A stretch of 64,000 nucleotides of DNA, taken from assembly GCA_026395405.1 (NCBI GenBank), contig JAPLYU010000003.1:62001-126000 (forward strand), given 5' to 3'. This document shows, in pieces, positions 1-64,000 of the stretch. Below the pieces are notes generated by a model, which ran no database searches, had not been told where the DNA came from, and saw only the letters and a program-made list of their open reading frames with translations. The translations under genes were made by a program, and so were the position numbers. This DNA is from Candidatus Saccharimonadota bacterium (GTDB lineage Bacteria; Patescibacteriota; Saccharimonadia; Saccharimonadales; Saccharimonadaceae). Numbering within the stretch: position 1 is the first letter of the stretch; every line of letters starts with the position of its first letter.

Positions 1-153
1 AGCCATGTGGTCGCCCTTGTTAGTCTTAAGATGTTCGGTAATTTCTTTGATACGTGTCGTCAATACTGACGCTTGGGCCTGAGGGCTACCAACGTCGGTT
101 TTATGGGTCTGCGTCAAAGCAAAAGCTTTGGCTTTTTCGTCTGCTGTAATCAT
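1..153 (-). CDS. rpsO: 30S ribosomal protein S15, N-terminal part (cut by window edge)
   Basis: Reading the minus strand from the ATG at 153 gives about 51 residues that match the S15 N-terminus, including the pattern GSPQAQASVLTTRI and then TEHLKTNKGDH. S15 binds 16S rRNA early in 30S assembly. The rest of the gene lies before base 1. A consensus-like promoter (TTGAAA, 17 nt, TACAAT) ends only 9 nt before the ATG, so the mRNA probably starts at or very close to the start codon. truB lies directly upstream on the same strand, a common truB-rpsO order in bacteria. Confidence 0.93.
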   Translation of the reverse strand, partial: MITADEKAKAFALTQTHKTDVGSPQAQASVLTTRIKEITEHLKTNKGDHMA

Positions 154-162
154 TAGTAACGT

Positions 163-191
163 ATTGTACCAAAGTTTTGCACAGTTTTCAA
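163..191 (-). promoter_or_regulatory. sigma-70 promoter of rpsO
   Basis: On the minus strand TTGAAA (186-191) and TACAAT (163-168) are separated by 17 nt. The start codon begins 9 nt after the -10 box, which leaves little or no room for a leader. Confidence 0.7.
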
Positions 192-207
192 CACCTTGAT
201 AAAAGTG

Positions 208-858
208 TTACAAAAAATCGGATAATTGCTGTGCTTCGTCAACGTTCCACTTATCAATTTCAGTGCGCCGAAGTTGGGTGCAATAGGCACCAACCTCTAA
301 TGACCTGCCGATATCTTCGGCTAGACTGCGAATATAAGTTCCACTACTGACACGAGTCTTTATTTTAATAACAGGGTATGAATAGTTGACTATTTCAAGG
401 GAGTAAACGGTAACTTGGCGCTTTGGCATTTCAATTTCTTCGCCAGCTCTGGCTAGTTTATATGCTCGTCGCCCACCGATTTTGATTGCACTGTAAATCG
501 GAGGCTTTTGTGTAATTTCACCTGTAAATTTTTTAAGTGTCGATTCTATCTTTGCCTGGCTTGGTTTGACGCCAGAAACCTCGGTAATTTCGCCCTCTGG
601 ATCGCCCGTCGTACTGGTTTGGCCCAGCCGAATTGTGGCTTCATATGTCTTATCCAATTTGCTGTATTTTCCTGCATTTTTGCACTCTTTACCAACAACC
701 AATATCAGCAGACCAGTTGCAAAAGGGTCTAGTGTGCCGGTGTGCCCGACTTTTACTTTTTTGCCTTGTTTCTCTGTTAAGACTCTACGAATTCGCGCCA
801 CAACCCCAAAACTGGTCATTCCTGCAGGTTTATCAATTAAAATAGTTCCATCTGTCAT
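208..858 (-). CDS. truB: tRNA pseudouridine(55) synthase TruB
   Basis: The enzyme isomerises U55 in the T-loop of tRNAs to pseudouridine. The catalytic motif GHTGTLDPFATGLL, with the nucleophilic Asp, sits near residue 44, and the N-terminus ILIDKPAGMTSF is typical. RTEIDKW near the C-terminus also fits. At 216 aa it is shorter than E. coli TruB (about 314 aa) and appears to lack a PUA domain, as in many compact genomes. It is transcribed toward rpsO. A TATAAT box (869-874) lies 10 nt before the ATG, so the transcript probably has almost no leader. Confidence 0.93.
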   Translation of the reverse strand: MTDGTILIDKPAGMTSFGVVARIRRVLTEKQGKKVKVGHTGTLDPFATGLLILVVGKECKNAGKYSKLDKTYEATIRLGQTSTTGDPEGEITEVSGVKPSQAKIESTLKKFTGEITQKPPIYSAIKIGGRRAYKLARAGEEIEMPKRQVTVYSLEIVNYSYPVIKIKTRVSSGTYIRSLAEDIGRSLEVGAYCTQLRRTEIDKWNVDEAQQLSDFL

Positions 859-894
859 AGATAGTTAAATTATATCATCCAGTTTTTACTGAAG

Positions 895-2517
895 CTATTT
901 TGTTGGAATCTGAAACTGGCTGGGATCATTTGGATTTGCAGGTGGTAATGTACTAGTAGGCGGTGGCGTTGTGCTAGTAGGTTCGGAGGTTCCCGGTCCC
1001 GTTGCTATATACTCAGTTGGCAAAGTCGAAAAATCAGGTAGTGGTGGCGGCAAAGGCAATCCTGCAGTAGGAGTTGGAACCTCAGGCGTTGGTGGCGGTG
1101 GTGGTACATCGACAGGTGCCGCAACAGTCGAAACGGTTGATGTTGGAGCCTCGTCGAAAATATCGACTATTTTCGTATCTTCTACGGCGGTTGCGCTGTT
1201 TATCGGATTAGGTTCAACCCCATCACCATCTGACCCTTCAAGATATGAATGGGATAATATTGTCTTGTTTTGTTGTCTTTCCAGTTCGCGCCTGGCATCT
1301 TCGGCCGCTTGATCTGACGTCGAGTTTAATATACCACCCAGCAATGGTTCTTCGGTTGGGCTGACTGGAGGGCTAGACATACCGCTAATAGTATCAGCCG
1401 GCTTTTCCGGTGTTGGTGGCAAAGTCGATGCCGGAGGCTCAGGTACTGGTTCGGCAACGGGTGGCTCTGGCTGATCTGGCGTGTCTTGCATTGGCTTGAA
1501 GCCTTCAATTGTTGGAGTAGTCATTACTTCTTCAATTTTAGGTTCAGGTTCAGGTTCGGGTTCAGGAGCAGAAACAGGCTCTGGCTCGGGTTCAGGTTCG
1601 GGTTCGGGTTCAGGTTCTGGCTCGTCATGAGAAATCTCTAAAGTGTCCTTAGGAGGCTCGGGCTCTTCCACAATAGGTTCTATCGGCTGATCTTTGTCGG
1701 ATTTAGCTGTCGCGATTTTTTCAACCGAAACTCTTGGTAGGGTGTTAATTTCGTGTGACTCTTGCAATTTTGCGGCAATCAATTGCTGGTCAGCACCGGC
1801 TGCCATTAATTGCGCCGCCAAAGTCATAACGTGTGATGATGTAAGATTATTGCTAAACCTATCGGTCGACGATACTATTCCAGTCAACAGCGCTGTTGCA
1901 ATTTGCTTGTCGACTGGCACTTTTTCGGTCTTTAAAGCATCAATTATGCCTGACACCATTTCGCTTTGACCACTTGATTTTTGATCTCGCCAGTCTAATC
2001 CTCCAAGTTGGCTTGATTGATTGCCTGCGCTAACAGTTGCAATTGTCACGTCATGCAGTATTTGCCCATTTGCTGCCAAGGCCGCATCTAGGTGCTCTTG
2101 ACTCTCGACACCCAACGCCAAAACCAGTTCGATATTGTAATCCCCTTGCGAAAAATCCAAGTCTTTTTCAGAAATGGTGGTCCGATACGGTGTAATAAAT
2201 ATCTTGACGACATCGCCATCGACTTTATAACGTAAATGGTCGGCTTTTTCTTTGTCCAGGGCAATAATAAAATCTCGCAGACTGTCGGCCGTATTTTCAA
2301 AAACTTTATCGGGTTCCAAAAAAGTAATAGCCGGAGGAATTGCACCGCTGAAAATCGCCGTGGCATGTTTGTCCATTTTATTCAAAAATGCCGTTAAACC
2401 AATTGCTGCCGACAACTCATCAACAGATGGGTCACGACTGACGGTAACTAGAATATTCGTTGATGCGTTTATCTTGTCAACGATTTGCTGCATTGCCTTT
2501 GCATTTGGTTCGTTCAT
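895..2517 (-). CDS. DHH-like phosphoesterase relative with degenerate active site and Pro/Glu-rich tail
   Basis: The first 260 residues follow the plan of DHH/NrnA nanoRNase-type proteins. RDPSVDELSAAIGL stands where family members have HxxPDxDAxGS, and LLTGIVSSTDRFSNN matches the usual segment after the DHH motif. The DHH triad position reads LDWRDQ, so most metal ligands are missing and a non-catalytic binding role is plausible. Residues 270-540 are low-complexity, with alternating Glu-Pro around 300-330, then Pro/Thr/Ser-rich, and probably disordered. Family knowledge suggests a c-di-nucleotide or nanoRNA phosphoesterase fold. The actual function here is unknown. Confidence 0.7.
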   Translation of the reverse strand: MNEPNAKAMQQIVDKINASTNILVTVSRDPSVDELSAAIGLTAFLNKMDKHATAIFSGAIPPAITFLEPDKVFENTADSLRDFIIALDKEKADHLRYKVDGDVVKIFITPYRTTISEKDLDFSQGDYNIELVLALGVESQEHLDAALAANGQILHDVTIATVSAGNQSSQLGGLDWRDQKSSGQSEMVSGIIDALKTEKVPVDKQIATALLTGIVSSTDRFSNNLTSSHVMTLAAQLMAAGADQQLIAAKLQESHEINTLPRVSVEKIATAKSDKDQPIEPIVEEPEPPKDTLEISHDEPEPEPEPEPEPEPEPVSAPEPEPEPEPKIEEVMTTPTIEGFKPMQDTPDQPEPPVAEPVPEPPASTLPPTPEKPADTISGMSSPPVSPTEEPLLGGILNSTSDQAAEDARRELERQQNKTILSHSYLEGSDGDGVEPNPINSATAVEDTKIVDIFDEAPTSTVSTVAAPVDVPPPPPTPEVPTPTAGLPLPPPLPDFSTLPTEYIATGPGTSEPTSTTPPPTSTLPPANPNDPSQFQIPTK

Positions 2518-2607
2518 TTGGTGTTTTTCCTAGTTTTTTTTATTTTGCCTAGATTTCAATGTAACTATAACATAAGTATTTTACTACAGTCAACAAGAAT
2601 ATAACAC

Positions 2608-2636
2608 TTTACATAAGAGCATTTTTCCTTTATAAT
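2608..2636 (+). promoter_or_regulatory. sigma-70 promoter of rpsT
   Basis: TTTACA (2608-2613) and TATAAT (2631-2636) are 17 nt apart. About 46 nt follow before the S20 start codon, so this gene has a real leader with a purine-rich site (AGAGGT) before ATG. Confidence 0.75.
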
Positions 2637-2682
2637 CACTCCTTGATTGTAAACATCAATTTAAAGAGGTAATAATTACAGC

Positions 2683-3093
2683 ATGCCAATCATTAAATCT
2701 GCCATCAAACGGGCAAAACAAACCACCAAACGACGTGAACGAAACGTTGGTATTAAGCAAGATATCAAAACAGCTACCAAAGCTTTCGTTGCAAAGCCTA
2801 GTGCCGCTACCCTATCGGCTGCTCAGTCTGAACTAGACACTGCTGTTAAAAAAGGTCTGCTGAAGAAAAATACAGTTGCCCGCCGTAAATCTCAACTACA
2901 TGCAGTTGCAAAATCTGCTGGTGTTAAACTAACTGCTAAAACTGCCAAAAAACCTGCTGTCAAAGCCGTCACTAAACCAACTGCAAAACCCGTTGCTAAA
3001 AAAGTTGCTGTCGCTAAAAAACCAGCTGCCAAGAAACCTGCAGTAAAAAAAGCCCCTGTTAAAAAACCCGCAGCCAAAAAAGCAACAAAATAA
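2683..3093 (+). CDS. rpsT: 30S ribosomal protein S20 with long Lys/Ala/Pro tail
   Basis: Residues 1-87 match S20: MPIIKSAIKRAKQTTKRRERN at the start, then a helical region and KKGLLKKNTVARRKSQL. S20 binds 16S rRNA in the small subunit. The protein is 136 aa against the usual 85-90. About 45 extra residues are built from short KKPA/KPVA/KKAPVKK repeats resembling histone H1-like or ribosomal basic tails. The tail may add non-specific RNA or DNA binding; that is inference. A hairpin terminator follows the stop codon. Confidence 0.93.
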   Translation: MPIIKSAIKRAKQTTKRRERNVGIKQDIKTATKAFVAKPSAATLSAAQSELDTAVKKGLLKKNTVARRKSQLHAVAKSAGVKLTAKTAKKPAVKAVTKPTAKPVAKKVAVAKKPAAKKPAVKKAPVKKPAAKKATK

Positions 3094-3111
3094 ATTCTCG
3101 AACATGATGTT

Positions 3112-3138
3112 AAAACGACCTCGCTGAGGTCGTTTTTT
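3112..3138 (+). terminator. Rho-independent terminator after rpsT
   Basis: ACGACCTC, loop GCT, GAGGTCGT forms a stem followed by six T residues. A-rich sequence before the stem could pair with the T tail, so it might act in both directions, but it fits the end of rpsT best. Confidence 0.85.
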
Positions 3139-3182
3139 CTGCTATAATAAAGATATAACACATATAAGGAGGTGTATTTTTT

Positions 3183-5855
3183 ATGGCTAAATTAAAACGT
3201 ATCTGGCTTTTCCGCGAAGGTAATGCAACAATGCGCGACGAACTTGGTGGCAAAGGCGCCAACTTGGCAGAAATGACCGTTATCGGTCTGCCCGTCCCAG
3301 CCGGTTTCACGATTACAACGATGACTTGTAACGAATATACGGAACTTGGCGGACAATTGCCTAGTGGATTCATGAGCGAAGTGAAAACAGCCCTGGCCGA
3401 CGTCGAAAAAGACATGGGCAAAAAACTTGGCGATCCGACTGACCCACTACTGCTTTCGGTCCGTTCCGGTTCAAAATTCTCGATGCCAGGCATGATGGAT
3501 ACTGTTTTAAATCTTGGTTTGAACGACGTAACGGTCAAAGCCTTAATCAAAGAGACCGGCAACGCTCGTTTCGTTTACGACTCATACCGACGGTTCCTTA
3601 TGATGCTTTGCGATGTCGCTTTTTCAAAACCAGATAACAAACTGGCTAAACACGATTTCGAAGTTATTTTCAGCGAACTTAAAAAGAAACTTGGCGTTAA
3701 AATTGACACCGACGTTGATGCCGAAGGACTAAAAGAATTAGTCGACCTATATAAAGTACATATTAAAAAAGAACTCGGCCGTGACTTCCCACAGGACGTT
3801 TTCGAACAACTGCAAATTTCTATCGAAGCCGTTTTCCGTTCATGGAACAACGACCGCGCCAAAATTTACCGCAAACGCGAAAAAATCTCTGACAGCCTAG
3901 GTACCGCCGTTAATATCCAAGCAATGGTCTTTGGGAACATGGGTGATGATTGCGGAACGGGCGTTGCCTTTACTCGCGACCCTGCCGCTGGTCACAACGT
4001 AGTTTTCGGTGAATATTTGATGAATGCCCAAGGCGAAGACGTGGTCGCCGGCGTTCGCACACCAACGCCAATCGATAAACTAAAAACCCAAAATCCTGCA
4101 ATTTTCAAAGAATTCATCGATATTTGTGAAAAACTTGAAAATCACTTCCGCGACACCCAGGACATCGAATTTACCATCGAACACGGTGTTCTTTACATTT
4201 TGCAGACCCGAACCGCTAAACGATCCGGCCCAGCCGCTGTTAAAATCGCTGTCGACATGGCGCACGAAGGTCTAATCGACCAAAACACTGCCCTAGCCCG
4301 CATCAGCCCTGAACAACTTGACCAGTGTCTGCACGCAATTATTGCACCGGGCACAAAATATACAGTCCTAGCCAAAGGTTTGCCAGCCGGCCCAGGCGCA
4401 GCTACCGGAATCGCCGTCTTTGACGCCCACCGTGCAGCCGAACTTGGAAAAGGCGGCAAAGGACAAAAAGTCCTATTGGTCCGCGCCGACACCAGCCCAG
4501 ATGATTTAAAGGGTATCTTGGCATCGGAAGGCGTTTTGACCGAACGTGGAGGAATGACTTCTCACGCTGCCTTAGTCGCTCGTGGCTTTGGTATCCCTAC
4601 TGTTGCCGGTTGCTCATCTATACGCGTTGATGCTAAAGCTCGCCAGTTCACAATTGGCGGCAAAACTATCAAAGAAGGCGAATTTATCTCGATTAACGGC
4701 ACCCTGGGTGAAGTTATCGAAGGTAAAGTCGCAGTCGTTGACCCAGAAATGACCGGTGAATTCGGCGAATTAATGCACTGGGCCGACGAAACCCGCCGCC
4801 TGAATATCCGAACCAACGCCGACACGCCCGAGGATGTTGCTTTGGCTGTCAAATTTGGCGCCGAAGGTATTGGCCTTTGTCGCACCGAACACATGTTTTT
4901 TGCCAGTGACCGCCGCCCAATCGTTCAGGCCATGATTATGTCCGAAACAGATGACGAGCGCCAAGTTCAGTTAGACAAACTGCTGGCTTTCCAACGCAAA
5001 GACTTTGTCGAAATCTTCAAAGCTCTTGAGGGCCGCCCAGCTACAATCCGCCTGATTGATCCCCCACTTCACGAATTCTTGCCAAACCTGGAAGATTTGA
5101 TTGAAGAAGTAGCAACCCTACGCGCCAAAGGCAAAACTGACATCAAAAAGGAAGAAATGCTGGCAAAAGTCAAATCAATGCACGAAGTAAACCCGATGAT
5201 GGGTCTGCGTGGTTGCCGACTTTCAATCGTCTTCCCACAAATCGTTGAAATGCAAACCCGTGCCATTATCGAAGGCGCAATTGCATCCAAAAAAGCCGGT
5301 GTTACTGCTTTGCCAGAGATAATGATTCCTCTGGTTGGACACGTCAACGAATTTAAGTGGCTTCGCGAAAAACTAGAAAAAACAGCCCGCGAATTAGTCA
5401 AAAAATCAGGTCAAGACATCGATTACAAGATTGGTACAATGATCGAGATTCCACGCGCCGCCCTAACTGCCGATAAAATTGCCGAACATGCCGAATTCTT
5501 CAGCTTTGGCACTAACGACCTGACACAAATGACATTTGGTTATTCCCGCGACGATTCAGACCGCTTCTTGAACACCTATATCGAAGAGAAGATTCTGCCG
5601 GGTGATCCGTTTGAATCAATCGACCAAGAAGGTGTCGGCCAACTGATTGAAATTGCCGTTGAAAAAGGCCGCTCGGTCCGACCAAAACTAAAGGTTGGTA
5701 TCTGTGGCGAACATGGTGGCGAACCTGCCTCAATTGCATATTGCCATAGAATCGGCCTTGATTACGTCAGTTGTAGCCCTTACCGCGTCCCAATTGCACG
5801 ACTAGCCGCCGCTCAGGCTAACCTACCGGATACCTCTGCTTCCAAGGATAAATAG
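3183..5855 (+). CDS. ppdK: Pyruvate, phosphate dikinase
   Basis: PPDK interconverts pyruvate, ATP and phosphate with PEP, AMP and diphosphate in the cytoplasm, linking glycolysis and gluconeogenesis. The 890 aa length is typical. Order of domains: N-terminal nucleotide-binding domain (to about residue 340), phosphohistidine domain with GGMTSHAALVARG (His461), and the C-terminal PEP/pyruvate barrel with GLCRTEHMFF and GICGEHGGEP (Cys841, the catalytic cysteine position). The start is fixed by a strong Shine-Dalgarno AAGGAGGTG at 3167-3174. It is a single-gene unit between the rpsT terminator and the first GC-rich cassette. In a small genome it may run in the ATP-yielding direction. Confidence 0.96.
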   Translation: MAKLKRIWLFREGNATMRDELGGKGANLAEMTVIGLPVPAGFTITTMTCNEYTELGGQLPSGFMSEVKTALADVEKDMGKKLGDPTDPLLLSVRSGSKFSMPGMMDTVLNLGLNDVTVKALIKETGNARFVYDSYRRFLMMLCDVAFSKPDNKLAKHDFEVIFSELKKKLGVKIDTDVDAEGLKELVDLYKVHIKKELGRDFPQDVFEQLQISIEAVFRSWNNDRAKIYRKREKISDSLGTAVNIQAMVFGNMGDDCGTGVAFTRDPAAGHNVVFGEYLMNAQGEDVVAGVRTPTPIDKLKTQNPAIFKEFIDICEKLENHFRDTQDIEFTIEHGVLYILQTRTAKRSGPAAVKIAVDMAHEGLIDQNTALARISPEQLDQCLHAIIAPGTKYTVLAKGLPAGPGAATGIAVFDAHRAAELGKGGKGQKVLLVRADTSPDDLKGILASEGVLTERGGMTSHAALVARGFGIPTVAGCSSIRVDAKARQFTIGGKTIKEGEFISINGTLGEVIEGKVAVVDPEMTGEFGELMHWADETRRLNIRTNADTPEDVALAVKFGAEGIGLCRTEHMFFASDRRPIVQAMIMSETDDERQVQLDKLLAFQRKDFVEIFKALEGRPATIRLIDPPLHEFLPNLEDLIEEVATLRAKGKTDIKKEEMLAKVKSMHEVNPMMGLRGCRLSIVFPQIVEMQTRAIIEGAIASKKAGVTALPEIMIPLVGHVNEFKWLREKLEKTARELVKKSGQDIDYKIGTMIEIPRAALTADKIAEHAEFFSFGTNDLTQMTFGYSRDDSDRFLNTYIEEKILPGDPFESIDQEGVGQLIEIAVEKGRSVRPKLKVGICGEHGGEPASIAYCHRIGLDYVSCSPYRVPIARLAAAQANLPDTSASKDK

Positions 5856-5890
5856 CACGCCCACTCCAGGGGTCAAACAATCAAATACTA

Positions 5891-5919
5891 TTGACTTTTT
5901 TAAGCAAAAGTAGTATAAT
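5891..5919 (+). promoter_or_regulatory. Strong sigma-70 promoter of membrane-protein cassette 1
   Basis: TTGACT (5891-5896), a 17-nt spacer and a perfect TATAAT (5914-5919). Transcription should begin near 5926, giving a leader of about 130 nt, unlike the near-leaderless genes that dominate the window. Confidence 0.8.
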
Positions 5920-5929
5920 GTGCTCAACT

Positions 5930-6058
5930 TAGTGAATTTCTCACTTGGTGGTATGTTTAACAATAAATCGAATCATTTTAGTTCACTTGCGTCCGATTCA
6001 TTGGGCCCTGTTAACTAAACCCTTAAAACTCTTTCCCCCGAAAGAAAGGTCTGGCGAC
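5930..6058 (+). promoter_or_regulatory. Conserved 5' leader, copy 1
   Basis: This untranslated stretch matches the leader of cassette 2 (6898-7036) over most of its length. Shared blocks include TGTTTAACAA, CATTTTAGTTCACTT, CGTCCGATTCATTGGGCCCT, AAACCCTT and CCCCGAAAG just before the start codon. The copies differ by small indels. Conservation between two otherwise different operons points to a regulatory RNA or a shared recombination arm. Confidence 0.7.
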
Positions 6059-6379
6059 ATGTACATCAAGGTGAGTTCGTTGGTTCGGATTCTGCTGGTT
6101 GTGGTGGTATTTGCATTCATTCTGGCGGCGATGCTTTTCACCGTCGGCGGACTGCTTTCCGCACACCACAGCATCATGTCCGATCGCTTCATCTACGCAG
6201 GCGTAGCAGTGGGCGTCATCATGATCATCGCCATCGTCGACGTCTTGGCAATCTGGGCAGTCCAGGTATCCAAGTACGTCGTCATCATCAGCTACGTGAT
6301 CTACGTCTGGCTGCTGATGACCATCTTCGGCAACAAGGCTCTCAAGAAGAAGCATCCGAACGTCCAGCACGCTCAGTAA
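6059..6379 (+). CDS. Small hydrophobic protein, GC-rich cassette 1 gene 1 (unknown)
   Basis: 106 aa, not recognised. Three hydrophobic stretches (about residues 8-33, 44-68 and 72-90) suggest an integral membrane protein with a short basic C-terminus (KALKKKHP). An upstream GTG at 5945 would extend it, but that region is the conserved leader, and the ATG at 6059 follows GAAAGG, so the ATG is preferred. Codons end mostly in C or G (ATC, GTC, CTG), unlike purF or ppdK next door, which suggests a different origin. It is followed 21 nt later by a second small membrane gene. Confidence 0.7.
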   Translation: MYIKVSSLVRILLVVVVFAFILAAMLFTVGGLLSAHHSIMSDRFIYAGVAVGVIMIIAIVDVLAIWAVQVSKYVVIISYVIYVWLLMTIFGNKALKKKHPNVQHAQ

Positions 6380-6400
6380 CAGCACGAACAAGGAGATAAG

Positions 6401-6634
6401 ATGAAGCACATCATCAGCCTGGTCGCATTTCTGGCCATCGCAGCGGCATTCCTCACATTCGGGATGGTCTTCATCCCAGCGCGCGCCGTCGACCATCACT
6501 TCGGCAATGGTGTCCAGATTCTTGCCATACTGGCAGTCTGGTGCATCATGCTCACGATTGTGGTCGTCATCGCGGCTCGTGGACACCATGTTCCTCGCCC
6601 CAAGCGGCGGTGGTACTTCGGGAAGATGCACTGA
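6401..6634 (+). CDS. Small two-TM protein, GC-rich cassette 1 gene 2 (unknown)
   Basis: 77 aa with hydrophobic segments near residues 3-27 and 38-58, and a basic tail (PRPKRRW). A good ribosome-binding site (AAGGAG) sits just before the ATG. No family recognised. It ends cassette 1 and is followed by a large hairpin at 6661-6713. Its segment FIPARAVDHHF faintly resembles DHFVPAHVE in the last gene of cassette 2, which may reflect distant common ancestry. Confidence 0.68.
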   Translation: MKHIISLVAFLAIAAAFLTFGMVFIPARAVDHHFGNGVQILAILAVWCIMLTIVVVIAARGHHVPRPKRRWYFGKMH

Positions 6635-6660
6635 CCATGAAGGTCATTGCGGAAGGGTTT

Positions 6661-6713
6661 CCGTAGGAGGAGGCTCGGCACGCGTGCAAACGCTGCCGAC
6701 GCCCCTCCTACGG
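6661..6713 (+). terminator. 3' hairpin of cassette 1
   Basis: CCGTAGGAGG at the left arm pairs with CCTCCTACGG at the right, with inner pairing CGGCA/TGCCG. The stretch GAAGGGTTTCCGTAGGAG just before and within it recurs at the end of cassette 2. There is no clean T-run immediately after the stem, so it may be a processing or stability hairpin instead of a classical terminator. Confidence 0.65.
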
Positions 6714-6762
6714 AGGAACAATTTTACTGATAAAAGCGAATTATAATGAATCGATTTAAATC

Positions 6763-6859
6763 TGTGGATAAAAAGGATAAAAAGGACGGACCTTTTTCCC
6801 CGCCTGTCTGAATACAGTTCGGGCAGAACACCTTAGGGTGATGACTAACTTACAACAAT
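6763..6859 (-). repeat. Interspersed repeat copy A (long form)
   Basis: In the orientation of copies B and C this reads TTGTTGTA, CATCACCCTAAGGTGT, the central insert CCCGAACTGTATTCAG, GGCGGGG, AAAAAGGTCCGTCCTTTTT and ATCCAC. It lies between the two membrane-protein cassettes. It carries one extra AAAAAGGAT unit relative to the other copies. The AAAAAGG/CCTTTTT arms form a small stem. Confidence 0.8.
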
Positions 6860-6863
6860 TATA

Positions 6864-6892
6864 TTGACAAATTCTCTAATAAATAGTAAAAT
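6864..6892 (+). promoter_or_regulatory. Strong sigma-70 promoter of membrane-protein cassette 2
   Basis: Perfect TTGACA (6864-6869), 17-nt spacer, TAAAAT (6887-6892). It begins directly at the edge of repeat copy A and drives the second leader and five small genes. Confidence 0.8.
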
Positions 6893-6897
6893 ATTAG

Positions 6898-7036
6898 TCA
6901 ACTTTGGTGGTTTCCACCTGGGTGGCACTGTTTAACAAATCAACTCATTTTAGTTCACTTAGCGCGTCCGATTCATTGGGCCCTCTGTGAACGAAACCCT
7001 TCAAAAGTTTCACCAACCCCCCGAAAGGACTGTCGC
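6898..7036 (+). promoter_or_regulatory. Conserved 5' leader, copy 2
   Basis: Second copy of the leader seen at 5930-6058. In this copy GTTCAC and GTGAAC can pair around the CGTCCGATTCATTGGGCCCT block, which suggests a folded element. It ends with CCCCCCGAAAGGA, providing the ribosome-binding site of the first gene. Confidence 0.7.
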
Positions 7037-7387
7037 ATGCCGTTTCGCAAGTCAGTCAAACCTCTGTTTCTGGTGTCTTTGTTCACGTTCCTCGTGGCGG
7101 CTGCCGCATTCGAGCTGTATCTGATCTCCAACCTGATGGGTTGGTGGTACGTGCAGTCCGACCTGTGGAGCGTCATAAGTATTACGGCGGCTGTCTTGAC
7201 GGTCGTCGCTATCCCCTACGCCGCAGCGCTTTGGTTGTACGGACACTTGGCCCACGGGGCCTCGTATCTGAAGACCCAAGCAATACGGCAACGTGAACAA
7301 CAGATCATTGCCGCAAAGGTCGCCAAGAACTACGTTCAACAGCACTTGCCCAACAAAAACGGAAAAGGAGATTCCAATGCGTTATGA
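7037..7387 (+). CDS. Small membrane protein, GC-rich cassette 2 gene 1 (unknown)
   Basis: 116 aa. Hydrophobic segments near residues 9-33 and 42-70, then a charged, probably helical tail rich in Gln, Arg and Lys. It occupies the same position after the leader as the 106-aa protein of cassette 1, but the sequences are not clearly similar. Codon choice is C/G-ending, unlike the host genes. It overlaps the next gene by 11 nt, so translation is likely coupled. Confidence 0.68.
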   Translation: MPFRKSVKPLFLVSLFTFLVAAAAFELYLISNLMGWWYVQSDLWSVISITAAVLTVVAIPYAAALWLYGHLAHGASYLKTQAIRQREQQIIAAKVAKNYVQQHLPNKNGKGDSNAL

Positions 7388-7535
7388 GTACCTTATCATC
7401 ATCCCGACAGTCGCCGCTGTGGTCGCAGTCATCGGTGCAGGACTCATCGTCCGCAGGACCGTGATTCAGTTCGCGGTCGGTTTCCACCAGATCCATGAGG
7501 AACTCGGACTGGGAGAATCAGGATGGACCAAGTAG
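7377..7535 (+). CDS. 53-aa single-TM protein, cassette 2 gene 2 (unknown)
   Basis: Starts at the ATG at 7377 inside the end of the previous gene, with GGAAAAGGAG as its ribosome-binding site. One hydrophobic helix (about residues 5-26) is followed by a short acidic tail (HEELGLGES). No family recognised. The overlap and Shine-Dalgarno support a real gene in spite of its size. Confidence 0.6.
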   Translation: MRYEYLIIIPTVAAVVAVIGAGLIVRRTVIQFAVGFHQIHEELGLGESGWTK

Positions 7536-7547
7536 ACAGGAGGTCTT

Positions 7548-7793
7548 GTGATCTTCCCGAGGATTCGTGACATGGCTCTTCCAAGAAGCAAGCATCCGAC
7601 CGCACTGTTGTGCGGCATCGTTGCTCTTGGCATCTGCCTGTTCATCTTGGCCAAGATGCCAGAGGCGCACATGTACGGCGTAATACCGTACCTGTCGAAG
7701 TTCATCAAGGTGATGTGGCTGCTTGCAGCCATCTTCAGCTTCTGCTTTGGCTACGGTATCGGCAACATGTTCGACAGGAAGGCGTCCAGATGA
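7548..7793 (+). CDS. 81-aa two-TM protein, cassette 2 gene 3 (unknown)
   Basis: The GTG at 7548 lies 4 nt after AGGAGG. A later ATG at 7572 is possible but less well placed. Two hydrophobic segments (about residues 19-35 and 52-72) flank a short loop. The C-terminus NMFDRKASR is basic. Stop and next start overlap as ATGA. Function unknown. Confidence 0.6.
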   Translation: MIFPRIRDMALPRSKHPTALLCGIVALGICLFILAKMPEAHMYGVIPYLSKFIKVMWLLAAIFSFCFGYGIGNMFDRKASR

Positions 7794-7930
7794 ACGATGA
7801 GGACAGTCGTCCTATGCTGTATCTTGTCGTTTTCGCAATCTTCATCGGTTGCGCCGCGGCACAGTCCGCGTACGACAACACGGTCATCTGGCTCAAGTCC
7901 GTTGGACGGCGGCTCAAGTACGGAGGTTGA
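7790..7930 (+). CDS. 46-aa single-TM protein, cassette 2 gene 4 (unknown)
   Basis: Begins with ATG overlapping the preceding stop codon (ATGA), typical of translational coupling. One hydrophobic helix near residues 9-25 and a basic C-terminus (GRRLKYGG). Not recognised. The call rests on the operon spacing and C/G-ending codon use shared with its neighbours. Confidence 0.5.
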   Translation: MNDEDSRPMLYLVVFAIFIGCAAAQSAYDNTVIWLKSVGRRLKYGG

Positions 7931-7937
7931 AATTCAG

Positions 7938-8225
7938 ATGCGAAAGCATGTCAAAGACGACAAGTTCATGATCTTGGGCGGCTTGATCTGCGCGATCATC
8001 GCCCTCTTCGTGGTTGACCACTTCGTTCCGGCGCACGTGGAGACCACGGGCAGCAGAATCGTCATGGTCGTAACTCTGTTCATCAGCCTGCCCGTCGGAG
8101 CTGCCATCGGTGGCTCCATCGGCTGGGTGATTGACCGTGCGCGTGCGCATTGGGCCCTCTTGGACTACCTGGACGCTTCGTCCAAGGCCTACCTTGAGGT
8201 CGTTCGGTCACCGAGCGAGGAGTAG
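7938..8225 (+). CDS. 95-aa two-TM protein, cassette 2 gene 5 (unknown)
   Basis: Start ATG at 7938, 11 nt after GGAGG. Two membrane segments (about residues 10-28 and 40-65), the second with a small-residue motif GAAIGGSIGW, then an acidic or polar tail. It ends cassette 2 and is followed by the 3' hairpin shared with cassette 1. No family assigned. Confidence 0.63.
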   Translation: MRKHVKDDKFMILGGLICAIIALFVVDHFVPAHVETTGSRIVMVVTLFISLPVGAAIGGSIGWVIDRARAHWALLDYLDASSKAYLEVVRSPSEE

Positions 8226-8250
8226 CCCGCATGGGTGTTGAAGGGTTTCC

Positions 8251-8306
8251 GTAGGAGTGGGCCGCAGGTGCGTGCACATCTGCACGGGGCCGGCGGCCCC
8301 TCCTAC
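8251..8306 (+). terminator. 3' hairpin of cassette 2
   Basis: GTAGGAG plus GGGCCGC pair with GCGGCCC plus CTCCTAC, with one bulged T. GTGCA/TGCAC pair inside. The flank GAAGGGTTTCCGTAGGAG matches cassette 1 exactly, and AGCGAATTATAATGA follows both hairpins (6735-6749 and 8319-8333). Confidence 0.68.
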
Positions 8307-8350
8307 TAACAACAAGATAGCGAATTATAATGATTTGATTTAATAAAAAA

Positions 8351-9778
8351 CTAGCTCAAAAATGACGAACTTTTTCGGTCCTTGCCGTCTATTATAGGGT
8401 AATTTACCTCTTTGCGGCGCTGTTTAATATCAATCGGATATTTGCCATTAAAACACGACGTCGAAAACATCGATTCTTTCAAACCTGTCGCGTTAATCAT
8501 GCCTTTAAACGAAATATAGTTCAGACTAGTCGAGCCCAAATACTTATTTATCTCGGCGATAGACCTGTTAGCGGCAATCAATTCTGCTTGTTTTGGCAAA
8601 TCAATTCCGTAAAAATCCGGAAATTTAACGGGCGGCGAACTGACCAAAAAATGCACTTCGCGGGCTCCGGCTTCGAATAACATCTTTACAATCTGCCGGG
8701 AAGTCGTCCCGCGCACTATCGAATCGTCAACTACCACGACCCGCTTACCTTTGATGATACCTTTTAACGGCGCCAGTTTCAGTTTTACACCTTGTTCGCG
8801 AATGTGTTGTTCGGGCTCGATGAATGTCCTGTGTATGTACCTACTTTTTATAATTCCGGTTTCATAAGGGATTCCGCTGGCAGTTGCATACCCTATCGCA
8901 ACCGGTATAGCACTTTCCGGGACTGGTACAACAATATCCGCATCGATTTTGTATTCACGCGCTAGTTCAATTCCGAAATTTTTCCTGACTTCATACACCG
9001 ATTTCCCCAGTAATTGACTGTCCGGTCGCGAAAAATAGACAAATTCGAAGATATCTAGTTTTTGAATGCTTTTTACGATTTGCTTGCGATGTAACCCGGT
9101 TTCGTCAACAACGACCATCTCGCCAGGATGAACATCGCCGATATGTTTGGCGCCGATTGGGTGAAAAGCGCAAGTTTCGGATGCAAAGACGTATCCGCCG
9201 TTTAATTTAGCAATTGAAAGAGGGCGGATACCGTATTGGTCGCGAATAGCAATCAGCTTGTTTTTGCTCATTATTAGGATAGAAAATGCGCCGGTCATCA
9301 GCGGGAAAACTTTTTCGACGGCTTTTTCCAAATCCATACCGTCACTAGTCAGGCTGTAAATCGCCTCTGTTATCAGCGTTGAATCTGATGTTTCGGATGT
9401 TTTAATACCTTTTTTCTTCAAAAAATCGGTCAGTTGCGTGGTTGTTGGTAAATTGCCATTGTGGACCAGTACAATTGAGCCGTCGGGAACTTCAATTGGA
9501 TGAGCGTGTATTAAATCAGTACCTGACGAGGTCGAATAGCGGTTGTGACCAACGGCGGCATGCCCCGGCAGGCTTTTGATGACATCTTCAGTAAATACTT
9601 GGGAAACTAGGCCGTTATTTTTGTAACAAAATATTTCATTGCCGTCGGTCGATGCGATGCCAGAGCTTTCCTGACCCCTGTGCTGTAGTGCATATAGCCC
9701 GAAAAAGGTCAGTCGACTGACGTCTAAGCCCTTGCCGTATATACCGAATACGGCACACTTCTCCCCAATGTTTTTCAC
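8351..9778 (-). CDS. purF: Amidophosphoribosyltransferase
   Basis: Catalyses the first committed step of purine synthesis: PRPP plus glutamine gives 5-phosphoribosylamine. A short propeptide precedes CAVFGIYG, whose Cys8 is the N-terminal nucleophile after processing. The glutaminase domain spans roughly residues 8-240. The phosphoribosyl domain has the PRPP loop VVVVDDSIVRGTTS. In Bacillus-type enzymes cysteines bind a [4Fe-4S] cluster; here one position before the FSRPDS motif is Asp and the C-terminal pair has only one Cys (STSCFNGKYP), so a cluster is unlikely. The start is GTG, 7 nt after TATAAT, so probably leaderless. No other pur gene is present in the window. Confidence 0.93.
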   Translation of the reverse strand: MKNIGEKCAVFGIYGKGLDVSRLTFFGLYALQHRGQESSGIASTDGNEIFCYKNNGLVSQVFTEDVIKSLPGHAAVGHNRYSTSSGTDLIHAHPIEVPDGSIVLVHNGNLPTTTQLTDFLKKKGIKTSETSDSTLITEAIYSLTSDGMDLEKAVEKVFPLMTGAFSILIMSKNKLIAIRDQYGIRPLSIAKLNGGYVFASETCAFHPIGAKHIGDVHPGEMVVVDETGLHRKQIVKSIQKLDIFEFVYFSRPDSQLLGKSVYEVRKNFGIELAREYKIDADIVVPVPESAIPVAIGYATASGIPYETGIIKSRYIHRTFIEPEQHIREQGVKLKLAPLKGIIKGKRVVVVDDSIVRGTTSRQIVKMLFEAGAREVHFLVSSPPVKFPDFYGIDLPKQAELIAANRSIAEINKYLGSTSLNYISFKGMINATGLKESMFSTSCFNGKYPIDIKQRRKEVNYPIIDGKDRKSSSFLS

Positions 9779-9802
9779 TAAACTTATTATACTCTTTTTG
9801 GA

Positions 9803-10771
9803 CTATTCCCAATTAAATTCACTGTCGCCGAAATGACCCCAACGCGCGGTTTTTTCATAGACAGGTTTTTTCAAGTCCAGGAATTTAATAATCCCGTTTG
9901 GCGACAAGTCGTAACCTTCAACTACTAATTTATTACCATCGATATTAACGGTTGCTTCCAGCGGCTGGTCGTGACCAATTGCATAGGCCAGATAAACATG
10001 CACGTCTTCGGCGTTATGTTTTTTCAGATAATCGACGGCGATTTTTCGGGCCATATATGCCGCGCTTCTATCGACTTTGCTGGGGTCTTTGCCGCTGAAT
10101 GCACCGCCACCAATAGGGATACGTGGACCATAATTATCGACAACCAATTTTCGACCGGTTAGTCCGGCATCGGCCTCGAATCCACCAACATTCCAATCCC
10201 CCGCTGGGTTGATATGGAAATCAACTTCGTCGTAAACTGCCAGTTTTTCGCTTGGCAACCAGGCTTTTACCATCTCTAACAGCTCGGCTTTTGGTGTTTT
10301 TTGGAAACTTGCAACTATACTTACGATTTTTCCTTCATCTGTCGTGATTTGCGTTTTGCCATCATACGGATATTTTTCGTATATGTGTTGGCATAATCGG
10401 CGCGCCAGTACGTATTCCAGTGGCATCATTTCAGGAGTTTCGTTAGTGGCATAACCAACCATAATTCCCTGGTCACCAGCCCCGCCAATATCGACGCCTT
10501 GGGCGATTTCGCGGCTTTGTTCGGCAATGTTTTCAATAATCTTGACGTCACCGGCTAATCTTTTTACTATTTCTGTAACGTCGATTTTTTCAGTATTTGA
10601 AGTAATTTCTCCGGTTACAAATACGACACCATGGCCACCAGCAACATCAACACCACCTCGTACGTCTGGATCTTTGGCCAGGTACGCATCCAATATCGCA
10701 TCCGAAATCTGATCGCAGATTTTATCCGGATGTTTTGGCGATACGCACTCGGCGGTTCTAAAATTTGACAT
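9803..10771 (-). CDS. metK: S-adenosylmethionine synthetase (short form)
   Basis: Makes SAM from methionine and ATP. Family motifs are clear: HPDKICDQISDAILD at the N-terminus, GAGDQGIMVGYATNE, GGGAFSGKDPSKVDRSAAY, and the C-terminal ARWGHFGDSEFNWE. The protein is 322 aa against about 385 usually, mainly through shortened loops. The ATG at 10771 is chosen over an upstream in-frame start at 10816, because the upstream part overlaps a hairpin holding the Shine-Dalgarno and shows no homology. A SAM riboswitch precedes it. Confidence 0.93.
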   Translation of the reverse strand: MSNFRTAECVSPKHPDKICDQISDAILDAYLAKDPDVRGGVDVAGGHGVVFVTGEITSNTEKIDVTEIVKRLAGDVKIIENIAEQSREIAQGVDIGGAGDQGIMVGYATNETPEMMPLEYVLARRLCQHIYEKYPYDGKTQITTDEGKIVSIVASFQKTPKAELLEMVKAWLPSEKLAVYDEVDFHINPAGDWNVGGFEADAGLTGRKLVVDNYGPRIPIGGGAFSGKDPSKVDRSAAYMARKIAVDYLKKHNAEDVHVYLAYAIGHDQPLEATVNIDGNKLVVEGYDLSPNGIIKFLDLKKPVYEKTARWGHFGDSEFNWE

Positions 10772-10781
10772 AAAATATATC

Positions 10782-10801
10782 CTTTCTTGCAGGAAAGGAT
10801 A
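10782..10801 (-). promoter_or_regulatory. metK: Shine-Dalgarno-sequestering hairpin before metK
   Basis: On the minus strand TCCTTTC and GAAAGGA form a 7-bp stem, and GAAAGGA is the only good ribosome-binding site for metK. This looks like the expression platform of the adjacent SAM riboswitch, acting on translation. Confidence 0.6.
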
Positions 10802-10806
10802 AAACG

Positions 10807-10917
10807 TCAATTTCACATCCTTCCCTTGCGGGCTAGGGTTAGCACCTTGCGTTTCACGTAGGTTGCTGGCAGGTCAAAAAGCTAGGACTCTCGCTGCACT
10901 CTTGATATTAAATTGTT
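10807..10917 (-). promoter_or_regulatory. SAM riboswitch (S-box/SAM-I clan) upstream of metK
   Basis: The minus strand contains ATATCAAGAGTG, then GAGAGTCCTAGC, CCAGCAACCT, AAGGTGCTAA and CCTAGC in the order of the S-box aptamer core, followed by a CCC-GCAA-GGG hairpin corresponding to P4. CAATTT and AAATTG can close the basal stem. The location directly upstream of metK fits feedback repression by SAM. Exact subclass (SAM-I or a SAM-I/IV variant) cannot be settled by eye. Confidence 0.82.
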
Positions 10918-10965
10918 AATGTATCTATTATACACTACCGTAATCGAAATAGGACTGTCCTTTTC

Positions 10966-11018
10966 TTTGTTGTACGTATTACATCACCCTAAGGTGTGAA
11001 AAAGGTCCGTCCTTTTTT
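10966..11018 (+). repeat. Interspersed repeat copy B (short form)
   Basis: Reads TTGTTGTACG, CATCACCCTAAGGTGT and AAAAAGGTCCGTCCTTTTTT. The central hairpin insert of copies A and C is absent. It lies between the divergent metK leader and the YggT-like gene and has the same orientation as copy C on the far side of that gene. Confidence 0.8.
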
Positions 11019-11085
11019 ATTGTTTTTTTGATAAGGGGTATATAATGATTACATTAAGTGAATAAGTTCAAAGGAGAATGTGATT

Positions 11086-11463
11086 ATGGCAAAAAGATCA
11101 GAACCAACAGATTCAAAATTAGTATTCATAAAAATTTCGCGGGGCCTATCGTACTTGGTGTATGGCTATTCACTAGTAGCCAGTGCATTTCTGGGTATTA
11201 CATTCTTCTTGCTGCTTTTCAGCGCCAATGCCGATACTCCATTCGTTAAATTCATGTACCAGACCAGTGCGGCTTTCCTAGGGCCATTCAGGGGTATCTT
11301 CCCCGTTCGATCAATTAACGAGACTGGTTACTTCAGCCCATCAATCATCTTTGCAATCATCATGTACATGATTTTGGCACTGTGTATGAACGCGCTGATT
11401 AACTACATTACTCTTAAGATGGTAAAGCATCAAAAAGAGTTAGAAGAACTAGAAAACGAATAA
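11086..11463 (+). CDS. YggT-family-like small membrane protein
   Basis: 125 aa with two membrane segments (about residues 22-45 and 85-110) around a loop FMYQTSAAFLGPFRGIFP, which resembles the YggT repeat seen in small proteins linked to cell division and osmotic tolerance. The ATG at 11086 is preferred, 9 nt after AGGAG; a GTG two codons upstream overlaps the site. The gene sits alone between repeat copies B and C and is followed by a strong terminator. Confidence 0.65.
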   Translation: MAKRSEPTDSKLVFIKISRGLSYLVYGYSLVASAFLGITFFLLLFSANADTPFVKFMYQTSAAFLGPFRGIFPVRSINETGYFSPSIIFAIIMYMILALCMNALINYITLKMVKHQKELEELENE

Positions 11464-11480
11464 AAAGAAACGAAAATAGT

Positions 11481-11524
11481 AAAAGACCCATCCTGTCAGT
11501 AATAAAAAGGATGGGTCTTTTCTT
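11481..11524 (+). terminator. Rho-independent terminator after the YggT-like gene
   Basis: AAAAGACCCATCCT pairs with AGGATGGGTCTTTT across a short A-rich loop, giving a stem flanked by A and T runs. It probably stops transcription from either side. Confidence 0.85.
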
Positions 11525-11525
11525 T

Positions 11526-11612
11526 TTGTTGTACGCGTTACATCAACCTAAGGTGTCCTACCCGAACTGTATTCAGACAGGCGGGGAAAAAGGTCCGTCC
11601 TTTTTATCCACA
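11526..11612 (+). repeat. Interspersed repeat copy C (long form)
   Basis: TTGTTGTACG, ACATCAACCTAAGGTGT, then the insert CCCGAACTGTATTCAG, GGCGGGG, AAAAAGGTCCGTCCTTTTT and ATCCACA. It is close to the reverse complement of copy A over about 80 nt. It falls between the convergent YggT-like gene and the gene at 11674. Confidence 0.82.
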
Positions 11613-11673
11613 GGTGATAAGTCGGTGTTAGACCAATAAATTACGCGGGGTTATGGTACGGGGGTTTATGGTT

Positions 11674-12174
11674 TTATGATTTTATGATTTTGATTTCGGC
11701 ATAGGTTTTGTTGTCGGTTTTGACGGTTTGAACTTGGAAACGATAAACTGGAACGTTTGGTGTCAGGCTGGTGTCGACATATTTTTGGCCGTCAATTTGA
11801 AACTCGTAATCTACGACTGGGCCCGATCCAAAACACGTCCCAACTGGGCATACATCAGCGATAAACTTATTAATTTTTACCGAAACATTGGAATATTTCA
11901 ACTTGGCAGTTTGCCCTAATTCAATTCTGGTCACCGTGTCGGCGTTGACGAATGTATATTGGCCAATAGTAACGACTGGCAGCGCAATGAATAATACGGC
12001 TAAGACAACAAATACTGCTGCTACGCTGGCAACAACAATCTTGTGCCTTTTAATTTGACGCCAAATCCACGGAAAAAAATTCTTAATTTTTTTCGGTTTC
12101 TTTTTCGGCTCTGGCTCAACAGGCTGATGTGCAAAAGGCTCAAACTTGTGAACCAGTGGTATATCCTCTTCCAT
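11674..12174 (-). CDS. Single-TM protein of unknown function
   Basis: About 166 aa. The N-terminus is acidic, then comes a basic proline-containing stretch (EPKKKPKKIK) and one hydrophobic helix (about residues 48-67). The C-terminal 100 residues are probably extracellular and contain two cysteines spaced CPVGTC. The start at 12174 is chosen because TATAAT at 12184-12189 ends 9 nt before it, so an ATG further upstream would fall within the promoter. No family recognised. Confidence 0.6.
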   Translation of the reverse strand: MEEDIPLVHKFEPFAHQPVEPEPKKKPKKIKNFFPWIWRQIKRHKIVVASVAAVFVVLAVLFIALPVVTIGQYTFVNADTVTRIELGQTAKLKYSNVSVKINKFIADVCPVGTCFGSGPVVDYEFQIDGQKYVDTSLTPNVPVYRFQVQTVKTDNKTYAEIKIIKS

Positions 12175-12208
12175 ACTGTGTATATTATACACGACCAATG
12201 TAAAAAAC

Positions 12209-12760
12209 TTATAAATTTAGCAGTTGTTTCTTTTTTGATTCGAATTCTTCGTCAGTTATCGTGCCTTCGTCGCGTAGTTTATCCAGTTTTTCAATTTCGT
12301 CAGCCGGGCTAACTGCGGACGGTGGCACTGTTTCTTGGGCTTTTTCAACCTTAGAAACGCGTTCTTCTATCATCTGGCACAAAATATGAGGCTTTTCCAT
12401 GCCTTTAAACCAAATTCCTTCGACGTCGTTGCCAGTAAAGACTTTAACCGTGCCAAATCCCAACAATTTGCCCCAAATACTGACAAATGCATCAACAGTG
12501 TTAATTTTGTCGAAAGGTATTTGTTTCAACGTAGAATTCAGCCAACCCATTTTGTAATCGACGCCGTTTTCACTGACTGTGACCGATGTAAATATAAATC
12601 GTATTACCAGAAAAATTAATATTAGAGCTGCAACAACGACCGCCGCGACAAAGGCTTCGAATCTACCTGAAAAAATAAATAGCACAGCCGCAACAATCAC
12701 GATAGTAACGTAAAAAATGAAAAGAGTGCTGCTCATTTTGAAAGTGGTTTGTTCATTCAT
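12209..12760 (-). CDS. Membrane protein with bacterial PH domain and SHOCT tail
   Basis: 183 aa. Two membrane helices (about residues 11-31 and 36-58) are followed by a region resembling bPH2/YdbS-type domains (VSENGVDYKMGWLNST and KVFTGNDVEG). The C-terminal 30 residues match the SHOCT motif (EKLDKLRDEGTITDEEFE). SHOCT tails are short oligomerisation segments in many membrane proteins. The start is set by TATAAT 6 nt upstream of ATG 12760 (12767-12772), which implies a leaderless mRNA. Role unknown. Confidence 0.7.
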   Translation of the reverse strand: MNEQTTFKMSSTLFIFYVTIVIVAAVLFIFSGRFEAFVAAVVVAALILIFLVIRFIFTSVTVSENGVDYKMGWLNSTLKQIPFDKINTVDAFVSIWGKLLGFGTVKVFTGNDVEGIWFKGMEKPHILCQMIEERVSKVEKAQETVPPSAVSPADEIEKLDKLRDEGTITDEEFESKKKQLLNL

Positions 12761-12875
12761 GATTTTATTATACACGCTCGAAATCGTCTCCGCGCAGCGG
12801 GTGACCTAATGGACGTTTTCCGAAACCTTTAGTATCATTAAGCTTGTGTTAGTAAAATCTTAGTTAAGGAGTGTT

Positions 12876-13217
12876 ATGTTACCGTACATATTGTTTGCAC
12901 AGACGACGACATATTATAGTTCGGACAATTCAGCTACACAAGCTGCCGCATCAAGTTCTTCTAGTGATTTGCTCTCATCTCTTGCTGTCCCAATAGGTAT
13001 TGGCGTAGCGTTAGTTATACTTTTTGTTTTTCTAGGTTTTGTTTTTCTTATTCGATGGTGGTTAGTTCAAAGTGCAATTTTTAGAATGGAACAAGACCTG
13101 AATGTAATCGAAAATAAATTAGCTAAGATAGGTAATGACTCTACTCAATTCGATGATAACGATGAAGCTATCGATAAAAAAGACACCGCAAACGAAGACA
13201 CTCGAGAAAATAATTAA
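12876..13217 (+). CDS. Small membrane protein (unknown)
   Basis: 113 aa. A hydrophobic start, a Ser/Thr/Ala-rich extracellular-looking stretch, then a strong helix (about residues 37-65) and an acidic C-terminus rich in Asp and Glu. The ribosome-binding site AAGGAG lies before the ATG. No family recognised. Confidence 0.58.
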   Translation: MLPYILFAQTTTYYSSDNSATQAAASSSSSDLLSSLAVPIGIGVALVILFVFLGFVFLIRWWLVQSAIFRMEQDLNVIENKLAKIGNDSTQFDDNDEAIDKKDTANEDTRENN

Positions 13218-13254
13218 TCTCATAAAGCATGTGCTTGGTTTATAATGTATTTAA

Positions 13255-13731
13255 ATGCGTACACAACGAATTCCAAAAAGAGACATAAAACAATTAAAAC
13301 CAGTTGATTTTATTCCGTTTGAATACCACTACTCCCGACGTGGCCTGATTATGACGGCTTCAGAGATTAGGTTTTTCAAACATCTGGAATCTTTGATTGG
13401 TAAAAATTATTATATTTTTCCTCAAATACACTTATCGACTTTGTTTGACCACAAAATTTACGGCCAGCACTTTTGGTCAGCTTTCCAACATATAAACGGA
13501 AAATCTGTGGATTTTGTTGTTTGTTCAAAGGATGACGCAAAACCGCAGTTTGCGATTGAATTGGATGATCGCAGCCATGAACTGGAACATAGGAAACAAC
13601 GAGACGCAGAAGTTGAACGTATTTTTTCCAAAGCCGGATTGCCGTTAATCAGATTCAAAAGCGAAAAAGGACTTACTGTTCGGGACATAATAAACGAAAT
13701 AAAAAATAATACCTCGTCGCATAGGGCATAA
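13255..13731 (+). CDS. DUF2726 domain protein, nuclease-like fold
   Basis: 158 aa. The core from about residue 35 fits DUF2726: SEIRFFKHLESLIG, then VDFVVCSKDD, AIELDDRSHE and AEVERIFSKAGLPLIRF. Family members are thought to have a restriction-endonuclease-like fold, and the D...ExD pattern (VDF...ELDD) could be the metal site. No DNA partner domain is present. TATAAT (13241-13246) ends 8 nt before the ATG, so the mRNA is probably leaderless. Confidence 0.75.
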   Translation: MRTQRIPKRDIKQLKPVDFIPFEYHYSRRGLIMTASEIRFFKHLESLIGKNYYIFPQIHLSTLFDHKIYGQHFWSAFQHINGKSVDFVVCSKDDAKPQFAIELDDRSHELEHRKQRDAEVERIFSKAGLPLIRFKSEKGLTVRDIINEIKNNTSSHRA

Positions 13732-13736
13732 AAAGA

Positions 13737-13814
13737 TCAGCCTTCTTTAGTATTCGTGACTTTTATCAAAGCGCGCTCGACCAGCAGCCATGGTTCGGCG
13801 CGGGAGAGTTTCAT
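13737..13814 (-). pseudogene. Fragment of the holA 3' end
   Basis: Minus-strand translation gives MKLSRAEPWLLVERALIKV followed by a stop six codons later. The real holA at 15007 ends MKLSRAEPWLLVERTLIKV plus three residues. Nothing upstream matches, so this is a diverged remnant of the last 20 or so codons. It lies just before the gene at 13829, while the intact holA 3' end overlaps the end of that same gene, so the membrane gene is bracketed by two holA termini. Confidence 0.8.
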
Positions 13815-13828
13815 GCTAAGATAAATTT

Positions 13829-15010
13829 ATGAATCAAGAAGAAAACACAAACATTAATCAAAATCCCGAAATAATACCAGCAAATCAAGGCGTAGAGGTT
13901 GTAAGTAAAAGCCTGTCTCTTAAAAAACTTGTGGCGATATTAACACCAATAATAATTGTTATTGTTGCATTATTTATTATTCAAATACTATTCAGTCGAA
14001 ATGAAATAGCCCAACTGATAATGCTGGGGGTCTGGGCGGTTGTTATCCCTATTTATATAATTTTTATTGCTTGGAAAAATAAATATAAAGGACTAAAAAG
14101 ATTCGGGATTATATCGTTTGTTCTGCTGGTTGCTGCAATAGTTGCAGCTATTTTGATTACCAGACAAGCTGTGGCTTCTGCCGATGGCTGGGGTGCACTG
14201 GGGATTGCATTACTGGTTGGCGAGATGGCTGTGGTAGGAATATTTATAATTTTGTGCTATCCCCCATTACTGTTGTTGATCTTGGGTATTGACTTGTTTA
14301 AAGAGTTGAAAAAGACGGATATTGAAAAAAGTAAACCAAAAAAGATTTTAATTATCATCACAATTTTGCTGGGAATTTTGCTGCCGGTATTTGTAATATA
14401 TTCGCAACTATCGTTTCAAAAAAAAGTGGATAGGAATGATGTTATATCACTGAAGGATTCGGCTGATACGCGCCAAATATATGACGGTGCGTCAAAATTC
14501 ATCACCGACAAATACCCGGCAATGAAAATTATTGACGTCACATCCGACACATCGTCCGCATACTCTTCGTCCGATAATTTAGTAGACGTTATTGCTCAAA
14601 ACAGTGGCGGTAAATTTAATAAAATATATTTTTTGGAATATGTTGTACGTAAAGAAAACAAGACATATTCTTGGTTTGATGAATCTGATTATTACAGAAA
14701 ACAATACGAAGATAAATTATTTATTAATTATGAAAAGGTTGACAGCAAGTTAAAACAACTATTCAATGAGATAAATACAACTAAACCGAATATTGTTATC
14801 GGCCCAATGCAGTCATACGACTGTGAACTACTTAAAATACCAGATACCGACAAAGATTGTGTTATTGTGCGCCTAGGGTATATGACCTACGCGAATTATA
14901 GATCAGAGATTGGAAAACCATGGGATGCACACTACAGTTACAATAAAGATTTGTATTATAAGTTTGATAAATCGCAAAACAAATATATTGCAGTTGAACT
15001 CAAAAATTAA
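13829..15010 (+). CDS. Multi-TM membrane protein of unknown function
   Basis: 393 aa. A polar N-terminus (about 30 residues) is followed by five or so hydrophobic helices to residue 200, then a soluble C-terminal domain of about 190 residues with many Asp, Tyr and Lys. No family recognised. Codons are AT-rich, more so than in neighbouring core genes. The stop codon overlaps the convergent holA stop by 4 nt, and a holA fragment lies immediately upstream, suggesting the gene was inserted next to holA. Confidence 0.62.
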   Translation: MNQEENTNINQNPEIIPANQGVEVVSKSLSLKKLVAILTPIIIVIVALFIIQILFSRNEIAQLIMLGVWAVVIPIYIIFIAWKNKYKGLKRFGIISFVLLVAAIVAAILITRQAVASADGWGALGIALLVGEMAVVGIFIILCYPPLLLLILGIDLFKELKKTDIEKSKPKKILIIITILLGILLPVFVIYSQLSFQKKVDRNDVISLKDSADTRQIYDGASKFITDKYPAMKIIDVTSDTSSAYSSSDNLVDVIAQNSGGKFNKIYFLEYVVRKENKTYSWFDESDYYRKQYEDKLFINYEKVDSKLKQLFNEINTTKPNIVIGPMQSYDCELLKIPDTDKDCVIVRLGYMTYANYRSEIGKPWDAHYSYNKDLYYKFDKSQNKYIAVELKN

Positions 15011-15912
15011 ATATTCGCAACCTTTATTAGCGTACGTTCAACCAGCAGCCAAGGTTCGGCACGAGACAGCTTCATATCGTCATCCAATTCGACAAATACG
15101 GCGATTATTTTTGATGCGCCAGACTTGCCTATGCGTTTTGCGATTGGTGAAAGTTTTGAAACTACGTATGGATGAACCGCAAAATCCTTGGCAACATTAT
15201 CGTCCTTACCGGCTGATGCAACAGTCAACAGTTGAAAAGTCTGGGACGACAATAGTGCCGTCAAACGATAAACATCCTCGGTTTGTTCCAACGTTTTCAG
15301 CATTTCCATCAGGTTTTTCGTATCACCGCGAAGCGCAGTTTCAAACAAATTAAAAACATTTTCGACCGGGTTCGGTTCGACGATGTTTTTAATACTTTCT
15401 TCGTTGATTTCCTCTGTTAGCGACAATTTCTCCAACGCGTAAAAAAGCTGCCATTGGTCGATTCCAACCCAATTTACCAAGGTTTGAATAAGTTTTTTGT
15501 TCAGGTTTAGACTCCGTTTTTCAGCCTCCGCAGCTACCCATTTTTCAGCCACGCCAACATCACGGTCGGTCCACTGTACAAACTCGTGAACGTCCGCAAT
15601 TTTTAACAAAGTTTTGTACGTCGACGTGCGTTTGTCGGGTTTTGGCTCGACCAAAACTAAGTGAATATCGTCAGAAATTTTGTCCGCCCAATCCCCCAGC
15701 ACCGGCCAAACCGATTTGTTTTCGTACAAGTTACGAATTACAACCAAACGCTTTTCAGCGAACAAACTGACGCCCATCAGAACATCCGGCAACTGCGAAA
15801 CTGACAGTTCACTGCCTTCGATTTTCTCAACATTGCCATCAAAATCAGAAATAATATCGTCCAGAGCCCGCTGAATCTCAAACGAATTATCACCTATAAG
15901 TATTGTAATCAT
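15007..15912 (-). CDS. holA: DNA polymerase III subunit delta
   Basis: Clamp-loader delta subunit, which opens the sliding clamp during DNA replication. The N-terminal ILIGDNSFEIQRALDDII, central VVIRNLYEN and C-terminal QTFQLLTVASAGK regions follow the family pattern, and the length (301 aa) is close to normal. The ATG at 15912 is preferred to the TTG at 15915, since a TATACT box (15921-15926) lies 8 nt upstream and implies a leaderless message. A degraded copy of its last codons is at 13737-13814. Confidence 0.85.
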   Translation of the reverse strand: MITILIGDNSFEIQRALDDIISDFDGNVEKIEGSELSVSQLPDVLMGVSLFAEKRLVVIRNLYENKSVWPVLGDWADKISDDIHLVLVEPKPDKRTSTYKTLLKIADVHEFVQWTDRDVGVAEKWVAAEAEKRSLNLNKKLIQTLVNWVGIDQWQLFYALEKLSLTEEINEESIKNIVEPNPVENVFNLFETALRGDTKNLMEMLKTLEQTEDVYRLTALLSSQTFQLLTVASAGKDDNVAKDFAVHPYVVSKLSPIAKRIGKSGASKIIAVFVELDDDMKLSRAEPWLLVERTLIKVANI

Positions 15913-15928
15913 CAACTATAAGTATACC

Positions 15929-16672
15929 CTAGACTCGCGTGAACGACACGGTCCTGGACCGATGAACTTGTGGCGGTGTAGGTTCACCTATCACATCATA
16001 TGGGAAAAAATCATCCCTGTATCCTAATTGCGTATCGCTTAAATCATCTAGGGGTATTCGAGCAAAATTGCCCGGATGTTCGGCCCAACTTGTCGGCTTG
16101 CCACAAAGATTAGGTTGACCAATCAATATGTACTCTTGTACGGACTGGGCATTTCTGAAATCCTGCGTCCAATCACAATGTGCAGGCATCCAGGACGATA
16201 CTACAATCTGAGGCTTACAGCCAGAAAGGGTTTTGTCATAACTCTCTCTCATGACGTCAAAAGGAACATACAATCCTTTACGTCTCGCCATCTCTCCCGT
16301 ATCAGTTGCAACCATATCTAGATTATCAATTCCCTGTGAAAGTGCTGACTGACAAACAAAATGCGTCAGCCTGCCCAGACCTGCGCCTATCTCCGCAATT
16401 TTCACTTTTTCACCATTTGGATTTATTCGCAAAGCCTTTTGCGCCAGGTATTTTGTTAGTCTATCAACATTATCCTTATTAAGAATTTCAAACGTTCCAT
16501 GAGTGATTCCAAATTTCAAAGGATAAGTTATCTCGTCCATATTTCGGTCTTCTCTGTAAAGTTGCAAATTGTTACCGTAGTCAGCCAACAAGTGACCCCC
16601 GACGGTCGACACAACTTCATCATAATCCGGCAAATAACTCGGGTCACAAAGTTGGTGATTTTCGAACATCAT
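15929..16672 (-). CDS. SAM-dependent methyltransferase-like protein
   Basis: About 248 aa. The class I methyltransferase motif I is present as KIAEIGAGLGRLTHF around residue 90, and a downstream Asp in MVATDTGEM would hold the SAM ribose. The substrate cannot be told. The ATG at 16672 overlaps the mutM stop codon (ATGA), which favours this start; an upstream ATG at 16696 inside mutM is possible. Probably co-transcribed with mutM and the HAD gene. Confidence 0.68.
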   Translation of the reverse strand: MMFENHQLCDPSYLPDYDEVVSTVGGHLLADYGNNLQLYREDRNMDEITYPLKFGITHGTFEILNKDNVDRLTKYLAQKALRINPNGEKVKIAEIGAGLGRLTHFVCQSALSQGIDNLDMVATDTGEMARRKGLYVPFDVMRESYDKTLSGCKPQIVVSSWMPAHCDWTQDFRNAQSVQEYILIGQPNLCGKPTSWAEHPGNFARIPLDDLSDTQLGYRDDFFPYDVIGEPTPPQVHRSRTVSFTRV

Positions 16673-17550
16673 CCCAATTTCTGGTCGTGCGGACATATGT
16701 GCGTTCCTCTCCCCGCCACCCTTATCTTGATAATTTCAGTTCCACAACGAGGGCAAGCCAGACCTTCACGCCTGAAAACCCGCGCAAATTCCATATAACT
16801 TCCCTTTTTACCTTCGGCATTCACATAATTGCGATTAGTACTGCCGCCTTTTTCAATCGACAAGTTCATCACAGTGCGAACTTCGGTATAAATGCGTTTA
16901 AATTCAGCCGGTTTAATCGTTTCAACAAGTCGGGCCGGATGAATCTTAGCACCCCACAGCGCTTCGTCAGCGTAAATATTACCGACACCGGCAACAACCG
17001 ACTGATCCAATAGGGCGGCTTTGATTGTGGTCCTAGGACGACGCTTAAAGCGAGTGGCGAATTCGGTCGCCGTAAAATTGACTTCCAACGGTTCGGGACC
17101 AACACGCTTCATAAAATCGATATTCGGCACTTCCGCCGTCGGCATCAAGCGAACCCAGCCGAATTTGCGCTGGTCATTAAAGAACAGATGAGAATCATCA
17201 GAAAAATGGAAAATTACACGCGTTGATTTATCAGGAAGTGCCCCGACCAAGCTGTCGGTAGGATGACCGCCCGCAAAACGCTCTTCGTGCGTATGTTGAC
17301 CAACATACACCAGCTGACCAGTCATTTTCAGATGAATTACCAGTGTGTAATTAGTTGAGAGGTCAATGAGTAACACTTTGGCACGACGGCGGACTTCGGT
17401 GACGCTAGCGCCGATTAGAAAATTGCGAACATCAGGTTCGGCATTTGGAAAGCTTTTGGGATTATCAGCCCGAACAGCGGCTATAACTTTGCCAATGATA
17501 AGTTTATTCAGGCCACGCTTAACGGTTTCTACCTCTGGTAGTTCAGGCAT
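16669..17550 (-). CDS. mutM: Formamidopyrimidine-DNA glycosylase
   Basis: Removes 8-oxoguanine and formamidopyrimidines from DNA and cuts the strand. MPELPEVETVKRGL gives the catalytic N-terminal Pro after Met removal and the following Glu. The H2TH region and GNIYADEALW are present. The C-terminal zinc finger keeps CPRCG, but the second pair reads CPHD, so the last Cys ligand is Asp. His next to it might substitute. Length (293 aa) is slightly above E. coli MutM. Overlaps both neighbours by a few bases, so it is part of an operon. Confidence 0.92.
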   Translation of the reverse strand: MPELPEVETVKRGLNKLIIGKVIAAVRADNPKSFPNAEPDVRNFLIGASVTEVRRRAKVLLIDLSTNYTLVIHLKMTGQLVYVGQHTHEERFAGGHPTDSLVGALPDKSTRVIFHFSDDSHLFFNDQRKFGWVRLMPTAEVPNIDFMKRVGPEPLEVNFTATEFATRFKRRPRTTIKAALLDQSVVAGVGNIYADEALWGAKIHPARLVETIKPAEFKRIYTEVRTVMNLSIEKGGSTNRNYVNAEGKKGSYMEFARVFRREGLACPRCGTEIIKIRVAGRGTHICPHDQKLG

Positions 17551-18124
17551 TTTCGGCCTTCAAAACTTTGTTTAAATCATGAATCGCCTGCCCGGTAGAA
17601 ATAAACCAAACGCCTTGCATCCCTGCGGCTTTGGCTGCGTCTATATTCAAATAAGTGTCGTCAATCATAACGCATTCGGATAATTTAACCCCTAGTTTAT
17701 CGGCGGTAAGTTGATAAATACCGATTTCGGGTTTAGCCATGTCGACATCACTGGATAAAACTACCGCGTCAAACAGTTCTTTTTGTTCCGTCGGAGTAAA
17801 ATAACTATTGAAAAACCCTTTGCCGACGTTGCTGAGCATGGCAATTTTGTATTTGCCGGACTTTTTCAAATCCAACAACCATTTCATACTACTTTCGACC
17901 CGTACGCTTCCGCCCCAATAGCGCGATTCAATTTGTACGGGAGTTAGACCAATCAGCGACGACAACCCTTCATTAAATTGCTGGCGCGTAATCAGACCGT
18001 AATCAGCCTGATGATCTAGGTCGTCGATTTGGCGTACGAATTTTGGATAATCATTTTTTAATGCAACGCGTGCCGAGGTGACCAACACCCCAAAGCAATC
18101 AAAAATGATTGCTTTTATTGCCAT
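17543..18124 (-). CDS. HAD-superfamily hydrolase (IA group)
   Basis: 193 aa. Motif I is IFDCFGVLVTS near residue 8, with the Asp nucleophile but Phe where the general acid Asp usually lies at +2. Motif II MLSNVGKG and motif III-IV DMAKPEIGIYQ and VMIDDTYLNIDAAKAAGM are intact. This pattern resembles small sugar-phosphate or haloacid-type members. Substrate unknown. It overlaps mutM by 8 nt and the upstream gene by 10 nt. Confidence 0.8.
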   Translation of the reverse strand: MAIKAIIFDCFGVLVTSARVALKNDYPKFVRQIDDLDHQADYGLITRQQFNEGLSSLIGLTPVQIESRYWGGSVRVESSMKWLLDLKKSGKYKIAMLSNVGKGFFNSYFTPTEQKELFDAVVLSSDVDMAKPEIGIYQLTADKLGVKLSECVMIDDTYLNIDAAKAAGMQGVWFISTGQAIHDLNKVLKAENA

Positions 18125-18717
18125 ATACCACTGATTTTAGTTTGTGCATCAGGAATCTGTGAAGTGAATAGAACAGTGGTTGTGTTTAAATTACCGCCAA
18201 ATGAACCACGCGGTGCATTGCACGTAGTCGTCCAAAGCTGCTTTATCGGTTTATCTGACTGAAGAATCGTGAAGTTATACAAAAAGCCAAAAGCACAGAC
18301 TCCTGCAGTATTATTAGCAGACCCTGTAAAAATGTTTGAATTCATAAAACTTGCACGGTCCAATGCGTTAACAAATTGCGTATAGGATGGAACATTATTG
18401 CCCAGTGATTCATTGCTGGCTACAGCGTTTTCATAGCCATTATAGATTGTAAGCGTTCGATTGCTGGGAGTTATTTGTATCTGATAAGAGTGGAATTTTT
18501 CATCGGCAACGATTGGACCACGTACATTCATGCGAACAGCACGATTAGCCGAAGTTGAAAGTAGGTCGGATTGATGGGTCTCGACTTTATTAAGTGGACT
18601 GCTGCCACCAGAGAAAAATAACAGATTACCAACATAAACCAAACCAAAGATAGCAGCGCCAATGATAATAACTACCACCGCTATAGAGATAAAACGCCTC
18701 GTCCTGTAATTGTCCAT
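18115..18717 (-). CDS. Single-TM extracellular protein (unknown)
   Basis: 200 aa from ATG 18717. One hydrophobic helix (about residues 9-33) after a basic RTRRF, then a Ser/Thr/Asn-rich domain with two cysteines, consistent with an exported membrane-anchored protein. TATAAT (18728-18733) ends 10 nt before the ATG, so an in-frame start further upstream at 18792 is excluded. No family recognised. First gene of the operon with HAD, mutM and the methyltransferase-like gene. Confidence 0.62.
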   Translation of the reverse strand: MDNYRTRRFISIAVVVIIIGAAIFGLVYVGNLLFFSGGSSPLNKVETHQSDLLSTSANRAVRMNVRGPIVADEKFHSYQIQITPSNRTLTIYNGYENAVASNESLGNNVPSYTQFVNALDRASFMNSNIFTGSANNTAGVCAFGFLYNFTILQSDKPIKQLWTTTCNAPRGSFGGNLNTTTVLFTSQIPDAQTKISGIWQ

Positions 18718-18747
18718 TTCATCTGTTATTATAATATAATACCCATA

Positions 18748-18772
18748 GATATGCAAACGCCCCATTTCGGGG
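18748..18772 (-). repeat. Direct repeat of tandem zinc-ribbon cassettes, copy 1
   Basis: ATATGCAAACGCCCCATTTC plus GGGG, the start of the 3' hairpin of the first unit. The same text recurs at about 19415 and, slightly changed, at about 20073, so the two gene units are bounded by three direct repeats. Confidence 0.75.
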
Positions 18773-18805
18773 AGACAATAGTTCGTCTGCATCCCGTAAT
18801 GGGGC
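18759..18805 (-). terminator. 3' hairpin of the zinc-ribbon gene at 18816
   Basis: GCCCCATT-TCGGG pairs with CCCG-AATGGGGC, and AGAC/GTCT pair inside the loop. It lies just after the stop codon on the minus strand. Nearly the same hairpin ends the next unit at 19426-19472. Confidence 0.75.
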
Positions 18806-18815
18806 TTGGTGTTGG

Positions 18816-19325
18816 TCAGCTGGTCTCATGGATCGTGACCGTGGTCTTGACGACCTTGACGATGACTGGCATCGCACCCTCTTGTTGGAGTTCATCCACC
18901 CTATGTACGATGTGCTCTCTATCGCCCAAACGAAGGGGGCCGTATATGGAGTCAAGCCTGTAGGCAGGCATCGACTCTCCTGGGGCCGACGGAATTGTCG
19001 TCATGACTGCCAGTGACCCTGTACGAGCTTCGAACAGATGGTTCCACATGACCCTCTTGGTCGTTTCGGTGAACTCGGATTCGTAGTCATCTGGCTCGAC
19101 GAGCCCGACAACTACCTGATAGGTGCGCATACACTTGGGGCACTCCAGATTGAGCTTGCCTTCAAGTGCTCCTTCGCTGATCTGGATGAGGTGCTTCATC
19201 CCGAGTTCACCCTCGGAAGACATGGGCTTTGACCCAAACGTCTTCTCGGACCCGCACGTGCAAATGGCTGTGACGACGTAATCACTAGTCTTCTCAGCAA
19301 CTGGTGTCACTTTGAAGAACTTCAT
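18816..19325 (-). CDS. Zinc-ribbon protein of tandem GC-rich cassette, paralogue 1 (unknown)
   Basis: 169 aa from ATG 19325, which follows AAAGGGG by 8 nt. A GTG just upstream lies too close to that site. CTCGSEKTFG and LECPKCMRTYQVVV supply a CxC and a CxxC pair that could bind zinc (about residues 22-75). The C-terminal half shares phrases with the neighbour at 19482: EGALEGKLNL against EGTLEGDLDL, and GSLAVMTTIPSAP against GTLAIMTAVPIAP. Codons are strongly C/G-ending compared with HAD and mutM next door. No known family recognised. Confidence 0.7.
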   Translation of the reverse strand: MKFFKVTPVAEKTSDYVVTAICTCGSEKTFGSKPMSSEGELGMKHLIQISEGALEGKLNLECPKCMRTYQVVVGLVEPDDYESEFTETTKRVMWNHLFEARTGSLAVMTTIPSAPGESMPAYRLDSIYGPLRLGDREHIVHRVDELQQEGAMPVIVKVVKTTVTIHETS

Positions 19326-19371
19326 AAAGCTCACCCCTTTGGGTTGTTATTCACAAAGACCAATCGTAGAT

Positions 19372-19400
19372 ATTATACAATTTTTTTCAAATAATTTCAA
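19372..19400 (-). promoter_or_regulatory. Promoter of zinc-ribbon unit 1
   Basis: Minus-strand TTGAAA (19395-19400), 17 nt, TATAAT (19372-19377). The leader that follows contains GATTGGTCTTTGTG and AAAGGGGTGAG before the start codon. The same promoter and leader stand before unit 2. Confidence 0.8.
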
Positions 19401-19414
19401 TATATTTATCTCAA

Positions 19415-19438
19415 GATATGCAAACGCCCCATTTCGGG
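19415..19438 (-). repeat. Direct repeat of tandem zinc-ribbon cassettes, copy 2
   Basis: ATATGCAAACGCCCCATTTC plus GGGG, identical to copy 1. It joins the promoter end of unit 1 to the 3' hairpin of unit 2. Confidence 0.78.
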
Positions 19439-19472
19439 GAGACAATGGTTTGTCTGCATCCCGTAATGGGGC
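19426..19472 (-). terminator. 3' hairpin of the zinc-ribbon gene at 19482
   Basis: Same fold as at 18759-18805: GCCCCATT-TCGGG with CCCG-AATGGGGC. Only a few loop bases differ. Confidence 0.75.
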
Positions 19473-19481
19473 TGGTGTTGG

Positions 19482-19985
19482 TCAGTCGCTGAGGTCCAGA
19501 ACGACTTTGTGGTCGATGATTCTGACTGCGACTGGCCTTTCGCCACAGTTGAGTAGCGACTTGAGACTACTACCCATGACGGCGGCGGCGGATGAGTCTC
19601 TGTCGGGAAAAGTCATGGCGATCCGATAGAGAGCACCTGACTCCTTTGGTGCGATTGGCACGGCCGTCATAATAGCCAGCGTACCTTCCACCCCCTCGTG
19701 AGTGATGGACTCGAAGACGTACTCGGTCGTGTCAGTGACATCGTAGCCGTAGACGGCTTCGTCGTCACTGACGTGGACGTGGTAGGTCCGACCACAGTTG
19801 AGACACCCCAGGTCCAGATCCCCCTCGAGCGTGCCCTCGTTAATCTTGAGGACGTGCACCTTCAGGATGCTCTCGGCCGGCAGATCGACGTTCGGGTTGT
19901 TCATACTGCGATTCCCACACTCGCAGACCAGACTGACGAAATACTCTTCCGGACATCCGGGATTACCATGAATCTTGGATTGCAT
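19482..19985 (-). CDS. Zinc-ribbon protein of tandem GC-rich cassette, paralogue 2 (unknown)
   Basis: 167 aa. CECGNRSM and LGCLNCGRTYHVHV give a CxC plus CxxC zinc-ribbon pattern as in the paralogue. The C-terminal part contains GTLAIMTAVPIAPKESG. ATG 19985 follows AAAGGGGTGAG closely. Coding sequences of the two paralogues have diverged well beyond their flanking promoter, leader and hairpin, which are nearly identical. Codon use is C/G-ending. Function unknown; a nucleic-acid or protein adaptor role is only a guess from the ribbon. Confidence 0.7.
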   Translation of the reverse strand: MQSKIHGNPGCPEEYFVSLVCECGNRSMNNPNVDLPAESILKVHVLKINEGTLEGDLDLGCLNCGRTYHVHVSDDEAVYGYDVTDTTEYVFESITHEGVEGTLAIMTAVPIAPKESGALYRIAMTFPDRDSSAAAVMGSSLKSLLNCGERPVAVRIIDHKVVLDLSD

Positions 19986-20027
19986 AACTCACCCCTTTGG
20001 TTAGGTATCCACAAAGACCAATCACGA
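19986..20027 (-). promoter_or_regulatory. Leader of zinc-ribbon unit 2 with TTGGT/ACCAA stem before the ribosome-binding site
   Basis: Minus strand: TTGGT (20017-20021) can pair with ACCAA (19997-20001), which is directly followed by AGGGGTGAG, the Shine-Dalgarno of the gene. The same layout is found at 38861-38885. Confidence 0.6.
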
Positions 20028-20029
20028 AT

Positions 20030-20058
20030 ATTATACAATTTTATTCAAATAATTTCAA
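20030..20058 (-). promoter_or_regulatory. Promoter of zinc-ribbon unit 2
   Basis: Minus-strand TTGAAA (20053-20058), 17 nt, TATAAT (20030-20035). Matches the unit 1 promoter almost base for base. Confidence 0.8.
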
Positions 20059-20072
20059 TATATTTATCCCAA

Positions 20073-20096
20073 GACATGCAAATGCCCCATTTCGGG
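20073..20096 (-). repeat. Direct repeat of tandem zinc-ribbon cassettes, copy 3 (truncated hairpin)
   Basis: GACATGCAAATGCCCCATTT plus CGGG repeats the left arm of the 3' hairpin, but the right arm is missing. It runs into the 3' end of the DUF1269 gene at 20116. It may mark the outer end of the tandem duplication or a lost third unit. Confidence 0.7.
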
Positions 20097-20115
20097 AATA
20101 GTATTTAGACCAAAC

Positions 20116-20625
20116 TTAGACTTCTTTAGAAATTTCGTCCATTGCTTTGTTATAGTCAGCCACGTCCGAGTTGAACTCTTTTTGGTATTCCTTGATTGCT
20201 TGTTTGGTAAGTTCCCTAACTTTATCTTTGACTTTTGACTCACCCAAAACGACAATTGCTGATTCATTATTTTTAAGCAATTCGCCAATCTCTTCAAGGT
20301 CGTCCTTGGAAACATCATTCATACTGTGGCCAATCGCAGCCCCTGCACCTACGCCGACAAGTCCTGATGCCAGAATGCTTGGTGGGAATATCACGCCCAA
20401 AACAGCACCGATTACAAGCCCGCGACGCGCTCCCTTACCAGTAGAGTCAGTATGGCGGCTAATCGCTAACTTGCCTTCATTATCCTTTGATACAATTCCT
20501 GCATCATATGAGCCAACCCAACCTTCTTTATTCAGCTCTTTTACAAACTCAAAATCCTCGTCTGCAGTCGATTCATCTGAATATGCTGCGACGTATAAAA
20601 ACATGTTTTTACCTTGATCTGTCAT
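20116..20625 (-). CDS. DUF1269-like membrane protein
   Basis: 169 aa. An N-terminal alpha/beta part (FLYVAAYSDESTADEDFEFV) is followed by a glycine-rich hydrophobic hairpin (RRGLVIGAVLGVIFPPSILA and GAGAAIGHS), then a charged helical C-terminus. This arrangement is typical of DUF1269 proteins, often stress-related membrane-associated proteins of unknown activity. ATG follows AAGGAGG. The upstream leader contains further stems (see 20626-20724). Confidence 0.72.
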   Translation of the reverse strand: MTDQGKNMFLYVAAYSDESTADEDFEFVKELNKEGWVGSYDAGIVSKDNEGKLAISRHTDSTGKGARRGLVIGAVLGVIFPPSILASGLVGVGAGAAIGHSMNDVSKDDLEEIGELLKNNESAIVVLGESKVKDKVRELTKQAIKEYQKEFNSDVADYNKAMDEISKEV

Positions 20626-20724
20626 AAAAACCTCCTTATTAATCGAGGAGCATGGAGACCTTTACTCGCTTTACCTCCTTTCATATATTATGAAAGGTTC
20701 GAAGCTCTTCTACTTATTATTATA
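20626..20724 (-). promoter_or_regulatory. Leader of the DUF1269 gene with stems and a possible 20-codon ORF
   Basis: On the minus strand a TATAAT box (20719-20724) is followed by CCTTTCATA/TATGAAAGG, which forms a hairpin. A small frame beginning MKGGKASKGLHAP runs to a TGA that overlaps the gene's ATG. CTCCTC in the leader could pair with GGAGG at the ribosome-binding site. No known riboswitch class is recognised. Confidence 0.4.
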
Positions 20725-20784
20725 CGCTCGCTAAGAAATCACTTCTAGCAGCGTGACCATGGTCAATTTCTATTATTACCAGCA

Positions 20785-21228
20785 CTAGTGTCCGGTGCTA
20801 CCGTAACCGCCGGTGCCACGCTTCGTATCGCTGAGGTTTTCAACTTCATCCCAGTCAATATGTTCAAAACGCGCAATTACCATCTGAGCGATGCGCATAC
20901 CGGATTCAATCGTGAATGGTTCGTCACTAAGATTGACGACCAAAACGCCAAGTTCACCCCTGTAATCGCTGTCCACCGTTCCAATCCCATTCGCCATTGT
21001 GATTCCATGTTTAATACTAAGTCCACTACGCGCCCTAACCTGAGCCTCAAAACCAATCGGCAGTTCAATCGCAATCCCAGTCGGAACCATCGCCCGCCCC
21101 ATCGACGGTATTGTCATTGGCGCGTCTAGACAGGCATGCAAATCCATACCGGCCGAATGTTCGGTCTGGTATTCTGGTAAAATTGCATTTTTCCGAAGTT
21201 TTTTTATCTTCACCTGTAATTTATCCAC
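20785..21228 (-). CDS. dut: dUTP diphosphatase
   Basis: Hydrolyses dUTP to dUMP, keeping uracil out of DNA and feeding thymidylate synthesis. 147 aa with the five trimeric dUTPase motifs: [34 protein letters not shown], and [10 protein letters not shown] at the C-terminus. The GTG start overlaps the polA stop by one base (TAGTG), so translation is probably coupled to polA. Confidence 0.95.
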
Positions 21229-23765
21229 TATAATTCACTCCAATTTTTACCAGTGCTGACGTCAACTTTTAGTTTGACACCAAGCTGTGGGGCAATATTT
21301 TCCAAAGTTTCTTGCAAAATTTCGGAAACTTTTTCGGCGTTTTCAATCGGACATTCAACCAAAATACTGTCGTGAATCTGCAATATTTGTTCGCCCAGAC
21401 CTTCAAGTTTACCATCGACTTTAATCATTGCCAGTTTCATTAAATCAGCTTCAGTCCCCTGTATCGGCATGTTGGCAGCAGCTCGTTCGGCACCGGCTCG
21501 CACCATGAAATTACTACTTAAAACGTCCGGCGTTGGACGGCGGCGACCAAAATAAGTTTCGACATAGCCATCCATCCGTGCAGAATCAAGTGTTGAATTA
21601 ATAAACTTACGAATCGGTTCGCGCAGTTCAAAATATTCATCAATGAATTTTTTAGCTTCGACAAAACTCATGCCGGTTGCAGCACTCAATCCATGCGGAC
21701 TCATTCCGTATAGGATTCCAAAATTAATAACTTTGGCATTACGGCGCTGGTTTTTGGTCACATCATCCATTGGCACGCCATACACTACGCTGGCGGTTTT
21801 GGTATGTATATCTACGTTGCCATTAAAATCATTAATCATTTCTTCGTCACCAGCCAAAACCGCTGCTAAACGAAGTTCGAACTGCGAATAATCGGCGCTA
21901 ACAAAAACTTTGTCACCTTCAGTAATAAAAGCTTCGCGAATTTGTCGCCCCAGTGCCGTACGAATCGGAATATTTTGCAAATTCGGATTGGTACTGGATA
22001 ATCGCCCGGTGCTAGCAACATCTTGATTGAAAGTCGTGTGGATTCGTCCTTGTTTATCCGCAAGCAGCGGCAATGCGTCAACATAGGTATTTTTTAGCTT
22101 CGCCAGTTCCCGCGTTTGTTCAATAAGTTCGATAATCGGATGCGTGCCACGCAGTTTATTTAGTTCTTTTTGGCCTGTGCTGTAGCCGGTTTTACCCTTC
22201 TTAATGTCCTTGGTCGGCAATTGTAATTTTGTAAATAACACCTCAGAAAGCTGGTTCGGACTGCCAATGTTGAATTCATATCCGACCATTTTGAACATTT
22301 GCTGTTCAAGTTCGTGATAATCAGTGCCTAGGCGCGTCCCCATGGTTTTTAATAGCTCGACGTCGACTTTTATACCACGTCGCTCCATACTAAACAGAAT
22401 GTACGTTAATGGAAAATCAAAATCACGCGCAATTTTAGCAATTTTCGGTTCTTGTACGAACTGAGACAACTGAGTTTCATACAGATACCAAATTGCGCTA
22501 ATCGATGGTTTCGGCGAATCCTCGACCTCAAAGCCCATCAGACCAGACAACGACCGGTCGCGTTGCAATGAATCAATCAAAAACGCAGCCTGGTGAATAT
22601 CGTGCAAGTCGCCAAATTTTACAAAGACGTCTTGGTCGGCTAGTTTGTGATATAAAAGTTTACTATCGTAACTAATAACAGTCGCCAGTTCAAAAACTCG
22701 CCAGACACTACGATCAAGTTGGTCGATTTTTTTGTGGTAAACGGTTTTATTATCTGTCGAAAGCCAAACAATATCGTCCTGAACGTAAAGAACAACCGGA
22801 CCGGCAATGTTCAAAATTTCTGGCCATGGTTTTTCGTTTAAAGTGCCTATTTCTGATTGCAATTTTGCGGCCGCTTTTTCGGTATTATGTAGTTGCATAT
22901 GTTTTGGCATTCGTTTAATTAATGAATTAAATTCCAATCGTTTCAAAATTTCCGCAACTTTTTCCAAATTTGTATCATTGACATCAGCCACATCCCAATC
23001 CAATTCAACGGGGGCGTCGGTCCAAATTCGGCCGACTTCCTTGGACATATATGCCAGTTCTTTGCCGTCAGTTAGTTTTTTAGCAACTGTCGGTTTGATA
23101 TCATCTAAATGCTGATAAATATTATCGAGCGTGTCATAATCTTGCAGAAGTTGTGTCGCGGTTTTTTCGCCAATACCCGGAACACCCGGCAAATTATCCG
23201 ACGAATCCCCTTTTAGTGCCTTTAAATCCAAAAATTGATCAACCCGCAGGCCGTATTTTTTTTCAAACGAATCTACATGGAATTCTTCGATATTAGAAAG
23301 CCCGTTTTTCAGCGCATAAACTTTTACTAGCGGCCCAACTAGTTGGAGTGCGTCTAAATCACTTGTCAGCAAATCGGTTTCGATACCTTTTTCAGACGCC
23401 TGGACTGCAAATGCACCCAAAATATCGTCAGCTTCGTAATCATCCAGTTCGTAAAGTGGCCACCCAAAAGCTTCCAGCAGTTCATATAAAATCGGAATCT
23501 GCGCATAAAAATCGTCTGGTGCTTTTTTGCGTCCTGCTTTGTATTCTGGGTACATTTCGCGTCGTTTGCGGATATTTGTGCCTTTTTTATCCCAAGCAAC
23601 TGCTACATAATCCGGATTCAATTTTTTAATAAGTTCAATCGCAAGTGATACGAATCCGTAAACACCCCCGGTCGGCGTGCCGTCAGCCATCGATAGTCCA
23701 GGCATAGCATAATACCCACGGTAAAATACTGATTTACCGTCGATAACTGCTAGTCTTTTTGTCAT
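21228..23765 (-). CDS. polA: DNA polymerase I
   Basis: Repairs gaps and replaces RNA primers. Residues 1-290 form the 5'-3' exonuclease ([22 protein letters not shown]). Residues 470-845 form the polymerase, with motif [12 protein letters not shown], motif [15 protein letters not shown] and motif [12 protein letters not shown]. The middle region resembles a 3'-5' exonuclease domain but has no DxE metal motif, so proofreading is probably absent, as in Bacillus-type enzymes. TATACT (23772-23777) lies 6 nt before ATG, indicating a leaderless message. Confidence 0.96.
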
Positions 23766-23896
23766 GTTACTAGTATATCCTAATCCTTGAAAACAGTCTG
23801 CACTATTTTAACCATGAACGTTATTTGACTTTTATACAATATTGTGCTATATTTAAGGTATTAATCAATAAAAACAAACATCAAAAAAGGACTAAA

Positions 23897-25144
23897 ATGG
23901 CAAATTCACCCGAATCGTTCCCCGAGACCCCAGAAACCAAAGAACATCGTGATAGCAGATGGAGGCGTGCTGGTCGTAGAGCCCTAATAATTAGCGGGGC
24001 ATTATCACTTGCCGCTAGCGCCGGAGCAACGATTGAGGCCAACCAAAATCTTCATCCAGAACAGCCCATCCCCAACCCCGATGCGCAAATTGGCCATACA
24101 TACACCGTAGAGACAGGAGTATCGGCTGGTAGATATGATATCATCCCAGGCGAAGACGGTTCATTTAAACTTCCTGGTCTGGAACGATCAATGGGCCTGC
24201 AGACTACAGACACCGAAGCCGTTACCGATATTGTCGTAGACCCTCCTACTAGGACGGCCGAGCAAACAAAAGTATATATGGAAAAAGTTCAAAATATGAT
24301 TTGGGCTGAACAGTTTGGTATTCATAATCCTGGCGAAATTCAACCTCGCGGGCCAGATGCGGTTCAGGCAGCGGTTGATAGGGTTAAGCAATCACTGACA
24401 GAAGGCAAACAAATCGTAAGTATTGAAATCCAAGGTACAGCATCTGATGAATCAGATAAAAGAAACGCTGAAAATAACCCAGGTTTAGGCGTAACTGACA
24501 AGAAAAATGAAAACCTTGCTGATATGCGTGGTCGCGCCGTAACGAGGTGGTTCGAAAAGGTATTAGAGCAGTCCGTTGGAAAAGACACTGCAAAATCAAT
24601 TGAACAAGTAACGACTTTGAAGGACGGCCTAGAAATACAAGATGAACACCTAAATAAACAGATAGTCGAAATGGCACGGTCACTTGGTTTGGAAACCGAT
24701 GATATGGTTATGAGTTTCAACCGTGGTGAAAATCTGCCCGGTGCTGCAGAAGAATTATTGCAAGGTTTGAAAAATGACCGGTACGTAACAATTAGAATTG
24801 AAGTCGCGGATCAGGCCGAATCAGAGGATCAGTCAGCAAGACTTGTAACCGAAATAACTAAAACTTCAAGTAGCCATAAGGTCATATTGGTATTCGTACC
24901 TATATTAATTCCTCCTGTAACTCGTGGTCCTCGAACCCAAGTCGGCATTACAAATCCAACCGACATCAAACCACCAAAAACACATTGGGGTCCTGCGCCA
25001 AAAGAATTAAAAATGACCGGACACTCGCAACAGGTACCTCATCGAATAAACCAACCTGATACTGGAAACGCCCATTATGGTAAGGGTAGCGGCGGTAGAG
25101 TCGCTACATCACGCGGTACTTCCCACCGTGGCCAAAGACACTAA
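23897..25144 (+). CDS. Membrane-anchored or exported protein with OmpA-like region (unknown)
   Basis: 415 aa from ATG 23897, which follows AAAGGACTAAA. A basic N-terminus (SRWRRAGRRA) and one hydrophobic helix (about residues 25-42) suggest export with an anchor. The region VSIEIQGTASDESD followed by ENLADMRGRAVTRWFEKVL recalls the OmpA-type peptidoglycan-binding pattern, though weakly. A second hydrophobic stretch (VILVFVPILIPPV) lies near residue 330. The tail is Gly/His/Arg-rich. Specific role not known. Confidence 0.6.
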   Translation: MANSPESFPETPETKEHRDSRWRRAGRRALIISGALSLAASAGATIEANQNLHPEQPIPNPDAQIGHTYTVETGVSAGRYDIIPGEDGSFKLPGLERSMGLQTTDTEAVTDIVVDPPTRTAEQTKVYMEKVQNMIWAEQFGIHNPGEIQPRGPDAVQAAVDRVKQSLTEGKQIVSIEIQGTASDESDKRNAENNPGLGVTDKKNENLADMRGRAVTRWFEKVLEQSVGKDTAKSIEQVTTLKDGLEIQDEHLNKQIVEMARSLGLETDDMVMSFNRGENLPGAAEELLQGLKNDRYVTIRIEVADQAESEDQSARLVTEITKTSSSHKVILVFVPILIPPVTRGPRTQVGITNPTDIKPPKTHWGPAPKELKMTGHSQQVPHRINQPDTGNAHYGKGSGGRVATSRGTSHRGQRH

Positions 25145-25168
25145 CCCGTAATCTGATACAATAATCAC

Positions 25169-25747
25169 ATGGTATATAACGAAGATGTAAAAATCGTGGC
25201 GTTTGTCGGAATGGCGGGCGCGGGCAAAAGTACAGCGGTTGAATATGTAACCAGCAAGGGCTATCCAAAAGTTTATGGCGGTGGGATTTTTTATGAAGCC
25301 ATGAAAGAGGCTGGCATAGAACCGAACAACCAAAATGAAGACGATTTCCGGACCAAAGTCCATAGCGGTGAAGACCAGAACATTCTTATTAATAAGTTTA
25401 TTCAACAAATAAATAATTTAATCGATGCCGGCCAACATCGTATCGTAACAGATAGTAATTATTCGTGGGAACAATACAAGGCTGTTATGCACGAGTTCCA
25501 TGGAGAATTGAGCGTCATTGCGGTTGTTGCACCAAAACATATTCGCCATCATCGCCTACTGTCTCGACCAGAACGTCCGTTGACCGAAGCCGAAGCTGGC
25601 GACCGCGACTGGCGCGAGATTGAAGATTTGCAATCTGGTGGCACAATCGCAATAGCCGACCATTATATTATTAATGACGGCGATTTAGAAAAATTGCACA
25701 ATCAAATAGACCAAGTTTTGAACGATATTGAATTTTATAAAGATTAA
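25169..25747 (+). CDS. P-loop nucleotide kinase-like protein
   Basis: 192 aa. Walker A is GMAGAGKST near residue 14. The pattern of a small NMP-kinase fold follows, with a lid-like arginine-rich segment ([14 protein letters not shown]) and DHYIINDG near the end. It resembles dephospho-CoA kinase-like and archaeal AAA_18-type kinases, but the substrate is not clear. TACAAT (25157-25162) lies 6 nt before ATG. Its stop overlaps the convergent rpoD stop by 4 nt. Confidence 0.72.
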
Positions 25748-26748
25748 CTAAGGTATTCGTGCAGTTTTTTGGCGTCTTTGTGTTTGCGGAGTTTTGCTAG
25801 GGCTTTTGCTTCGATTTGGCGAATACGTTCGCGCGTAACAGCGAATTCACGACCGACTTCTTCTAGTGTGTGAGATTTGCCGTTTTCTAGGCCGAAGCGC
25901 ATTTTAACAATTTTTTGTTCCCTATCGGAAAGCGTTGATAGGACTGATTGAACCTGTTCTTTTAATAGTTGTGAAGTTGCAGAATCTTCGGGAGTTACAC
26001 CTGCATCATCCTCAATAAAGTCACCTAGAACCGAATCTTCGTCTTCGCCATCACGACCGACACCGGCGTCAAGTGATGTGATGTCTTGTTTGATTTTAAT
26101 CACGTATTCGACTTTGGCAGGTTCCATCTCGAGTTCCTCGGCCAATTCCTCGATAGTTGGTTCGCGGTTTAATTCCTGCGTCATGCGACGTTGAGTTCGA
26201 AGCAATTTGTTAATTGTTTCAACCATATGCACCGGAATACGAATCGTTCGGGCCTGGTCGGCAATCGCGCGGGTAATCGCCTGGCGAATCCACCAAGTCG
26301 CATAGGTGCTGAATTTAAATCCTTTGTCGGGATCAAATTTTTCAACTGCGCGTAAAAGTCCGGTATTTCCCTCTTGAATCAGATCCAAAAAATCTAGTCC
26401 GCGACCACTGTAACGTTTAGCAATCGAAACGACAAGGCGCATGTTGGCTTCGGCCATTTTGTCTTTGGCGCGTTTATCACCCGCAACAACGCGTTGCGCA
26501 AGCGCCAATTCTTCCTCGGAACTAAGCAACGGAATTTTACCAATTTCGCGTAAGTAAAGACGGACACTGTCGTCACTGGCATCATCAAAATATTGTCCTT
26601 TGTTCAGCGTATCTTCGTCGTCTTCTTCCTCATCAACCAGTTCATCTGGTGCTGGTTCGTCAATATCACTTAGCGCAAATCCGTTGGCGTCAACCAATCC
26701 GGAAGGCAGTACAACTTCTTCATCCTCATGTTTTTTACCTTTGACCAC
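25744..26748 (-). CDS. rpoD: RNA polymerase primary sigma factor (sigma-70/RpoD)
   Basis: Directs RNA polymerase to housekeeping promoters. 334 aa: an acidic N-terminus, region 1.2/2 ([15 protein letters not shown] and [17 protein letters not shown]), the -10 recognition helix [18 protein letters not shown], region 3, and region 4.2 [23 protein letters not shown]. It lacks the large region 1.1 and the insertion of E. coli RpoD. It overlaps dnaG by 14 nt, the familiar dnaG-rpoD macromolecular synthesis operon. Confidence 0.96.
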
Positions 26749-28486
26749 TTTTTATCTCCTTAATTAAGTTATTAAGTTGGTTACGAATTTTATTTGCTTT
26801 TGTCTCATCACCTAAAGTTTCTGCATCACGCAGCTTTTCGGTCAATAAATCTTTTTGCTTTTTCTTGTGCTCTGTGGCAACTTGGCGGAGCAATCGTGCC
26901 GTTTCAAAGTAACGATCTTGGTCGTTCCAATCGGCATATCGAGCGTCGGCCTTTAATAGTAATATTTTAACATAGGTATCGTATTTTTTCAATTCCTCCG
27001 GAGTGTCGCGAACAGCTTTGCCGTCGCTCTGCGACAAGTACTTAACGACGTCTTTTCGTTGGTCGCCGGTGAATGTTTCCAGGTCAACCGTTCGGAATAA
27101 ATCGTGTGTCGCGCCGTCAATTAATGCAACGGACAGCAAATTATCTTGATAAAATGATGGGTCTTGGACAACGTCGTTTTGCAGAGTTGTAGCGTCTTTG
27201 AATATTTTTTTAGTTTTCTCGCCGCTGCTGGCAAGTTTTTCTTTTAAAGCATCGACGGACGAATCGCTAAGCTCGGCAATTTGGCTGACATAATATTCCC
27301 GTTCGACCGAATCCTGCAACATCCGAACAACGTCGAGTGCCGCTGTCGTAAATCGGCGCTTGCCAGCTGCAGTTTTTAAATCTTCGCGAATTGCATATTG
27401 TTTAATCACCCATTCAACTGCGGGTTCGGCAGTTTCAATCGCGTTCTGCCAAAGTTTAATATCTTTTTTAATAAGTTCATCTGGATCTTTGGCACCCTCG
27501 GGCATAGAAATTATCGACAAATCAACACCGACACTTTGTGCAATCGGAATTGCTCGTTCGGTTGCTGCCAAACCGGCTTTATCACCGTCAAACGCCAAGC
27601 GGATGTGGTTGCTAAGTCTGACTAATGCGCGCAAATGATTTTCGGTCATTGCCGTGCCGGCTGTGGCCACAACTTGCGATATATCAACTTGGTGACTGCT
27701 GATAACGTCCAAGTTACCTTCAACAATGACAGCATAATCATTTGAACGAATCGACTCTTTGGCCTGTGACAAACCAAAAACATGACGGCCTTTATCATAA
27801 ATTAATGTTTGTGGGGTATTCAAATATTTCGGAGCCTTGGGTTCATCAATAATTATACGGCCGGTAAAACCAATCACTTGCCCGGTGCCGTCCATCAAAG
27901 GAATCATCATCCGACCGCGGAATAAATCGGTATCATACCTGTTAACTAGCCCGGCTTGGGATAATTCATTGGCGGTAAAACCCTTTTTGGTCAAAAAATG
28001 AACCAGTGCGTCGCCAATTGTCGGTGCATATCCAATTTTAAAATCGGTAACAATTTGCTTGGAAAGTCCGCGATCGCCAAAAACATATTGCACAGCCCGC
28101 GGGTTTTTAATTAAACTTTGTTGATAATAATTTGCGGCTAGTTCGTTTGCCAACAGTAGACGCTTTTTGCGCTGTGCAATTTCTTGAGCACCTTTGGTAT
28201 CGTACATCGACAAATCGACGCCGGCTTTGCGAGCCAGGTGTTCCAGGCTGGCACGAAAGTCCATGCCCTCGACCTCCATAATGAATGTGAAAACGTCACC
28301 GCCCTTGTTCGACGAAAAATCATGCCAAATGTGTTTGTCCGGGCTGACATAAAAACTGGGAGTTTTTTCGCTAGAGAATGGACTGAGACCTTTGAAATTA
28401 CGCCCGGCACGTTTAAGTTGAACGTATTCACCAATAACGTCTTCAATATTTAACCGCGCTCGCACTTCCTCTTTGGCGTCCTGCAT
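26735..28486 (-). CDS. dnaG: DNA primase DnaG with degenerate zinc-binding domain
   Basis: Makes RNA primers for replication. TOPRIM motifs [15 protein letters not shown] and AFDGDKAG are intact, and the N-terminal RNA polymerase core has GFTGRII. In the CHC2 zinc domain the expected CPFH is SPFS (after KGL) and the expected CFGCG is DFSSNKGG, so all four zinc ligands are replaced while surrounding residues ([17 protein letters not shown]) remain. Length 583 aa is normal. Upstream of rpoD and overlapping it. Repeat copy D lies just upstream. Confidence 0.94.
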
Positions 28487-28539
28487 TTCGTCTTTAATTA
28501 TACCCCTGTTAGGTAATAACTCAAAACTGTTAATAAAAT

Positions 28540-28594
28540 GTGGATAAAAAGGTCCGTCCTTTTTTACACCTTAGACTGTTGAATAATATACAAC
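28540..28594 (-). repeat. Interspersed repeat copy D (short form)
   Basis: In the orientation of B, C and E it reads GTTGTATATTATTCAACAG, TCTAAGGTGT, AAAAAAGGACGGACCTTTTT and ATCCAC. It lies between divergent dnaG and the gene at 28660, so it cannot simply be a terminator for a converging pair. Confidence 0.8.
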
Positions 28595-28659
28595 GAAAGA
28601 ATAGGACGAGGCTTTTCGATTTTGATAATGTAGCTGTTTATGCTTAAATTAACTGTAGT

Positions 28660-29280
28660 ATGAACCCTGATAATGACCAGCCAGCACCCGTAATGAACTC
28701 TGACTATTTGAATCAGATCGCCCCAAAGCCTCAAAAAAAATCATTAATTCCAAAAAACAAGCCTGTCGTGGTCGGTATTATCGCAATAGGTTTTTTGGTT
28801 TTAATCACCATTGTGGGGTTATTGGCAAGTTTGGCTTCTGGCAATATTGGTGACACCGAAAGGCTTGTGGCACGCCTACAGGCTACCCAGGACATAGTTA
28901 ATTCTGCTAAGACGAACGTTAATAATCATCAACTGCGAGCCCTCAATAGCTCTCTTGATATTTTCCTGACAAACACTCTGCGCGACGCAACGCCAATTTT
29001 GGCAAAAAAAAATATTAAAATAGACAATCTAAGTAAAACTGTTGTGAACGCAGAGTCCGATGCTAAGATACTTGCAACCCTAGAAGACGCTAGATTGAAT
29101 GCGGTTTATGATAGAATATACGCTAGCGAAATGGCCACGCAACTGGAAAATACTACAATCCTTATGAAAAAAATATTTAACAGCACCAACGACAAAAGTT
29201 TGAAAAGTTTCCTAAGCAACGCTTACCTGACGTTGAAACCCACACAAAAACAATATGCGGACTATAACGCCAGCGACTAG
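28660..29280 (+). CDS. Single-TM protein with helical extracellular domain (unknown)
   Basis: 206 aa. A polar N-terminus with Lys-Pro runs, one membrane helix (about residues 38-62), then a helix-rich domain without cysteines. No family recognised. Its stop overlaps the convergent gene at 29277 by 4 nt. It is divergently transcribed from dnaG. Confidence 0.58.
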   Translation: MNPDNDQPAPVMNSDYLNQIAPKPQKKSLIPKNKPVVVGIIAIGFLVLITIVGLLASLASGNIGDTERLVARLQATQDIVNSAKTNVNNHQLRALNSSLDIFLTNTLRDATPILAKKNIKIDNLSKTVVNAESDAKILATLEDARLNAVYDRIYASEMATQLENTTILMKKIFNSTNDKSLKSFLSNAYLTLKPTQKQYADYNASD

Positions 29281-29618
29281 CCTGCATTTACCAAATCGTA
29301 ACTCAGTCTGATAAAATCTTTTAATTCGTCATCCGGGATTTGCCCGGTTACAAGTATTGTATTCCAGTGTTTTTTACTTAGATGATAGCCTGGCAGCACT
29401 GTTTCATAGGTCTCGCGTAGTTTTTCCGCTAGTAAAGGATCACATTTTAGACTGATACGAACGGGTTTAGAATTTTCTGCTATCAAGGCAAACATCTTGC
29501 CCTTCCCGTTTTCGATATGACCAATTTTATAAACCGATACTTCCTGCCCAAACGGAAAGTCCAGCCAAGTTTCGGGAAAACTTAGTAAATATTCGTGAAT
29601 TTCTTTTAGTGTCATCAT
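29277..29618 (-). CDS. MmcQ/YjbR-family protein
   Basis: 113 aa with the family signature: FPETWLDFPFGQEVSVYKIG near the start, KPVRISLKCDP in the middle and GYHLSKKHWNTILVTG toward the end. The family has a CyaY-like fold, and some members bind DNA; a catalytic role is not established. Two adjacent ATG codons could start it; a TAGAAT box (29624-29629) favours the second. Confidence 0.85.
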   Translation of the reverse strand: MMTLKEIHEYLLSFPETWLDFPFGQEVSVYKIGHIENGKGKMFALIAENSKPVRISLKCDPLLAEKLRETYETVLPGYHLSKKHWNTILVTGQIPDDELKDFIRLSYDLVNAG

Positions 29619-29626
29619 TAACTATT

Positions 29627-30847
29627 CTACAGGCTACTGTATGGTGGTTGCAATTGCTTTACGGTTGATTGCCACTGCAGGCGATTTAATATATCAGCCT
29701 GCTGTGCAGGGGTTGCCGGTTTTACGATTTTATCGCTGTCGTTGGTGCCGACTACGCCGAATTGATATTTAATATCAAGTTTTTTAAGGTTTTGTTTTTG
29801 CGCGAGCGCCAAGCAGTTATCTTTATACGAACCGCACTTGGTCCCCAATGACAACCATTTATCCAGCAAATCCGAACTGCCGCCGCTGGTTTTCATAACA
29901 ACGTTGATACCCGCTGAACGAACAACTTCAGATGTGTCTTGTTGATCAAACATAAAATTGCCCATTGAATACACAATCAGATGACCTTTGTAACTTTCGC
30001 TGGTTTGAATCCAGTGCGGATGATCACCCAGTACCATATCTGCCCCGCCGTCAATCAAACTTCTATAAAAATCGGTTTTAATTTGGTCGGGTGCCGGTTT
30101 ATACTCCGCTCCCATATGAGGCATAGCAATTACTGGCATGTATTTGCCATACTGTGCCATCACGGCGACCGACGAAGCAGGAGGAATCTGGAAAACCCCA
30201 TGAAAGCCGCACAACGCAACCGGTATCTTGCCTACAGTCGTTAAATCATTGTCATTTAACACCGTGGCCGGCAAGCTAACGACCTCGCATATATCATCAG
30301 TTACAGTCGGGTCATAATTTCCAAAATATTGAATACCGTATTTTTCCAAATGCGCCTGGGTTTCTTTGAATCCTGCTGCACCCTGATTGTCGGTGTGGTT
30401 ATTTGCCAGAGTAAAGGCAGTAATCCATTTGGCCGCTTCAGGTAAATAATCGGGCGAGCAATTAAAGGTTAACGTGTTGTCCATTTCGGCCGAAGTTGTA
30501 TGAACGGCAGCAGCCATCGGACACTCTAGACCTGAAATCCAAGCGTTATATTGATCACGATTAAATTCATTCAGCCGCGAAAATGGATAAGCGTACTTTA
30601 ATTCGCTGGCCATTGACCAGTCGTCTATATATCGTCCCCAAAAAGTGTTGCCCAAAAAAAGTACATTTGATGAAACGCTGATTGGTTTCGTTTTTTTGAT
30701 AATAACTGATGAGTTTTGTGGTTTCAACGGCGCGCTTGTTTTGCTTGACCATATTATTGCAACTATAACCGCACCCAAAACGACAAGTATTATACCCGAA
30801 ACTACCAACCAGATTCGTCGATTTACTCGACGCTCAACTACGCGCAT
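29627..30847 (-). CDS. CapA-family protein (PGA_cap metallophosphatase-like), membrane anchored
   Basis: 406 aa. One N-terminal membrane helix (about residues 12-33), then a CapA-type domain: VLFLGNTFWGR, SGLECPM, FTLANNHTDNQG, PVIAMPHMGAEY, VLGDHPHWIQTSE and YSMGNFMFDQ. CapA proteins take part in poly-gamma-glutamate capsule handling in Bacillus, but many relatives have unknown roles. Family relation is clear; a capsule role here is not proven. TACAAT lies 9 nt before ATG. Confidence 0.83.
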   Translation of the reverse strand: MRVVERRVNRRIWLVVSGIILVVLGAVIVAIIWSSKTSAPLKPQNSSVIIKKTKPISVSSNVLFLGNTFWGRYIDDWSMASELKYAYPFSRLNEFNRDQYNAWISGLECPMAAAVHTTSAEMDNTLTFNCSPDYLPEAAKWITAFTLANNHTDNQGAAGFKETQAHLEKYGIQYFGNYDPTVTDDICEVVSLPATVLNDNDLTTVGKIPVALCGFHGVFQIPPASSVAVMAQYGKYMPVIAMPHMGAEYKPAPDQIKTDFYRSLIDGGADMVLGDHPHWIQTSESYKGHLIVYSMGNFMFDQQDTSEVVRSAGINVVMKTSGGSSDLLDKWLSLGTKCGSYKDNCLALAQKQNLKKLDIKYQFGVVGTNDSDKIVKPATPAQQADILNRLQWQSTVKQLQPPYSSL

Positions 30848-30865
30848 TGTAGTTTTATTGTAGCA

Positions 30866-31423
30866 CTACTTCAACTTTGCCAGATAATATTGCAATTCAG
30901 CAATACTTCCACGGATATCATCAAGTGCACGGTGTGCGTTTGGTTTGGCAAATTTAACCTTGTATTTGTTCTCAAAAACAACCTTCCAAGCGCTAACGTC
31001 CAACATGCGATAATGTAATCTGCTGTCAATTCTAGGCCATTTATCGATGATGAATCGCCTGTCCATGTGGACAGAGCTTCCGCCCAACAAGACTGGCACG
31101 ACATGATCAAAATTTTTGTCGATAAATGTTAAAAGTTCTTTTTCAATCGTTTTTAATGATTTACCATTTCGGTTTTGCCTAAGTAAACCGTCTTTAGAGT
31201 CAGATTCTGCATCCCAAAATGATTGGTACACCGCCATTCGGTTAATGATATCTGATTTTTTATTTTTTATAATGCCGTGATAGGTGTCTAATTCTTTGAA
31301 ATCCCAGTCTGTAGCAATTGCAGCAACCTCAAGAATAAAGTCTTCGTTTGGGGAAAGACCCGTCATCTCTAAATCAACCCACAAAATTCGTTTTTGCGGT
31401 AGGTTTCGTAGTTTTTTGTCCAT
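30866..31423 (-). CDS. orn: Oligoribonuclease
   Basis: Degrades 2-5 nt RNA fragments to mononucleotides. DEDDh exonuclease motifs: ILWVDLEMTGL (Exo I), a middle Asp region (HYRMLDVSAWK) and HRALDDIRGSIAEL (Exo III). About 185 aa, the usual size. The ATG at 31423 comes one base after the mscL stop codon, so the two are co-transcribed. It complements the apparently inactive DHH/NrnA-like protein at 895. Confidence 0.92.
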   Translation of the reverse strand: MDKKLRNLPQKRILWVDLEMTGLSPNEDFILEVAAIATDWDFKELDTYHGIIKNKKSDIINRMAVYQSFWDAESDSKDGLLRQNRNGKSLKTIEKELLTFIDKNFDHVVPVLLGGSSVHMDRRFIIDKWPRIDSRLHYRMLDVSAWKVVFENKYKVKFAKPNAHRALDDIRGSIAELQYYLAKLK

Positions 31424-31424
31424 C

Positions 31425-31850
31425 TTAACTTTTTGGCTTGTCGAGTTTATCAAGTTTCAACAAGTGAATAATAAAGTAAATTACCAGAGCAATGACTAAA
31501 AAGTTGACGAAATCGTTCAAGAATACGCCGTAATGCAAAACGGCTTGCTTGCCGCCACTAGCACTACCGATTGTCCAAGTAAGTCCGTTTAAACCCTCGG
31601 CAGAGCCTAAAAGCAAGCCAATCGGAGGCATAACAACATTATTAACTAGTGATTTGACCAGCACCGCTACTGCGCCACCAATGACCAAACCCACAGCCAG
31701 CCCTATAACACCCTGCGTGCGAATGAATTCGAGGAATCCTTTCATCTGCGAACTTCCGACTTTGGCAATTTTCTTCGGAGCAACTTTGACTTTTTTCGCG
31801 GTTTTAACAACTTTGGCTTTTTTAGTAGTAGGTTTTTTCGATGCCGGCAT
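31425..31850 (-). CDS. mscL: Large-conductance mechanosensitive channel with lysine-rich N-terminal extension
   Basis: Opens under membrane tension to release solutes during osmotic downshock. The core from residue 36 matches MscL: FLEFIRTQGVIGLAVGLVIGG (TM1), NNVVMPPIGLLLG, and TM2 FVNFLVIALVIYFIIHLL. Before it lie about 34 residues rich in Lys and Ala (KKPTTKKAKVVKTAKKVK), not found in typical MscL and similar in style to the S20 tail. In an operon with orn. Confidence 0.92.
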   Translation of the reverse strand: MPASKKPTTKKAKVVKTAKKVKVAPKKIAKVGSSQMKGFLEFIRTQGVIGLAVGLVIGGAVAVLVKSLVNNVVMPPIGLLLGSAEGLNGLTWTIGSASGGKQAVLHYGVFLNDFVNFLVIALVIYFIIHLLKLDKLDKPKS

Positions 31851-31890
31851 ATAAAACTCCTTTATTGTCTAGTATTATACCACCTACTGA

Positions 31891-33585
31891 TTACATACGG
31901 TCCGGCGTTGGGATTCCCAGCACCTGCAGCCCGTTTGAGAGCACCACGGCGTAAGCGTCTACAAGATGCCATCGTATCGCCTCTCTTTCATCGCCGATAA
32001 CTTTGTTATTTTCATAAAATCGATTAAATACTTGGGCCAACTCATATAAATAGGTACATAAATGATGAGGTGCAAATTCGATGGTTGCTTGCGAAACTAC
32101 GTGCGGATATTCGGTAATTTTAAACAACAAATCCCGCTCATATTGAGTGTAATTATCAGAAAGCGAATTAAATTCAGAATTATCTGAAACCAGTTTTCGA
32201 ATTATAGATCTGGCCCGAGCAAGTGCATATTGTAAATATGGACCGCTATTACCATGCAAGCTTACCGATTCGGTCGGTTCAAATATACTGTCTGCCCCGA
32301 TTCTAAATTTCAAAAATGCATATTTAATCGCTCCAAGAACTGGCTCGTCGTTGCGATTTCCCTGCACTTTTTCGTTAGCCTGCGCCGTTATATCCAGAAC
32401 GTCTACTGCTCGCAAGAAATTACCTTTTCGGCTGCTCATTTTTTCATTTCCAGCCAATTTAATATTCCCATGAGTAATGTGTTTCGTATGTTCGGCCAAC
32501 TCCGGTTTGAATTGTTCGATGCTTTTTAGTACTACCTTCATATATTCTGTAATGTCGTTGCCGGTAATTATTATCGACTTGTCAAAATGGTAGTCATCCC
32601 ATTTTTTTATGCTTAAACCAACGTCTTTGGCTTCGTAGGTTGGTAAGCCATCAGTGTTAACAAATACTCGCGTATGCAGACCGTACGGCTCGCCGACGAA
32701 TACGACTGCTCCGTCGCTGTCTTTATAGACACCTTTGTCGCGCTGTTCCAATACAGTATCCAGGCCAATCTGTGAGGTTTCGCTTTCTGGGTAATATTTT
32801 TCGAATTTTGTTCCGATTTTGGCATAGAACGAATCAAAATAGTCATAGCTCCACTGACGACAAGTCCAATAAATTTGTGCAAGTGGTGAGTCATGGTCGT
32901 TATCGATATGGAATTGATACACTTTTTTATTCAGTTCGATGATTTCAGATTTTGCGTTCTCGTCATCTTCATATGCGCGGGTTCCTTCGACATAACAACT
33001 AGCCATCCACTCAGACCGATCATTTTCGGCAATTTCAGATAGTCCAGCCGGGTTTTCGCCACCAAACTTTTTTAAGATTGCCCACATTGTTTTACCAACA
33101 TGCAACCCGACATCACCGCCAAAATTAACGCGGTGAACGATACCACCAGCGTACTCAACCAAATTAGACAGTGCGTCCCCGATAACTGACGTGTAAAAAT
33201 GCCCAACGTGCAGGACTTTAAACGGATTTGGGTCGGAATATTCGGTTACGACAATTTTGTTTTCATAGAGTTTTGATTTGCCATAGTCTGAAGGATTGTT
33301 AATAATCTTTTCGAGTTCTTCGGTCAAGCTGCTGTCTTTGATACGTACATTAATAAACCCCGGCCCAGCCACTGATACATCTGAAAAATCACTATTTTCG
33401 CGCAATTTTTCAGCTAATTGTTCAGCAATCTCGCGTGGGTTTTTACCCATCGGTTTAGCCAGCTGCATAGCAACGTTGGTCGCAAAATCACCGAACTGCG
33501 AATCAGGTCGACTCAGTTGAATGTCTTGGTCGATATCAAAAAGTTGATTGACTGTGTTTCTAATAGTTTGGGCTGTTTTGTCCAT
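31891..33585 (-). CDS. argS: Arginyl-tRNA synthetase
   Basis: Charges tRNA-Arg with arginine. The class I signature HIGH is HVGHFYTS near residue 118, after SDPNPFKVL. KMSKS is KMSSRKG. The DALR anticodon-binding domain at the end finishes VLSNGLQVLGIPTPDRM as in other ArgRS. Length 564 aa is normal. TATAAT (33594-33599) lies 8 nt before ATG, so the mRNA is probably leaderless. Confidence 0.96.
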   Translation of the reverse strand: MDKTAQTIRNTVNQLFDIDQDIQLSRPDSQFGDFATNVAMQLAKPMGKNPREIAEQLAEKLRENSDFSDVSVAGPGFINVRIKDSSLTEELEKIINNPSDYGKSKLYENKIVVTEYSDPNPFKVLHVGHFYTSVIGDALSNLVEYAGGIVHRVNFGGDVGLHVGKTMWAILKKFGGENPAGLSEIAENDRSEWMASCYVEGTRAYEDDENAKSEIIELNKKVYQFHIDNDHDSPLAQIYWTCRQWSYDYFDSFYAKIGTKFEKYYPESETSQIGLDTVLEQRDKGVYKDSDGAVVFVGEPYGLHTRVFVNTDGLPTYEAKDVGLSIKKWDDYHFDKSIIITGNDITEYMKVVLKSIEQFKPELAEHTKHITHGNIKLAGNEKMSSRKGNFLRAVDVLDITAQANEKVQGNRNDEPVLGAIKYAFLKFRIGADSIFEPTESVSLHGNSGPYLQYALARARSIIRKLVSDNSEFNSLSDNYTQYERDLLFKITEYPHVVSQATIEFAPHHLCTYLYELAQVFNRFYENNKVIGDEREAIRWHLVDAYAVVLSNGLQVLGIPTPDRM

Positions 33586-33611
33586 TAATCACTATTATAG
33601 CAAAGTGGTAT

Positions 33612-34841
33612 TTACTGATTTTGTTCAATGCTTTCAATTGCCAGAATGAACGCGCCCATGCGCAAATCAGTATTTGAAATTTTTGCGGTTTCAAACACTT
33701 TATTTGCTGATGCTGCCATCATTGGTTGAAGTTTTTCAAAAACTTCATCACGCGTCCAGTGTTCATTTTTCAGATTCTGATCCCATTCAAAATACGATAC
33801 GGCGACTCCGCCGGAATTCGCTAGTACATCCGGTACAACCGTAATATTTTTCTTAAATAGTACTTCATCAGCTGCTGAATCGATTGGTCCGTTAGCCAGT
33901 TCTAAAATCGCCTTGGCATGTATTTTGTCGGCGTTATGTTCGGTAATTACGTTTTCAAAAGCTGCAGGAATCAGCAAATCACATTCCATTTCCAACAAAT
34001 CTTCGTTCGTGATGTCCGTACAGCCTCGTTCGTCTTTGCTGAAACCGAATAATGAACCTGTCGCTTTTTTATGTTGCAAAACCTTTTCTATATTTAGGCC
34101 TTCGCGGTTGCAAACACCGCTTTTTGAGTCCGATACGGCAACGATTTTATGTCCGGCTGCTTGCCAAATTTCGGCAGCATTTGCACCGGCATTTCCAAAA
34201 CCTTGAATCGCAACATCACATTTTTTATTCAATCCCAGTTTTTCTTTGAGTGCCTCAAACGCGTAAAAACCACCTTGGGCAGTAGCCGTATCGCGACCTA
34301 ATGAGCCTCCGCTTTCAATAGGCTTCCCAGTTATGACAGCCCCGGTTTTATCACCGGTAATTTTACCGTATTCATCAGCCATCCAAGCCATTATTTCAGC
34401 TGTTGTATTAACATCTGGTGCTGGCACGTCCTTATGTGGCCCTAATATATCTGATAATTTTTCAACCCAGCCGCGTGATAACTTTTCAAGTTCTGATTTT
34501 GACAATAATTTTGGATCAACTGTGATTCCGCCTTTGCCACCGCCCATTGGGATCCCAATAACCGCACATTTTAATGACATCCAAAAAGCCAAAGCCTTCA
34601 CTTCGCTGATGTTGGTGCTGGCGTGGTAACGGATACCACCTTTGTATGGCCCTAGGACATTATTGTATTCAACTCGGTAACCTTCAAATATTTTCAGCGT
34701 CCCGTCATCCATTCGAACCGGAATTGAAACTTTGATATCGCGATTGGGCTGACGCAGTCTGGAAATAATATCGTCTCCAAAACTTTTTATTTTTGCTACT
34801 TTGTTAAGTTGTGCCATTGCATTCGAAAATGGATCTTGCAT
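33612..34841 (-). CDS. gdhA: Glutamate dehydrogenase
   Basis: Reversibly converts glutamate to 2-oxoglutarate and ammonia. Glu/Leu/Phe/Val dehydrogenase motifs: VLGPYKGGIRYH, VIGIPMGGGKGGI with the catalytic Lys, DVNTTAEIMAWMADEY, and the Rossmann segment VAIQGFGNAGANAAE. 409 aa, a hexameric-type size. The coenzyme cannot be safely told from sequence. A ribosome-binding site AGAGG precedes the ATG. It connects amino-acid and central carbon metabolism in a genome with few such links. Confidence 0.94.
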   Translation of the reverse strand: MQDPFSNAMAQLNKVAKIKSFGDDIISRLRQPNRDIKVSIPVRMDDGTLKIFEGYRVEYNNVLGPYKGGIRYHASTNISEVKALAFWMSLKCAVIGIPMGGGKGGITVDPKLLSKSELEKLSRGWVEKLSDILGPHKDVPAPDVNTTAEIMAWMADEYGKITGDKTGAVITGKPIESGGSLGRDTATAQGGFYAFEALKEKLGLNKKCDVAIQGFGNAGANAAEIWQAAGHKIVAVSDSKSGVCNREGLNIEKVLQHKKATGSLFGFSKDERGCTDITNEDLLEMECDLLIPAAFENVITEHNADKIHAKAILELANGPIDSAADEVLFKKNITVVPDVLANSGGVAVSYFEWDQNLKNEHWTRDEVFEKLQPMMAASANKVFETAKISNTDLRMGAFILAIESIEQNQ

Positions 34842-34868
34842 GTTTTAATATACCTCTGACCTTTCAGT

Positions 34869-36458
34869 TTATTTTTTCTTTGATACGCTAGCTTTTATTA
34901 TACCAACAAATAGTGGATGCGGTCTGAATGGACGCGAACGGAATTCAGGATGAGCCTGGGTAGCAATGAAATAGTTATTGCTTGGCGCCTCTATAAATTC
35001 AACCAATTTTCCATTTGGCGAAAACCCACTGACTTTCAACCCACCTTTTTCGATTTGTTCCATAAACTTTTGGTTAACTTCGTAACGATGGCGATGACGT
35101 TCAATTATGTCCAATTTTCCATAAGTTTTTGCCGCTAACGACCCTTTTACTAATTTTGCAGGATAATCACCTAATCGCAAAGTCCCGCCTGTCGACTCCT
35201 TACCAGCTTGGCCCTCCATGATATAGACGACGTTTTGCTGGCATTTTTTATCAAACTCGGCGCTGTTGCAATCTTTAGCGCCTGATTTTCGAGCCGCTGC
35301 AATAACAGCAACTTGCAACCCCAAACAAAGACCTAAATACGGCACGTTATTATCCAATGCAAAGCGTGCAGCCGCAATCTTGCCTTCGATACCACGGGAC
35401 CCGAATCCGCCAGGAACAACTATGCCATCAACTTTTTGAAAATCGGATTTGGTGGCTTTTTCGGCGCCAATCCAGCGAATATTCAAGCCGACTTTTTCAT
35501 GCCAAGCCGCAGCCTTCAATGCTTCAATTACCGACATATACGTATCTTCGTTATCGATATATTTAGCCACCAGACCGATGGTAACCGATTGCTTAGGCCG
35601 GACGGTTTGCAAGTCTACAATCGTTTCCCATTTCGCCAGATTTGGTGATTTTTTCAGACCCGAAAAGTCTGTCAGTAGTTTTTTAAAACTACTTTTTGCC
35701 AGTAGCGTTGGTACACGATATACCGTATCGGCGTTTGGCATCATCAAAACGTTTTCAATTGGAACACCGCTGAATAAGCTGATTTTTTCAGCAATTATTT
35801 TTGGCGCTGGATTATCGGAACGGACGACAACGGCATCGGGTACTATACCGAATCCGCGCAGGTCATTGAGTGCGTTCTGAGCCGGTTTACTCTTGAATTC
35901 CTTGCTGGTTTCAATAAACGGCACGTAAACAACATGAACGAACAAACAATTTGCTCGGCCAACACATTGCGAAAATTCGCGAATTGCCTCGATAAAACTT
36001 AAGCCCTCGTAATCACCAACAGTTCCACCGATTTCAACAATATGGATATCGCTGCCATCAGCTGCGGCTAATATAGAACGCTGAATTGATTGAGTTAGAT
36101 GTGGAACCAACTGAACGGTTTTACCCTCAAATTTACCAGCGCGTTCATCTGCGATCAAATCAAAAAAGAGCCTACCGGATAGTGTAGCGCTCTTTTGAGT
36201 AAGTTCAATATCTAGAAATCGTTCATAATGTCCTAAATCCAAATCGGTTTCAGCCCCATCACGCGTGACGAAACATTCACCATGTTCTCGCGGGTTCAAA
36301 AGGCCCGCATCGACGTTAAGATACGGGTCGCACTTTTGAATGGAAATTACCGCACCTTTGGCTTGTAATACAGCACCGATACTTGCCGCGGTGACGCCCT
36401 TCCCTACCCCCGATAAAACACCTCCTGTTACAAAAATGTATTTTTGTTTTTTGCCCAT
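34869..36458 (-). CDS. pyrG: CTP synthase
   Basis: Makes CTP from UTP, ATP and glutamine. The synthase domain begins YIFVTGGVLSGVGKG and includes CDPYLNVDAG and IVEIGGTVGDYEG. The C-terminal glutaminase has GGFGSRG, YLGLCLGLQ with the nucleophilic Cys, and AQAHPEF-type end (TQAHPEFRSRP). About 529 aa. The ATG at 36458 follows GGAGGTG by 9 nt and is preferred over an ATG at 36476 inside that site. Confidence 0.96.
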   Translation of the reverse strand: MGKKQKYIFVTGGVLSGVGKGVTAASIGAVLQAKGAVISIQKCDPYLNVDAGLLNPREHGECFVTRDGAETDLDLGHYERFLDIELTQKSATLSGRLFFDLIADERAGKFEGKTVQLVPHLTQSIQRSILAAADGSDIHIVEIGGTVGDYEGLSFIEAIREFSQCVGRANCLFVHVVYVPFIETSKEFKSKPAQNALNDLRGFGIVPDAVVVRSDNPAPKIIAEKISLFSGVPIENVLMMPNADTVYRVPTLLAKSSFKKLLTDFSGLKKSPNLAKWETIVDLQTVRPKQSVTIGLVAKYIDNEDTYMSVIEALKAAAWHEKVGLNIRWIGAEKATKSDFQKVDGIVVPGGFGSRGIEGKIAAARFALDNNVPYLGLCLGLQVAVIAAARKSGAKDCNSAEFDKKCQQNVVYIMEGQAGKESTGGTLRLGDYPAKLVKGSLAAKTYGKLDIIERHRHRYEVNQKFMEQIEKGGLKVSGFSPNGKLVEFIEAPSNNYFIATQAHPEFRSRPFRPHPLFVGIIKASVSKKK

Positions 36459-36544
36459 GTTTGTTTGCACCTCCATGGGACTTCATTATAACACGACGAA
36501 AAGCTTATACGCTAGATATAGTGTGTAGTGTTGTTTATTCTACG

Positions 36545-36862
36545 CTATTTTATAAGCACTTTTAAGGCTTCGTAAACAAGAAATGCCGGCCAAACCAAAG
36601 CTTGGAAAAAGCCCAACACCCCGCCCCAAAACGTTGTGGCGTGTCCGATAAAGAAGATGACGGCACCAATAAAACCTAGGCCGTAAACCGCACTTCCACC
36701 TCCACCTGGGCCTCGTCTACAGCCACGGCGATGTTTGTGTCGCCAGTGTCGCCACTGATAATTATCCCAGTCTTTCCAATCCTTCCAATCTTTGTCGTAT
36801 TTTTCGTACTTTTCGTGGTTCTTGTCTTCTTCTTTTTCTAGTGTGTCTTTTGAGTCTTTCAT
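36545..36862 (-). CDS. Small membrane protein with charged N-terminus (unknown)
   Basis: About 105 aa from ATG 36862, which follows GGAGGTAGAT. The first half is rich in Lys, Asp, Glu and Trp (KDWKDWDNYQWRHWRHKHRR), followed by a glycine linker and a hydrophobic C-terminal hairpin (GFIGAVIFFIGHATTFWGG). Similar small proteins are widespread in bacteria but uncharacterised. It has no clear operon partner. Confidence 0.58.
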   Translation of the reverse strand: MKDSKDTLEKEEDKNHEKYEKYDKDWKDWKDWDNYQWRHWRHKHRRGCRRGPGGGGSAVYGLGFIGAVIFFIGHATTFWGGVLGFFQALVWPAFLVYEALKVLIK

Positions 36863-36953
36863 ATCTACCTCCATCCTCATTTTAGCACTTTTAATAACAC
36901 TAGTAAGATAATTTTCTAACAGTTAATAATAAACTATTTCGAGAGAAAAAGTC

Positions 36954-37421
36954 CTAGGTGTTGACTTTTTGCGCCTCAAGGACGGCTGGAGCATCTGCAG
37001 TTACTTCTGTGTGAACGGAATCCTGGGTAAGCTCGGGTTCCAAAACTGGGGTAGCTGGTTCGGGTTCTACTTTCGATAGCTCAGGGGTTGCAACAGGAAC
37101 TAAAGCCCCACTAATGTCTGAATGTTCGATTTTCTCAACTTGATTGGCGGGCATTGAAAGTACAGCATCTAGGGTAGCCGCGCCCGTATCCCTATTTGCG
37201 TCTGGCGCTTCCGTCCTGACTGCTTCTAATTCAGTGGTTATGCCGGTTTTTAGACTGGCACCTGTTTTTGCTATATCCAGCCTGTTTACGTCCAAACCTC
37301 CACCGTCAATTACAATTCTGGGGCCTGATTCCGGCAATTCAACAAAGGTTGATTCAACGGCGTCCTGAGCCTGTCTTATGAACTCGTTTGATTCTGTTGG
37401 CGATACAAGTATTTCTGACAT
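36954..37421 (-). CDS. Low-complexity acidic protein (unknown)
   Basis: 155 aa, rich in Glu, Pro, Val and Ala, with EPEPATPVLEPELT near the C-terminus and no hydrophobic helix or cysteine. Likely largely disordered. A purine-rich stretch (AAAGAGAAAAAAT) precedes the ATG. The next gene, at 37489, is on the same strand and also unrecognised. Confidence 0.5.
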   Translation of the reverse strand: MSEILVSPTESNEFIRQAQDAVESTFVELPESGPRIVIDGGGLDVNRLDIAKTGASLKTGITTELEAVRTEAPDANRDTGAATLDAVLSMPANQVEKIEHSDISGALVPVATPELSKVEPEPATPVLEPELTQDSVHTEVTADAPAVLEAQKVNT

Positions 37422-37488
37422 ATTTTTTCTCTTTTTATGTTTAATTAATTACTACTGTTAGTATATCATAAGTGCTTGTGGTTGTCAA

Positions 37489-38298
37489 TTAGTGTACTTG
37501 CTGCGGTGAAGTAATATAGAGAGAATTAAAAGCTTGCGCGACCCTTTCTTCATATTGATCGTTTGAACAATTCAAGTTAATGTCCGCAAAAGTAATACCG
37601 CAATCACTCATAGTTCTTAAGACATGTCCCTTTTCGACACTGTCCCCGGGCCCAAAGCTATTGACTAGGGTGTGAACATCAATTTCTTCAACTTGTTCAC
37701 TTTTTTTAAATACAAATAGTCCCGAATTATTGCCGTCATTCGTCAGCACACCACCGACAAAGCCGGGATTAAGTTGTTCTTGTATCAAAAAGAAGTTAAC
37801 CATAGCTTGAGTCGGTCTGCGAATATCATCGGCTTTTAGCCCCTGTTCCCACAGGTTGCCCAACGGGAAGGTCATAACAACTGCAAGAACATTATCTCTG
37901 GGGGTAGCTTCATTCGAACCCTCGCATTGCTTGCAAAGTAGGTCTTGTTTTTTGACGCTTCCACCTTTTAGAAACTCGTCCACCTTGGTTAATTCGCACC
38001 AGGGACGCTTCGTGTCTTCGTCAAACCTACAGACGTAACCTTCTTGAGTAAAAACCGGATTACCAAGTTCGGTCCCCTCCGGATGTTCATAAACGGCAAA
38101 CGCACTAGCCTTGCCTGTTTCTAACATGTTGAAGCTGCACATGGTTATTCTGTCTTTAAAATGTCCATCGGTAAAAGTTGCGACTAGTAGTTCTTTTTTT
38201 CGTTCAAATTCTGGGCGTTCGAGAAATGAATCAGAAAGCCCCACGGCATCTCTGGGTGCAATGAATTCCAATTCTCCCGGTTTTGTTTGAGTTTGCAT
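37489..38298 (-). CDS. Soluble protein with possible zinc-binding cysteines (unknown)
   Basis: 269 aa, no signal peptide or membrane helix. Cysteines cluster around residues 87-125 (YVCRFDED, RPWCELT, DLLCKQCEGS), which could form a metal site. No family recognised. Base composition is near that of the host, unlike the GC-rich gene at 38415. Confidence 0.55.
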   Translation of the reverse strand: MQTQTKPGELEFIAPRDAVGLSDSFLERPEFERKKELLVATFTDGHFKDRITMCSFNMLETGKASAFAVYEHPEGTELGNPVFTQEGYVCRFDEDTKRPWCELTKVDEFLKGGSVKKQDLLCKQCEGSNEATPRDNVLAVVMTFPLGNLWEQGLKADDIRRPTQAMVNFFLIQEQLNPGFVGGVLTNDGNNSGLFVFKKSEQVEEIDVHTLVNSFGPGDSVEKGHVLRTMSDCGITFADINLNCSNDQYEERVAQAFNSLYITSPQQVH

Positions 38299-38364
38299 TT
38301 TAACCTATGCCTAGTTGTATACCTGTAATGAGTAGAAGTCAACGAAGTAATAAAAATTAAGTAG

Positions 38365-38395
38365 GGGGGCGGATCGCAGATTGCGACCCGCCCCC
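38365..38395 (-). terminator. 3' hairpin of the GC-rich gene at 38415
   Basis: GGGGGCGG and TCGCA pair with TGCGA and CCGCCCCC around the loop GAT. A second small stem GGCGTG/CACGCC overlaps the stop codon. The design (long GC-rich terminal hairpin) matches the other GC-rich cassettes. Confidence 0.75.
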
Positions 38396-38414
38396 GGTGT
38401 CTACGCGGCGTGGG

Positions 38415-38753
38415 CTACACGCCCAGCATCTCTTCGGTCACGTGGACCGGGACCGGAATCTTGGAGAAGTGCTTGTTGTTGCCAGGCTTGCGTTCCCGAG
38501 CCTTGAAGCACGGCTTGTCCAGCCTTGGCGACTCAAGGACGACGATCTTCTCGTCCTTGTAGCGCTTCCCCAAGTAGGTGCAGACGTTGGTGTAGATGCG
38601 ACCGCATCCTCCCTTGCGGAAGAACGCGACGAACACCATCTTGGTACCGTTGTCCGCTACCAGATGGTTCACCATGACGTCGTCGGCTCCCATCTTGGTG
38701 ATGACTTCGATGGTCTCCTCGTCACTTAGAAGAACAGGATCCATAGCACTCAA
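38415..38753 (-). CDS. GC-rich cassette gene with Cys residues (unknown)
   Basis: 112 aa if it starts at TTG 38753, which is 6 nt after GAGGGG; an ATG three codons later is the alternative. Contains GGCGRIYTNVCTYLG and KPCFKARE. Codons are almost all C/G-ending, sharply different from msrA and the gene at 37489. It has its own strong promoter, a long leader and a terminal hairpin, like the cassettes at 6, 7, 19 and 63 kb. No known family recognised. Confidence 0.62.
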   Translation of the reverse strand: MSAMDPVLLSDEETIEVITKMGADDVMVNHLVADNGTKMVFVAFFRKGGCGRIYTNVCTYLGKRYKDEKIVVLESPRLDKPCFKARERKPGNNKHFSKIPVPVHVTEEMLGV

Positions 38754-38938
38754 GTCATTCCCCTCTCGATGAGATAGCTGGCACTTGGTACGTTGTTACC
38801 CTGGTTTTCCTGACACTTGCCTCTTCGCCACCGTCAAATTGACTCGAGACTTCGAAATTAATCACCCCCCTTGGTCGTTGACCAAATCAATTGACGGTTT
38901 ACGTAGATTAATTGTTATTATACAACTTTCTCTTGAAC
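38754..38938 (-). promoter_or_regulatory. Long leader of the 38.4-kb gene with TTGGTC/GACCAA stem
   Basis: On the minus strand TTGGTC-AAC-GACCAA (38871-38885) is followed at once by GGGGGGTGAT (38861-38870). This copies the TTGGT...ACCAA-GGGGTGAG leader of the zinc-ribbon cassettes. A strong Shine-Dalgarno here has no ATG after it, although a short frame ending KRQVSGKPG could start at a GTG or ATT. The second site GAGGGG serves the annotated gene. Confidence 0.6.
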
Positions 38939-38944
38939 ATACAA
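38917..38944 (-). promoter_or_regulatory. Promoter of the 38.4-kb GC-rich gene
   Basis: Minus-strand TTGTAT (38939-38944), 16 nt, TATAAT (38917-38922), with transcription starting roughly 160 nt before the gene. Confidence 0.65.
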
Positions 38945-38958
38945 CAAAAAACTTTAAA

Positions 38959-39444
38959 TTAAAGATAGCTTCCGAAACGAATGAAGTGGCATGTATAGCC
39001 ATTTGGGTACTTTTGTAGATAGTCTTGGTGGTAGTCCTCGGCCAAGTAAAATTTTTCAAGCGGTTCTAATCTTGTGACTACGTTATTTTCCCAACGTCCT
39101 GATTGGTTGACGATATCGATGAAGTTTTCAGCTTCTTTCTTTTCATTGTCGTCGTTATAAAAAATAACAGACCGATAAGATGTCCCGACATCATTTCCCT
39201 GTCTGTTTAGTGTAGTTGGATCATGTATTTGAAAGAAAAAATCCAACAGATCTTTAAAAGTTGTCTTTTCGCTATCGTATTCGATTTCGACTGATTCGGC
39301 ATGTCCCTCGTGATTTTCATAAGTCGGGGCTTTGACGCTACCACCAGCGTAGCCGACCTGGGTTTTCGCGACTCCGGGCTGTTTTCGAATTAGGTCTTGC
39401 ATCCCCCAGAAGCATCCTCCGCCAAGAACAACTTTTTTAATCAT
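38959..39444 (-). CDS. msrA: Peptide-methionine (S)-S-oxide reductase MsrA
   Basis: Repairs S-methionine sulfoxide in proteins. 161 aa with the catalytic GGGCFWGMQ near residue 10, [21 protein letters not shown] and [16 protein letters not shown]. Located 6 nt after msrB on the same strand, forming a methionine-repair pair. Confidence 0.96.
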
Positions 39445-39450
39445 AATATT

Positions 39451-39804
39451 TTACCTCGGAATAAAACTCATTGATATCGAATTGACACAGTATCTGGCGT
39501 TTTTAGGCGTCAAGCGTTCGCCCAAGAATAAATGACCCAAATGCCCGCCACAGTTCGCACAAGTTATCTCAGTACGTTCACCATCAGCGTCCAAAGTTTT
39601 TATAATTGCACCCGGAACTTCATCGTCAAAACTAGGCCACCCGCAGTCTGATTCGAATTTATCTTCTGATTCATATAACGCCATGCCACACTGACGGCAA
39701 ACGTATGTTCCAGCCTGTTTGTTATCAACATACTCTCCAGAAAAGGGGGGTTCGGTACCCTTGTCGATAATCACCGCTTTTTCCTTAGGAGTCAGCTGCT
39801 TCAT
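39451..39804 (-). CDS. msrB: Peptide-methionine (R)-S-oxide reductase MsrB
   Basis: Reduces R-methionine sulfoxide. 117 aa from ATG 39804. Two zinc CxxC pairs (YVCRQCG, ITCANCG), the GWPSF motif and the catalytic RYCVNSISM are present. A longer frame from 39951 includes sequence overlapping the P-type ATPase end and shows no homology, so it is rejected. TATAAT lies 10 nt before the ATG. Confidence 0.95.
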
Positions 39805-39880
39805 CCTAGGTAATATTATAGGCTTTTTATGCTGTGAGTTAACTGATAATTGCAAGCATGAACAGACCAAAAAATTGGTT

Positions 39881-42310
39881 TTAGGCTGGCTTTCGACTTC
39901 CATAAAATCTCTTTTTAATAATTTCAGCAAATAACAGATATACAACCACAATCCCGACTAGGGTGAAAATCTGAATTAGTGATAGTAAACCGAAACGGAA
40001 AATCAGCCGAATCGGTGAAAGTACGACCACAAAAGCCGCGAATGCAACGAGCAGCGTGCTGATGACTAGCGCCAGGGCTGGTTTGCTCTGCTTGAACGGA
40101 ATCAGTCTGGTCCTAATAACGTATATAACGAATATCTGAGTCAAAATTGATTCCAGGAACCATCCGGCCTGAAAAACGGACTGATCGGCATGAAATACCA
40201 GTAATAACGCACCGAACGTAATAAAATCAAAGGCCGAACTTAACAGCCCATAAGACCACATGAAACGCTTAATTTCACTTAGACTAAGGGTATGGGGTTG
40301 CAGTACATCTATCTCGTCAACGTTGTCTAGTGGAATAGCAAATTGGGAGGAATCGTACAACAAATTATTCAAAAGGATTTGAGTTGCCAACATAGGTAAG
40401 AATGGCAAAAACAACGACGCGCCAGCCATTGAAAACATATTCCCAAAATTTGAGCTCAAGCTCATCCGCAGATATTTCATCGTATTGGAAAAAGTTTTTC
40501 GACCCTCTACTACACCGTTAACCAATTCGTGCAAATTTTTTCGAAGTAAAATAAAGTCAGCCGCGTCTTTGGCTACATCAACCGCGTTGTTAACAGACAC
40601 GCTGACATCAGCAGCTCGCAAGCTTGGGGCATCGTTGATTCCATCGCCCATGTAACCGACAATGTGGCCGTTTGTTTGCAACGCCTGAATAATTTTCATT
40701 TTTTGTTCGGGATTAACACGCGCAAAAATATTGTTTTTTTCTACGGCGATATTAAATTCTGCCGTGGACATCTTATCCATATCCTCACCATCCAAAATTC
40801 CTTCAATTCGTAGCCCTATATCATTTGCTATCTTCTCCGTTACGTAGGCGTTGTCGCCAGTAATAATTTTTGTCGCAATACCCATTCCCCTCATCCGCTC
40901 TAGAGTTTCGGATACCGATAATTTTGCTGGATCAAGAAAAGCCAAAAACCCGTAAAATGTCAGATTTTTTTCGTCGTTAGGTTCATATCTTTTTTCAACA
41001 CCAATCTCCTTTGATGCAACCGCCAACACACGAAATCCTTTGCGACTTAGGTCATCATATGTTTTTTGGATAATCGAACGAAGCTCGTCGCCAAGGTGTT
41101 GTTTTTTAGGTCCGTAAGTTTTTGATATTTTGATTATTTCTTCGGGGGCACCTTCGACAATCAAAAAACGTTGTTTGTTGTTAGTGTGGTGAACTATGAC
41201 GGCTTCGCGTTTGCGTTCAAAATCAAATGGAATCTCATCGATTTTTTGATACATCGATATATCAACACCCCGATGTGTTTTGACGGCTGCATCGAGCGGA
41301 TTACTGAAACTGGTTGAAAACGCGCTGGCAAGATAACCCAGCTCTAAAACATTATCCGAATCGTCATTTTTTCCATCGACATATTTAACCAGTTTAATTT
41401 CGTTTTCTGTTAAAGTACCGGTTTTATCAGTGCAAAGAACGTCCATGCTTCCAAAATTTTGAACAGCCGACAGCTGTTTTACGATAACGCCCTCTTTGGC
41501 CATTTTCAGTGATCCTTTGGAAAGATTCAGGGTAATAATCAGAGGCAAAAGTTCCGGTGTCAGCCCCACGGCTAAAGCCAGGCTAAATAGTATCGAATCC
41601 AATAAATTACGGTGGAACAGTATATTTACCAACAAAACGAAAAGGACTAAAAAGAATGTTAGTTTAATAATCAGTATGCTGAAATCTTTGATTTCTTTTT
41701 CGAATTCTGTGACCCTGTGAACAGACTGCAAGGCCTCGGCTATATGTGCGAATTTAGTCGACTGACCGATTTTCGTCACCTTCATTACTCCCGAACCACT
41801 AATCACGCCACTACCCATGTAAACTTCCGAGTCAATTGGTTTTCCCTGGGGGAAAGATTCGCCTGTCAGCGCCGCTTCGTTTGTTGATAAGTCTTTTCCG
41901 TCGACAATTACGCCGTCAGCCGGTATTACTTTGCCAGCAGACAACATGACTATATCGCCAGGGACTAATTCGCTAACAGTGACTAAGTGTATTTCACCTT
42001 CGCGAATTACCTGAACTTTGACTCGAACTTTATCCTTCAGCGCTTCGGCAGCATGTTGAGAACGATATGTGTTCAGAAAGTCTAGTCCGACGCTTAAACC
42101 AACAATAATTATTATGATAAAAAAGCTGGCTTTGTCACCGAAGAAAAACGACAATAATGCTGCCAGCAGCAAAATAAGTACCAACGGATTTTTAAACCTG
42201 GATAGTAACGCCAACAAAGCGGCGTCTTTTTTAATATCGTCTCGCAAGGTGTTTGGACCGAACTGCTGCTGCAATTTTTTTACGCTTTTAAAAGACAGTC
42301 CCTCAATCAT
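39881..42310 (-). CDS. P-type ATPase, MgtA-like magnesium importer
   Basis: 809 aa from ATG 42310. P-type motifs: TGES ([11 protein letters not shown]), phosphorylation site [12 protein letters not shown], and hinge [32 protein letters not shown] and [10 protein letters not shown] match MgtA (type IIIB). It likely drives Mg2+ uptake across the membrane. Slightly shorter than E. coli MgtA. The first in-frame ATG at 42316 abuts the TATAAT at 42317-42322, so the ATG 6 nt downstream is the start and the mRNA is leaderless. No Mg2+ riboswitch leader is possible. Confidence 0.86.
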
Positions 42311-42337
42311 AAACATATTATAGCAACATGTAAGAGA

Positions 42338-43480
42338 TTATTGGTTTCTGGATCGTTTTAGACCAAAAATTGCCAAAATCGTAAAAACGACCGCAAAACC
42401 TGCCAGTATTAGAATGTGAGGCCACAAATGTTCCAATCCCCAACCGCGCAGCATCACATCACGAAGCGCGTCAATCCCCCAGGTTGGCGGTAATAGGTAC
42501 GAAAACGGCTGTAACCACAACGGCAAGCTTTTTACAGCTACAAAAATGCCGGAAAGTAGAAATATCGGAAAGATTATAAATGGCAAAAATTGGACGGCTT
42601 GGCTTTCCCGCTGAGCAGCGGCTGATATCAAAATCCCAATTGCCTGGGCGTCAATTGCTACTAATATTACGAACAGCATAGCTAGCGCAATAGACCCGAC
42701 GACCATGATATTATAGACCAGTAGTGCGACCGTCAGGATTAATGCCCCCTGAATAGCGGCAATAATCCCGAACGCTATTTCGTAACCTATGACTATCTCC
42801 GTTTCAGTTGCCGGTGTAACACGAAGCCTGTCGAAAGTCCCCGTCACTCGTTCTCCAACAAAAGCCAATAGTGTAAGTAGTGTCGTAAATAACGTGATGG
42901 CAAATGCCATTATCCCGGGAACGAAGAAATCTATGTACCTCGCGTCCTTGGCTTTTTCAAATGCATAGCTGACATCGACAGAAACGCCTGATTTGGAACC
43001 TTTTGATTTCGCCAAATCTTGCCCACCCTTGGCAATTGACTGCGAAACAACAGATGATAATTGCTGATTTGTTGTATCAAGATATACGTTTATATGTGCA
43101 CCTTTTGCTGGAGTGATTATAGGTCCCCTTGGAGTTATGCCGGATTTTGTTGGTGACGCATCAGCCGTAAATGAACTTCCAAAAATAATAGTTGCAATTT
43201 TATCGCCCGATGAAACCTTGTCTTTGGATACCGAAACGTCCGAAGAAGTTGAAATCGAAAGAACGTCATGATCCATTTTATTAATATATTCGCTTGCCAA
43301 ACCGCCTTTGTCGTTATTCACCACGATTACTTGCAAATGTTTTGGGGAGGTTCCGAAAGCAAAACCAAAAATTAACATCGCCATGACTGGTGACAACAGC
43401 ATCATCGCTAAAGTTCTTTTATCGTGTCTTATCGTTAAAAATTGTTTTTTTGTAACCGCAAGTGCCCTGGATAGCTTCAT
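42338..43480 (-). CDS. ABC-2 type exporter permease
   Basis: 380 aa: an N-terminal helix, a large external domain (about residues 45-185), then five helices including the FVPGIMAFAITLFTTLLTLLAFVGERV stretch and FLPFIIFPIFLLSGIF, typical of YhhJ/DrrB-like permeases. It overlaps the ATPase gene upstream by 4 nt (ATGA). The pair probably exports drugs, lipids or polymers; substrate not known. Confidence 0.85.
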   Translation of the reverse strand: MKLSRALAVTKKQFLTIRHDKRTLAMMLLSPVMAMLIFGFAFGTSPKHLQVIVVNNDKGGLASEYINKMDHDVLSISTSSDVSVSKDKVSSGDKIATIIFGSSFTADASPTKSGITPRGPIITPAKGAHINVYLDTTNQQLSSVVSQSIAKGGQDLAKSKGSKSGVSVDVSYAFEKAKDARYIDFFVPGIMAFAITLFTTLLTLLAFVGERVTGTFDRLRVTPATETEIVIGYEIAFGIIAAIQGALILTVALLVYNIMVVGSIALAMLFVILVAIDAQAIGILISAAAQRESQAVQFLPFIIFPIFLLSGIFVAVKSLPLWLQPFSYLLPPTWGIDALRDVMLRGWGLEHLWPHILILAGFAVVFTILAIFGLKRSRNQ

Positions 43481-44214
43481 GATTTCGCCTCCTTTTTGCG
43501 CCTTGCAAGTGACAGAAACGCGTCCTCTAGATTATGCGTACCGGTCAGAATCAGCAATTCTTTCGGGGTGCCCTCGGCAATCAGTCGCCCGTGATTTATG
43601 AGTCCAATTTTCTCACATCGCCTAGCTTCGTCCATATAGTGAGTGGTCAGCAAAATTGTAGTCCCATCAGCCCTCATATCTTCGAACCTTTGCCAAAAAG
43701 AAGCTCGTAGTTCGGGATCTACACCAACTGTCGGTTCATCCAAAATCAGCAGCCGTGGCTTTGACAGCAAAGCCACCGCCAACGATGTCCTGTGCTTCAT
43801 TCCACCCGATAAATTAGCAATGATAGTTTTATCCCATTTAGAAAGTTCAACGAAATCTAACAAATCCGCAATCCGCTTTTTTAAGTCTTTTTTCGAGATT
43901 GAATAAAGTTTTCCAAAAAATTCAAGGTTTTCGCGAACAGTTAGGTCTTGGTACAGAGCCATTTCCTGGGGCATATATCCTACCAGTGGCCGGACATCGG
44001 CATCTTGGGGTTTATATCCCAGAATGTCAACTTCCCCCTCTGTGGCTTTAATTAATCCGGTCATTATTCTGATTGCGGTTGATTTTCCGGCACCGTTTGG
44101 ACCGATTAGACCGTACAGACCGCCTTCATTTATCGAAAAGCTAAGGTCATTAAGAGCTTTGAAGCCATCAAATTCCTTCACTACTCCAGAAAAAGTGACC
44201 ACCTTTTTATCCAT
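43477..44214 (-). CDS. ABC exporter ATP-binding protein
   Basis: 245 aa. Walker A GPNGAGKST, Q-loop YMPQEMALYQDLTV, signature LSGGMKHR, Walker B LLILDEPTVGVDP and switch His LTTHYMDE. CcmA/DrrA-type ATPase that powers the permease encoded immediately downstream. Confidence 0.92.
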   Translation of the reverse strand: MDKKVVTFSGVVKEFDGFKALNDLSFSINEGGLYGLIGPNGAGKSTAIRIMTGLIKATEGEVDILGYKPQDADVRPLVGYMPQEMALYQDLTVRENLEFFGKLYSISKKDLKKRIADLLDFVELSKWDKTIIANLSGGMKHRTSLAVALLSKPRLLILDEPTVGVDPELRASFWQRFEDMRADGTTILLTTHYMDEARRCEKIGLINHGRLIAEGTPKELLILTGTHNLEDAFLSLARRKKEAKS

Positions 44215-44259
44215 AACTTTATATTAACACTTTGTTACAGACGACTGTAATAATAGTAT

Positions 44260-44787
44260 TTATCTTTTTTTGACTTCATCTACGACTATCCACTCGTCAT
44301 TTTCTACTGTTGAGTTTGGTAGGACGTGCAGGACACCCTTTTTATCCCGAATCCTTACTTTTCTCATATCCATACTAACGATAGTACCCTCGGTTTTACC
44401 AGAATTAGTAATTACCTTCATGCCGACTTCAATATCGACATCCCCGGAAAGAAACATTCCCGAAAAAATATTCGACAAAGTCGGTCCCAAACTAACCGAA
44501 AAAACAAAAGCAGTTATGGCAGCTGAGCCAGTCAAGGCAACCGCCAAGCCACTGAACCCAACGCCGCTGGCAATAACGATAATTAGTATTGACCAAAGAA
44601 CGACCTTGGAGGCATTCACAATCCAGCCCGAGACATCCTTTTTCATCGTAGACAGCCTAAGCGCTCGTTTTATTATTAATATGATTACTTTGATAACAAG
44701 CCACCCTATTAACAAACTGATGATGATTACTGGTATTTTTGGTAAAAAATCGACGATAATGTTTATAAAATCTTTTGCAATATACAT
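44260..44787 (-). CDS. Small MscS-family mechanosensitive channel
   Basis: 175 aa. Two or three helices, then the pore-lining helix region GLAVALTGSAAITAFVFSVS and the beta domain ISGMFLSGDVDIEVGMKV... up to RIRDKKGVLHVLPNSTV, as in MscS. Shorter than E. coli MscS (286 aa) because the C-terminal alpha/beta domain is missing. Helps release solutes in osmotic downshock alongside MscL. Three bases separate it from the upstream gene at 44790. Confidence 0.85.
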   Translation of the reverse strand: MYIAKDFINIIVDFLPKIPVIIISLLIGWLVIKVIILIIKRALRLSTMKKDVSGWIVNASKVVLWSILIIVIASGVGFSGLAVALTGSAAITAFVFSVSLGPTLSNIFSGMFLSGDVDIEVGMKVITNSGKTEGTIVSMDMRKVRIRDKKGVLHVLPNSTVENDEWIVVDEVKKR

Positions 44788-44789
44788 GG

Positions 44790-45230
44790 CTACTCCTTCT
44801 TATTCCGTAAGTTTATAAATGGCAAAGCTCCGTCTGTTCTGATATTATCACCGCCGCCATTCCTATCAAAATATCCACTATTAAAATGTTCGGCAATCGT
44901 TATTTTAGCCCCAAGTGTTGATTGTTTGATTGTATCAACAACGAAATCTCTTTCTATATCCGTATTTTCCTCTATTTTATGGGTAAATTGCAGAGTAAAC
45001 GATGAAAAACCGACTTTTTTGTCAAAAGTTGCCGAACCAAGCAAATTGGCCTTACGTCCGCCAGGCAGCCACCAGTGTTTTGGTGTCGACCAAAACCTTA
45101 CATGATGCCTAGACTTTGGGTTATTATTTTCTTCCATCTGGAAAGCCAGTTCTTGTTTTTTATGGAAAAGAAATAGCGAGCTGACCGGAGCATTTGGATA
45201 TGGTTTTTTGAAAGCCACGGCCCTAATCAT
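44790..45230 (-). CDS. LssY_C-domain protein, C-terminal part (gene split by frameshift)
   Basis: 146 aa. PNAPVSSLFLFHKKQELAFQ, RHHVRFW, LLGSATFDKKVG and TDIERDFVVDTI match the second half of the LssY C-terminal domain. The first half, with GDPVNLAIIGTKKQLVDAM and AGWKIADDL, is in the overlapping upstream frame at 45227-45595. A change of one base at the overlap would fuse them. The domain is often attached to PAP2 phosphatases or found alone; its activity is unknown. Confidence 0.72.
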   Translation of the reverse strand: MIRAVAFKKPYPNAPVSSLFLFHKKQELAFQMEENNNPKSRHHVRFWSTPKHWWLPGGRKANLLGSATFDKKVGFSSFTLQFTHKIEENTDIERDFVVDTIKQSTLGAKITIAEHFNSGYFDRNGGGDNIRTDGALPFINLRNKKE

Positions 45231-45595
45231 CTTCTCAGATCATCAGCTATCTTCCAGCCAGCCAATGTCATGGCATCAACAAGTTGTTTTTTGGTGCCAA
45301 TAATAGCCAAATTAACCGGGTCGCCTAAAAAACCGTCGAATGTACGCCCTCGCCCCAGATAATATTTTGGTAAATATACACGACTAAACCAACGATGAAT
45401 GCGTGGCAGAAAGACGTATGCGCTTAGCAGCCAAATGCCAAGAACAGGAAGAATGTAGTTCTGGCTGTTAACAATCTTCCTAAATAAATATAAATATGCA
45501 GCTAAACAGACAATAACAAGCAATATAAGATAAATTATTCTAAAAAATGTTTTGAAAATCGATCTAGTGTCAGACGTAAAATCACTATAGTCCAA
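45227..45595 (-). CDS. LssY_C-domain protein, N-terminal part with membrane helices (gene split by frameshift)
   Basis: 122 aa. Two hydrophobic helices (about residues 13-34 and 43-62), then FLPRIHRWFSRVYLPKYYLGRG and the first half of the LssY_C domain, cut off after DDLRR. The next frame starts at an ATG overlapping the stop. Either a sequencing or real frameshift, or a naturally split protein made by coupled translation. Confidence 0.72.
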   Translation of the reverse strand: MDYSDFTSDTRSIFKTFFRIIYLILLVIVCLAAYLYLFRKIVNSQNYILPVLGIWLLSAYVFLPRIHRWFSRVYLPKYYLGRGRTFDGFLGDPVNLAIIGTKKQLVDAMTLAGWKIADDLRR

Positions 45596-45641
45596 AATTT
45601 ACTCCTTGCCATCATTATAGGGCATTAAATATAAAATGTAG

Positions 45642-46205
45642 TTATATTGATTTTTTTCTCGTCTGAGTAAATTTTGCGAATATCAACCATAGCCCGAACG
45701 CTAACGCCAAAAACCCGATGATATCGCCAATCCCCCGAACAGTCCCTCCGATAAGATTGTCGTATTTAAGAAGACCGGTTTGGCTAAAAACATAATTCCA
45801 ATCATGTTTTACATATTCACCTGGACCGATAAGTGGTAGTAATTGACTTCGAGCATCAGCCATATATCTGCCAGCGCTATTCATGGACAACATTATCCAA
45901 ATTCCGGCAAAAACACTTGCGTAGTACGATTTAGCTTTTAGCGTTGCAGCTAAAATAAGAATTGTGAAACCCATCTCGCCGATTGATCCGGCTGAAGCAA
46001 CTAAAATTGGGGGTAAAAAGAACACAACCAAATGAGAGGCTTCGTGTACCCCAAAATCAATGAAATACAGCCCGCTCAAAAACAAGTTATTTGAATTTTC
46101 GGCTTTAAATCCTAAGATTTGTATAAATAAATATGCAAAAAATAACCATCCAATAATATATATCCAAAGTGGCAGTGGCAATAAGTTTTTATTTTTTTTC
46201 GGCAT
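45642..46205 (-). CDS. Multi-TM protein with HExxH motif (possible membrane metalloprotease)
   Basis: 187 aa, five or six hydrophobic segments. FGVHEASHLVVFFLPP within a membrane segment carries HEASH, the HExxH zinc pattern of site-2-type proteases, but no clear downstream LDG partner is seen. Protease function is therefore only possible. TATAGT (46212-46217) lies 6 nt before the ATG. Confidence 0.6.
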   Translation of the reverse strand: MPKKNKNLLPLPLWIYIIGWLFFAYLFIQILGFKAENSNNLFLSGLYFIDFGVHEASHLVVFFLPPILVASAGSIGEMGFTILILAATLKAKSYYASVFAGIWIMLSMNSAGRYMADARSQLLPLIGPGEYVKHDWNYVFSQTGLLKYDNLIGGTVRGIGDIIGFLALAFGLWLIFAKFTQTRKKSI

Positions 46206-46242
46206 ATATTTACTATATCAAAAAGGCATGTAATAATTTTTG

Positions 46243-46500
46243 TTAATTATATTTTGCAATAACCTGATTTTTGTTAATACCGTTTATCACGTTCGTGTAG
46301 CCCATGCTTTTCAAAATATTTGTCGCCATGCCCGAACGACTGCCAGAATTACAATATAGAATTATTTCAGTGTCGTTAGAATTACCATTCAACTTCTTCG
46401 AACCGCTCATTAATTTTGATAAAGGAATATTTATCGCTCCCTTAACATGACCCATTTCATATTCAAACGGTTCTCGCACATCAATGATTATTCTTTCCAT
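46243..46500 (-). CDS. Rhodanese-like domain protein
   Basis: 85 aa. IIIDVREPFEYEMGHVKGAINIPLS and the active-site loop YCNSGSRSGMA with Cys match single-domain rhodaneses (sulfur transfer or PspE-like). Transcribed away from the Fur-family regulator gene at 46564. Possibly part of the same oxidative or sulfur stress response. Confidence 0.88.
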   Translation of the reverse strand: MERIIIDVREPFEYEMGHVKGAINIPLSKLMSGSKKLNGNSNDTEIILYCNSGSRSGMATNILKSMGYTNVINGINKNQVIAKYN

Positions 46501-46563
46501 ATTTATGTATTTTAATGTAAATGGTTTACATTAGCAAGAAAATCAATTATACTTGGTTTAAGT

Positions 46564-46962
46564 ATGATTTCGAACACAACTTCACAAAGACAAACCAAGT
46601 ACTGCGAACAGATTGTTCAGACCCTTAAATTACGCGGGCACGCTACAAATGCTGAATTACTGAGTTCACTGCGCAAATCTTTTCCCGATTTAAGTGCAAC
46701 GACAGTCCATCGTGCGACCACCAGACTGGCTTCGCGAGGAACAATTGCCATTGCACCATCAAACAAAGATGGGTCGATGCAATATGATGCTAACACCACC
46801 CCACACGATCACTTCCAATGTACAAATTGCGGACTACTTAAAGATGCAAATATCAAAGAGAAAATTACTCCGATACTTGAATCGTCAATTTTCGATTGCT
46901 CGATTTCGGGTCAATTAACAATTAACGGAACGTGTAAAAAATGTATGAAAGGAAAAATGTAA
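46564..46962 (+). CDS. Fur-family transcriptional regulator (PerR-like)
   Basis: 132 aa. N-terminal winged-helix region (KLRGHATNAELLSSL, SATTVHRATTRLASRG), then the metal/dimer half with HDHFQCTNCG and TCKKCMKG, giving two CxxC pairs for structural zinc. It likely represses the downstream glutaredoxin-Tag-rubrerythrin genes and itself, sensing metal or peroxide. Which metal or signal is not clear from sequence. TATACT lies 10 nt before the ATG. Confidence 0.85.
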   Translation: MISNTTSQRQTKYCEQIVQTLKLRGHATNAELLSSLRKSFPDLSATTVHRATTRLASRGTIAIAPSNKDGSMQYDANTTPHDHFQCTNCGLLKDANIKEKITPILESSIFDCSISGQLTINGTCKKCMKGKM

Positions 46963-46966
46963 AAAT

Positions 46967-47227
46967 ATGAAAATAACAATATATAGCACCAGAACTTGCG
47001 CCTACTGCCACGCTTTAAAAAATTGGCTGGATGGTAAATCAGTAAAATACACCGAGTACCTCGTTGATGATAATCCGATTGCTGCACAAAATATGGTCAG
47101 GTTAAGTGGTCAAATGGGCGTGCCCTTCAGCACTGTCGAATATGACGATGGCAAGCAATTGAATATACTGGGTTTTGACAGGCCAAAATTTGAATTTGCT
47201 TTAACACGACAAAATAAAAATGGCTAA
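46967..47227 (+). CDS. Glutaredoxin-like protein
   Basis: 86 aa. CAYC active site near residue 11, then the cis-Pro segment VPFSTVEYDDGKQL and FDRPKFEFAL. Reduces disulfides in the cytoplasm. Starts 5 nt after the Fur gene, overlapping the next gene by 8 nt: a clear operon. Confidence 0.88.
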   Translation: MKITIYSTRTCAYCHALKNWLDGKSVKYTEYLVDDNPIAAQNMVRLSGQMGVPFSTVEYDDGKQLNILGFDRPKFEFALTRQNKNG

Positions 47228-47798
47228 AAGCACGACAATTCAAAATCGCTGCTCTTGGGCAAATGGTAGCGAAATGTACCAAAAATATCATGACGAAGAA
47301 TGGGGTGTGCCACTGCATGACGATAAAAAACACTTTGAAATGTTGATACTAGAGGGGGCACAGGCAGGACTTAGTTGGTCAACAATACTCAGTAGACGGG
47401 ATGCTTACCGCAAAGCTTTCAAAAATTTTGATGCTAAAAAAGTCGCAGATATGACAGACAAAGAATTGGAGAAACAACTACAAAATCCAGGAATCATACG
47501 AAACCGACTGAAGGTTTATGCAACACGCAAGAACGCTGTCACATTTTTACAAATACAGAAAGAGTTCGGTAGTTTTGATAAATATATTTGGCAATTTGTT
47601 GACGGGAAACCAATCGACGGCAAGCGCAAAAGCATGCAGGACATACCTACCTCGACCGCACAAAGCGATGCGTTATCAAATGATCTGAAAAAACGTGGCA
47701 TGTCATTCGTCGGTACTACGATTATTTATGCTCATATGCAAGCAACCGGACTGGTAAATGACCACGTTATGGATTGTTGGCGGTATAATAGTAATTAG
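47220..47798 (+). CDS. tag: DNA-3-methyladenine glycosylase I
   Basis: 192 aa. Tag signature RCSWANGSEMYQKYHDEEWG at the N-terminus, EGAQAGLSWSTILSRRDAYRKAF, and the C-terminal MQATGLVNDHVMDCWR with zinc-binding residues. Removes 3-methyladenine from DNA. Its place between glutaredoxin and rubrerythrin suggests a combined DNA and redox stress operon. Confidence 0.95.
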   Translation: MAKSTTIQNRCSWANGSEMYQKYHDEEWGVPLHDDKKHFEMLILEGAQAGLSWSTILSRRDAYRKAFKNFDAKKVADMTDKELEKQLQNPGIIRNRLKVYATRKNAVTFLQIQKEFGSFDKYIWQFVDGKPIDGKRKSMQDIPTSTAQSDALSNDLKKRGMSFVGTTIIYAHMQATGLVNDHVMDCWRYNSN

Positions 47799-47819
47799 TT
47801 GATTAAATAGGAGGATTAA

Positions 47820-48377
47820 ATGGAAACACCTAAAAACATTTTGCGCGCTATCGCAGGTGAAAGCATGGCCAGGAATAAATATACGTATTTTGCATCAGCA
47901 GCTAAAAAAGAAGGTTTTGAACAAATTTCAGCAATCTTTACTGAAACCGCCGATAACGAAAAAGAGCATGCTAAACGTTTAATGAAGTTGTTGAAGGGTG
48001 GCGAAACATCGACGCTGGAAAATTACGACTTCCCTACCGTCGGCACGACTTCCGAAAACCTAGCCGCCGCGGCTGCTGGTGAAAAATATGAATGGGGTAC
48101 CATGTATCCGGAATTTGCTGAAACTGCTCAAAAAGAGGGGTTTGCCGAAGCTCAAATGGTTTTTGAAGAACTAGCCAAAGTTGAAGCCGAACATGAAAAA
48201 AGGTATTTAAAACTAAAAATGAATGTCGATAACCGTATGGTTTTCAAAAAAGACGTCAAAGTTTATTGGAAATGTCGAAATTGTGGTTTAGTGGTCGAAG
48301 GGACAGAAGCCCCAATCGACTGCCCTGCTTGCGCGCACCCACAAGCTTATTACGAAGTTCTAGCCGAAAATTATTAA
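47820..48377 (+). CDS. rbr: Rubrerythrin
   Basis: 185 aa. The four-helix di-iron domain carries ExxR/EKEH-type motifs (AIAGESMARNKY, DNEKEHAKRL, KVEAEHEKRY), followed by a rubredoxin knuckle pair (KCRNCG, CPACAHPQAYYEV). It reduces hydrogen peroxide with electrons from a reductant. AGGAGG precedes the ATG. Last gene of the Fur operon. Confidence 0.95.
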   Translation: METPKNILRAIAGESMARNKYTYFASAAKKEGFEQISAIFTETADNEKEHAKRLMKLLKGGETSTLENYDFPTVGTTSENLAAAAAGEKYEWGTMYPEFAETAQKEGFAEAQMVFEELAKVEAEHEKRYLKLKMNVDNRMVFKKDVKVYWKCRNCGLVVEGTEAPIDCPACAHPQAYYEVLAENY

Positions 48378-48478
48378 CGATTTCGCATATATATCTGATA
48401 ACTAGATGGGCATCTATATTCCCTTATTATCAAAGATGATATAAGATTAGAGTAGGTTTATACATAAAAAATAAAAAT

Positions 48479-49309
48479 ATGAAAAAAAAGAAAAAAGCTA
48501 AAGTTACTAGAAAACCGCCTAAATTCAGTAGGCGTACGCTTTTTCTTAGAAAACTGCACAGAACTCTTAAACTTATAACCAAGCAACGAGTGTATATTAC
48601 CTTTGGCGCACTGGCACTTTTAATTGTTGCATCTAGCGCGGCCTATGCCCTGAACAATAGGATAGATTTGAATAAAAAATCGTCAAATCCAACTTCGTCA
48701 ACAAGCACTACAACGAGTACAAAAAACGATAATGTCAGTGACACTAAGGGTTCGGAAAAGCCTAACCCAACCATAACAACAGATCAGGCAGAACCCACAA
48801 GCTGTTATCAAATACAAACTACCGCCGAGACACAATTTTTAAAAACTACAAGTGCGCTGGTTTATCCGCATTACGGTAATCCCAAAGCGGTTTTCGACGC
48901 TTATAATAGTGGCTATCGACAAGCCTATAATAATTACCTGGCCACCATTAGGGCCCACAATTGCGCAGTGACAGTCGCAGACAAAGGCGATGTGCAATAC
49001 GGATCCCCTGTTTGCACGCAGGCATACGCCGATAATAATGTGGTAGTCTTACGAAATCAAATTTATTCTGGTGTAAATCTGGATATGGCTGAATATGAAC
49101 GCTGGAAGGATGCAGGACACCATTCAAGCTGGGACCCATCGTACCAATCCTACTCGTCTTACCAATCGGAAGTTGCCACCGAGCAAAACTATATCCAAAA
49201 TCAAAATAACGCCAGAATCCGTGGCTATGTCGGTCAAACAAATGCAATCTTAAACTCCATTTTCTGCCCATCATTGAACCCCACAGACTTTTATACTCAT
49301 ATGTTTTAA
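48479..49309 (+). CDS. Membrane-anchored exported protein (unknown)
   Basis: 276 aa. A long very basic N-terminus (MKKKKKAKVTRKPPKFSRR) leads to one helix (about residues 41-59), then a Ser/Thr-rich linker and an external domain of 170 residues rich in Tyr, Asn and Gln with five cysteines. No family recognised. Nothing is clearly conserved to indicate an enzyme. Confidence 0.57.
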   Translation: MKKKKKAKVTRKPPKFSRRTLFLRKLHRTLKLITKQRVYITFGALALLIVASSAAYALNNRIDLNKKSSNPTSSTSTTTSTKNDNVSDTKGSEKPNPTITTDQAEPTSCYQIQTTAETQFLKTTSALVYPHYGNPKAVFDAYNSGYRQAYNNYLATIRAHNCAVTVADKGDVQYGSPVCTQAYADNNVVVLRNQIYSGVNLDMAEYERWKDAGHHSSWDPSYQSYSSYQSEVATEQNYIQNQNNARIRGYVGQTNAILNSIFCPSLNPTDFYTHMF

Positions 49310-49428
49310 ATTGACTCAGTACGCTGGTCAGAACCCTCTTGTTTGGTTAAAAGCCAACAACTACAGTAGTTTGACAAAAATACATAAGCGTGATACAATA
49401 ACCCCAGTTAAAACTAATAAACAAACAT

Positions 49429-50493
49429 ATGTCAGAATTTGAACCAACATTTAACCCAGAACAATCCCCTGCAGAAACAGGAATGAATTTGGATGCCCTG
49501 AAATTCGAGCAGACAAAAGGCGAAGTCAATTTAAATATTGCAAATAAATATTATCACCCTCCAGAATACGAGGATACTTATAGTGGTATTTGCGATGTAG
49601 ACAGTCCAGAGGTCGCACGGGCTATGGCCGATAAATTACGAGAAACTCGAAAAGACCCCAACAGGAAAATTATGATTGGCGTTATGACTACTCCTATCAT
49701 CTTAAACCCCGAATTACCCGTGCCCGAAGCGGTTCGAAATGGTGTTGCAAAGGAGTTTCTAGCTAAGGAAGAAATTTCGAGGGGTTTTACTGATGACCCG
49801 GATGTGCTGAACACCATACATTATGCAGACCTGTATGGTCCCGACGGTCCCTGGAAGGGCCAAGAATCTCCGGAAGTTTGCAAGAATCTTGAACTTTGCG
49901 TTAAATATGGAGGAGAAAATTTACATGCGATTCAGTTGGATATTACATGGCCAAAACCCGATGAAATCAAAATGTTTAAGGAAAAACATCCTGATATTCT
50001 AATAATTTTACAACTTGGAAAAAATGCCATGGATGAGGTTAACAGTGACCCCCAAGAAATAGTTAGCCGTCTTGCTGAATATGGTGACTCGATTGACCAT
50101 GTACTACTTGATTTAAGCATGGGTAAAGGTAGAAAGATGGACGAGACTGATGTCGCAGTAATCAGGCGACTGTTAAATGTTATTCAATACAAACTGCCGG
50201 ATTTGGGGCTTGCGCTTGCCGGTGGCCTTGGGGCAGCGTCAGAGGCAGATGACTCATCGGGGTCAGTCTATTCAATGGAAGCGCTTGAACGAATTGCCGC
50301 AGACTTCCCGAATATATCTATTGATGCGCAGACTGGCATAAAGCCGGATGGTGCCCCAACAGATTTCTTAGGACATTCTATGGCGACTACTCCCGCTGAC
50401 TCATATAAAGCGGCTAGGTATATCGAACGTGCTTCGGAGATTTTGGACAACAACACAGATCTGACAAATCCAGACCAAATATCTTGGATTTAA
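49429..50493 (+). CDS. TIM-barrel-like protein resembling phosphoribosylanthranilate isomerase (unknown)
   Basis: 354 aa, soluble. A barrel-like strand pattern (IMIGVMTTP, AIQLDITWP, ILIILQLG, HVLLDLSMGKG and GLALAGGLGA) with phosphate-binding-like GGLGAAS near the end recalls TrpF/PRAI. The first 60 residues are low complexity. It is not in a trp cluster, and no other tryptophan gene is seen, so TrpF activity is not claimed. Confidence 0.55.
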   Translation: MSEFEPTFNPEQSPAETGMNLDALKFEQTKGEVNLNIANKYYHPPEYEDTYSGICDVDSPEVARAMADKLRETRKDPNRKIMIGVMTTPIILNPELPVPEAVRNGVAKEFLAKEEISRGFTDDPDVLNTIHYADLYGPDGPWKGQESPEVCKNLELCVKYGGENLHAIQLDITWPKPDEIKMFKEKHPDILIILQLGKNAMDEVNSDPQEIVSRLAEYGDSIDHVLLDLSMGKGRKMDETDVAVIRRLLNVIQYKLPDLGLALAGGLGAASEADDSSGSVYSMEALERIAADFPNISIDAQTGIKPDGAPTDFLGHSMATTPADSYKAARYIERASEILDNNTDLTNPDQISWI

Positions 50494-52001
50494 GACTTGT
50501 CGGTCTGAGTCACCACAGCAACCATCGTTAGTACCGCAAGTTCAACAGCAGCTTTGCGTTGAGCTTTTTTGTCCCCCATCACCACCTGGAGTTTGCCTGT
50601 TTGAAGGCTGTCTTCTTTGTAATGGTAAAGTTCGTTACTTCTTGTCATTAATTGCACGCGGTTCAGTAAGGGGAAATAGTCACTGACGTGTCTTTGGCCG
50701 AACAAACTTTTTGACCACAGGGCTCCGATACCAATTTCTATATCCGTCTCGATTTTACCGTTAGTTCCAGTTGGAATAATGTGACGGTCTATGATGTATT
50801 TCGTTAATATGGCAATAGATCCCTGGAACCCTATGTCAAAAATAACTATCTTGTTTTTGTCTGTTCGAATATACTGCTTGATATAATCAGCCAGTTCGGC
50901 GATTAATGCCGCAAACTTTGGGTTCAAGGCGGCAAACATATCCATTAGCCGCGCAAACTCATTATAGAATTCTGTAAAATCCGTGGGAAAACGCAAATGT
51001 GCATTATAAAGAGCGTCCAACATTGTAGCGTAGTACCCCCAGACTCCTGGTTTATTGCTGAGTAATTTTCGTCCAACAAGTAGTTGGTCACTGGAGGTTT
51101 CTTCACTATTTAAGATATCAAGAATCTTGTGCGCTTCATGGAACATCAAGCAATCCCGCAAAAGATATATTGTATGACTGTCGTCCATCCGTCTCTTTTT
51201 GGTCATATCCATAACAAATGCAACAATCTTCACTATGTGTTCCAAATCCGCAATCTCGCCGCCGTTCCAGCGTTCTAATTCCGCAATTGAAACTGGATTT
51301 TCTAGCAAGATTTTAATTTGGTCTGTTGTATAGTCAAAATAATAATCTGGATTAGTTACCGTATCGTTAAATTCAAGAAAGTTGTCAGGAAGCGCACTTT
51401 GGAATTGCTTACTTTCCCACTTTTTTATAATCTTGTCATACCAAGTATCCTTGTACTCATTATTCAATTGTTGGATACTATCATCATCTTCGACAACCTC
51501 TTGGTTTGGACTTAGGTCAAAAGCCGTTTTCCTATCGACCTGAAACCATTTGCCAAAGCGATTGCGGTAATACAACCGCCCTTCGAGGATATTGTACAAA
51601 TTTTCTCCTATTTGATACTGTCCTGTTTTGCCAGAAACCCATTTATCAAAGCAATCGTCATAAATATTTTTTAAGATGTGCTTATTTCCAAATTGTTTAT
51701 CGAACAAGGTCTCCCAAGCGATTCCAAAAGTTAAAAAGCCAGCATCTTCAACCATCAGCTTAATCCAATCCTGAATATCAAAAACGTGTCGACAAACATA
51801 ATAAAGATATTCGTCATTCGGATTCTTCAACCGATTCTGCATCTGTTTAATATCTTTAATCAAGTATTCACTAAAGACCTGAAATTCAGTCAAAACGAAC
51901 CAATTTTTAACTGTCTTGTCCCCACTTATTAATGTCTCGAAATTTTTAAATAAATAAGTAAGCTCTGAGTCGTCTTGTTTTGTCATGAATTGATCAGGCA
52001 T
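50490..52001 (-). CDS. Large protein of unknown function
   Basis: 503 aa, soluble, rich in aromatic and acidic residues, no recognised family. IVIFDIGFQGSIAILTKY in the C-terminal half recalls D-x-G loops but is not diagnostic. Its stop overlaps the convergent gene at 49429 by 4 nt. TATAAT (52008-52013) lies 6 nt before the ATG. Codon use is AT-rich. Confidence 0.5.
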   Translation of the reverse strand: MPDQFMTKQDDSELTYLFKNFETLISGDKTVKNWFVLTEFQVFSEYLIKDIKQMQNRLKNPNDEYLYYVCRHVFDIQDWIKLMVEDAGFLTFGIAWETLFDKQFGNKHILKNIYDDCFDKWVSGKTGQYQIGENLYNILEGRLYYRNRFGKWFQVDRKTAFDLSPNQEVVEDDDSIQQLNNEYKDTWYDKIIKKWESKQFQSALPDNFLEFNDTVTNPDYYFDYTTDQIKILLENPVSIAELERWNGGEIADLEHIVKIVAFVMDMTKKRRMDDSHTIYLLRDCLMFHEAHKILDILNSEETSSDQLLVGRKLLSNKPGVWGYYATMLDALYNAHLRFPTDFTEFYNEFARLMDMFAALNPKFAALIAELADYIKQYIRTDKNKIVIFDIGFQGSIAILTKYIIDRHIIPTGTNGKIETDIEIGIGALWSKSLFGQRHVSDYFPLLNRVQLMTRSNELYHYKEDSLQTGKLQVVMGDKKAQRKAAVELAVLTMVAVVTQTDKS

Positions 52002-52049
52002 ATAAGCATTATAAGATATTTATATCTTTTTGTTTAATTAATGGCGGAG

Positions 52050-52162
52050 ATAGGGATTCGGTCACGTTCCGCGAGCCCGCGAGTCAGTCGAATAAGCGCA
52101 GCTTATTTGTGACAACGCCTTGCGGACTGCCGACATGGCAGTCCTCACCCTCGAATCTCGGG
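52050..52162 (-). ncRNA. Candidate structured RNA element next to tRNA-Ser
   Basis: The region can fold on itself: outer GATTCG/CGAATC (52055-52060 with 52152-52157), GTCAC/GTGAC (52061-52065 with 52109-52113) enclosing CGCG/CGCG (52070-52081) and AATAAGC/GCTTATT (52091-52107), and a separate perfect 8-bp stem GGACTGCC/GGCAGTCC (52124-52144). It is GC-rich within AT-rich flanks. No known RNA family recognised; strand is uncertain, since stems exist either way. Confidence 0.45.
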
Positions 52163-52174
52163 CTCAAACCCCAT

Positions 52175-52220
52175 CGCCAATTTAAAACCCGACCCTAAGG
52201 GGCCGGAATTTAAATTGGCG
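52175..52220 (-). repeat. Perfect inverted repeat overlapping the tRNA-Ser 3' end
   Basis: CGCCAATTTAAA (52175-52186) and TTTAAATTGGCG (52209-52220) are exact inverted copies; the right arm includes the encoded CCA end of the tRNA. Inside lies the terminator stem at 52184-52206. Confidence 0.8.
52184..52206 (-). terminator. Terminator downstream of tRNA-Ser
   Basis: On the minus strand CCGGCCCCTTAGGGTCGGG then TTTT: GC-rich stem plus T-run directly after the tRNA. Confidence 0.75.
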
Positions 52221-52305
52221 GAGAGAGAGGGATTTGAACCCTCGATGCCCTTGCGAACATACTGCCTTTCCAAGGCAGCGCACTAGACCACTATGCGACC
52301 TCTCC
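52216..52305 (-). tRNA. tRNA-Ser (anticodon GGA)
   Basis: Acceptor GGAGAGG pairs with TCTCTCC, discriminator G, encoded CCA. Anticodon arm CTGCC-TTGGAAA-GGCAG has anticodon GGA, reading UCC/UCU. T-arm GAGGG-TTCAAAT-CCCTC. The long variable arm (about GTATGTTCGCAAGGGCAT) is typical of class II serine tRNA. Minus strand, 90 nt with CCA. Confidence 0.95.
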
Positions 52306-52386
52306 TTGCACAATAATTATAACAGTTGTTATTTTAACCTTATAATCTTGTTGCAGTATACGTAAAATACTAGCATAATATATATA

Positions 52387-53178
52387 ATGGCCATCACCAC
52401 AAAAAAAACACCGGTCATAAAACTGCGAGATCTCAAAAAGAGATTTGGAATTGGTGATGCCGAAACTTATGCCCTGGACGGTGTTGATCTGACGATTAAA
52501 AACGGTGAGTTTGTTGCCATTATGGGTCCCAGTGGATGTGGCAAAACTACCCTGCTGAATATTATTGGTCTGCTTGACCGGTCATATTTTGGACAATATG
52601 AACTGGACGAAAAGCCCGTCGACTCCATTTCCAGACGAAAACAAGCATTTTTGCGCAGCAAGCAAATCGGCTATATTTTTCAAAATTTTAATTTAGTCCC
52701 TAGGCTTAATATTATTGAAAACGTCGCCCTCCCGTTGACATATAGCGGTGTCCCCCGAATAAAAAGTCTGATAATTGCCAGCGACATATTGAAAATCTTT
52801 CATCTGAACGAGCGTGAATATTATATGCCCCACCAATTGTCCGGTGGGCAGATTCAAAGGGTTGCAATTGCCAGGGCCCTTGTAAACAAACCGACAATTA
52901 TTTTAGCCGACGAACCGACTGGTAATTTAGACTCGCGTTCCAGCCATATTATTATGGAGGAGTTGGCGCAGCTACATAAGGATGGCAACACAATTATCAT
53001 GGTGACGCATAACGCGAATTTGACTACTTATGCCACACGTGTAATTACGATGCTAGACGGAAAAATTGATACTGATTCACACGACCTGGCAAAACCAGAA
53101 AAAACAAAATTAAAGCGTCCGAAGGTTAAAAAGACTAAAAAGAAATTGGCAGTCAAGCTAAAGAGGAAAAAAAGATGA
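52387..53178 (+). CDS. ABC transporter ATP-binding protein, MacB/LolD type, with basic tail
   Basis: 263 aa. Walker A GPSGCGKTT, Q-loop IFQNFNLVPRL, signature LSGGQIQR, Walker B ILADEPTGNLD, and switch His MVTHNANL. After residue 235 comes a Lys-rich tail (KLKRPKVKKTKKKLAVKLK) not seen in typical LolD/MacB ATPases. The next gene is the FtsX-type permease, overlapping by 4 nt. The pair likely exports peptides or acts in mechanotransmission. Confidence 0.92.
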   Translation: MAITTKKTPVIKLRDLKKRFGIGDAETYALDGVDLTIKNGEFVAIMGPSGCGKTTLLNIIGLLDRSYFGQYELDEKPVDSISRRKQAFLRSKQIGYIFQNFNLVPRLNIIENVALPLTYSGVPRIKSLIIASDILKIFHLNEREYYMPHQLSGGQIQRVAIARALVNKPTIILADEPTGNLDSRSSHIIMEELAQLHKDGNTIIMVTHNANLTTYATRVITMLDGKIDTDSHDLAKPEKTKLKRPKVKKTKKKLAVKLKRKKR

Positions 53179-54407
53179 CGCGCTTTTTAATCATAAACCA
53201 CATTCATAACGCTCAACAGTCACTGGAAAGCAGCCGCGTACGAAGTGCCCTGACGATGTTAGGTGTAACGATTGGTGTTGCTAGTGTCACAGCGATTTTG
53301 GCGCTTGGAGGTGGTGCTGGTCGAGTTATTAACGACCAAATAAATATGTTGGGTGGAAATATCGCTGTTATTCGTCCTGGTGCAACCGTTAACCCAATCA
53401 GCAATATTACTCAACCCCAAAACACTCAGGGCTACGCCACTAGCAGCCTGTCCAAGTCTGACCTCGAAAAACTGAAAAAAATCAAACATATCGATTCGGT
53501 CTCTCCCCTAATGACATTAGGCGGGACAATAAAAGCCGATTCACCAGCTCCTGCAAATACAAAAATACTAGCGACAACGCCTGAACTTGCTGGCATATCT
53601 AATCTGAAGATGCGAGAAGGTCAATTTTTGGGATCAGATATAAATGAAAATAGCGCCGTTGTCGGGCAGCAGCTTTCCGTTAATATTTTTGGTACCGAAT
53701 CATCAATCGGAAGTAAAATGTCTATACACGGACAACCATTCGTTGTAGTCGGGGTATTAAAACCATTAAATAAGCCGATAAACTATAATTCTGTAGATTA
53801 TGATAATGCCGTAATTATTAATTATTCCATGGGTGAAAAGTTGAATAAAAACAATTCACAAATTCAACAAATCGATATCAAGGCTGACTCAATTAATAAC
53901 TTGAATCAGGTTGTTAAAGATATTAATAAAGTCCTTTTGAAAAATCACGATGGTGAAAAGGATTTTTCAATTCTGGTTGGTGACCAAATTTCCCAACCGA
54001 CAAGTCAGCTGTTTTATTCGATTGCCGGTGTCACAGCTGCTATTGCAGCAATTTCGCTTTTTGTCGGTGGGATTGGAATAATGAACATTATGTTGGTAAC
54101 TGTGGCAGAACGAACCCGTGAAATTGGCATCAGAAAAGCACTAGGGGCCAGTAACACCGACATTATGTATCAATTCTTGATTGAATCGTTGGCAATTAGT
54201 ATTTTAGGAGGAATCGTAGGCTATGTTGTTGGGTATGCGATTGCGTTTATCATCAGTGAATTTTTGGTTTTCAGCCCGGCAATCAACTGGCAAGTTGCTG
54301 TCACGGCAATGGGAATATCAATAGTCATGGGCACAGTATTTGGGTTATATCCAGCAATCAGGGCCGCTCGAAGTGACCCGATTGAATCATTAAATCGTCA
54401 TAACTAG
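53175..54407 (+). CDS. ABC transporter permease, MacB/FtsX type
   Basis: 410 aa: helix near residue 20-40, a MacB-type periplasmic-like domain (residues 45-285), then three helices with FVGGIGIMNIMLVTVAERTREIGIRKALGAS, the classic MacB motif, and the ending GLYPAIRAARSDPIESL. Probably exports a toxin, peptide or antibiotic with the ATPase before it. Substrate unknown. Confidence 0.92.
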   Translation: MTRFLIINHIHNAQQSLESSRVRSALTMLGVTIGVASVTAILALGGGAGRVINDQINMLGGNIAVIRPGATVNPISNITQPQNTQGYATSSLSKSDLEKLKKIKHIDSVSPLMTLGGTIKADSPAPANTKILATTPELAGISNLKMREGQFLGSDINENSAVVGQQLSVNIFGTESSIGSKMSIHGQPFVVVGVLKPLNKPINYNSVDYDNAVIINYSMGEKLNKNNSQIQQIDIKADSINNLNQVVKDINKVLLKNHDGEKDFSILVGDQISQPTSQLFYSIAGVTAAIAAISLFVGGIGIMNIMLVTVAERTREIGIRKALGASNTDIMYQFLIESLAISILGGIVGYVVGYAIAFIISEFLVFSPAINWQVAVTAMGISIVMGTVFGLYPAIRAARSDPIESLNRHN

Positions 54408-55450
54408 TTTTCGGCTAATTCTGTTTTCAACTTTTCAATAAGCTGGACCGGCATTGGGTTAACATTATTTAAAATCGCGACGTAAATACTGACAAAATCT
54501 GCCAAAATGCATCCCCAAAGCATCTGTTCGATTGGCGTATTGCCTGCCAGATTTACTACTGTTGATTTTGGACGCATACCACTAAGCAAACGGTCGGAAA
54601 TTTCAAATCGCTCTAATATCCTATCGTTTTCAATGCTGCCGATAATATCAAAAATAGCAAAGGGTTTTTCGACCGGATGCGATGTCCAGCCAATAAATTC
54701 GTTATGATTAAATTCCGGATATTCATTCCAAAAAGCCAGGTTTTTGGCATTTTCGTTCCAACTGATTTTCCATTTATACGCGACAGGTGCTGTTAGTGGC
54801 CCACCGTAAAATACCGCCGTCTTGCCTACGGCTTTCAATGCCAGCTGTTTGGCATAATTATCATTTGTCGGAATGTCAGTCCCCCACTTGGCAGATTCTG
54901 CCATTAACCAATCACTTGTATCAGCTATCTCGGAAAATTTATCATTTTCAACCAATTTAAAATTAACCAGTAGTGCAATTAGGGCGCGCAGATTGTATAT
55001 AACGGCCATACGCGGTTGAAAGTTGGTCGGCAATACTGCATAGGTAATCTGACTTTGTTTTGCTGTTTCCATCAACTTACCGCCCGATGTGATGATAGCA
55101 AGTTGCGCTCCACTAGTCTGAGCGTGCTTGAGACAATTGACGGTTTCTTCGGTATCCCCAGAATAGCTACTGGCAATCACTAGTGTATTTGAGCCAACAT
55201 ATTTCGCCACATTATAGCCACGGATAATTTCAAAAGGAATATTAATTTCATATTTTAACCAAACTTTGGTAATCAATGCAGCCAAAGCCGATCCGCCCAT
55301 CCCCGCAACAACTATGTTATGAATAGGACGGCCGTCGTGTTCGACATTTTGCAAATTAACCTGATAAGCCGCCTGTTGATACTGTGTACTTGCTATTTCC
55401 AAAGCGCCATTCGGGTCACGTTGTTTTATTATGTTAGTGTCATCAAGCAT
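54404..55450 (-). CDS. Bifunctional phosphoglucose/phosphomannose isomerase
   Basis: 348 aa. SIS-domain motifs: VVAGMGGSALAALI, IASSYSGDTEETVNC, AIITSGGKLMETA and a C-terminal region including EYPEFNHNEFIGW, typical of archaeal-type PGI/PMI. It interconverts glucose-6-phosphate or mannose-6-phosphate with fructose-6-phosphate. AGAGGA precedes the ATG. Its stop overlaps that of the ABC permease (convergent). Confidence 0.9.
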   Translation of the reverse strand: MLDDTNIIKQRDPNGALEIASTQYQQAAYQVNLQNVEHDGRPIHNIVVAGMGGSALAALITKVWLKYEINIPFEIIRGYNVAKYVGSNTLVIASSYSGDTEETVNCLKHAQTSGAQLAIITSGGKLMETAKQSQITYAVLPTNFQPRMAVIYNLRALIALLVNFKLVENDKFSEIADTSDWLMAESAKWGTDIPTNDNYAKQLALKAVGKTAVFYGGPLTAPVAYKWKISWNENAKNLAFWNEYPEFNHNEFIGWTSHPVEKPFAIFDIIGSIENDRILERFEISDRLLSGMRPKSTVVNLAGNTPIEQMLWGCILADFVSIYVAILNNVNPMPVQLIEKLKTELAEN

Positions 55451-55534
55451 GGATTCCTCTTTCTTGCGGTAATATATGTATCTATGATACAGTATTTATA
55501 GAATAAGTATAAGCATTAAAATCAGGGGTGGGAA

Positions 55535-56035
55535 ATGGACGAAACACAACCGCAGACAACTAAACCAATCAGTGACGACCAAGAGCTGGCCAAAGTTTTA
55601 GCTGGCGTTACGCAAGAATCTAACAATATGGACTACGAAGATACCCCAGCAACAACTACCTCTCAAGTAGCCGCTGCTCCTGTCGCTCCCCCAGTAACCC
55701 CGCCCGAACCAATTACTCCAGCAGCTCCAGCTACAACATTCGACACTGATGACAGTGTTCAACCGGTTATCGCACCTGCTACCGGTGAATTTGACGAGAT
55801 TAAAAAGGATGCTTTGTCAGAACTACGACCGCTAGTCGACAAGCTTGACTTGGCACCAGATGAAAAATTTGACACTTACCTACTGTTAATCCGTAGCACC
55901 GATGATAAAACCTTGGTTGCCCCGGCCCATGAAGCAGCTAAAAGTATACCCGATGAGACTAAGCGCGCCCAGGCACTACTGGACATCATCAAAGAAATCG
56001 ATTATCTTTCTTCGCCGGATCAACCATCAATTTAG
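55535..56035 (+). CDS. Acidic protein with disordered N-terminus and helical C-terminal domain (unknown)
   Basis: 166 aa. The first 90 residues are Pro/Thr/Ala-rich. The last 75 (EIKKDALSELRPLVDKLDL, EKFDTYLLLIRS, KRAQALLDIIKEIDYL) form a plausible three-helix domain. Not recognised as a named family. A GGTGGGAA stretch precedes the ATG. Confidence 0.6.
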   Translation: MDETQPQTTKPISDDQELAKVLAGVTQESNNMDYEDTPATTTSQVAAAPVAPPVTPPEPITPAAPATTFDTDDSVQPVIAPATGEFDEIKKDALSELRPLVDKLDLAPDEKFDTYLLLIRSTDDKTLVAPAHEAAKSIPDETKRAQALLDIIKEIDYLSSPDQPSI

Positions 56036-56103
56036 TATAATTAAATTTGATATATCTTGTCTGATTTCTATTTTTATTGAATTGCCATTACAATGGGGTT
56101 AGA

Positions 56104-57138
56104 ATGAGTGTTCGATTTGCCACGCCATCAGAGGTTGAAAATTGGGATGATTTAATCCTTTCAAACCCAGATTATGGAAATATTTTCGCAAGCCTAGAGT
56201 TCGCCCAGCAAAAAGAAACCGGCGGATACAAGGCGCACTTCGTAATGGTTGATGAGCTAGCTGTTACGGTTCTTGAAAAAAACGCCCCTAGTTTGGGAAA
56301 ATTGTGGTATTTGCCAAAAGGGCCCGAAGTCACTTCGTTTAAACAACTGTGGCCAGTTTTGACAGAACTTGGGCCGTTTGCTAAACAAAACGGTGTTTTT
56401 GCAATTCGTATCGAACCCGAGCTTGATAGAAGTGAACAGCCGACGCTTACGCGACACGGTCTGGAAAAAGCAAAGCCAATCATCCCTAACCCATCTACGA
56501 TTACTCTAGATATCAGTGATGATTTAGACAACGTGCTGATGAAATTACCACAAAAAGGCCGTCATGCAATCAGACGCGCAGAGCGTGACGGGGTTATCGT
56601 TAAGGCTGTCGATACTTCTGAAAAAAACTGTCAAATTATGTATGAGATGCTAATTGAAACCGCCAAGGGTAAATTCGGAATTCGAGGTTACGATTATTTT
56701 CAAGCTTTTTGGCGACGATTCGAATCGGCTGGATACGGCCAACTATTTTTCGCATATTTCGAAAATGAAATTGTCGCCGGTGCCTATGCCATGGTTTTTG
56801 GCACAAAAAGCACTTACAAAGACGGCGCCAGTACCCATACTCGTTCAGTTTATGGCGCCAGTCATCTGTTGCAATGGCGAGTTATTCAATGGGCCAAATC
56901 AAAAGGCGCTGAAGTCCATGACTTTTGTGGATCTCCGCCAAGCGATGAAATTGATAATAAAAATCACCAACACTACGGCATAGGACTTTTCAAAACTGCC
57001 TTTAACCGAACTGTCACGGATTATGTCGGCTGTTACGATTTAGTTATTAATCCCCAAAAATATAAAATATGGACAAAATTTGGCGAAAAAGTCGCCCACC
57101 GTATACATTATTACAAACACCACGACTCTTATTATTAG
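56104..57138 (+). CDS. FemX/FemAB-family peptidoglycan bridge aminoacyltransferase
   Basis: About 344 aa from ATG 56104. Two GNAT-like halves typical of Fem ligases: WYLPKGPEV and IRIEPELDRS in the first, KGRHAIRRAERDGV and GAYAMVFGTKSTYKDGAST in the second, ending HQHYGIGLFKTAFN. Fem proteins add amino acids from aminoacyl-tRNA to the peptidoglycan stem peptide. It is next to a convergent MurE-like ligase, which supports a cell-wall role. TACAAT lies 9 nt before the chosen ATG. Confidence 0.88.
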   Translation: MSVRFATPSEVENWDDLILSNPDYGNIFASLEFAQQKETGGYKAHFVMVDELAVTVLEKNAPSLGKLWYLPKGPEVTSFKQLWPVLTELGPFAKQNGVFAIRIEPELDRSEQPTLTRHGLEKAKPIIPNPSTITLDISDDLDNVLMKLPQKGRHAIRRAERDGVIVKAVDTSEKNCQIMYEMLIETAKGKFGIRGYDYFQAFWRRFESAGYGQLFFAYFENEIVAGAYAMVFGTKSTYKDGASTHTRSVYGASHLLQWRVIQWAKSKGAEVHDFCGSPPSDEIDNKNHQHYGIGLFKTAFNRTVTDYVGCYDLVINPQKYKIWTKFGEKVAHRIHYYKHHDSYY

Positions 57139-58440
57139 TTATTTATTCAAAGATTGTAGTAATTTTTTCGTAATTTCAATCTCGTTCCATGGATGCTCAC
57201 CGTCGGCGCGTTCAATGGTTTTTTCGTGTCCTTTGCCCAAAAGCACTACTACGTCGTCTGGCGAAGTCGCACGTCCCAATGCGAATTTGATGGCAGATTC
57301 TCGATCAAGAATCTTGAATAAACTTTGGTCAAGCACCTTACCGGACTTTATCGCTCCGTCGGCAATTTCATTTAGAATCTGGTTTCCGTCGATGTCACGG
57401 TCGTCTTCTTCGGTTAAAATAATTTCGTCGCTGTATTTTCCGGCAATTTCGCCTTGAACCGGTCGCTTTGATTCATCACGCCTTCCTGCCGAGCCAAAAA
57501 CAGAAATAAGTTTACCCTTTACGGTTGGTCGGACACTGTTAAATAATTGTTCGAACGCGTCCGGCGTCGATGCAAAATCGACGATTACTTTGAACGGCTG
57601 GCCCTCATCGACTACCGTCATCCGCCCTTCGACGTCTTTTAATGCCTCGATGCCGTCCTCGATTTGGTCTTTAGTCAGTCCAATTTCGCGACCAACCGCA
57701 ACTGCGGCCAATGCATTACTGACATTAAACTCGCCAGGAATATTAACATGAATATTATACGTTTCACTTTCGACATCAACTTGGAATGTCGAGTGGTCAC
57801 TTCCATAAAACACATTTTTTGCTTGAAGTTGCCCGTTATTAATCCCATACGTGACGGAACGAGAAATACTATCAACAAACCTACCGGCGTTAGGGTCGTC
57901 GGCATTAACAACGCCGAATTTACGGCCGTGTTTGTTAGCTAATTTAAACAATCGGACCTTTGCGTTTAAATAGTTATCGAATGTTCCGTGATAATCCAAA
58001 TGGTCACCTGTAACGTTAGTCATGACGGCTATTTCATATGGCACGCCCCAAATACGGTGCTGTGCCAAAGCATGACTGGAAGTTTCTAATACTACCCACT
58101 GAACGCCGGCATTTTTAAATTCGTTTAATCTTTTTTGCAATAATCCTGACTGCGCTGTCGTAATGTGTTCGATTTGAGGATAAATTTCATCACCTATGCC
58201 GTACGCAACAGTACTAAGCATCGCGACTTGTTTGCCAGCATTGTGCAACATTTTTTCTATCATGAATGTCGTCGTGGTTTTGCCGTTAGTACCAGTTACA
58301 CCGATAATATGCATTTTGCGCGATGGAAAGCCGTATTTTACATTGGCGATGACCGCCTCGGCAAGATGCCCGAACGGCTCGATCTGTCGAAAAAGACCGG
58401 TTGGAATAATTTTTTTTACTATGCTTCGCAGTCCTGCCAT
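57139..58440 (-). CDS. MurE-like Mur ligase lacking the N-terminal domain
   Basis: 433 aa. Central ATPase: GVTGTNGKTTTTFMIEKML near residue 47, ETSSHALAQHRIWG, NVTGDHLDYHGT with the carbamylated-Lys region (YLNAKVRLF). C-terminal domain: VIVDFASTPDAFEQL and GSAGRRDESKR. The UDP-binding N-terminal domain of MurE is almost absent. The residue-selecting motif (DNPR for meso-DAP, DDPN for Lys) reads EEDDRDID, so the amino acid added is unclear. TATAAT (58447-58452) lies 6 nt before the ATG. Confidence 0.83.
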   Translation of the reverse strand: MAGLRSIVKKIIPTGLFRQIEPFGHLAEAVIANVKYGFPSRKMHIIGVTGTNGKTTTTFMIEKMLHNAGKQVAMLSTVAYGIGDEIYPQIEHITTAQSGLLQKRLNEFKNAGVQWVVLETSSHALAQHRIWGVPYEIAVMTNVTGDHLDYHGTFDNYLNAKVRLFKLANKHGRKFGVVNADDPNAGRFVDSISRSVTYGINNGQLQAKNVFYGSDHSTFQVDVESETYNIHVNIPGEFNVSNALAAVAVGREIGLTKDQIEDGIEALKDVEGRMTVVDEGQPFKVIVDFASTPDAFEQLFNSVRPTVKGKLISVFGSAGRRDESKRPVQGEIAGKYSDEIILTEEDDRDIDGNQILNEIADGAIKSGKVLDQSLFKILDRESAIKFALGRATSPDDVVVLLGKGHEKTIERADGEHPWNEIEITKKLLQSLNK

Positions 58441-58485
58441 ACAGCAATTATACCTTATATACAGACGTAAACTAGCCTAGGCTGG

Positions 58486-59277
58486 CTATACTTTTAAATC
58501 CCTTTTATTGAAGGCTAAGTATGTCGTTATAATTAGTACAATTGTCAAGATGACTGACAGTGATACATAAAATACATCGAGGTGTCCGTCGTGGATAATC
58601 ACACTGGCATCAAAATACTTGAATGGGGTTAAATATTTCATAAATTCAAGGTTCTTATTTAAATCAATCACTACCCACATTACATAAGTGCCCAGCAAAA
58701 TAGCTGTAGCAATGGACGCTGAAACTTTGGAATTTTTTAGTATACCGGCAAAAACCGCTCCTATAGATAGGAATAGCAACTGCATAAACAATAATGCCGA
58801 ACAAAGCACTATAACCATACCATTATTCGAAAAATCTTTCGCAAATGCCGCAACTGTAAGAATTGATGTTACTAGCGTAACCAAATTAAGGACGACTACA
58901 TTTGTTACCGCAGCCAATAGTTTTTGCGTTACGACAAGGTTTCTGGAAACAGGTTTTGGAAACAAAAATTCGCTTGTCCTGTCACGCTCTTCCTTTGATA
59001 TTATCTCGGCACCCAGCATAGTGGCATGAATGGTTGCTGTAAGAATAATGTATAAAAACAGAATTCCGAAAGCGCCAATCATTGTGCTTAGATTAAATCC
59101 GGAAATACCAAAAATTACCTGCAGCGACTTTGGAAAAACTTTTAACAAACCGTTGGCGTCATTTGCGGAAAGTGCTTGGAATTTATACATGCCAGATATG
59201 ATCAAAAACACCATCCATATCATCCAAACAATCAGGACTTTGTAGTGCGCTCTTAGTTCGCGTCGATAGATATTCAT
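58486..59277 (-). CDS. ABC-2 type transporter permease
   Basis: 263 aa, six helices. VFPKSLQVIFGISGFNLS and a helix pair similar to the neighbouring 59287 permease suggest a heterodimeric membrane unit. ISKEERDRTSEFLFPKPVSRN is a common motif in ABC-2 permeases of this type. Downstream of the ATPase gene at 60106 in one operon. Confidence 0.85.
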   Translation of the reverse strand: MNIYRRELRAHYKVLIVWMIWMVFLIISGMYKFQALSANDANGLLKVFPKSLQVIFGISGFNLSTMIGAFGILFLYIILTATIHATMLGAEIISKEERDRTSEFLFPKPVSRNLVVTQKLLAAVTNVVVLNLVTLVTSILTVAAFAKDFSNNGMVIVLCSALLFMQLLFLSIGAVFAGILKNSKVSASIATAILLGTYVMWVVIDLNKNLEFMKYLTPFKYFDASVIIHDGHLDVFYVSLSVILTIVLIITTYLAFNKRDLKV

Positions 59278-59286
59278 GACATTCCC

Positions 59287-60096
59287 TCAGGCAGCCGCCT
59301 GAATATCCTTACTGAGGTAAATAATATATGTCGCTATCAGACATACAACGATTACTGCCGCCTCGACCAACAAGTATTCATACTCGAAACTTTTGTGAGC
59401 GATTATATACATGACATCAAAATATTTAAATGGTGTTATGTAGCGCATAGCACCTACGCCAATAACGCTATCTAATAGCCCGAATATAAAGAAGCCGAAA
59501 ACCAAGGGCAACGAGTAAGCGATGACTGTTTTAACTTTTGGTACCAAAACCGAAATCAGATAACCCAAAACCAAGAAAAACAGCTGAACAAAAAACATAG
59601 AGCTACAAACTAGGAAAAATATCTTGGCATCAAATGAAGTTTTCGAGAATATGAGGGCCGAAAAATATGACGACAATGAAAAAACAATATTCGTAAGTAT
59701 AATCAGGGTTAATGCAGCCAGAAGTTTTGATGTTAAAACTTTAAATCTGGATACTGGTTTTGATAGTAAAAAATCGGCGGTTTTGCCCGACACTTCTTTG
59801 GAATTGATACCTATTCCTAGGTTTGAAGCCTGTACTGCACCAACCATCCAAAAATAGGTCAGCAAATAGCCAAAAAAACCAAAAATAGAGAAAAATGATT
59901 TTAATTGAATCCCCAAAGCAGCGCGTACTACCGGAGGCATACCTTCCAAAATTTTTGTAGTCGCAGCAACATCTTGGGTAAACGAGTTAAATAAAGACAA
60001 ATACCCGAATACGCCCAGCGCAAAAACCAGCATCCAAATTATTGTTGAACGCCGATAGAATTTAAGTTCTTGTTTATATATATTCGCTATCCTCAT
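59287..60096 (-). CDS. ABC-2 type transporter permease (partner)
   Basis: 269 aa, six helices. GINSKEVSGKTADFLLSKPVSRFK parallels the neighbouring permease, and the overall topology is the same. Probably forms the transmembrane channel with the 58486 product. Substrate unknown; related systems export antibiotics or bacteriocins. Confidence 0.85.
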   Translation of the reverse strand: MRIANIYKQELKFYRRSTIIWMLVFALGVFGYLSLFNSFTQDVAATTKILEGMPPVVRAALGIQLKSFFSIFGFFGYLLTYFWMVGAVQASNLGIGINSKEVSGKTADFLLSKPVSRFKVLTSKLLAALTLIILTNIVFSLSSYFSALIFSKTSFDAKIFFLVCSSMFFVQLFFLVLGYLISVLVPKVKTVIAYSLPLVFGFFIFGLLDSVIGVGAMRYITPFKYFDVMYIIAHKSFEYEYLLVEAAVIVVCLIATYIIYLSKDIQAAA

Positions 60097-60105
60097 ATCA
60101 AGTTC

Positions 60106-60993
60106 CTATACATAATAATGCATGAAAATTTCTTCTAAATCCGGTTCCTCGACCAACATATTTGTCAGATTCAGGCTGGCAATTATCTTTGTAATTTCAT
60201 TTATATGGCCACGGAAAAGAAAGCTTACAGAGTTATCGGTGATGACTAGGTCGCTGATGCCTTTTATACCGGTAAATCGGCTTTTATCCACCCTAACTGC
60301 GGTTTCCAGCATGAATCGTTTGTGGGTATTCTCAGCCAAACTGCGAATTGAGTCGACTTTTATTATCTTGCCGTCTTTGATTATTGCGACCCGGTCACAC
60401 AGTTTTTGAACTTCGTTTAAGATGTGGGACGAAAACAAAATCGTGACACCTTTTTTATTTTCTTCGCGTAGCAAATCGAAAAACTTTTGTTGCATTAATG
60501 GATCCAAGCCGCCGGTCGGTTCGTCCAAAATAATTAGTTTTGGCTCGTGCAATAAACCCTGAATAATACCGACTTTCTTTTTATTGCCGTATGACAAATC
60601 GTCAATTTTACGCTTCAAGTCCAAGTCTAAATATTTGGCCAGCTCCTTGATTCGTTTTTCGATTAATTTTGAATCCTTTTTATAAAAACTGCCCGAATAT
60701 CGCAGCAGGTCTATGGCTTTCATATTGTCATAATAGAAAACTTCTGATGGCAAGTAGCCGATTTCTTCTTTGATTTCCGGTCCAAATTTAGTAATATCTT
60801 TACCAAAGATAGTTGCGCTGCCGGCTGTTGGATGGATTAGTCCTAATAATGTTCGAATTGTAGTCGATTTGCCTGCCCCATTCGGACCGATAAAACCGAA
60901 TATTTCACCTTGTTGGATATCTAAATCCAAATCTTTGATACCAAGTGTATCCCCATAATATTTCGTCAGTTTTTTAGTTTCAATAATGTTCAC
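60106..60993 (-). CDS. ABC transporter ATP-binding protein (BcrA type)
   Basis: About 295 aa from GTG 60993, which lies 6 nt after GGGG; an in-frame start at 61026 would add 11 residues. Walker A GPNGAGKST, Q-loop YLPSEVFYYDNMK, signature LSYGNKKKVG, Walker B LIILDEPTGGLDP, and switch FSSHILNEVQ. The last 70 residues form a BcrA/NatA-like accessory domain. First gene of the three-gene exporter. Confidence 0.9.
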   Translation of the reverse strand: MNIIETKKLTKYYGDTLGIKDLDLDIQQGEIFGFIGPNGAGKSTTIRTLLGLIHPTAGSATIFGKDITKFGPEIKEEIGYLPSEVFYYDNMKAIDLLRYSGSFYKKDSKLIEKRIKELAKYLDLDLKRKIDDLSYGNKKKVGIIQGLLHEPKLIILDEPTGGLDPLMQQKFFDLLREENKKGVTILFSSHILNEVQKLCDRVAIIKDGKIIKVDSIRSLAENTHKRFMLETAVRVDKSRFTGIKGISDLVITDNSVSFLFRGHINEITKIIASLNLTNMLVEEPDLEEIFMHYYV

Positions 60994-61107
60994 AGCAGTC
61001 CCCAAAGTTAAACCTATACATAACAATGATAGTCCTACGTACCGGTATTTTCAATCTGGGATTGTGCTATTATAATGCTAATAGTTATTAGGGGGTGCAT
61101 TGTTAAA

Positions 61108-62262
61108 ATGGAAGACATAAAAAAACCGGAAATTGAAAACGAAAATAATCTGGATGAGGAACCACAGACTGGTGAACCGCACCACGGTTTAATTGACGAA
61201 TCTAATAAATACGGATCGTCGTACGTCCCAAATGTCCGAATCGACATGAAGCCGACGACACGTCTGGATGCTACCCCGCCAACCGAGAAGAAACCCGGTT
61301 TTGACGGTGCAGCACTGGTTGTCCTGCAGTGGTTGTCTTATGCACTTTGGGGATTCACTGTGATCGCAATGTCCACCCTTGCCGCAGCCGTACTAACGTT
61401 TTATATAACCGGTTCAAACATTGGCGACGTGGTCCTTTACAGCCTAGCAGCTGTGTTAGTTCTGCTGCCAATATCGTTGATTTGTGATGTTTTGTATTTG
61501 AAAAATGAGCCTGATACGAGGACCCGCAGTTCGTCTGTCGTGATGACGGTTCACGCGGTTTTGCTTGCTCTACTCGGCATAGGATCGCTGATAACCATCG
61601 CCTTTTCGTTAGTATCACTGATAGTTGGTAGCACTGGTCACGATGGCATAATGGTGACTCTATATACATCCCTTATTGTTGCTTTGTTGTTTGGTTTACT
61701 GTTTTTGCGCACAGTTTTGCCCAAAAAATATTCAAAAATCAGATATTTCTTTATGACAATTATGGTTATATCTGTTGTTTTGGTCTGTGTATTTGGAATT
61801 TTTGGACCAATTGCCGACGCTCAGGTTACACGAAATGACAAATTGATTGAAGCTAACCTGCCAACGGTCGGTGAAGCGATTACCACTTATGCAACCGACA
61901 ACAATCAACTACCTCCAACGCTAAGTGACCTTAAACTCACCGGCGATGCTAAAAAAATCGTGACCGATAAACTAGTGACTTACAAGATAGAAGCAAGCAG
62001 TATGAAAAAAAACATTGAGGCACCAGCTGATTACTATTACCAGTTATGCGTAACATATAAAAAAGCCAGCGCCGACCAAAATATAACACCAACGCCAGTT
62101 TATGGTTCAAGTTCATCGTCATCAGCAAACTCAATGATTACCCCAACGGGCAGTGATTACTCGTATTATGTTACGACAGTTCCCCATCCGGCCGGTGATA
62201 AATGCTACAAGTTGACAACGTATAGTTATGACGCCGACACTTATTCGGGAAATAATATTTAG
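61108..62262 (+). CDS. Multi-TM protein with extracytoplasmic C-terminal domain (unknown)
   Basis: About 384 aa. A polar N-terminus of 80 residues, four or five helices (about residues 80-240) resembling DUF5671-type bundles, then a 135-residue external domain with YATDNNQLPPTLSDLK, recalling pilin/pseudopilin sequence. ATG 61108 follows AGGGGG; an in-frame ATG at 61075 overlaps the TATAAT box and is unlikely. Two cysteines near the C-terminus. Function unknown. Confidence 0.6.
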   Translation: MEDIKKPEIENENNLDEEPQTGEPHHGLIDESNKYGSSYVPNVRIDMKPTTRLDATPPTEKKPGFDGAALVVLQWLSYALWGFTVIAMSTLAAAVLTFYITGSNIGDVVLYSLAAVLVLLPISLICDVLYLKNEPDTRTRSSSVVMTVHAVLLALLGIGSLITIAFSLVSLIVGSTGHDGIMVTLYTSLIVALLFGLLFLRTVLPKKYSKIRYFFMTIMVISVVLVCVFGIFGPIADAQVTRNDKLIEANLPTVGEAITTYATDNNQLPPTLSDLKLTGDAKKIVTDKLVTYKIEASSMKKNIEAPADYYYQLCVTYKKASADQNITPTPVYGSSSSSSANSMITPTGSDYSYYVTTVPHPAGDKCYKLTTYSYDADTYSGNNI

Positions 62263-62281
62263 TCGTAATTAACACCGAATA

Positions 62282-62983
62282 ATGCATAAACACAAATCAA
62301 ATATACTTTATTGTTTTTCACCGCCAGTCATGTTGGCAACGTTAATAGTTGAGTTCGGACTGGCATTATATACCTTGTGGAAGTATAAAATGACCACCGT
62401 CAGTAGGCTGGCTGTTGTAATGTTAGCATCACTTGGAACATTTCAATTGGCAGAATATATGGTTTGCGGAGGACTTGGTCTGACGAACATCCAGTGGGCT
62501 CGGGTTGGGTATGTAGCGATTACACTCCTTCCAGCTCTTGGTATTCATATGCTGGTAAAACTGGCCGGAAAGAAAAAGAATTTGATGGTAGCGTCCGCCT
62601 ACGCAACCTGTCTGGTGTTTGTTATTTTTTACATTGCCGGCACCGACGCTTTTACGGGTCACCTTTGTTTGGCAAATTATGCAGTATTTTACACGCAACA
62701 CGCCAGTAATGGTTGGTACACCGGTTATTATTACGGTTGGCTAATCATTGGCGTATATTTGGCATGGCAATGGGGAATCGAGCAACCTGAAAATAGAAAA
62801 GTGCTTCACTACATGATGACGGGCTATTTAGTTTTCCTTGTCCCGACCACACTGTTTAATATTATTGACCCGTCTACGTTAAAAGGTATACCGTCAATTA
62901 TGTGCGGTTTTGCGGTTTTGCTGGCCTTTATAATCGTGTTTAGAGTTCTTCCAAAAAGTGTCCAAGTCCGTATTGCGGATTGA
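62282..62983 (+). CDS. Seven-helix membrane protein (unknown)
   Basis: 233 aa with about seven evenly spaced hydrophobic segments (TLIVEFGLALYTLWKY, RVGYVAITLLPALGIH, YYYGWLIIGVYLAWQW and others). The layout resembles 7TM sensor domains but no kinase or output domain is attached. It begins 20 nt after the previous gene and probably shares its transcript. Confidence 0.6.
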   Translation: MHKHKSNILYCFSPPVMLATLIVEFGLALYTLWKYKMTTVSRLAVVMLASLGTFQLAEYMVCGGLGLTNIQWARVGYVAITLLPALGIHMLVKLAGKKKNLMVASAYATCLVFVIFYIAGTDAFTGHLCLANYAVFYTQHASNGWYTGYYYGWLIIGVYLAWQWGIEQPENRKVLHYMMTGYLVFLVPTTLFNIIDPSTLKGIPSIMCGFAVLLAFIIVFRVLPKSVQVRIAD

Positions 62984-63005
62984 CAAATTTTGTTTGAAAA
63001 GGGAA

Positions 63006-63066
63006 AACCCGCCCTCGGAATCCCGAGGTTCGCTTTACGCGAATGCGGGATTCCAAGCAGCGGGTT
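63006..63066 (-). terminator. Long terminal hairpin of the GC-rich gene at 63092
   Basis: AACCCGC/GCGGGTT, GGAATCCCG/CGGGATTCC and TTCGC/GCGAA form an imperfect stem of about 60 nt followed on the minus strand by T-rich sequence. It also lies just after the convergent gene at 62282. Confidence 0.75.
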
Positions 63067-63091
63067 GAAATTGAAGATGTTGGGCACGTGC

Positions 63092-63418
63092 CTAGGCCGA
63101 TGTCGGTTTGAACATCAAGACAGTGGCGCCGAAAGGTGGAGTTCCCTTGTGGGCGTGTTCTTCTTGCTCCTCTTCTTGGCGAATCATCTCACGTAGTCCA
63201 TTGTCTATGCAGACGTCATGTGAGGTCCACACATCCTCTCCGTTGGCCTCTGGTGGATGACAATTCTCCCAGTAGACGACCTTGCGGGTGCAGTGTTGCC
63301 CTGGCAAAATGTCCTCGAGACACATCATGCAGAAGTCATGGTCGGTGGCGATGAACGACTCTGAAGATAAGACTCGGCATACCGGGTCCCCGAATCTACC
63401 TTCAATTACGCTTCCCAA
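63092..63418 (-). CDS. GC-rich cassette gene with zinc-type cysteines (unknown)
   Basis: About 108 aa. TTG 63418 lies 6 nt after AAAGGGG, matching the arrangement of the 38.4-kb gene; an ATG at 63442 overlaps that site. DFCMMCLEDILPGQHCTRK, WENCHPPE and HDVC give several Cys/His that could bind zinc. A helical Glu-rich stretch (REMIRQEEEQEEHAH) follows. C/G-ending codons and the long terminal hairpin place it with the GC-rich cassettes. No family recognised. Confidence 0.58.
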   Translation of the reverse strand: MGSVIEGRFGDPVCRVLSSESFIATDHDFCMMCLEDILPGQHCTRKVVYWENCHPPEANGEDVWTSHDVCIDNGLREMIRQEEEQEEHAHKGTPPFGATVLMFKPTSA

Positions 63419-63537
63419 GAGTTGCCCCTTTCGTATCTCCAAATGTGCGGATACAAACAGGCTACGACAAAGTCGCAGCCACCTCTTGTATTTACATCTT
63501 TATACTAACATAAAATAAGATAGATCCATCATTTCTA
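63419..63537 (-). promoter_or_regulatory. Leader and probable promoter of the 63.1-kb gene
   Basis: The minus strand has TATAAA, then GGCTGCGAC-TTT-GTCGTAGCC (63460-63480), a strong hairpin in the presumed 5' UTR, and AAAGGGG before the start. A convincing -35 box is not seen. Confidence 0.45.
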
Positions 63538-63596
63538 ATTGTTGTATATTTATCATCAGTCTAAGGTGTAAAAAAGGACGGACCTTTTTGTGGATA
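63538..63596 (+). repeat. Interspersed repeat copy E (short form)
   Basis: ATTGTTGTATA, CATCAGTCTAAGGTGT, AAAAAAGGACGGACCTTTTT and GTGGATA. It agrees with copy D over most of its length. Lies between the 63.1-kb cassette and the 3' end of an ABC permease gene, where it could terminate the latter. Confidence 0.8.
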
Positions 63597-63600
63597 GTGT

Positions 63601-64000
63601 TTATCGTTCTATTTCTTGCCCTTTGAAAACCAGTATTGAAACAACGATTGAAATAATGATTACTGAAATAATTACAATTAATGGCCAGAACAGGTCGTTA
63701 TTCCAACCATGCACGACTAAATCTTTGTAATTTGAAAAAATCGTATTTGGTGAATATTTTTTGATTGGCTCAATCAAGCTGAAAATTGTTCCAAACAGTA
63801 TAATAACAACAAATCCGATTCCACCGGCGGCGATTGAGTTTTTAACGACAGTACTAGCAAGTATCGTTACTGCGGCAATCATCAGGATATATAGCAATAC
63901 GTTTCCTGCCATAATCGCAAAGTTCAGAAAATTAAACGACGCAAAAGTAGAAACCGTATATAGATAAAAAATTAACGAACTAGCAGCGAAAATTGCCGTA
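63601..64000 (-). CDS. ABC-2 type permease, C-terminal part (cut by window edge)
   Basis: The frame stays open to base 64000, so the gene begins outside the window. Visible helices include FASFNFLNFAIMAGNVLLYI, ILASTVVKNSIAAGGIGFVV and a final one ending ILVFKGQEIER. Position and loop motif (NTIFSNYKDLVVHGW) fit bacitracin-type ABC-2 permeases. An ATG at 63912 is internal. Confidence 0.72.
   Translation of the reverse strand, partial: TAIFAASSLIFYLYTVSTFASFNFLNFAIMAGNVLLYILMIAAVTILASTVVKNSIAAGGIGFVVIILFGTIFSLIEPIKKYSPNTIFSNYKDLVVHGWNNDLFWPLIVIISVIIISIVVSILVFKGQEIER

Follow-up and report, generated by a model that had tools for sequence, protein, structure and literature searches.

Why two adjacent groups of small GC-rich genes should lie between nearly the same untranslated regions, and what these regions do, is the question raised by this locus. 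We analyzed it within a 64,000-nt stretch of the genome of a Candidatus Saccharimonadota bacterium (the window). Pairing between the 5′ and 3′ untranslated regions (UTRs) is known in bacteria from a few single mRNAs. Bacterial hammerhead ribozymes have been recorded mainly in prophages and have no settled purpose.

Organization of the cassettes

The first-pass annotation described two adjacent cassettes with matching leaders and matching 3′ ends, and these are real: promoters, leaders, and trailers all match. Cassette 1 (5891–6797) and cassette 2 (6864–8344) are both located on the forward strand, as are all of their elements given below, and each has its own leader, trailer, and sigma70 promoter with 11 of 12 consensus matches (TTGACT-17-TATAAT, 5891–5919, and TTGACA-17-TAAAAT, 6864–6892, respectively). 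Antisense promoter matches at the cassettes were weak and at chance level. A 5′ hairpin, P1, was found at 5926–5953 in cassette 1, at the likely transcription start, and at 6900–6929 in cassette 2; its core, AACU-hairpin-GGUGGUA, is common to cassettes W1, W2, R1, and R2 and to leaders E, F, and Gc of sister cassettes. The two leaders have repeats D1 and D9 in common, with 21 nt identical (5989–6009 and 6964–6984), and the two trailers have D5 and D6 in common (23–25 nt, 91–92%). A leader hairpin of cassette 1, P2 (5978–6019), was predicted in the RNAalifold consensus of four leaders and is an alternative to part of the A–A′ helix described below.

The trailer of cassette 1 contains a GC-rich hairpin, P3 (6660–6714, inverted repeat I2), with a counterpart in cassette 2 (8251–8306); both show covariation. 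Cassette 1 is closed by a terminator-like inverted repeat, AAAAAGGACGGACCTTTTT (6779–6797), and the 3′ ends of the two cassettes are intrinsic-terminator-like or AT-rich. The Rfam search of the region returned only chance matches of miRNA and lncRNA families to GC hairpins.

Encoded proteins

The seven open reading frames reported earlier, encoding 46–116 amino acids, tightly coupled and with 1–3 hydrophobic segments each, were borne out. Cassette 1 contains gene 1a (6059–6379; 106 aa, three hydrophobic segments, first-gene family) and gene 1b (6401–6634; 77 aa, two hydrophobic segments). Cassette 2 contains genes 2a (7037–7387; 116 aa, first-gene family), 2b (7377–7535; 52 aa, overlapping 2a by 11 nt at 7377–7387), 2c (7548–7793; 81 aa, with a GTG start after AGGAGG), 2d (7790–7930; 46 aa, joined to 2c by an ATGA junction and resembling R2b of genome G017), and 2e (7938–8225; 95 aa, last-gene family, glycine-rich with two hydrophobic segments).

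No product reached a curated Pfam or NCBIfam cut-off and the PHROGs matches were weak, in agreement with the initial impression that no recognized family is represented; PADLOC also gave nothing above its curated cut-off for these products. A weak match of gene 1b to holin-X (PF07332) was rejected, its 19.2 bits falling short of the cut-off score of 28.4 (phrog_126, E = 0.049), as was a short or weak match of one product to the thylakoid protein ssl2009. A co-regulated membrane complex had been put forward as one option for the locus; many other cassettes of the class encode soluble proteins.

The coding sequences had been regarded as non-homologous, which our data do not support in that form. 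The payload does vary around a shared frame; the first and last genes, however, are paralogous across cassettes. The first gene, W1a, was similar to W2a, R1a, and Gb (z over shuffles of 6.6, 8.8, and 7.3, respectively), and the last gene, W2e, to R2c and Gc (z of 6.5 and 8.2). Thus, much of the payload difference reflects divergence in place together with gain and loss of tiny open reading frames.

Pairing of leader and trailer

The trailer end motif GCGAATTATAATGANTNGATTT had four matches in the window with no more than three mismatches, against 0.03 expected by chance. Two of the four are the leaders on the opposite strand; the leader and trailer are therefore complementary to each other. 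In both cassettes, leader strands A and B are complementary to trailer strands lying in the order B′, A′. In cassette 1, strand A (5964–5988) pairs with A′ (6734–6758), as indicated by motif search, fold, helix score, and compensatory changes; the A–A′ helix scored 35.5 against a leader-shuffle maximum of 29.5. Strand B (AACCCTT, 6018–6024) pairs with B′ (6653–6659) with a probability of 0.92, and the mean leader–trailer pair probability in the full-length fold was 0.91. In cassette 2, strand A (6931–6957) pairs with A′ (8319–8343; shared repeat, motif search, and fold) in main helices with predicted probabilities of 0.92–0.95, and strand B (GAAACCCTTCAA, 6993–7004) forms a perfect 12-bp helix with B′ (8238–8249) with a probability of 0.97 in the full-length fold.

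All five A-type cassettes, from three species, were predicted to be closed end to end by full-length folding (mean pair probabilities of 0.83–0.96). Across 17 cassettes, a cassette's own leader–trailer helices exceeded cross-family pairs (p = 2.6e-11) by ungapped helix scores, which were adopted because duplex energies were dominated by GC hairpins. The A-type clamp has compensatory changes at six pairs, a level reached by 5 of 500 shuffles, and also contains conserved mismatches (A.C at one pair). The TGACA-type clamp has compensatory changes at eight pairs and is 97.9% paired (0 of 500 shuffles). For cassette G, the leader–trailer gain in a two-fragment fold was not above shuffles; its clamp was recovered in the full-length fold and in the 17-cassette comparison. 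The three distant helices in A11 had been picked for giving the strongest complementarity to their trailer; L120 and L138 among them were no better than shuffles when taken singly.

In the two cassettes of this locus, the clamp strands end well upstream of the Shine–Dalgarno sequence and do not cover it. In sister cassettes E, F, Gc, and H as well as L147, L148, and L129, the clamp does cover it.

Hammerhead ribozymes in related cassettes

In many sister units, the clamp, sometimes lying on the Shine–Dalgarno sequence, is directly followed by a covarying type III hammerhead. These elements have the core CUGANGA...GAAA, three stems, and a predicted cleavage site after NUH. Their alignment was 98.8% paired with 11 double-change pairs (0 of 500 shuffles), and stem II was complementary in 30 of 31 hammerheads though the search pattern did not require it. 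E values against Rfam RF00008 went down to 2.8e-6, with all Rfam-scored copies below the gathering score of 48.5 bits. The core was found in 55 of 393 genomes of the order, with 97 matches against 3 in a reversed control. No hammerhead was matched in the two cassettes of this locus (positions 5000–9500 or 6600–6900).

The first account of the locus was right in seeing an undescribed system with a shared frame, and it missed both the leader–trailer complementarity and the terminal hammerheads of the relatives. No paper naming hammerheads together with Saccharibacteria or Patescibacteria was found in the open-access literature.

Codon usage and RNA folding

The preference for C- or G-ending codons noted at first reading was confirmed: GC3 was 0.65–0.80 in the seven genes against about 0.33–0.49 in most ordinary genes of the window. 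AAG made up 86% of lysine codons against 22% in ordinary genes, and the corresponding values were 75% and 23% for GAG and 78% and 24% for ATC. Such usage is foreign to this genome, whose overall GC content is about 43%. Coding RNA of genes of this type folds below codon- and dinucleotide-preserving shuffles (mean z of −1.84 against −0.14 in controls, p = 1e-5). In other genomes, the folding z was −1.33 for genes upstream of hammerheads against −0.46 downstream, and the GC content was 0.55 against 0.47 (p = 5e-5). High GC3 may be due, at least in part, to selection on how the RNA folds and not to recent gene import. The difference between sense and antisense folding was the same as in control genes (p = 0.59); we therefore make no claim of sense-specific selection, and the structure may have a cause at the DNA level.

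Strong promoters, C-ending codons, good Shine–Dalgarno sequences, and tight coupling would all be expected of ordinary operons for abundant small membrane proteins, with the end pairing a minor stability feature or incidental. We regard this explanation as doubtful: a preference for AAG, GAG, and CAG is odd at this genomic GC content and is absent from ppdK and metK in the window, the proteins diverge fast, unlike abundant structural proteins, and neither the compensatory changes in the clamp nor its order-wide recurrence with hammerheads would be explained.

Distribution and origin

The frame did not arise by a recent duplication at this locus, the outcome that would have spoken against the earlier reading; two more species of the genus have it as well. 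In G017, the cassettes lie at the same ppdK–purF site as in the present genome (G000), and comparison of the two at this site gave identities of 73–87% for UTRs and 46–61% for single-gene coding sequences. In G024, the cassette lies at another site, next to metK (rpsT–metK). A covariance-model search of the family and order with leader and trailer gave convincing matches only in G000, G017, and G024. Leader matches L073–L076 were dropped as a different conserved element. A small gene flanked by inverted repeats in G016 (L034, about 5640–5920) is cousin-like, but it is AT-rich and has no trailer hairpin.

The general plan (promoter, 5′ hairpin, leader strand, GC-rich small genes, hairpin, and complementary trailer strand) recurs widely in this genome and in the order. 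Many more GC-rich units were found in about 310 kb of this genome, many of them with the same end clamp; counts of cassettes per genome are lower bounds, as they come from a sample of about 250 kb of genome stretches. Within the window, the reverse strand carries two more GC-rich tandem cassettes (19985–19482 and 19325–18816, within 18740–20030), which encode Cys-pair proteins, have conserved UTRs of their own, and show little leader–trailer pairing. Another GC-rich single-gene cassette, with a trailer hairpin, lies on the reverse strand at 38380–38930.

It is improbable that the cassettes are remnants of GC-rich prophage gene blocks. Hammerheads are already known to flank such blocks (PMC3088659), the same core occurs on phage contigs, and a GC-rich transglycosylase adjoins one G017 array, to which the weak holin-X match may be added. 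However, most payloads have no PHROGs matches, single cassettes stand between housekeeping genes in conserved order, and the hammerheads of viral contigs show little GC contrast and mostly have no clamp.

Quite improbable is a mobile or recombining DNA cassette in which leader and trailer would serve as terminal inverted repeats for payload exchange. The two do form inverted repeats in DNA, payloads vary, the folding excess is not sense-specific, and the G024 cassette is in a different place; against this, the hairpin at each end is different, the arms differ with compensatory changes, the ppdK–purF site is kept in two species, and neither target duplication nor a recombinase was seen beside the cassettes on unsystematic inspection. 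In the relatives, the inverted part covers the Shine–Dalgarno sequence and abuts the ribozyme, an arrangement that fits an RNA element rather than a DNA one. DNA-encoded viroid-like or circular RNAs, that is, ribozyme-cut, end-paired, rod-like messages ligated into circles, are very improbable: type III hammerheads, units of about 0.6–1.5 kb, closed ends, and overfolded coding RNA would fit, but RtcB ligase was not found in 30 relatives by a search that was positive in 9 of 14 control genomes, and the units, each with a promoter of its own, have no more than one ribozyme (none in the two cassettes of this locus).

Proposed function

At the level of sequence and predicted folding, our data demonstrate the end-clamped architecture of the class. 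The reading we consider probable is that cassettes 1 and 2 represent a chassis for mRNAs that are protected at their ends, controlled after transcription, and loaded with exchangeable, fast-evolving payloads, which at this locus would be membrane proteins. Clamp and 5′ hairpin may shield the message from exonucleases, together with the cyclic-phosphate end made by the ribozyme in units that have one; in many relatives, cleavage by the hammerhead would fall immediately 3′ of the clamp. Translation may be tuned by opening or closing of the clamp. In one subfamily, where the trailer pairs directly with the Shine–Dalgarno sequence, the finished message would be silenced, and in the cassettes of this locus, where the clamp lies upstream, strand B could alternatively pair with the Shine–Dalgarno sequence.

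A further reading, which we hold to be unlikely, is that of latent, armored messages: translationally silent mRNAs with locked ends, stored or carried along and opened at another time or place, e.g., once attachment to a host cell has taken place. The variable proteins would then be effectors in this interaction. The locks would be the 5′ hairpin, the leader–trailer clamp, and the ribozyme-made 3′ end, set on GC-rich overfolded mRNAs.

Under the favored reading of end-protected, controlled mRNAs, these tiny bacteria would build messages of unusual stability, or ones that can be switched, around genes that change fast. If true, this reading would join end pairing and hammerheads in one class with many copies, present in about one-seventh of the genomes sampled from an order of ultrasmall bacteria and carrying mostly orphan payloads. 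Hammerheads at mRNA 3′ ends would gain a concrete role, bacteria with very few known regulators would gain a new layer of gene control, and a set of rapidly evolving genes would stand out as candidates for a part in interactions with hosts or rivals.

Comparison with known systems

Such a class of messages paired front to back has apparently not been described before. In hok of type I toxin–antitoxin systems, which encodes a small membrane protein, the 3′ end of the mRNA folds onto the 5′ end, and the full-length mRNA is stable and inactive. The present cassettes likewise encode small membrane proteins and have ends predicted to pair; they differ in that payloads are polycistronic and most sister cassettes encode soluble proteins. 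Integron cassettes have exchangeable payloads within a constant frame, as is the case here; however, each unit here has its own terminator and 11/12 promoter rather than being promoterless.

Prophage hammerheads lie downstream of small gene blocks, with a supposed role in trimming mRNAs of operon length (Perreault et al. 2011, PMC3088659). Those of the present class, in contrast, are chromosomal, GC-contrasted, and preceded by a leader-complementary strand, and the cassettes of this locus have no ribozyme. Obelisks and viroid-like RNAs are about 1 kb long, highly base-paired, and protein-coding, some with type III hammerheads (PMC11922315, PMC13096302), whereas the units described here are chromosomal genes in three species, equipped with promoters, and thus do have a DNA copy.

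In Staphylococcus aureus, pairing of 5′ and 3′ UTRs was described for the icaR mRNA as a singular one-gene example (PMC3868564). The likeness lies in the pairing of a trailer strand with the leader of its own mRNA, and in one subfamily here the Shine–Dalgarno sequence is covered. Unlike icaR, the clamp at this locus lies upstream of the Shine–Dalgarno sequence, and the arrangement extends to an entire class, whose members share leaders, carry GC-rich payloads, and often end in a ribozyme.

The cassette pair and its relatives

Two tandem cassettes, W1 (5891–6797) and W2 (6864–8344), were found between ppdK (3183–5855) and purF (8351–9778, minus strand) in the window, which covers positions 62001–126000 of contig 2 of the home genome (G000, 855 kb; genomes in the order are 0.4–1.6 Mb in size). 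Each cassette has a sigma70 promoter with 11 of 12 matches; their leaders are similar to each other, as are their trailers. W1 contains two genes and W2 five, encoding products of 46–116 aa with 1–3 hydrophobic segments. The GC3 of these genes is 0.65–0.80, and codon preference is reversed relative to the genome (AAG 86% vs. 22%, GAG 75% vs. 23%). The 3' end of W1 is a terminator-like sequence, AAAAAGGACGGACCTTTTT. Since promoters, membrane segments, leaders, trailers, gene counts and codons are as the first-pass annotation described them, its account of the two cassettes was right in essentials. The finding is real, and it is bigger than was described there. The annotation missed that leader and trailer pair with each other.

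Between cassettes, at 6800–6850 of the window and at 8700–8770 of L103, another stretch of the home genome, a GC-rich inverted sequence is conserved (GCCTGTCTGAATACAGTTCGGGCAG..ACACCTTAGGGTGAT); it may be a processing or terminator element that they have in common. A SAM riboswitch (RF00162) precedes metK (10812–10911, minus strand), and is also present in G017.

The annotation had called for a covariance search; run over 393 genomes of the order, it recovered the frame also in G017 and G024, in agreement with a trailer-end pattern scan of 84,980 genomes, in which matches besides those of the home genome came from these two only. G017 carries both cassettes (R1 and R2) at the same ppdK–purF site, while G024 has one (G) between rpsT and metK. 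Between G000 and G017, UTR identity is 73–87% over aligned bases (69–84% over the longer sequence), that of single coding genes is 46–61% over the longer sequence, and that of the neighbours ppdK and purF is 82–84%. The coding content, previously regarded as non-homologous, contains two families running through the cassettes, one of first genes (W1a, R1a, Gb, W2a) and one of last genes (W2e, R2c, Gc, R1b). The cassettes are paralogues of old date, which diverged fast and gained or lost tiny ORFs. As an explanation of the GC-rich codons, recent import is disfavoured, and selection favoured, because these codons were retained at one site in two species while the proteins drifted to ~30% identity and the neighbours are still GC-poor.

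Pairing of leader and trailer

The trailer motif matches the leader on the opposite strand, so that at the RNA level leader strands A and B pair with trailer strands A' and B', respectively, enclosing the genes. In minimum-energy structures of full-length W1, W2, R1, R2 and G (842–1454 nt), 27–40 leader–trailer pairs were found, with mean probabilities of 0.83–0.96. This clamp contains six double-change pairs (as many in 5 of 500 shuffles), with pair-keeping changes such as A-U/G-U/G-C at one position and A-U/U-A at another; the covariation by itself is only moderate, because some mismatches are also conserved. In G016, a lone small membrane-protein gene lies between inverted repeats (L034, 5640–5920), with a AAATCAAATCATTTTA motif as in strand A.

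The wider class and its hammerheads

A codon-usage scan of the window and about 250 kb of the home genome revealed many more GC-rich small-gene units, including those at 18.7–20.0 and 38.4 kb of the window, at 11.3–14.5 kb of L102, and at 0.1–2.4 and 8.8–10.1 kb of L103 (both L102 and L103 are from the home genome). In L102 and L103 the order is promoter, hairpin, leader strand, GC-rich genes, GC-rich hairpin and complementary strand. These units and the focal leaders have a 5' hairpin core in common, AACU-[hairpin]-GGUSGUA, which places them in one class. In one subfamily the Shine–Dalgarno region itself is paired by the complementary strand (AATGTAAGGAGAAA in the leader with TTTCTCCTTACATT in the trailer or, in a different unit, ATGTAAGGAGAGT with ACTCTCCTTACAT). 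Across 17 cassettes, the own leader–trailer helix exceeded pairs from other families (p = 2.6e-11).

The window unit at 18740–20030 (minus strand) encodes two tandem paralogous Cys-pair proteins (GC3 0.67–0.70), each of which has its own promoter, a conserved leader and a conserved trailer; relative to the G017 orthologue (L082), the UTRs are 93–97% identical over aligned bases and the protein only 39%.

Directly 3' of the complementary strand, many sister units carry a type III hammerhead (e.g., L103 1006–1054; Rfam RF00008, E = 1e-3). The best E value was 2.8e-6, and all scores were under the Rfam cut-off of 48.5 bits, so standard annotation would overlook them. Ten aligned copies were 98.8% paired, with 11 compensatory pairs (equalled by 0 of 500 shuffles), and those cleavage triplets that were read off agree with the NUH rule. 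The core pattern occurred in 55 of 393 genomes and 43 of 156 genera of the order, with 97 hits vs. 3 in the reversed control; 30 of 31 inspected hits had a complementary stem II, which the pattern did not require, and most had a 7-bp stem I. GC content was 0.55 upstream and 0.47 downstream (p = 5e-5). The clamp of TGACAAGCAGACA with TGTCTGCTTGTCA recurs in distant genera, where it encloses genes and is preceded by a TATAAT-type promoter; its variants covary (eight double-change pairs, 0 of 500 shuffles), a caveat being that some helices had been picked as the best complement. W1 and W2 contain no hammerhead.

Three trailers (L102 11780–11890; L103 1715–1810 and 2270–2360) contain a decorated hairpin, GGCGCGAG..GTTGATGTGCGAAAGCTTTCCAAC..CGCGCC, of no assigned class, in the place of the hammerhead of other cassettes. 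Several hammerhead cassettes (in L113, L117, L120, L139 and L144) are no more than ~1 kb away from a tRNA gene, which may be a site favoured for insertion.

Payloads and coding-region folding

The focal payloads are membrane proteins; sister units encode soluble orphans and, in a few cases, known domains (NUDIX, RNA polymerase alpha CTD, DUF4419 and transglycosylase). A GC-rich SLT transglycosylase gene is located immediately ahead of a hammerhead cassette array in G017 (L113, 1–400). Payloads ahead of hammerheads in other genera (L126, L136, L130, L132, L129, L142) include two short orphans, ubiquitin-like by eye, and a VWA-like protein, all without a Pfam match, as well as DUF4419, RNA polymerase alpha-CTD and NUDIX proteins.

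The 15 focal-type genes have more stable folds than shuffles in which protein, codon counts and codon-boundary dinucleotides were preserved (mean z −1.84 vs. −0.14 for controls, p = 1e-5), with the same trend in other cassettes (means −1.3). The sense-strand excess was not greater than in control genes, so the result supports a structure-related constraint that may or may not act on the mRNA.

Proposed function and relation to known systems

At the sequence level, the comparisons demonstrate the anatomy, complementarity accompanied by compensatory changes, the sister-unit ribozymes and the conserved UTRs around fast-evolving coding regions. The case for the architecture is strong for the whole class and moderate for the two focal cassettes. 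As to function, we infer, and commit to, protection and translation control: the message would be protected by the 5' hairpin, closed ends, GC-rich hairpin and ribozyme-made end, and translation would be regulated by the pairing strands, either through competition with local hairpins or by covering the Shine–Dalgarno sequence.

No paper in the open literature pairs hammerhead ribozymes with Saccharibacteria or Patescibacteria, and in the sole paper to mention both hammerhead and candidate phyla radiation the subject is RNA polymerase domains; priority is not certain, since subscription journals and preprints were outside this scope. Nearest to the chassis come icaR (PMC3868564), hok and the hammerheads that Perreault et al. 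(PMC3088659) described in prophages; each has one part in common with it, and none the whole. Because this architecture is in no known system, we call the whole chassis categorically new, its single components being already known.

Follow-up and report, generated by a model that had tools for sequence, protein, structure and literature searches.

Two tandem small-gene units in a saccharibacterial chromosome as probable members of a dispersed class of expression cassettes with a conserved 3′ hairpin

The window, the 64,000-nucleotide stretch of DNA that was analysed, contains two head-to-tail gene units on its minus strand, with near-identical promoter, leader and 3′ hairpin. The two units are probably members of a dispersed class of self-contained expression cassettes for foreign genes in this bacterial family, with a conserved RNA element at the 3′ end. 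Such a cassette would be composed of a sigma-70-type promoter, a leader with a ribosome site, a small orphan gene rich in GC3 and in AAG, and a hairpin at the stop codon. Despite the tiny genomes of this group, some members retain several orphan genes of foreign appearance, packaged in a standard way. The common 3′ element is a handle by which all such genes could be found in one search and their origin asked, and a transformable member of the group could show whether the element controls expression, mobility or both. The features of the array and of the genes on its two sides are as follows.

18115..18717, minus strand: conserved neighbour gene downstream of the array, without Pfam family
18748..18806, minus strand: unit A 3′ hairpin and tail; 18748–18811 identical to G017
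18816..19325, minus strand: unit A gene, 169 aa, CxC/CxxC protein, GC3 0.66
19326..19369, minus strand: unit A leader, with conserved blocks as in the unit B leader
19372..19400, minus strand: unit A promoter, TTGAAA-17-TATAAT
19415..19473, minus strand: unit B 3′ hairpin and GUUUGCAU tail, beginning directly past the stop codon; no U-run
19482..19985, minus strand: unit B gene, 167 aa, CxC/CxxC protein, GC3 0.70
19986..20027, minus strand: unit B leader, with conserved GATTGGTCTTTGTG and AAAGGGGTGAG ribosome site
20030..20058, minus strand: unit B promoter, TTGAAA-17-TATAAT
20072..20096, minus strand: truncated third hairpin, 3′ arm and tail only
20116..20625, minus strand: DUF1269 gene, located between dut and the array; not found in the other 27 genomes of the genus

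An earlier note on this DNA had described tandem units of about 670 bp, each with hairpin, gene, leader and promoter, and the repeat spacings agreed with this description. The direct repeat at 18747–18806 returned at 19414–19473 (60 nt, 97%, spacing 667), and that at 19330–19438 returned at 19988–20096 (109 nt, 89%, spacing 658). The flanks were thus near-identical and the proteins distant, as the note had stated: proteins A and B were 29% identical in the full alignment and 33–38% in local alignments. The third, truncated repeat that it had placed at the end of the array was also found. This copy, upstream of both units, had the 5′ flank, and its hairpin was reduced to approximately the 3′ arm and tail, a weak match of the hairpin model (E 0.1). 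The truncated hairpin is likely the remnant of a lost upstream unit; the DUF1269 gene, which the remnant follows, may have taken the place of this third unit. In the window's own genome, copies of the flanks were present at these three places only. The best start of unit A was ATG at 19325 (169 aa), preceded by a GGGGTGAG ribosome site, which corrects the first reading. At window positions 18728–18757, the tail of hairpin A gives a −35-like TTGCAT/TTTGCA to the promoter of the downstream gene.

The CxC and CxxC motifs were invariant between proteins A and B, and their alignment indicates that genes A and B are paralogues. The earlier note had called the products zinc-ribbon proteins. No match exceeded the curated cut-off of any zinc-ribbon model; CxC/CxxC suggests that the unit proteins may bind zinc. 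No family match was found in Pfam, PHROGs, NCBIfam, PADLOC or PDB sequences, and DUF5803 (E 0.012), ADK lid (E 0.007–0.016) and CXXC_Zn-b_euk (E 0.08) fell under the cut-offs and were set aside. The fold models had pLDDT values of 56 and 40, too poor for use, and Foldseek gave no match at E 0.001. A search of phages, plasmids, viral contigs and genome contigs gave homologues in G017 alone. The protein family was present in 2 of 99 relatives and 2 of 392 genomes of the order; in a phylum sample of 379 genomes it was present in the window's own genome only. An overlapping antisense gene was also considered. The in-register antisense frame was open over long stretches in B and G017 and broken in A, and the candidate was rejected because silent sites between B and G017 were not more constrained than in the neighbours.

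The composition of the units differed from that of the window. GC3 was 0.66 in A, 0.70 in B and 0.69 in the G017 gene, against a window mean of 0.41 (sd 0.065; 48 ORFs including A and B), and the next highest value in the window was 0.48. High expression does not explain these values, since EF-Tu of the window's genome had a GC3 of 0.36 and used AAA for 91% of lysines, compared with 12% in the units; expression-driven codon bias was therefore ruled out. The composition points to a foreign origin of the unit genes.

G017 is a sister species, with PolA 93.5% identical. It has one unit, located between polA and the same downstream gene as in the window. Of 28 genomes in the genus, 24 yielded this downstream gene; besides G000 and G017, this left 22 loci, one of them a contig end with an unreadable upstream side. 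Units were present in 0 of the 21 readable loci, where the gene directly upstream of the neighbour was polA (13), dut (7) or another ORF (1), and the remaining 26 genomes of the genus gave no unit. The unit number among relatives, a check that had been proposed, thus varied, and relatives that all carry two units with equal rates in flanks and coding parts, the case named as refuting the earlier reading, did not arise, as the sister species has one unit. In G017, the 5′ flank and gene were B-like and the hairpin was A-like, a combination that loss of unit A through recombination between the hairpin repeats would leave. The slot downstream of polA was variable across the genus (the dut slot of the window is 20785–21228), and G017 has no dut here.

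The flanks were constrained between species, and the proteins changed fast. Comparison of flank and coding divergence, also proposed earlier, gave very different rates. Among 45 window genes matched to G017, the two units ranked last in protein identity (35 and 39%); the next lowest value was 61%, and the median of the other 43 was 84%. Silent divergence was measured over aligned codons for the same amino acid. It was 27/63 (0.43) between B and G017 and 0.39–0.46 in the neighbours, values that fit B and the G017 gene being orthologues of ordinary age. Between A and B and between A and G017 it was 0.54–0.55, with full saturation at 0.58. These values weakly suggest that A split off before the species diverged (p 0.045 and 0.057 from few codons; p 0.10 for B–G against the rest).

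Hairpin A and G017 had 64 identical bases, which is one of seven exact matches of at least 45 nt between the window and 66 kb of G017. Only two of 13 comparable intergenic regions had a perfect 60-nt stretch. One of these holds a SAM riboswitch (window 10812–10911, minus strand, over the Rfam gathering score), and the riboswitch and its surroundings gave two of the seven longest exact matches to G017. In the 5′ flank, 57 of the best 60 bases were identical between B and G017. The hairpin core of A was closer to that of G017 than to that of B; over the whole trimmed element including the variable edges, the values were 0.90 for A–B and 0.88 for A–G017. Another 64 bases identical to G017 occur at window positions 55469–55532, in a gap between divergent genes, and match no RNA family.

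Three causes for the likeness of the flanks had been listed in the earlier note: strong selection, homogenisation within the genome, and assembly from modules. Gene conversion between the units would keep the flanks of A and B alike, and their likeness of 89–97% agrees with this. However, conservation between species was equally high (64/64 for hairpin A and G017; 57/60 for the 5′ flank of B and G017), and the A hairpin core was nearer to that of the other species. Conservation between species excludes homogenisation within one genome as its cause, and gene conversion is regarded as very improbable. Strong selection on the flanks fits best, because the 64 identical bases of hairpin A are shared between species. 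Judged from these comparisons, purifying selection appears to act on the flanks, with no homogenisation inside the genome. For the class, assembly from modules is likely, as in G042 described below, but it was not supported for the A/B pair, whose genes are paralogues.

The search for further hairpins was performed with covariance models. The first model (R1), built from the three hairpins of A, B and G017, was run over 199 genomes and gave one more hairpin in another genus (G054; per-genome E 3.4e-4, with a chance expectation of about 0.07 in 199 genomes). An unrelated ORF of the membrane type (171 aa) precedes the G054 hairpin, which starts at its stop codon; the genes on either side were read as clpP and trigger factor. 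The second model (R2), from four hairpins, was run over 392 genomes. It gave matches with per-genome E of 5e-7 to 3e-5 in G042 (twice, 507 bases apart), G054 (a second hairpin), G318, G280 and G391. The third model (R3), from ten hairpins, added G054_3, G054_4 and G054_5 and raised G400 and G379 (22 bits with R2). With R3, unit A was matched at 18741–18823 (91.8 bits) and unit B at 19408–19489 (87.2 bits). These were the only two strong matches in 460,228 bases of the window's genome; G054 had five such hairpins in 400,835 bases.

Matches near 20 bits were mostly noise, as shown by those dropped near that score. G238 (R1, 22.4 bits) had broken stems; G216, G343, G038 and G204 (R2) were ordinary or unstructured on reading; and in G292 (R3, 22.4 bits) no ORF of at least 50 aa ended at the hairpin. 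For the weakest hairpin matches, acceptance made use of whether an ORF was present. The L116 match (17.8 bits, beside a 99-aa ORF with GC3 0.51) was noted outside the count of 15. In viral contigs, the exact hairpin pattern had 0 matches, and four and nine matches of looser patterns turned out to be chance once they were searched with the model and read. In 8 further genomes of the order, AT-rich matches to the promoter covered just 28–49 nt of the promoter region and were also taken as chance.

The cassette architecture recurred with unrelated genes of biased composition. Each of the 15 accepted hairpins follows an ORF of 65–171 aa and begins no more than about 30 bases from its stop codon. 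The GC3 of the cargo gene exceeded that of local large ORFs in 15/15 by 0.07 to 0.33 (Wilcoxon p 3e-5), where A, B and G017 are related, so that not all 15 genes are independent; the excess in G054_3 was just 0.07. Lysine codons of the cargo were AAG in 67 of 79. Neither GC3 nor AAG preference was used in the model searches. Outside A, B and G017 the cargo proteins were unrelated, except for a 32-residue stretch between B and G318 (E 0.04), and the ten that were scanned had no family. Promoters with at least 9 of 12 matches occurred upstream of 10 of 12 cassettes scanned. Two more tandem pairs were found. In G042, the pair has ORFs of 65 and 102 aa, and its hairpin cores agree at 47 of 48 positions (75% over the whole trimmed element). 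The pair in G054 has ORFs of 114 and 78 aa, each after a promoter-like site read by eye, and its hairpins are dissimilar, 50% alike. The cassette reading thus reached beyond the locus, since the same 3′ hairpin ends unrelated small genes, twice more in tandem.

The hairpin consists of an outer stem, an inner stem, a four-base bulge opposite C, a third stem and the tail TT(T/C)GC, and mostly ends in GUUUGC(A/U)UAU. The tail was present in 13 of 15 hairpins (absent from G391 and G054_3). The GYAGR motif of the bulge, complementary to the tail, was present in 10 of 15 (absent from G391, G400, G379, G054_5 and G054_3). Several weaker members lacked the full architecture, and some were simple stems. 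The stems showed compensatory changes. In the ten-sequence alignment, 14 of 18 pairs had changed on both sides and 92.5% of cells were paired, which 0/500 shuffles matched; this covariation count is flattered, because alignment A5 was made to fit the structure and because A, B and G017 are closely related. The folding z values against shuffles were −2.5 for hairpin A and −4.0 for hairpin B. The window hairpin has an alternative fold with the tail paired (−21.9 vs −26.5 kcal/mol), and in G054_1, G054_2 and G054_4 the best predicted fold has the tail paired. These tail-paired folds may be a by-product of the GC-rich arms, and no switch is claimed from them. Rfam gave no relevant match in this stretch of the window or in 7 related loci. 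The GC stem with an immediate U-run of an intrinsic terminator was not seen: the terminator scan did not return the hairpin on the minus strand, where the stem leads into the tail GUUUGCAU.

The array could also be one of ordinary tandem paralogues. An acquired gene would have been duplicated with its promoter and terminator, the flanks would be kept by selection on expression, and the other hairpins would be a terminator type of the lineage, placed after late-acquired genes by coincidence. In favour are the paralogy of A and B, with flanks that could go back to a single duplication, and the one copy in the sister species; in addition, hairpins that close a gene are commonly terminators, and the simple stems of some weaker members agree with this explanation. 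It is nevertheless considered rather unlikely, in view of the missing U-run and the negative scan on the gene strand. Moreover, a terminator has no need of the conservation seen in bulge, loop and tail, no other strong match exists in 460 kb of the window's genome, and 15/15 hairpins follow small GC3-rich ORFs.

Another explanation is gene capture directed by the hairpin, which would be a recombination end read as folded DNA by an unseen enzyme, with unrelated genes strung into arrays. The near-identical hairpin cores after unrelated genes in G042, the tandem pair in G054, the fusion of the hairpin to the stop codon and the truncated hairpin at the array edge in the window are consistent with it. 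Integron cassettes have the same small gene, imperfect hairpin at the stop codon, head-to-tail arrays and unrelated cargo. The attC core boxes at the hairpin base are GTTRRRY and RYYYAAC; however, they were found in 0/15 and 1/15 hairpins, respectively, and every unit carries a promoter of its own, which is not typical of integron cassettes. The hairpins of the G054 pair are just 50% alike, and no recombinase was identified and no integrase seen, short of a genome-wide search. Hairpin-directed capture is thus unlikely. In a broader form, this would be a new gene-capture system of ultrasmall bacteria, in which a stop-codon-fused bulged hairpin marks the constant end of mobile single-gene cassettes, carrying foreign orphans from a GC-rich pool under their own promoters in arrays beside housekeeping genes, and serves as a DNA recombination end or a two-state message switch. 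This proposal is quite unlikely.

The preferred reading, a dispersed class of expression cassettes, was compared with two other known systems. Phage morons are single genes with their own promoter, a terminator-like end and a base composition unlike their surroundings. The cassettes resemble them in these three points, but the loci read had no prophage context, and the hairpin is conserved across genera and has no U-run. Promoter early stem-loops (PeSL) of T4-like phages are repeated spacers of stem-loop and promoter between small unrelated genes and are held to mediate gene shuffling (PMC4503421, PMC3950731). The composite stem-loop and promoter repeated between genes is present here too. Three points differ from PeSL as described there: the location is a bacterial chromosome, next to housekeeping genes; the bulged architecture of the hairpin is conserved; and unrelated units do not have a promoter in common. 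For shuffling of the PeSL type, the observation is unrelated cargo with alike hairpins in one genome, G042. Searches of Rfam, Pfam, PHROGs, NCBIfam and viral contigs gave nothing that matches this gene-packaging pattern. A literature search that left most subscription journals outside found nothing relevant on such cassettes in Saccharibacteria/Patescibacteria.

In the expression cassettes as proposed, the hairpin would act in RNA as the 3′ end of the message or as a control element. Tandem duplication would have built the array up to three units or more, and recombination between repeats would later have caused loss. The zinc-ribbon-like proteins may act in fast-changing conflict or host interaction, since their identity was the lowest of the genes compared. 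The search for a donor in phages, plasmids and viral contigs found none. The cassettes would enter as DNA beside housekeeping genes through natural transformation and homologous recombination. DNA uptake through the com system and integration by homology are described for Saccharibacteria (PMC10633639).

The neighbours of the cassettes, read from the sequences, were often housekeeping genes: polA, recG, fusA, tuf, tig/clpP and dnaX. Beside the G391 cassette, at L074 2098–2499 (minus strand), there is a second orphan ORF with GC3 0.90 and, at its end, an ordinary terminator with a T-run. At L115 6600–7429, the G054_5 hairpin comes after two GC-rich orphans that apparently form one message, and a dnaX-like gene lies directly downstream.
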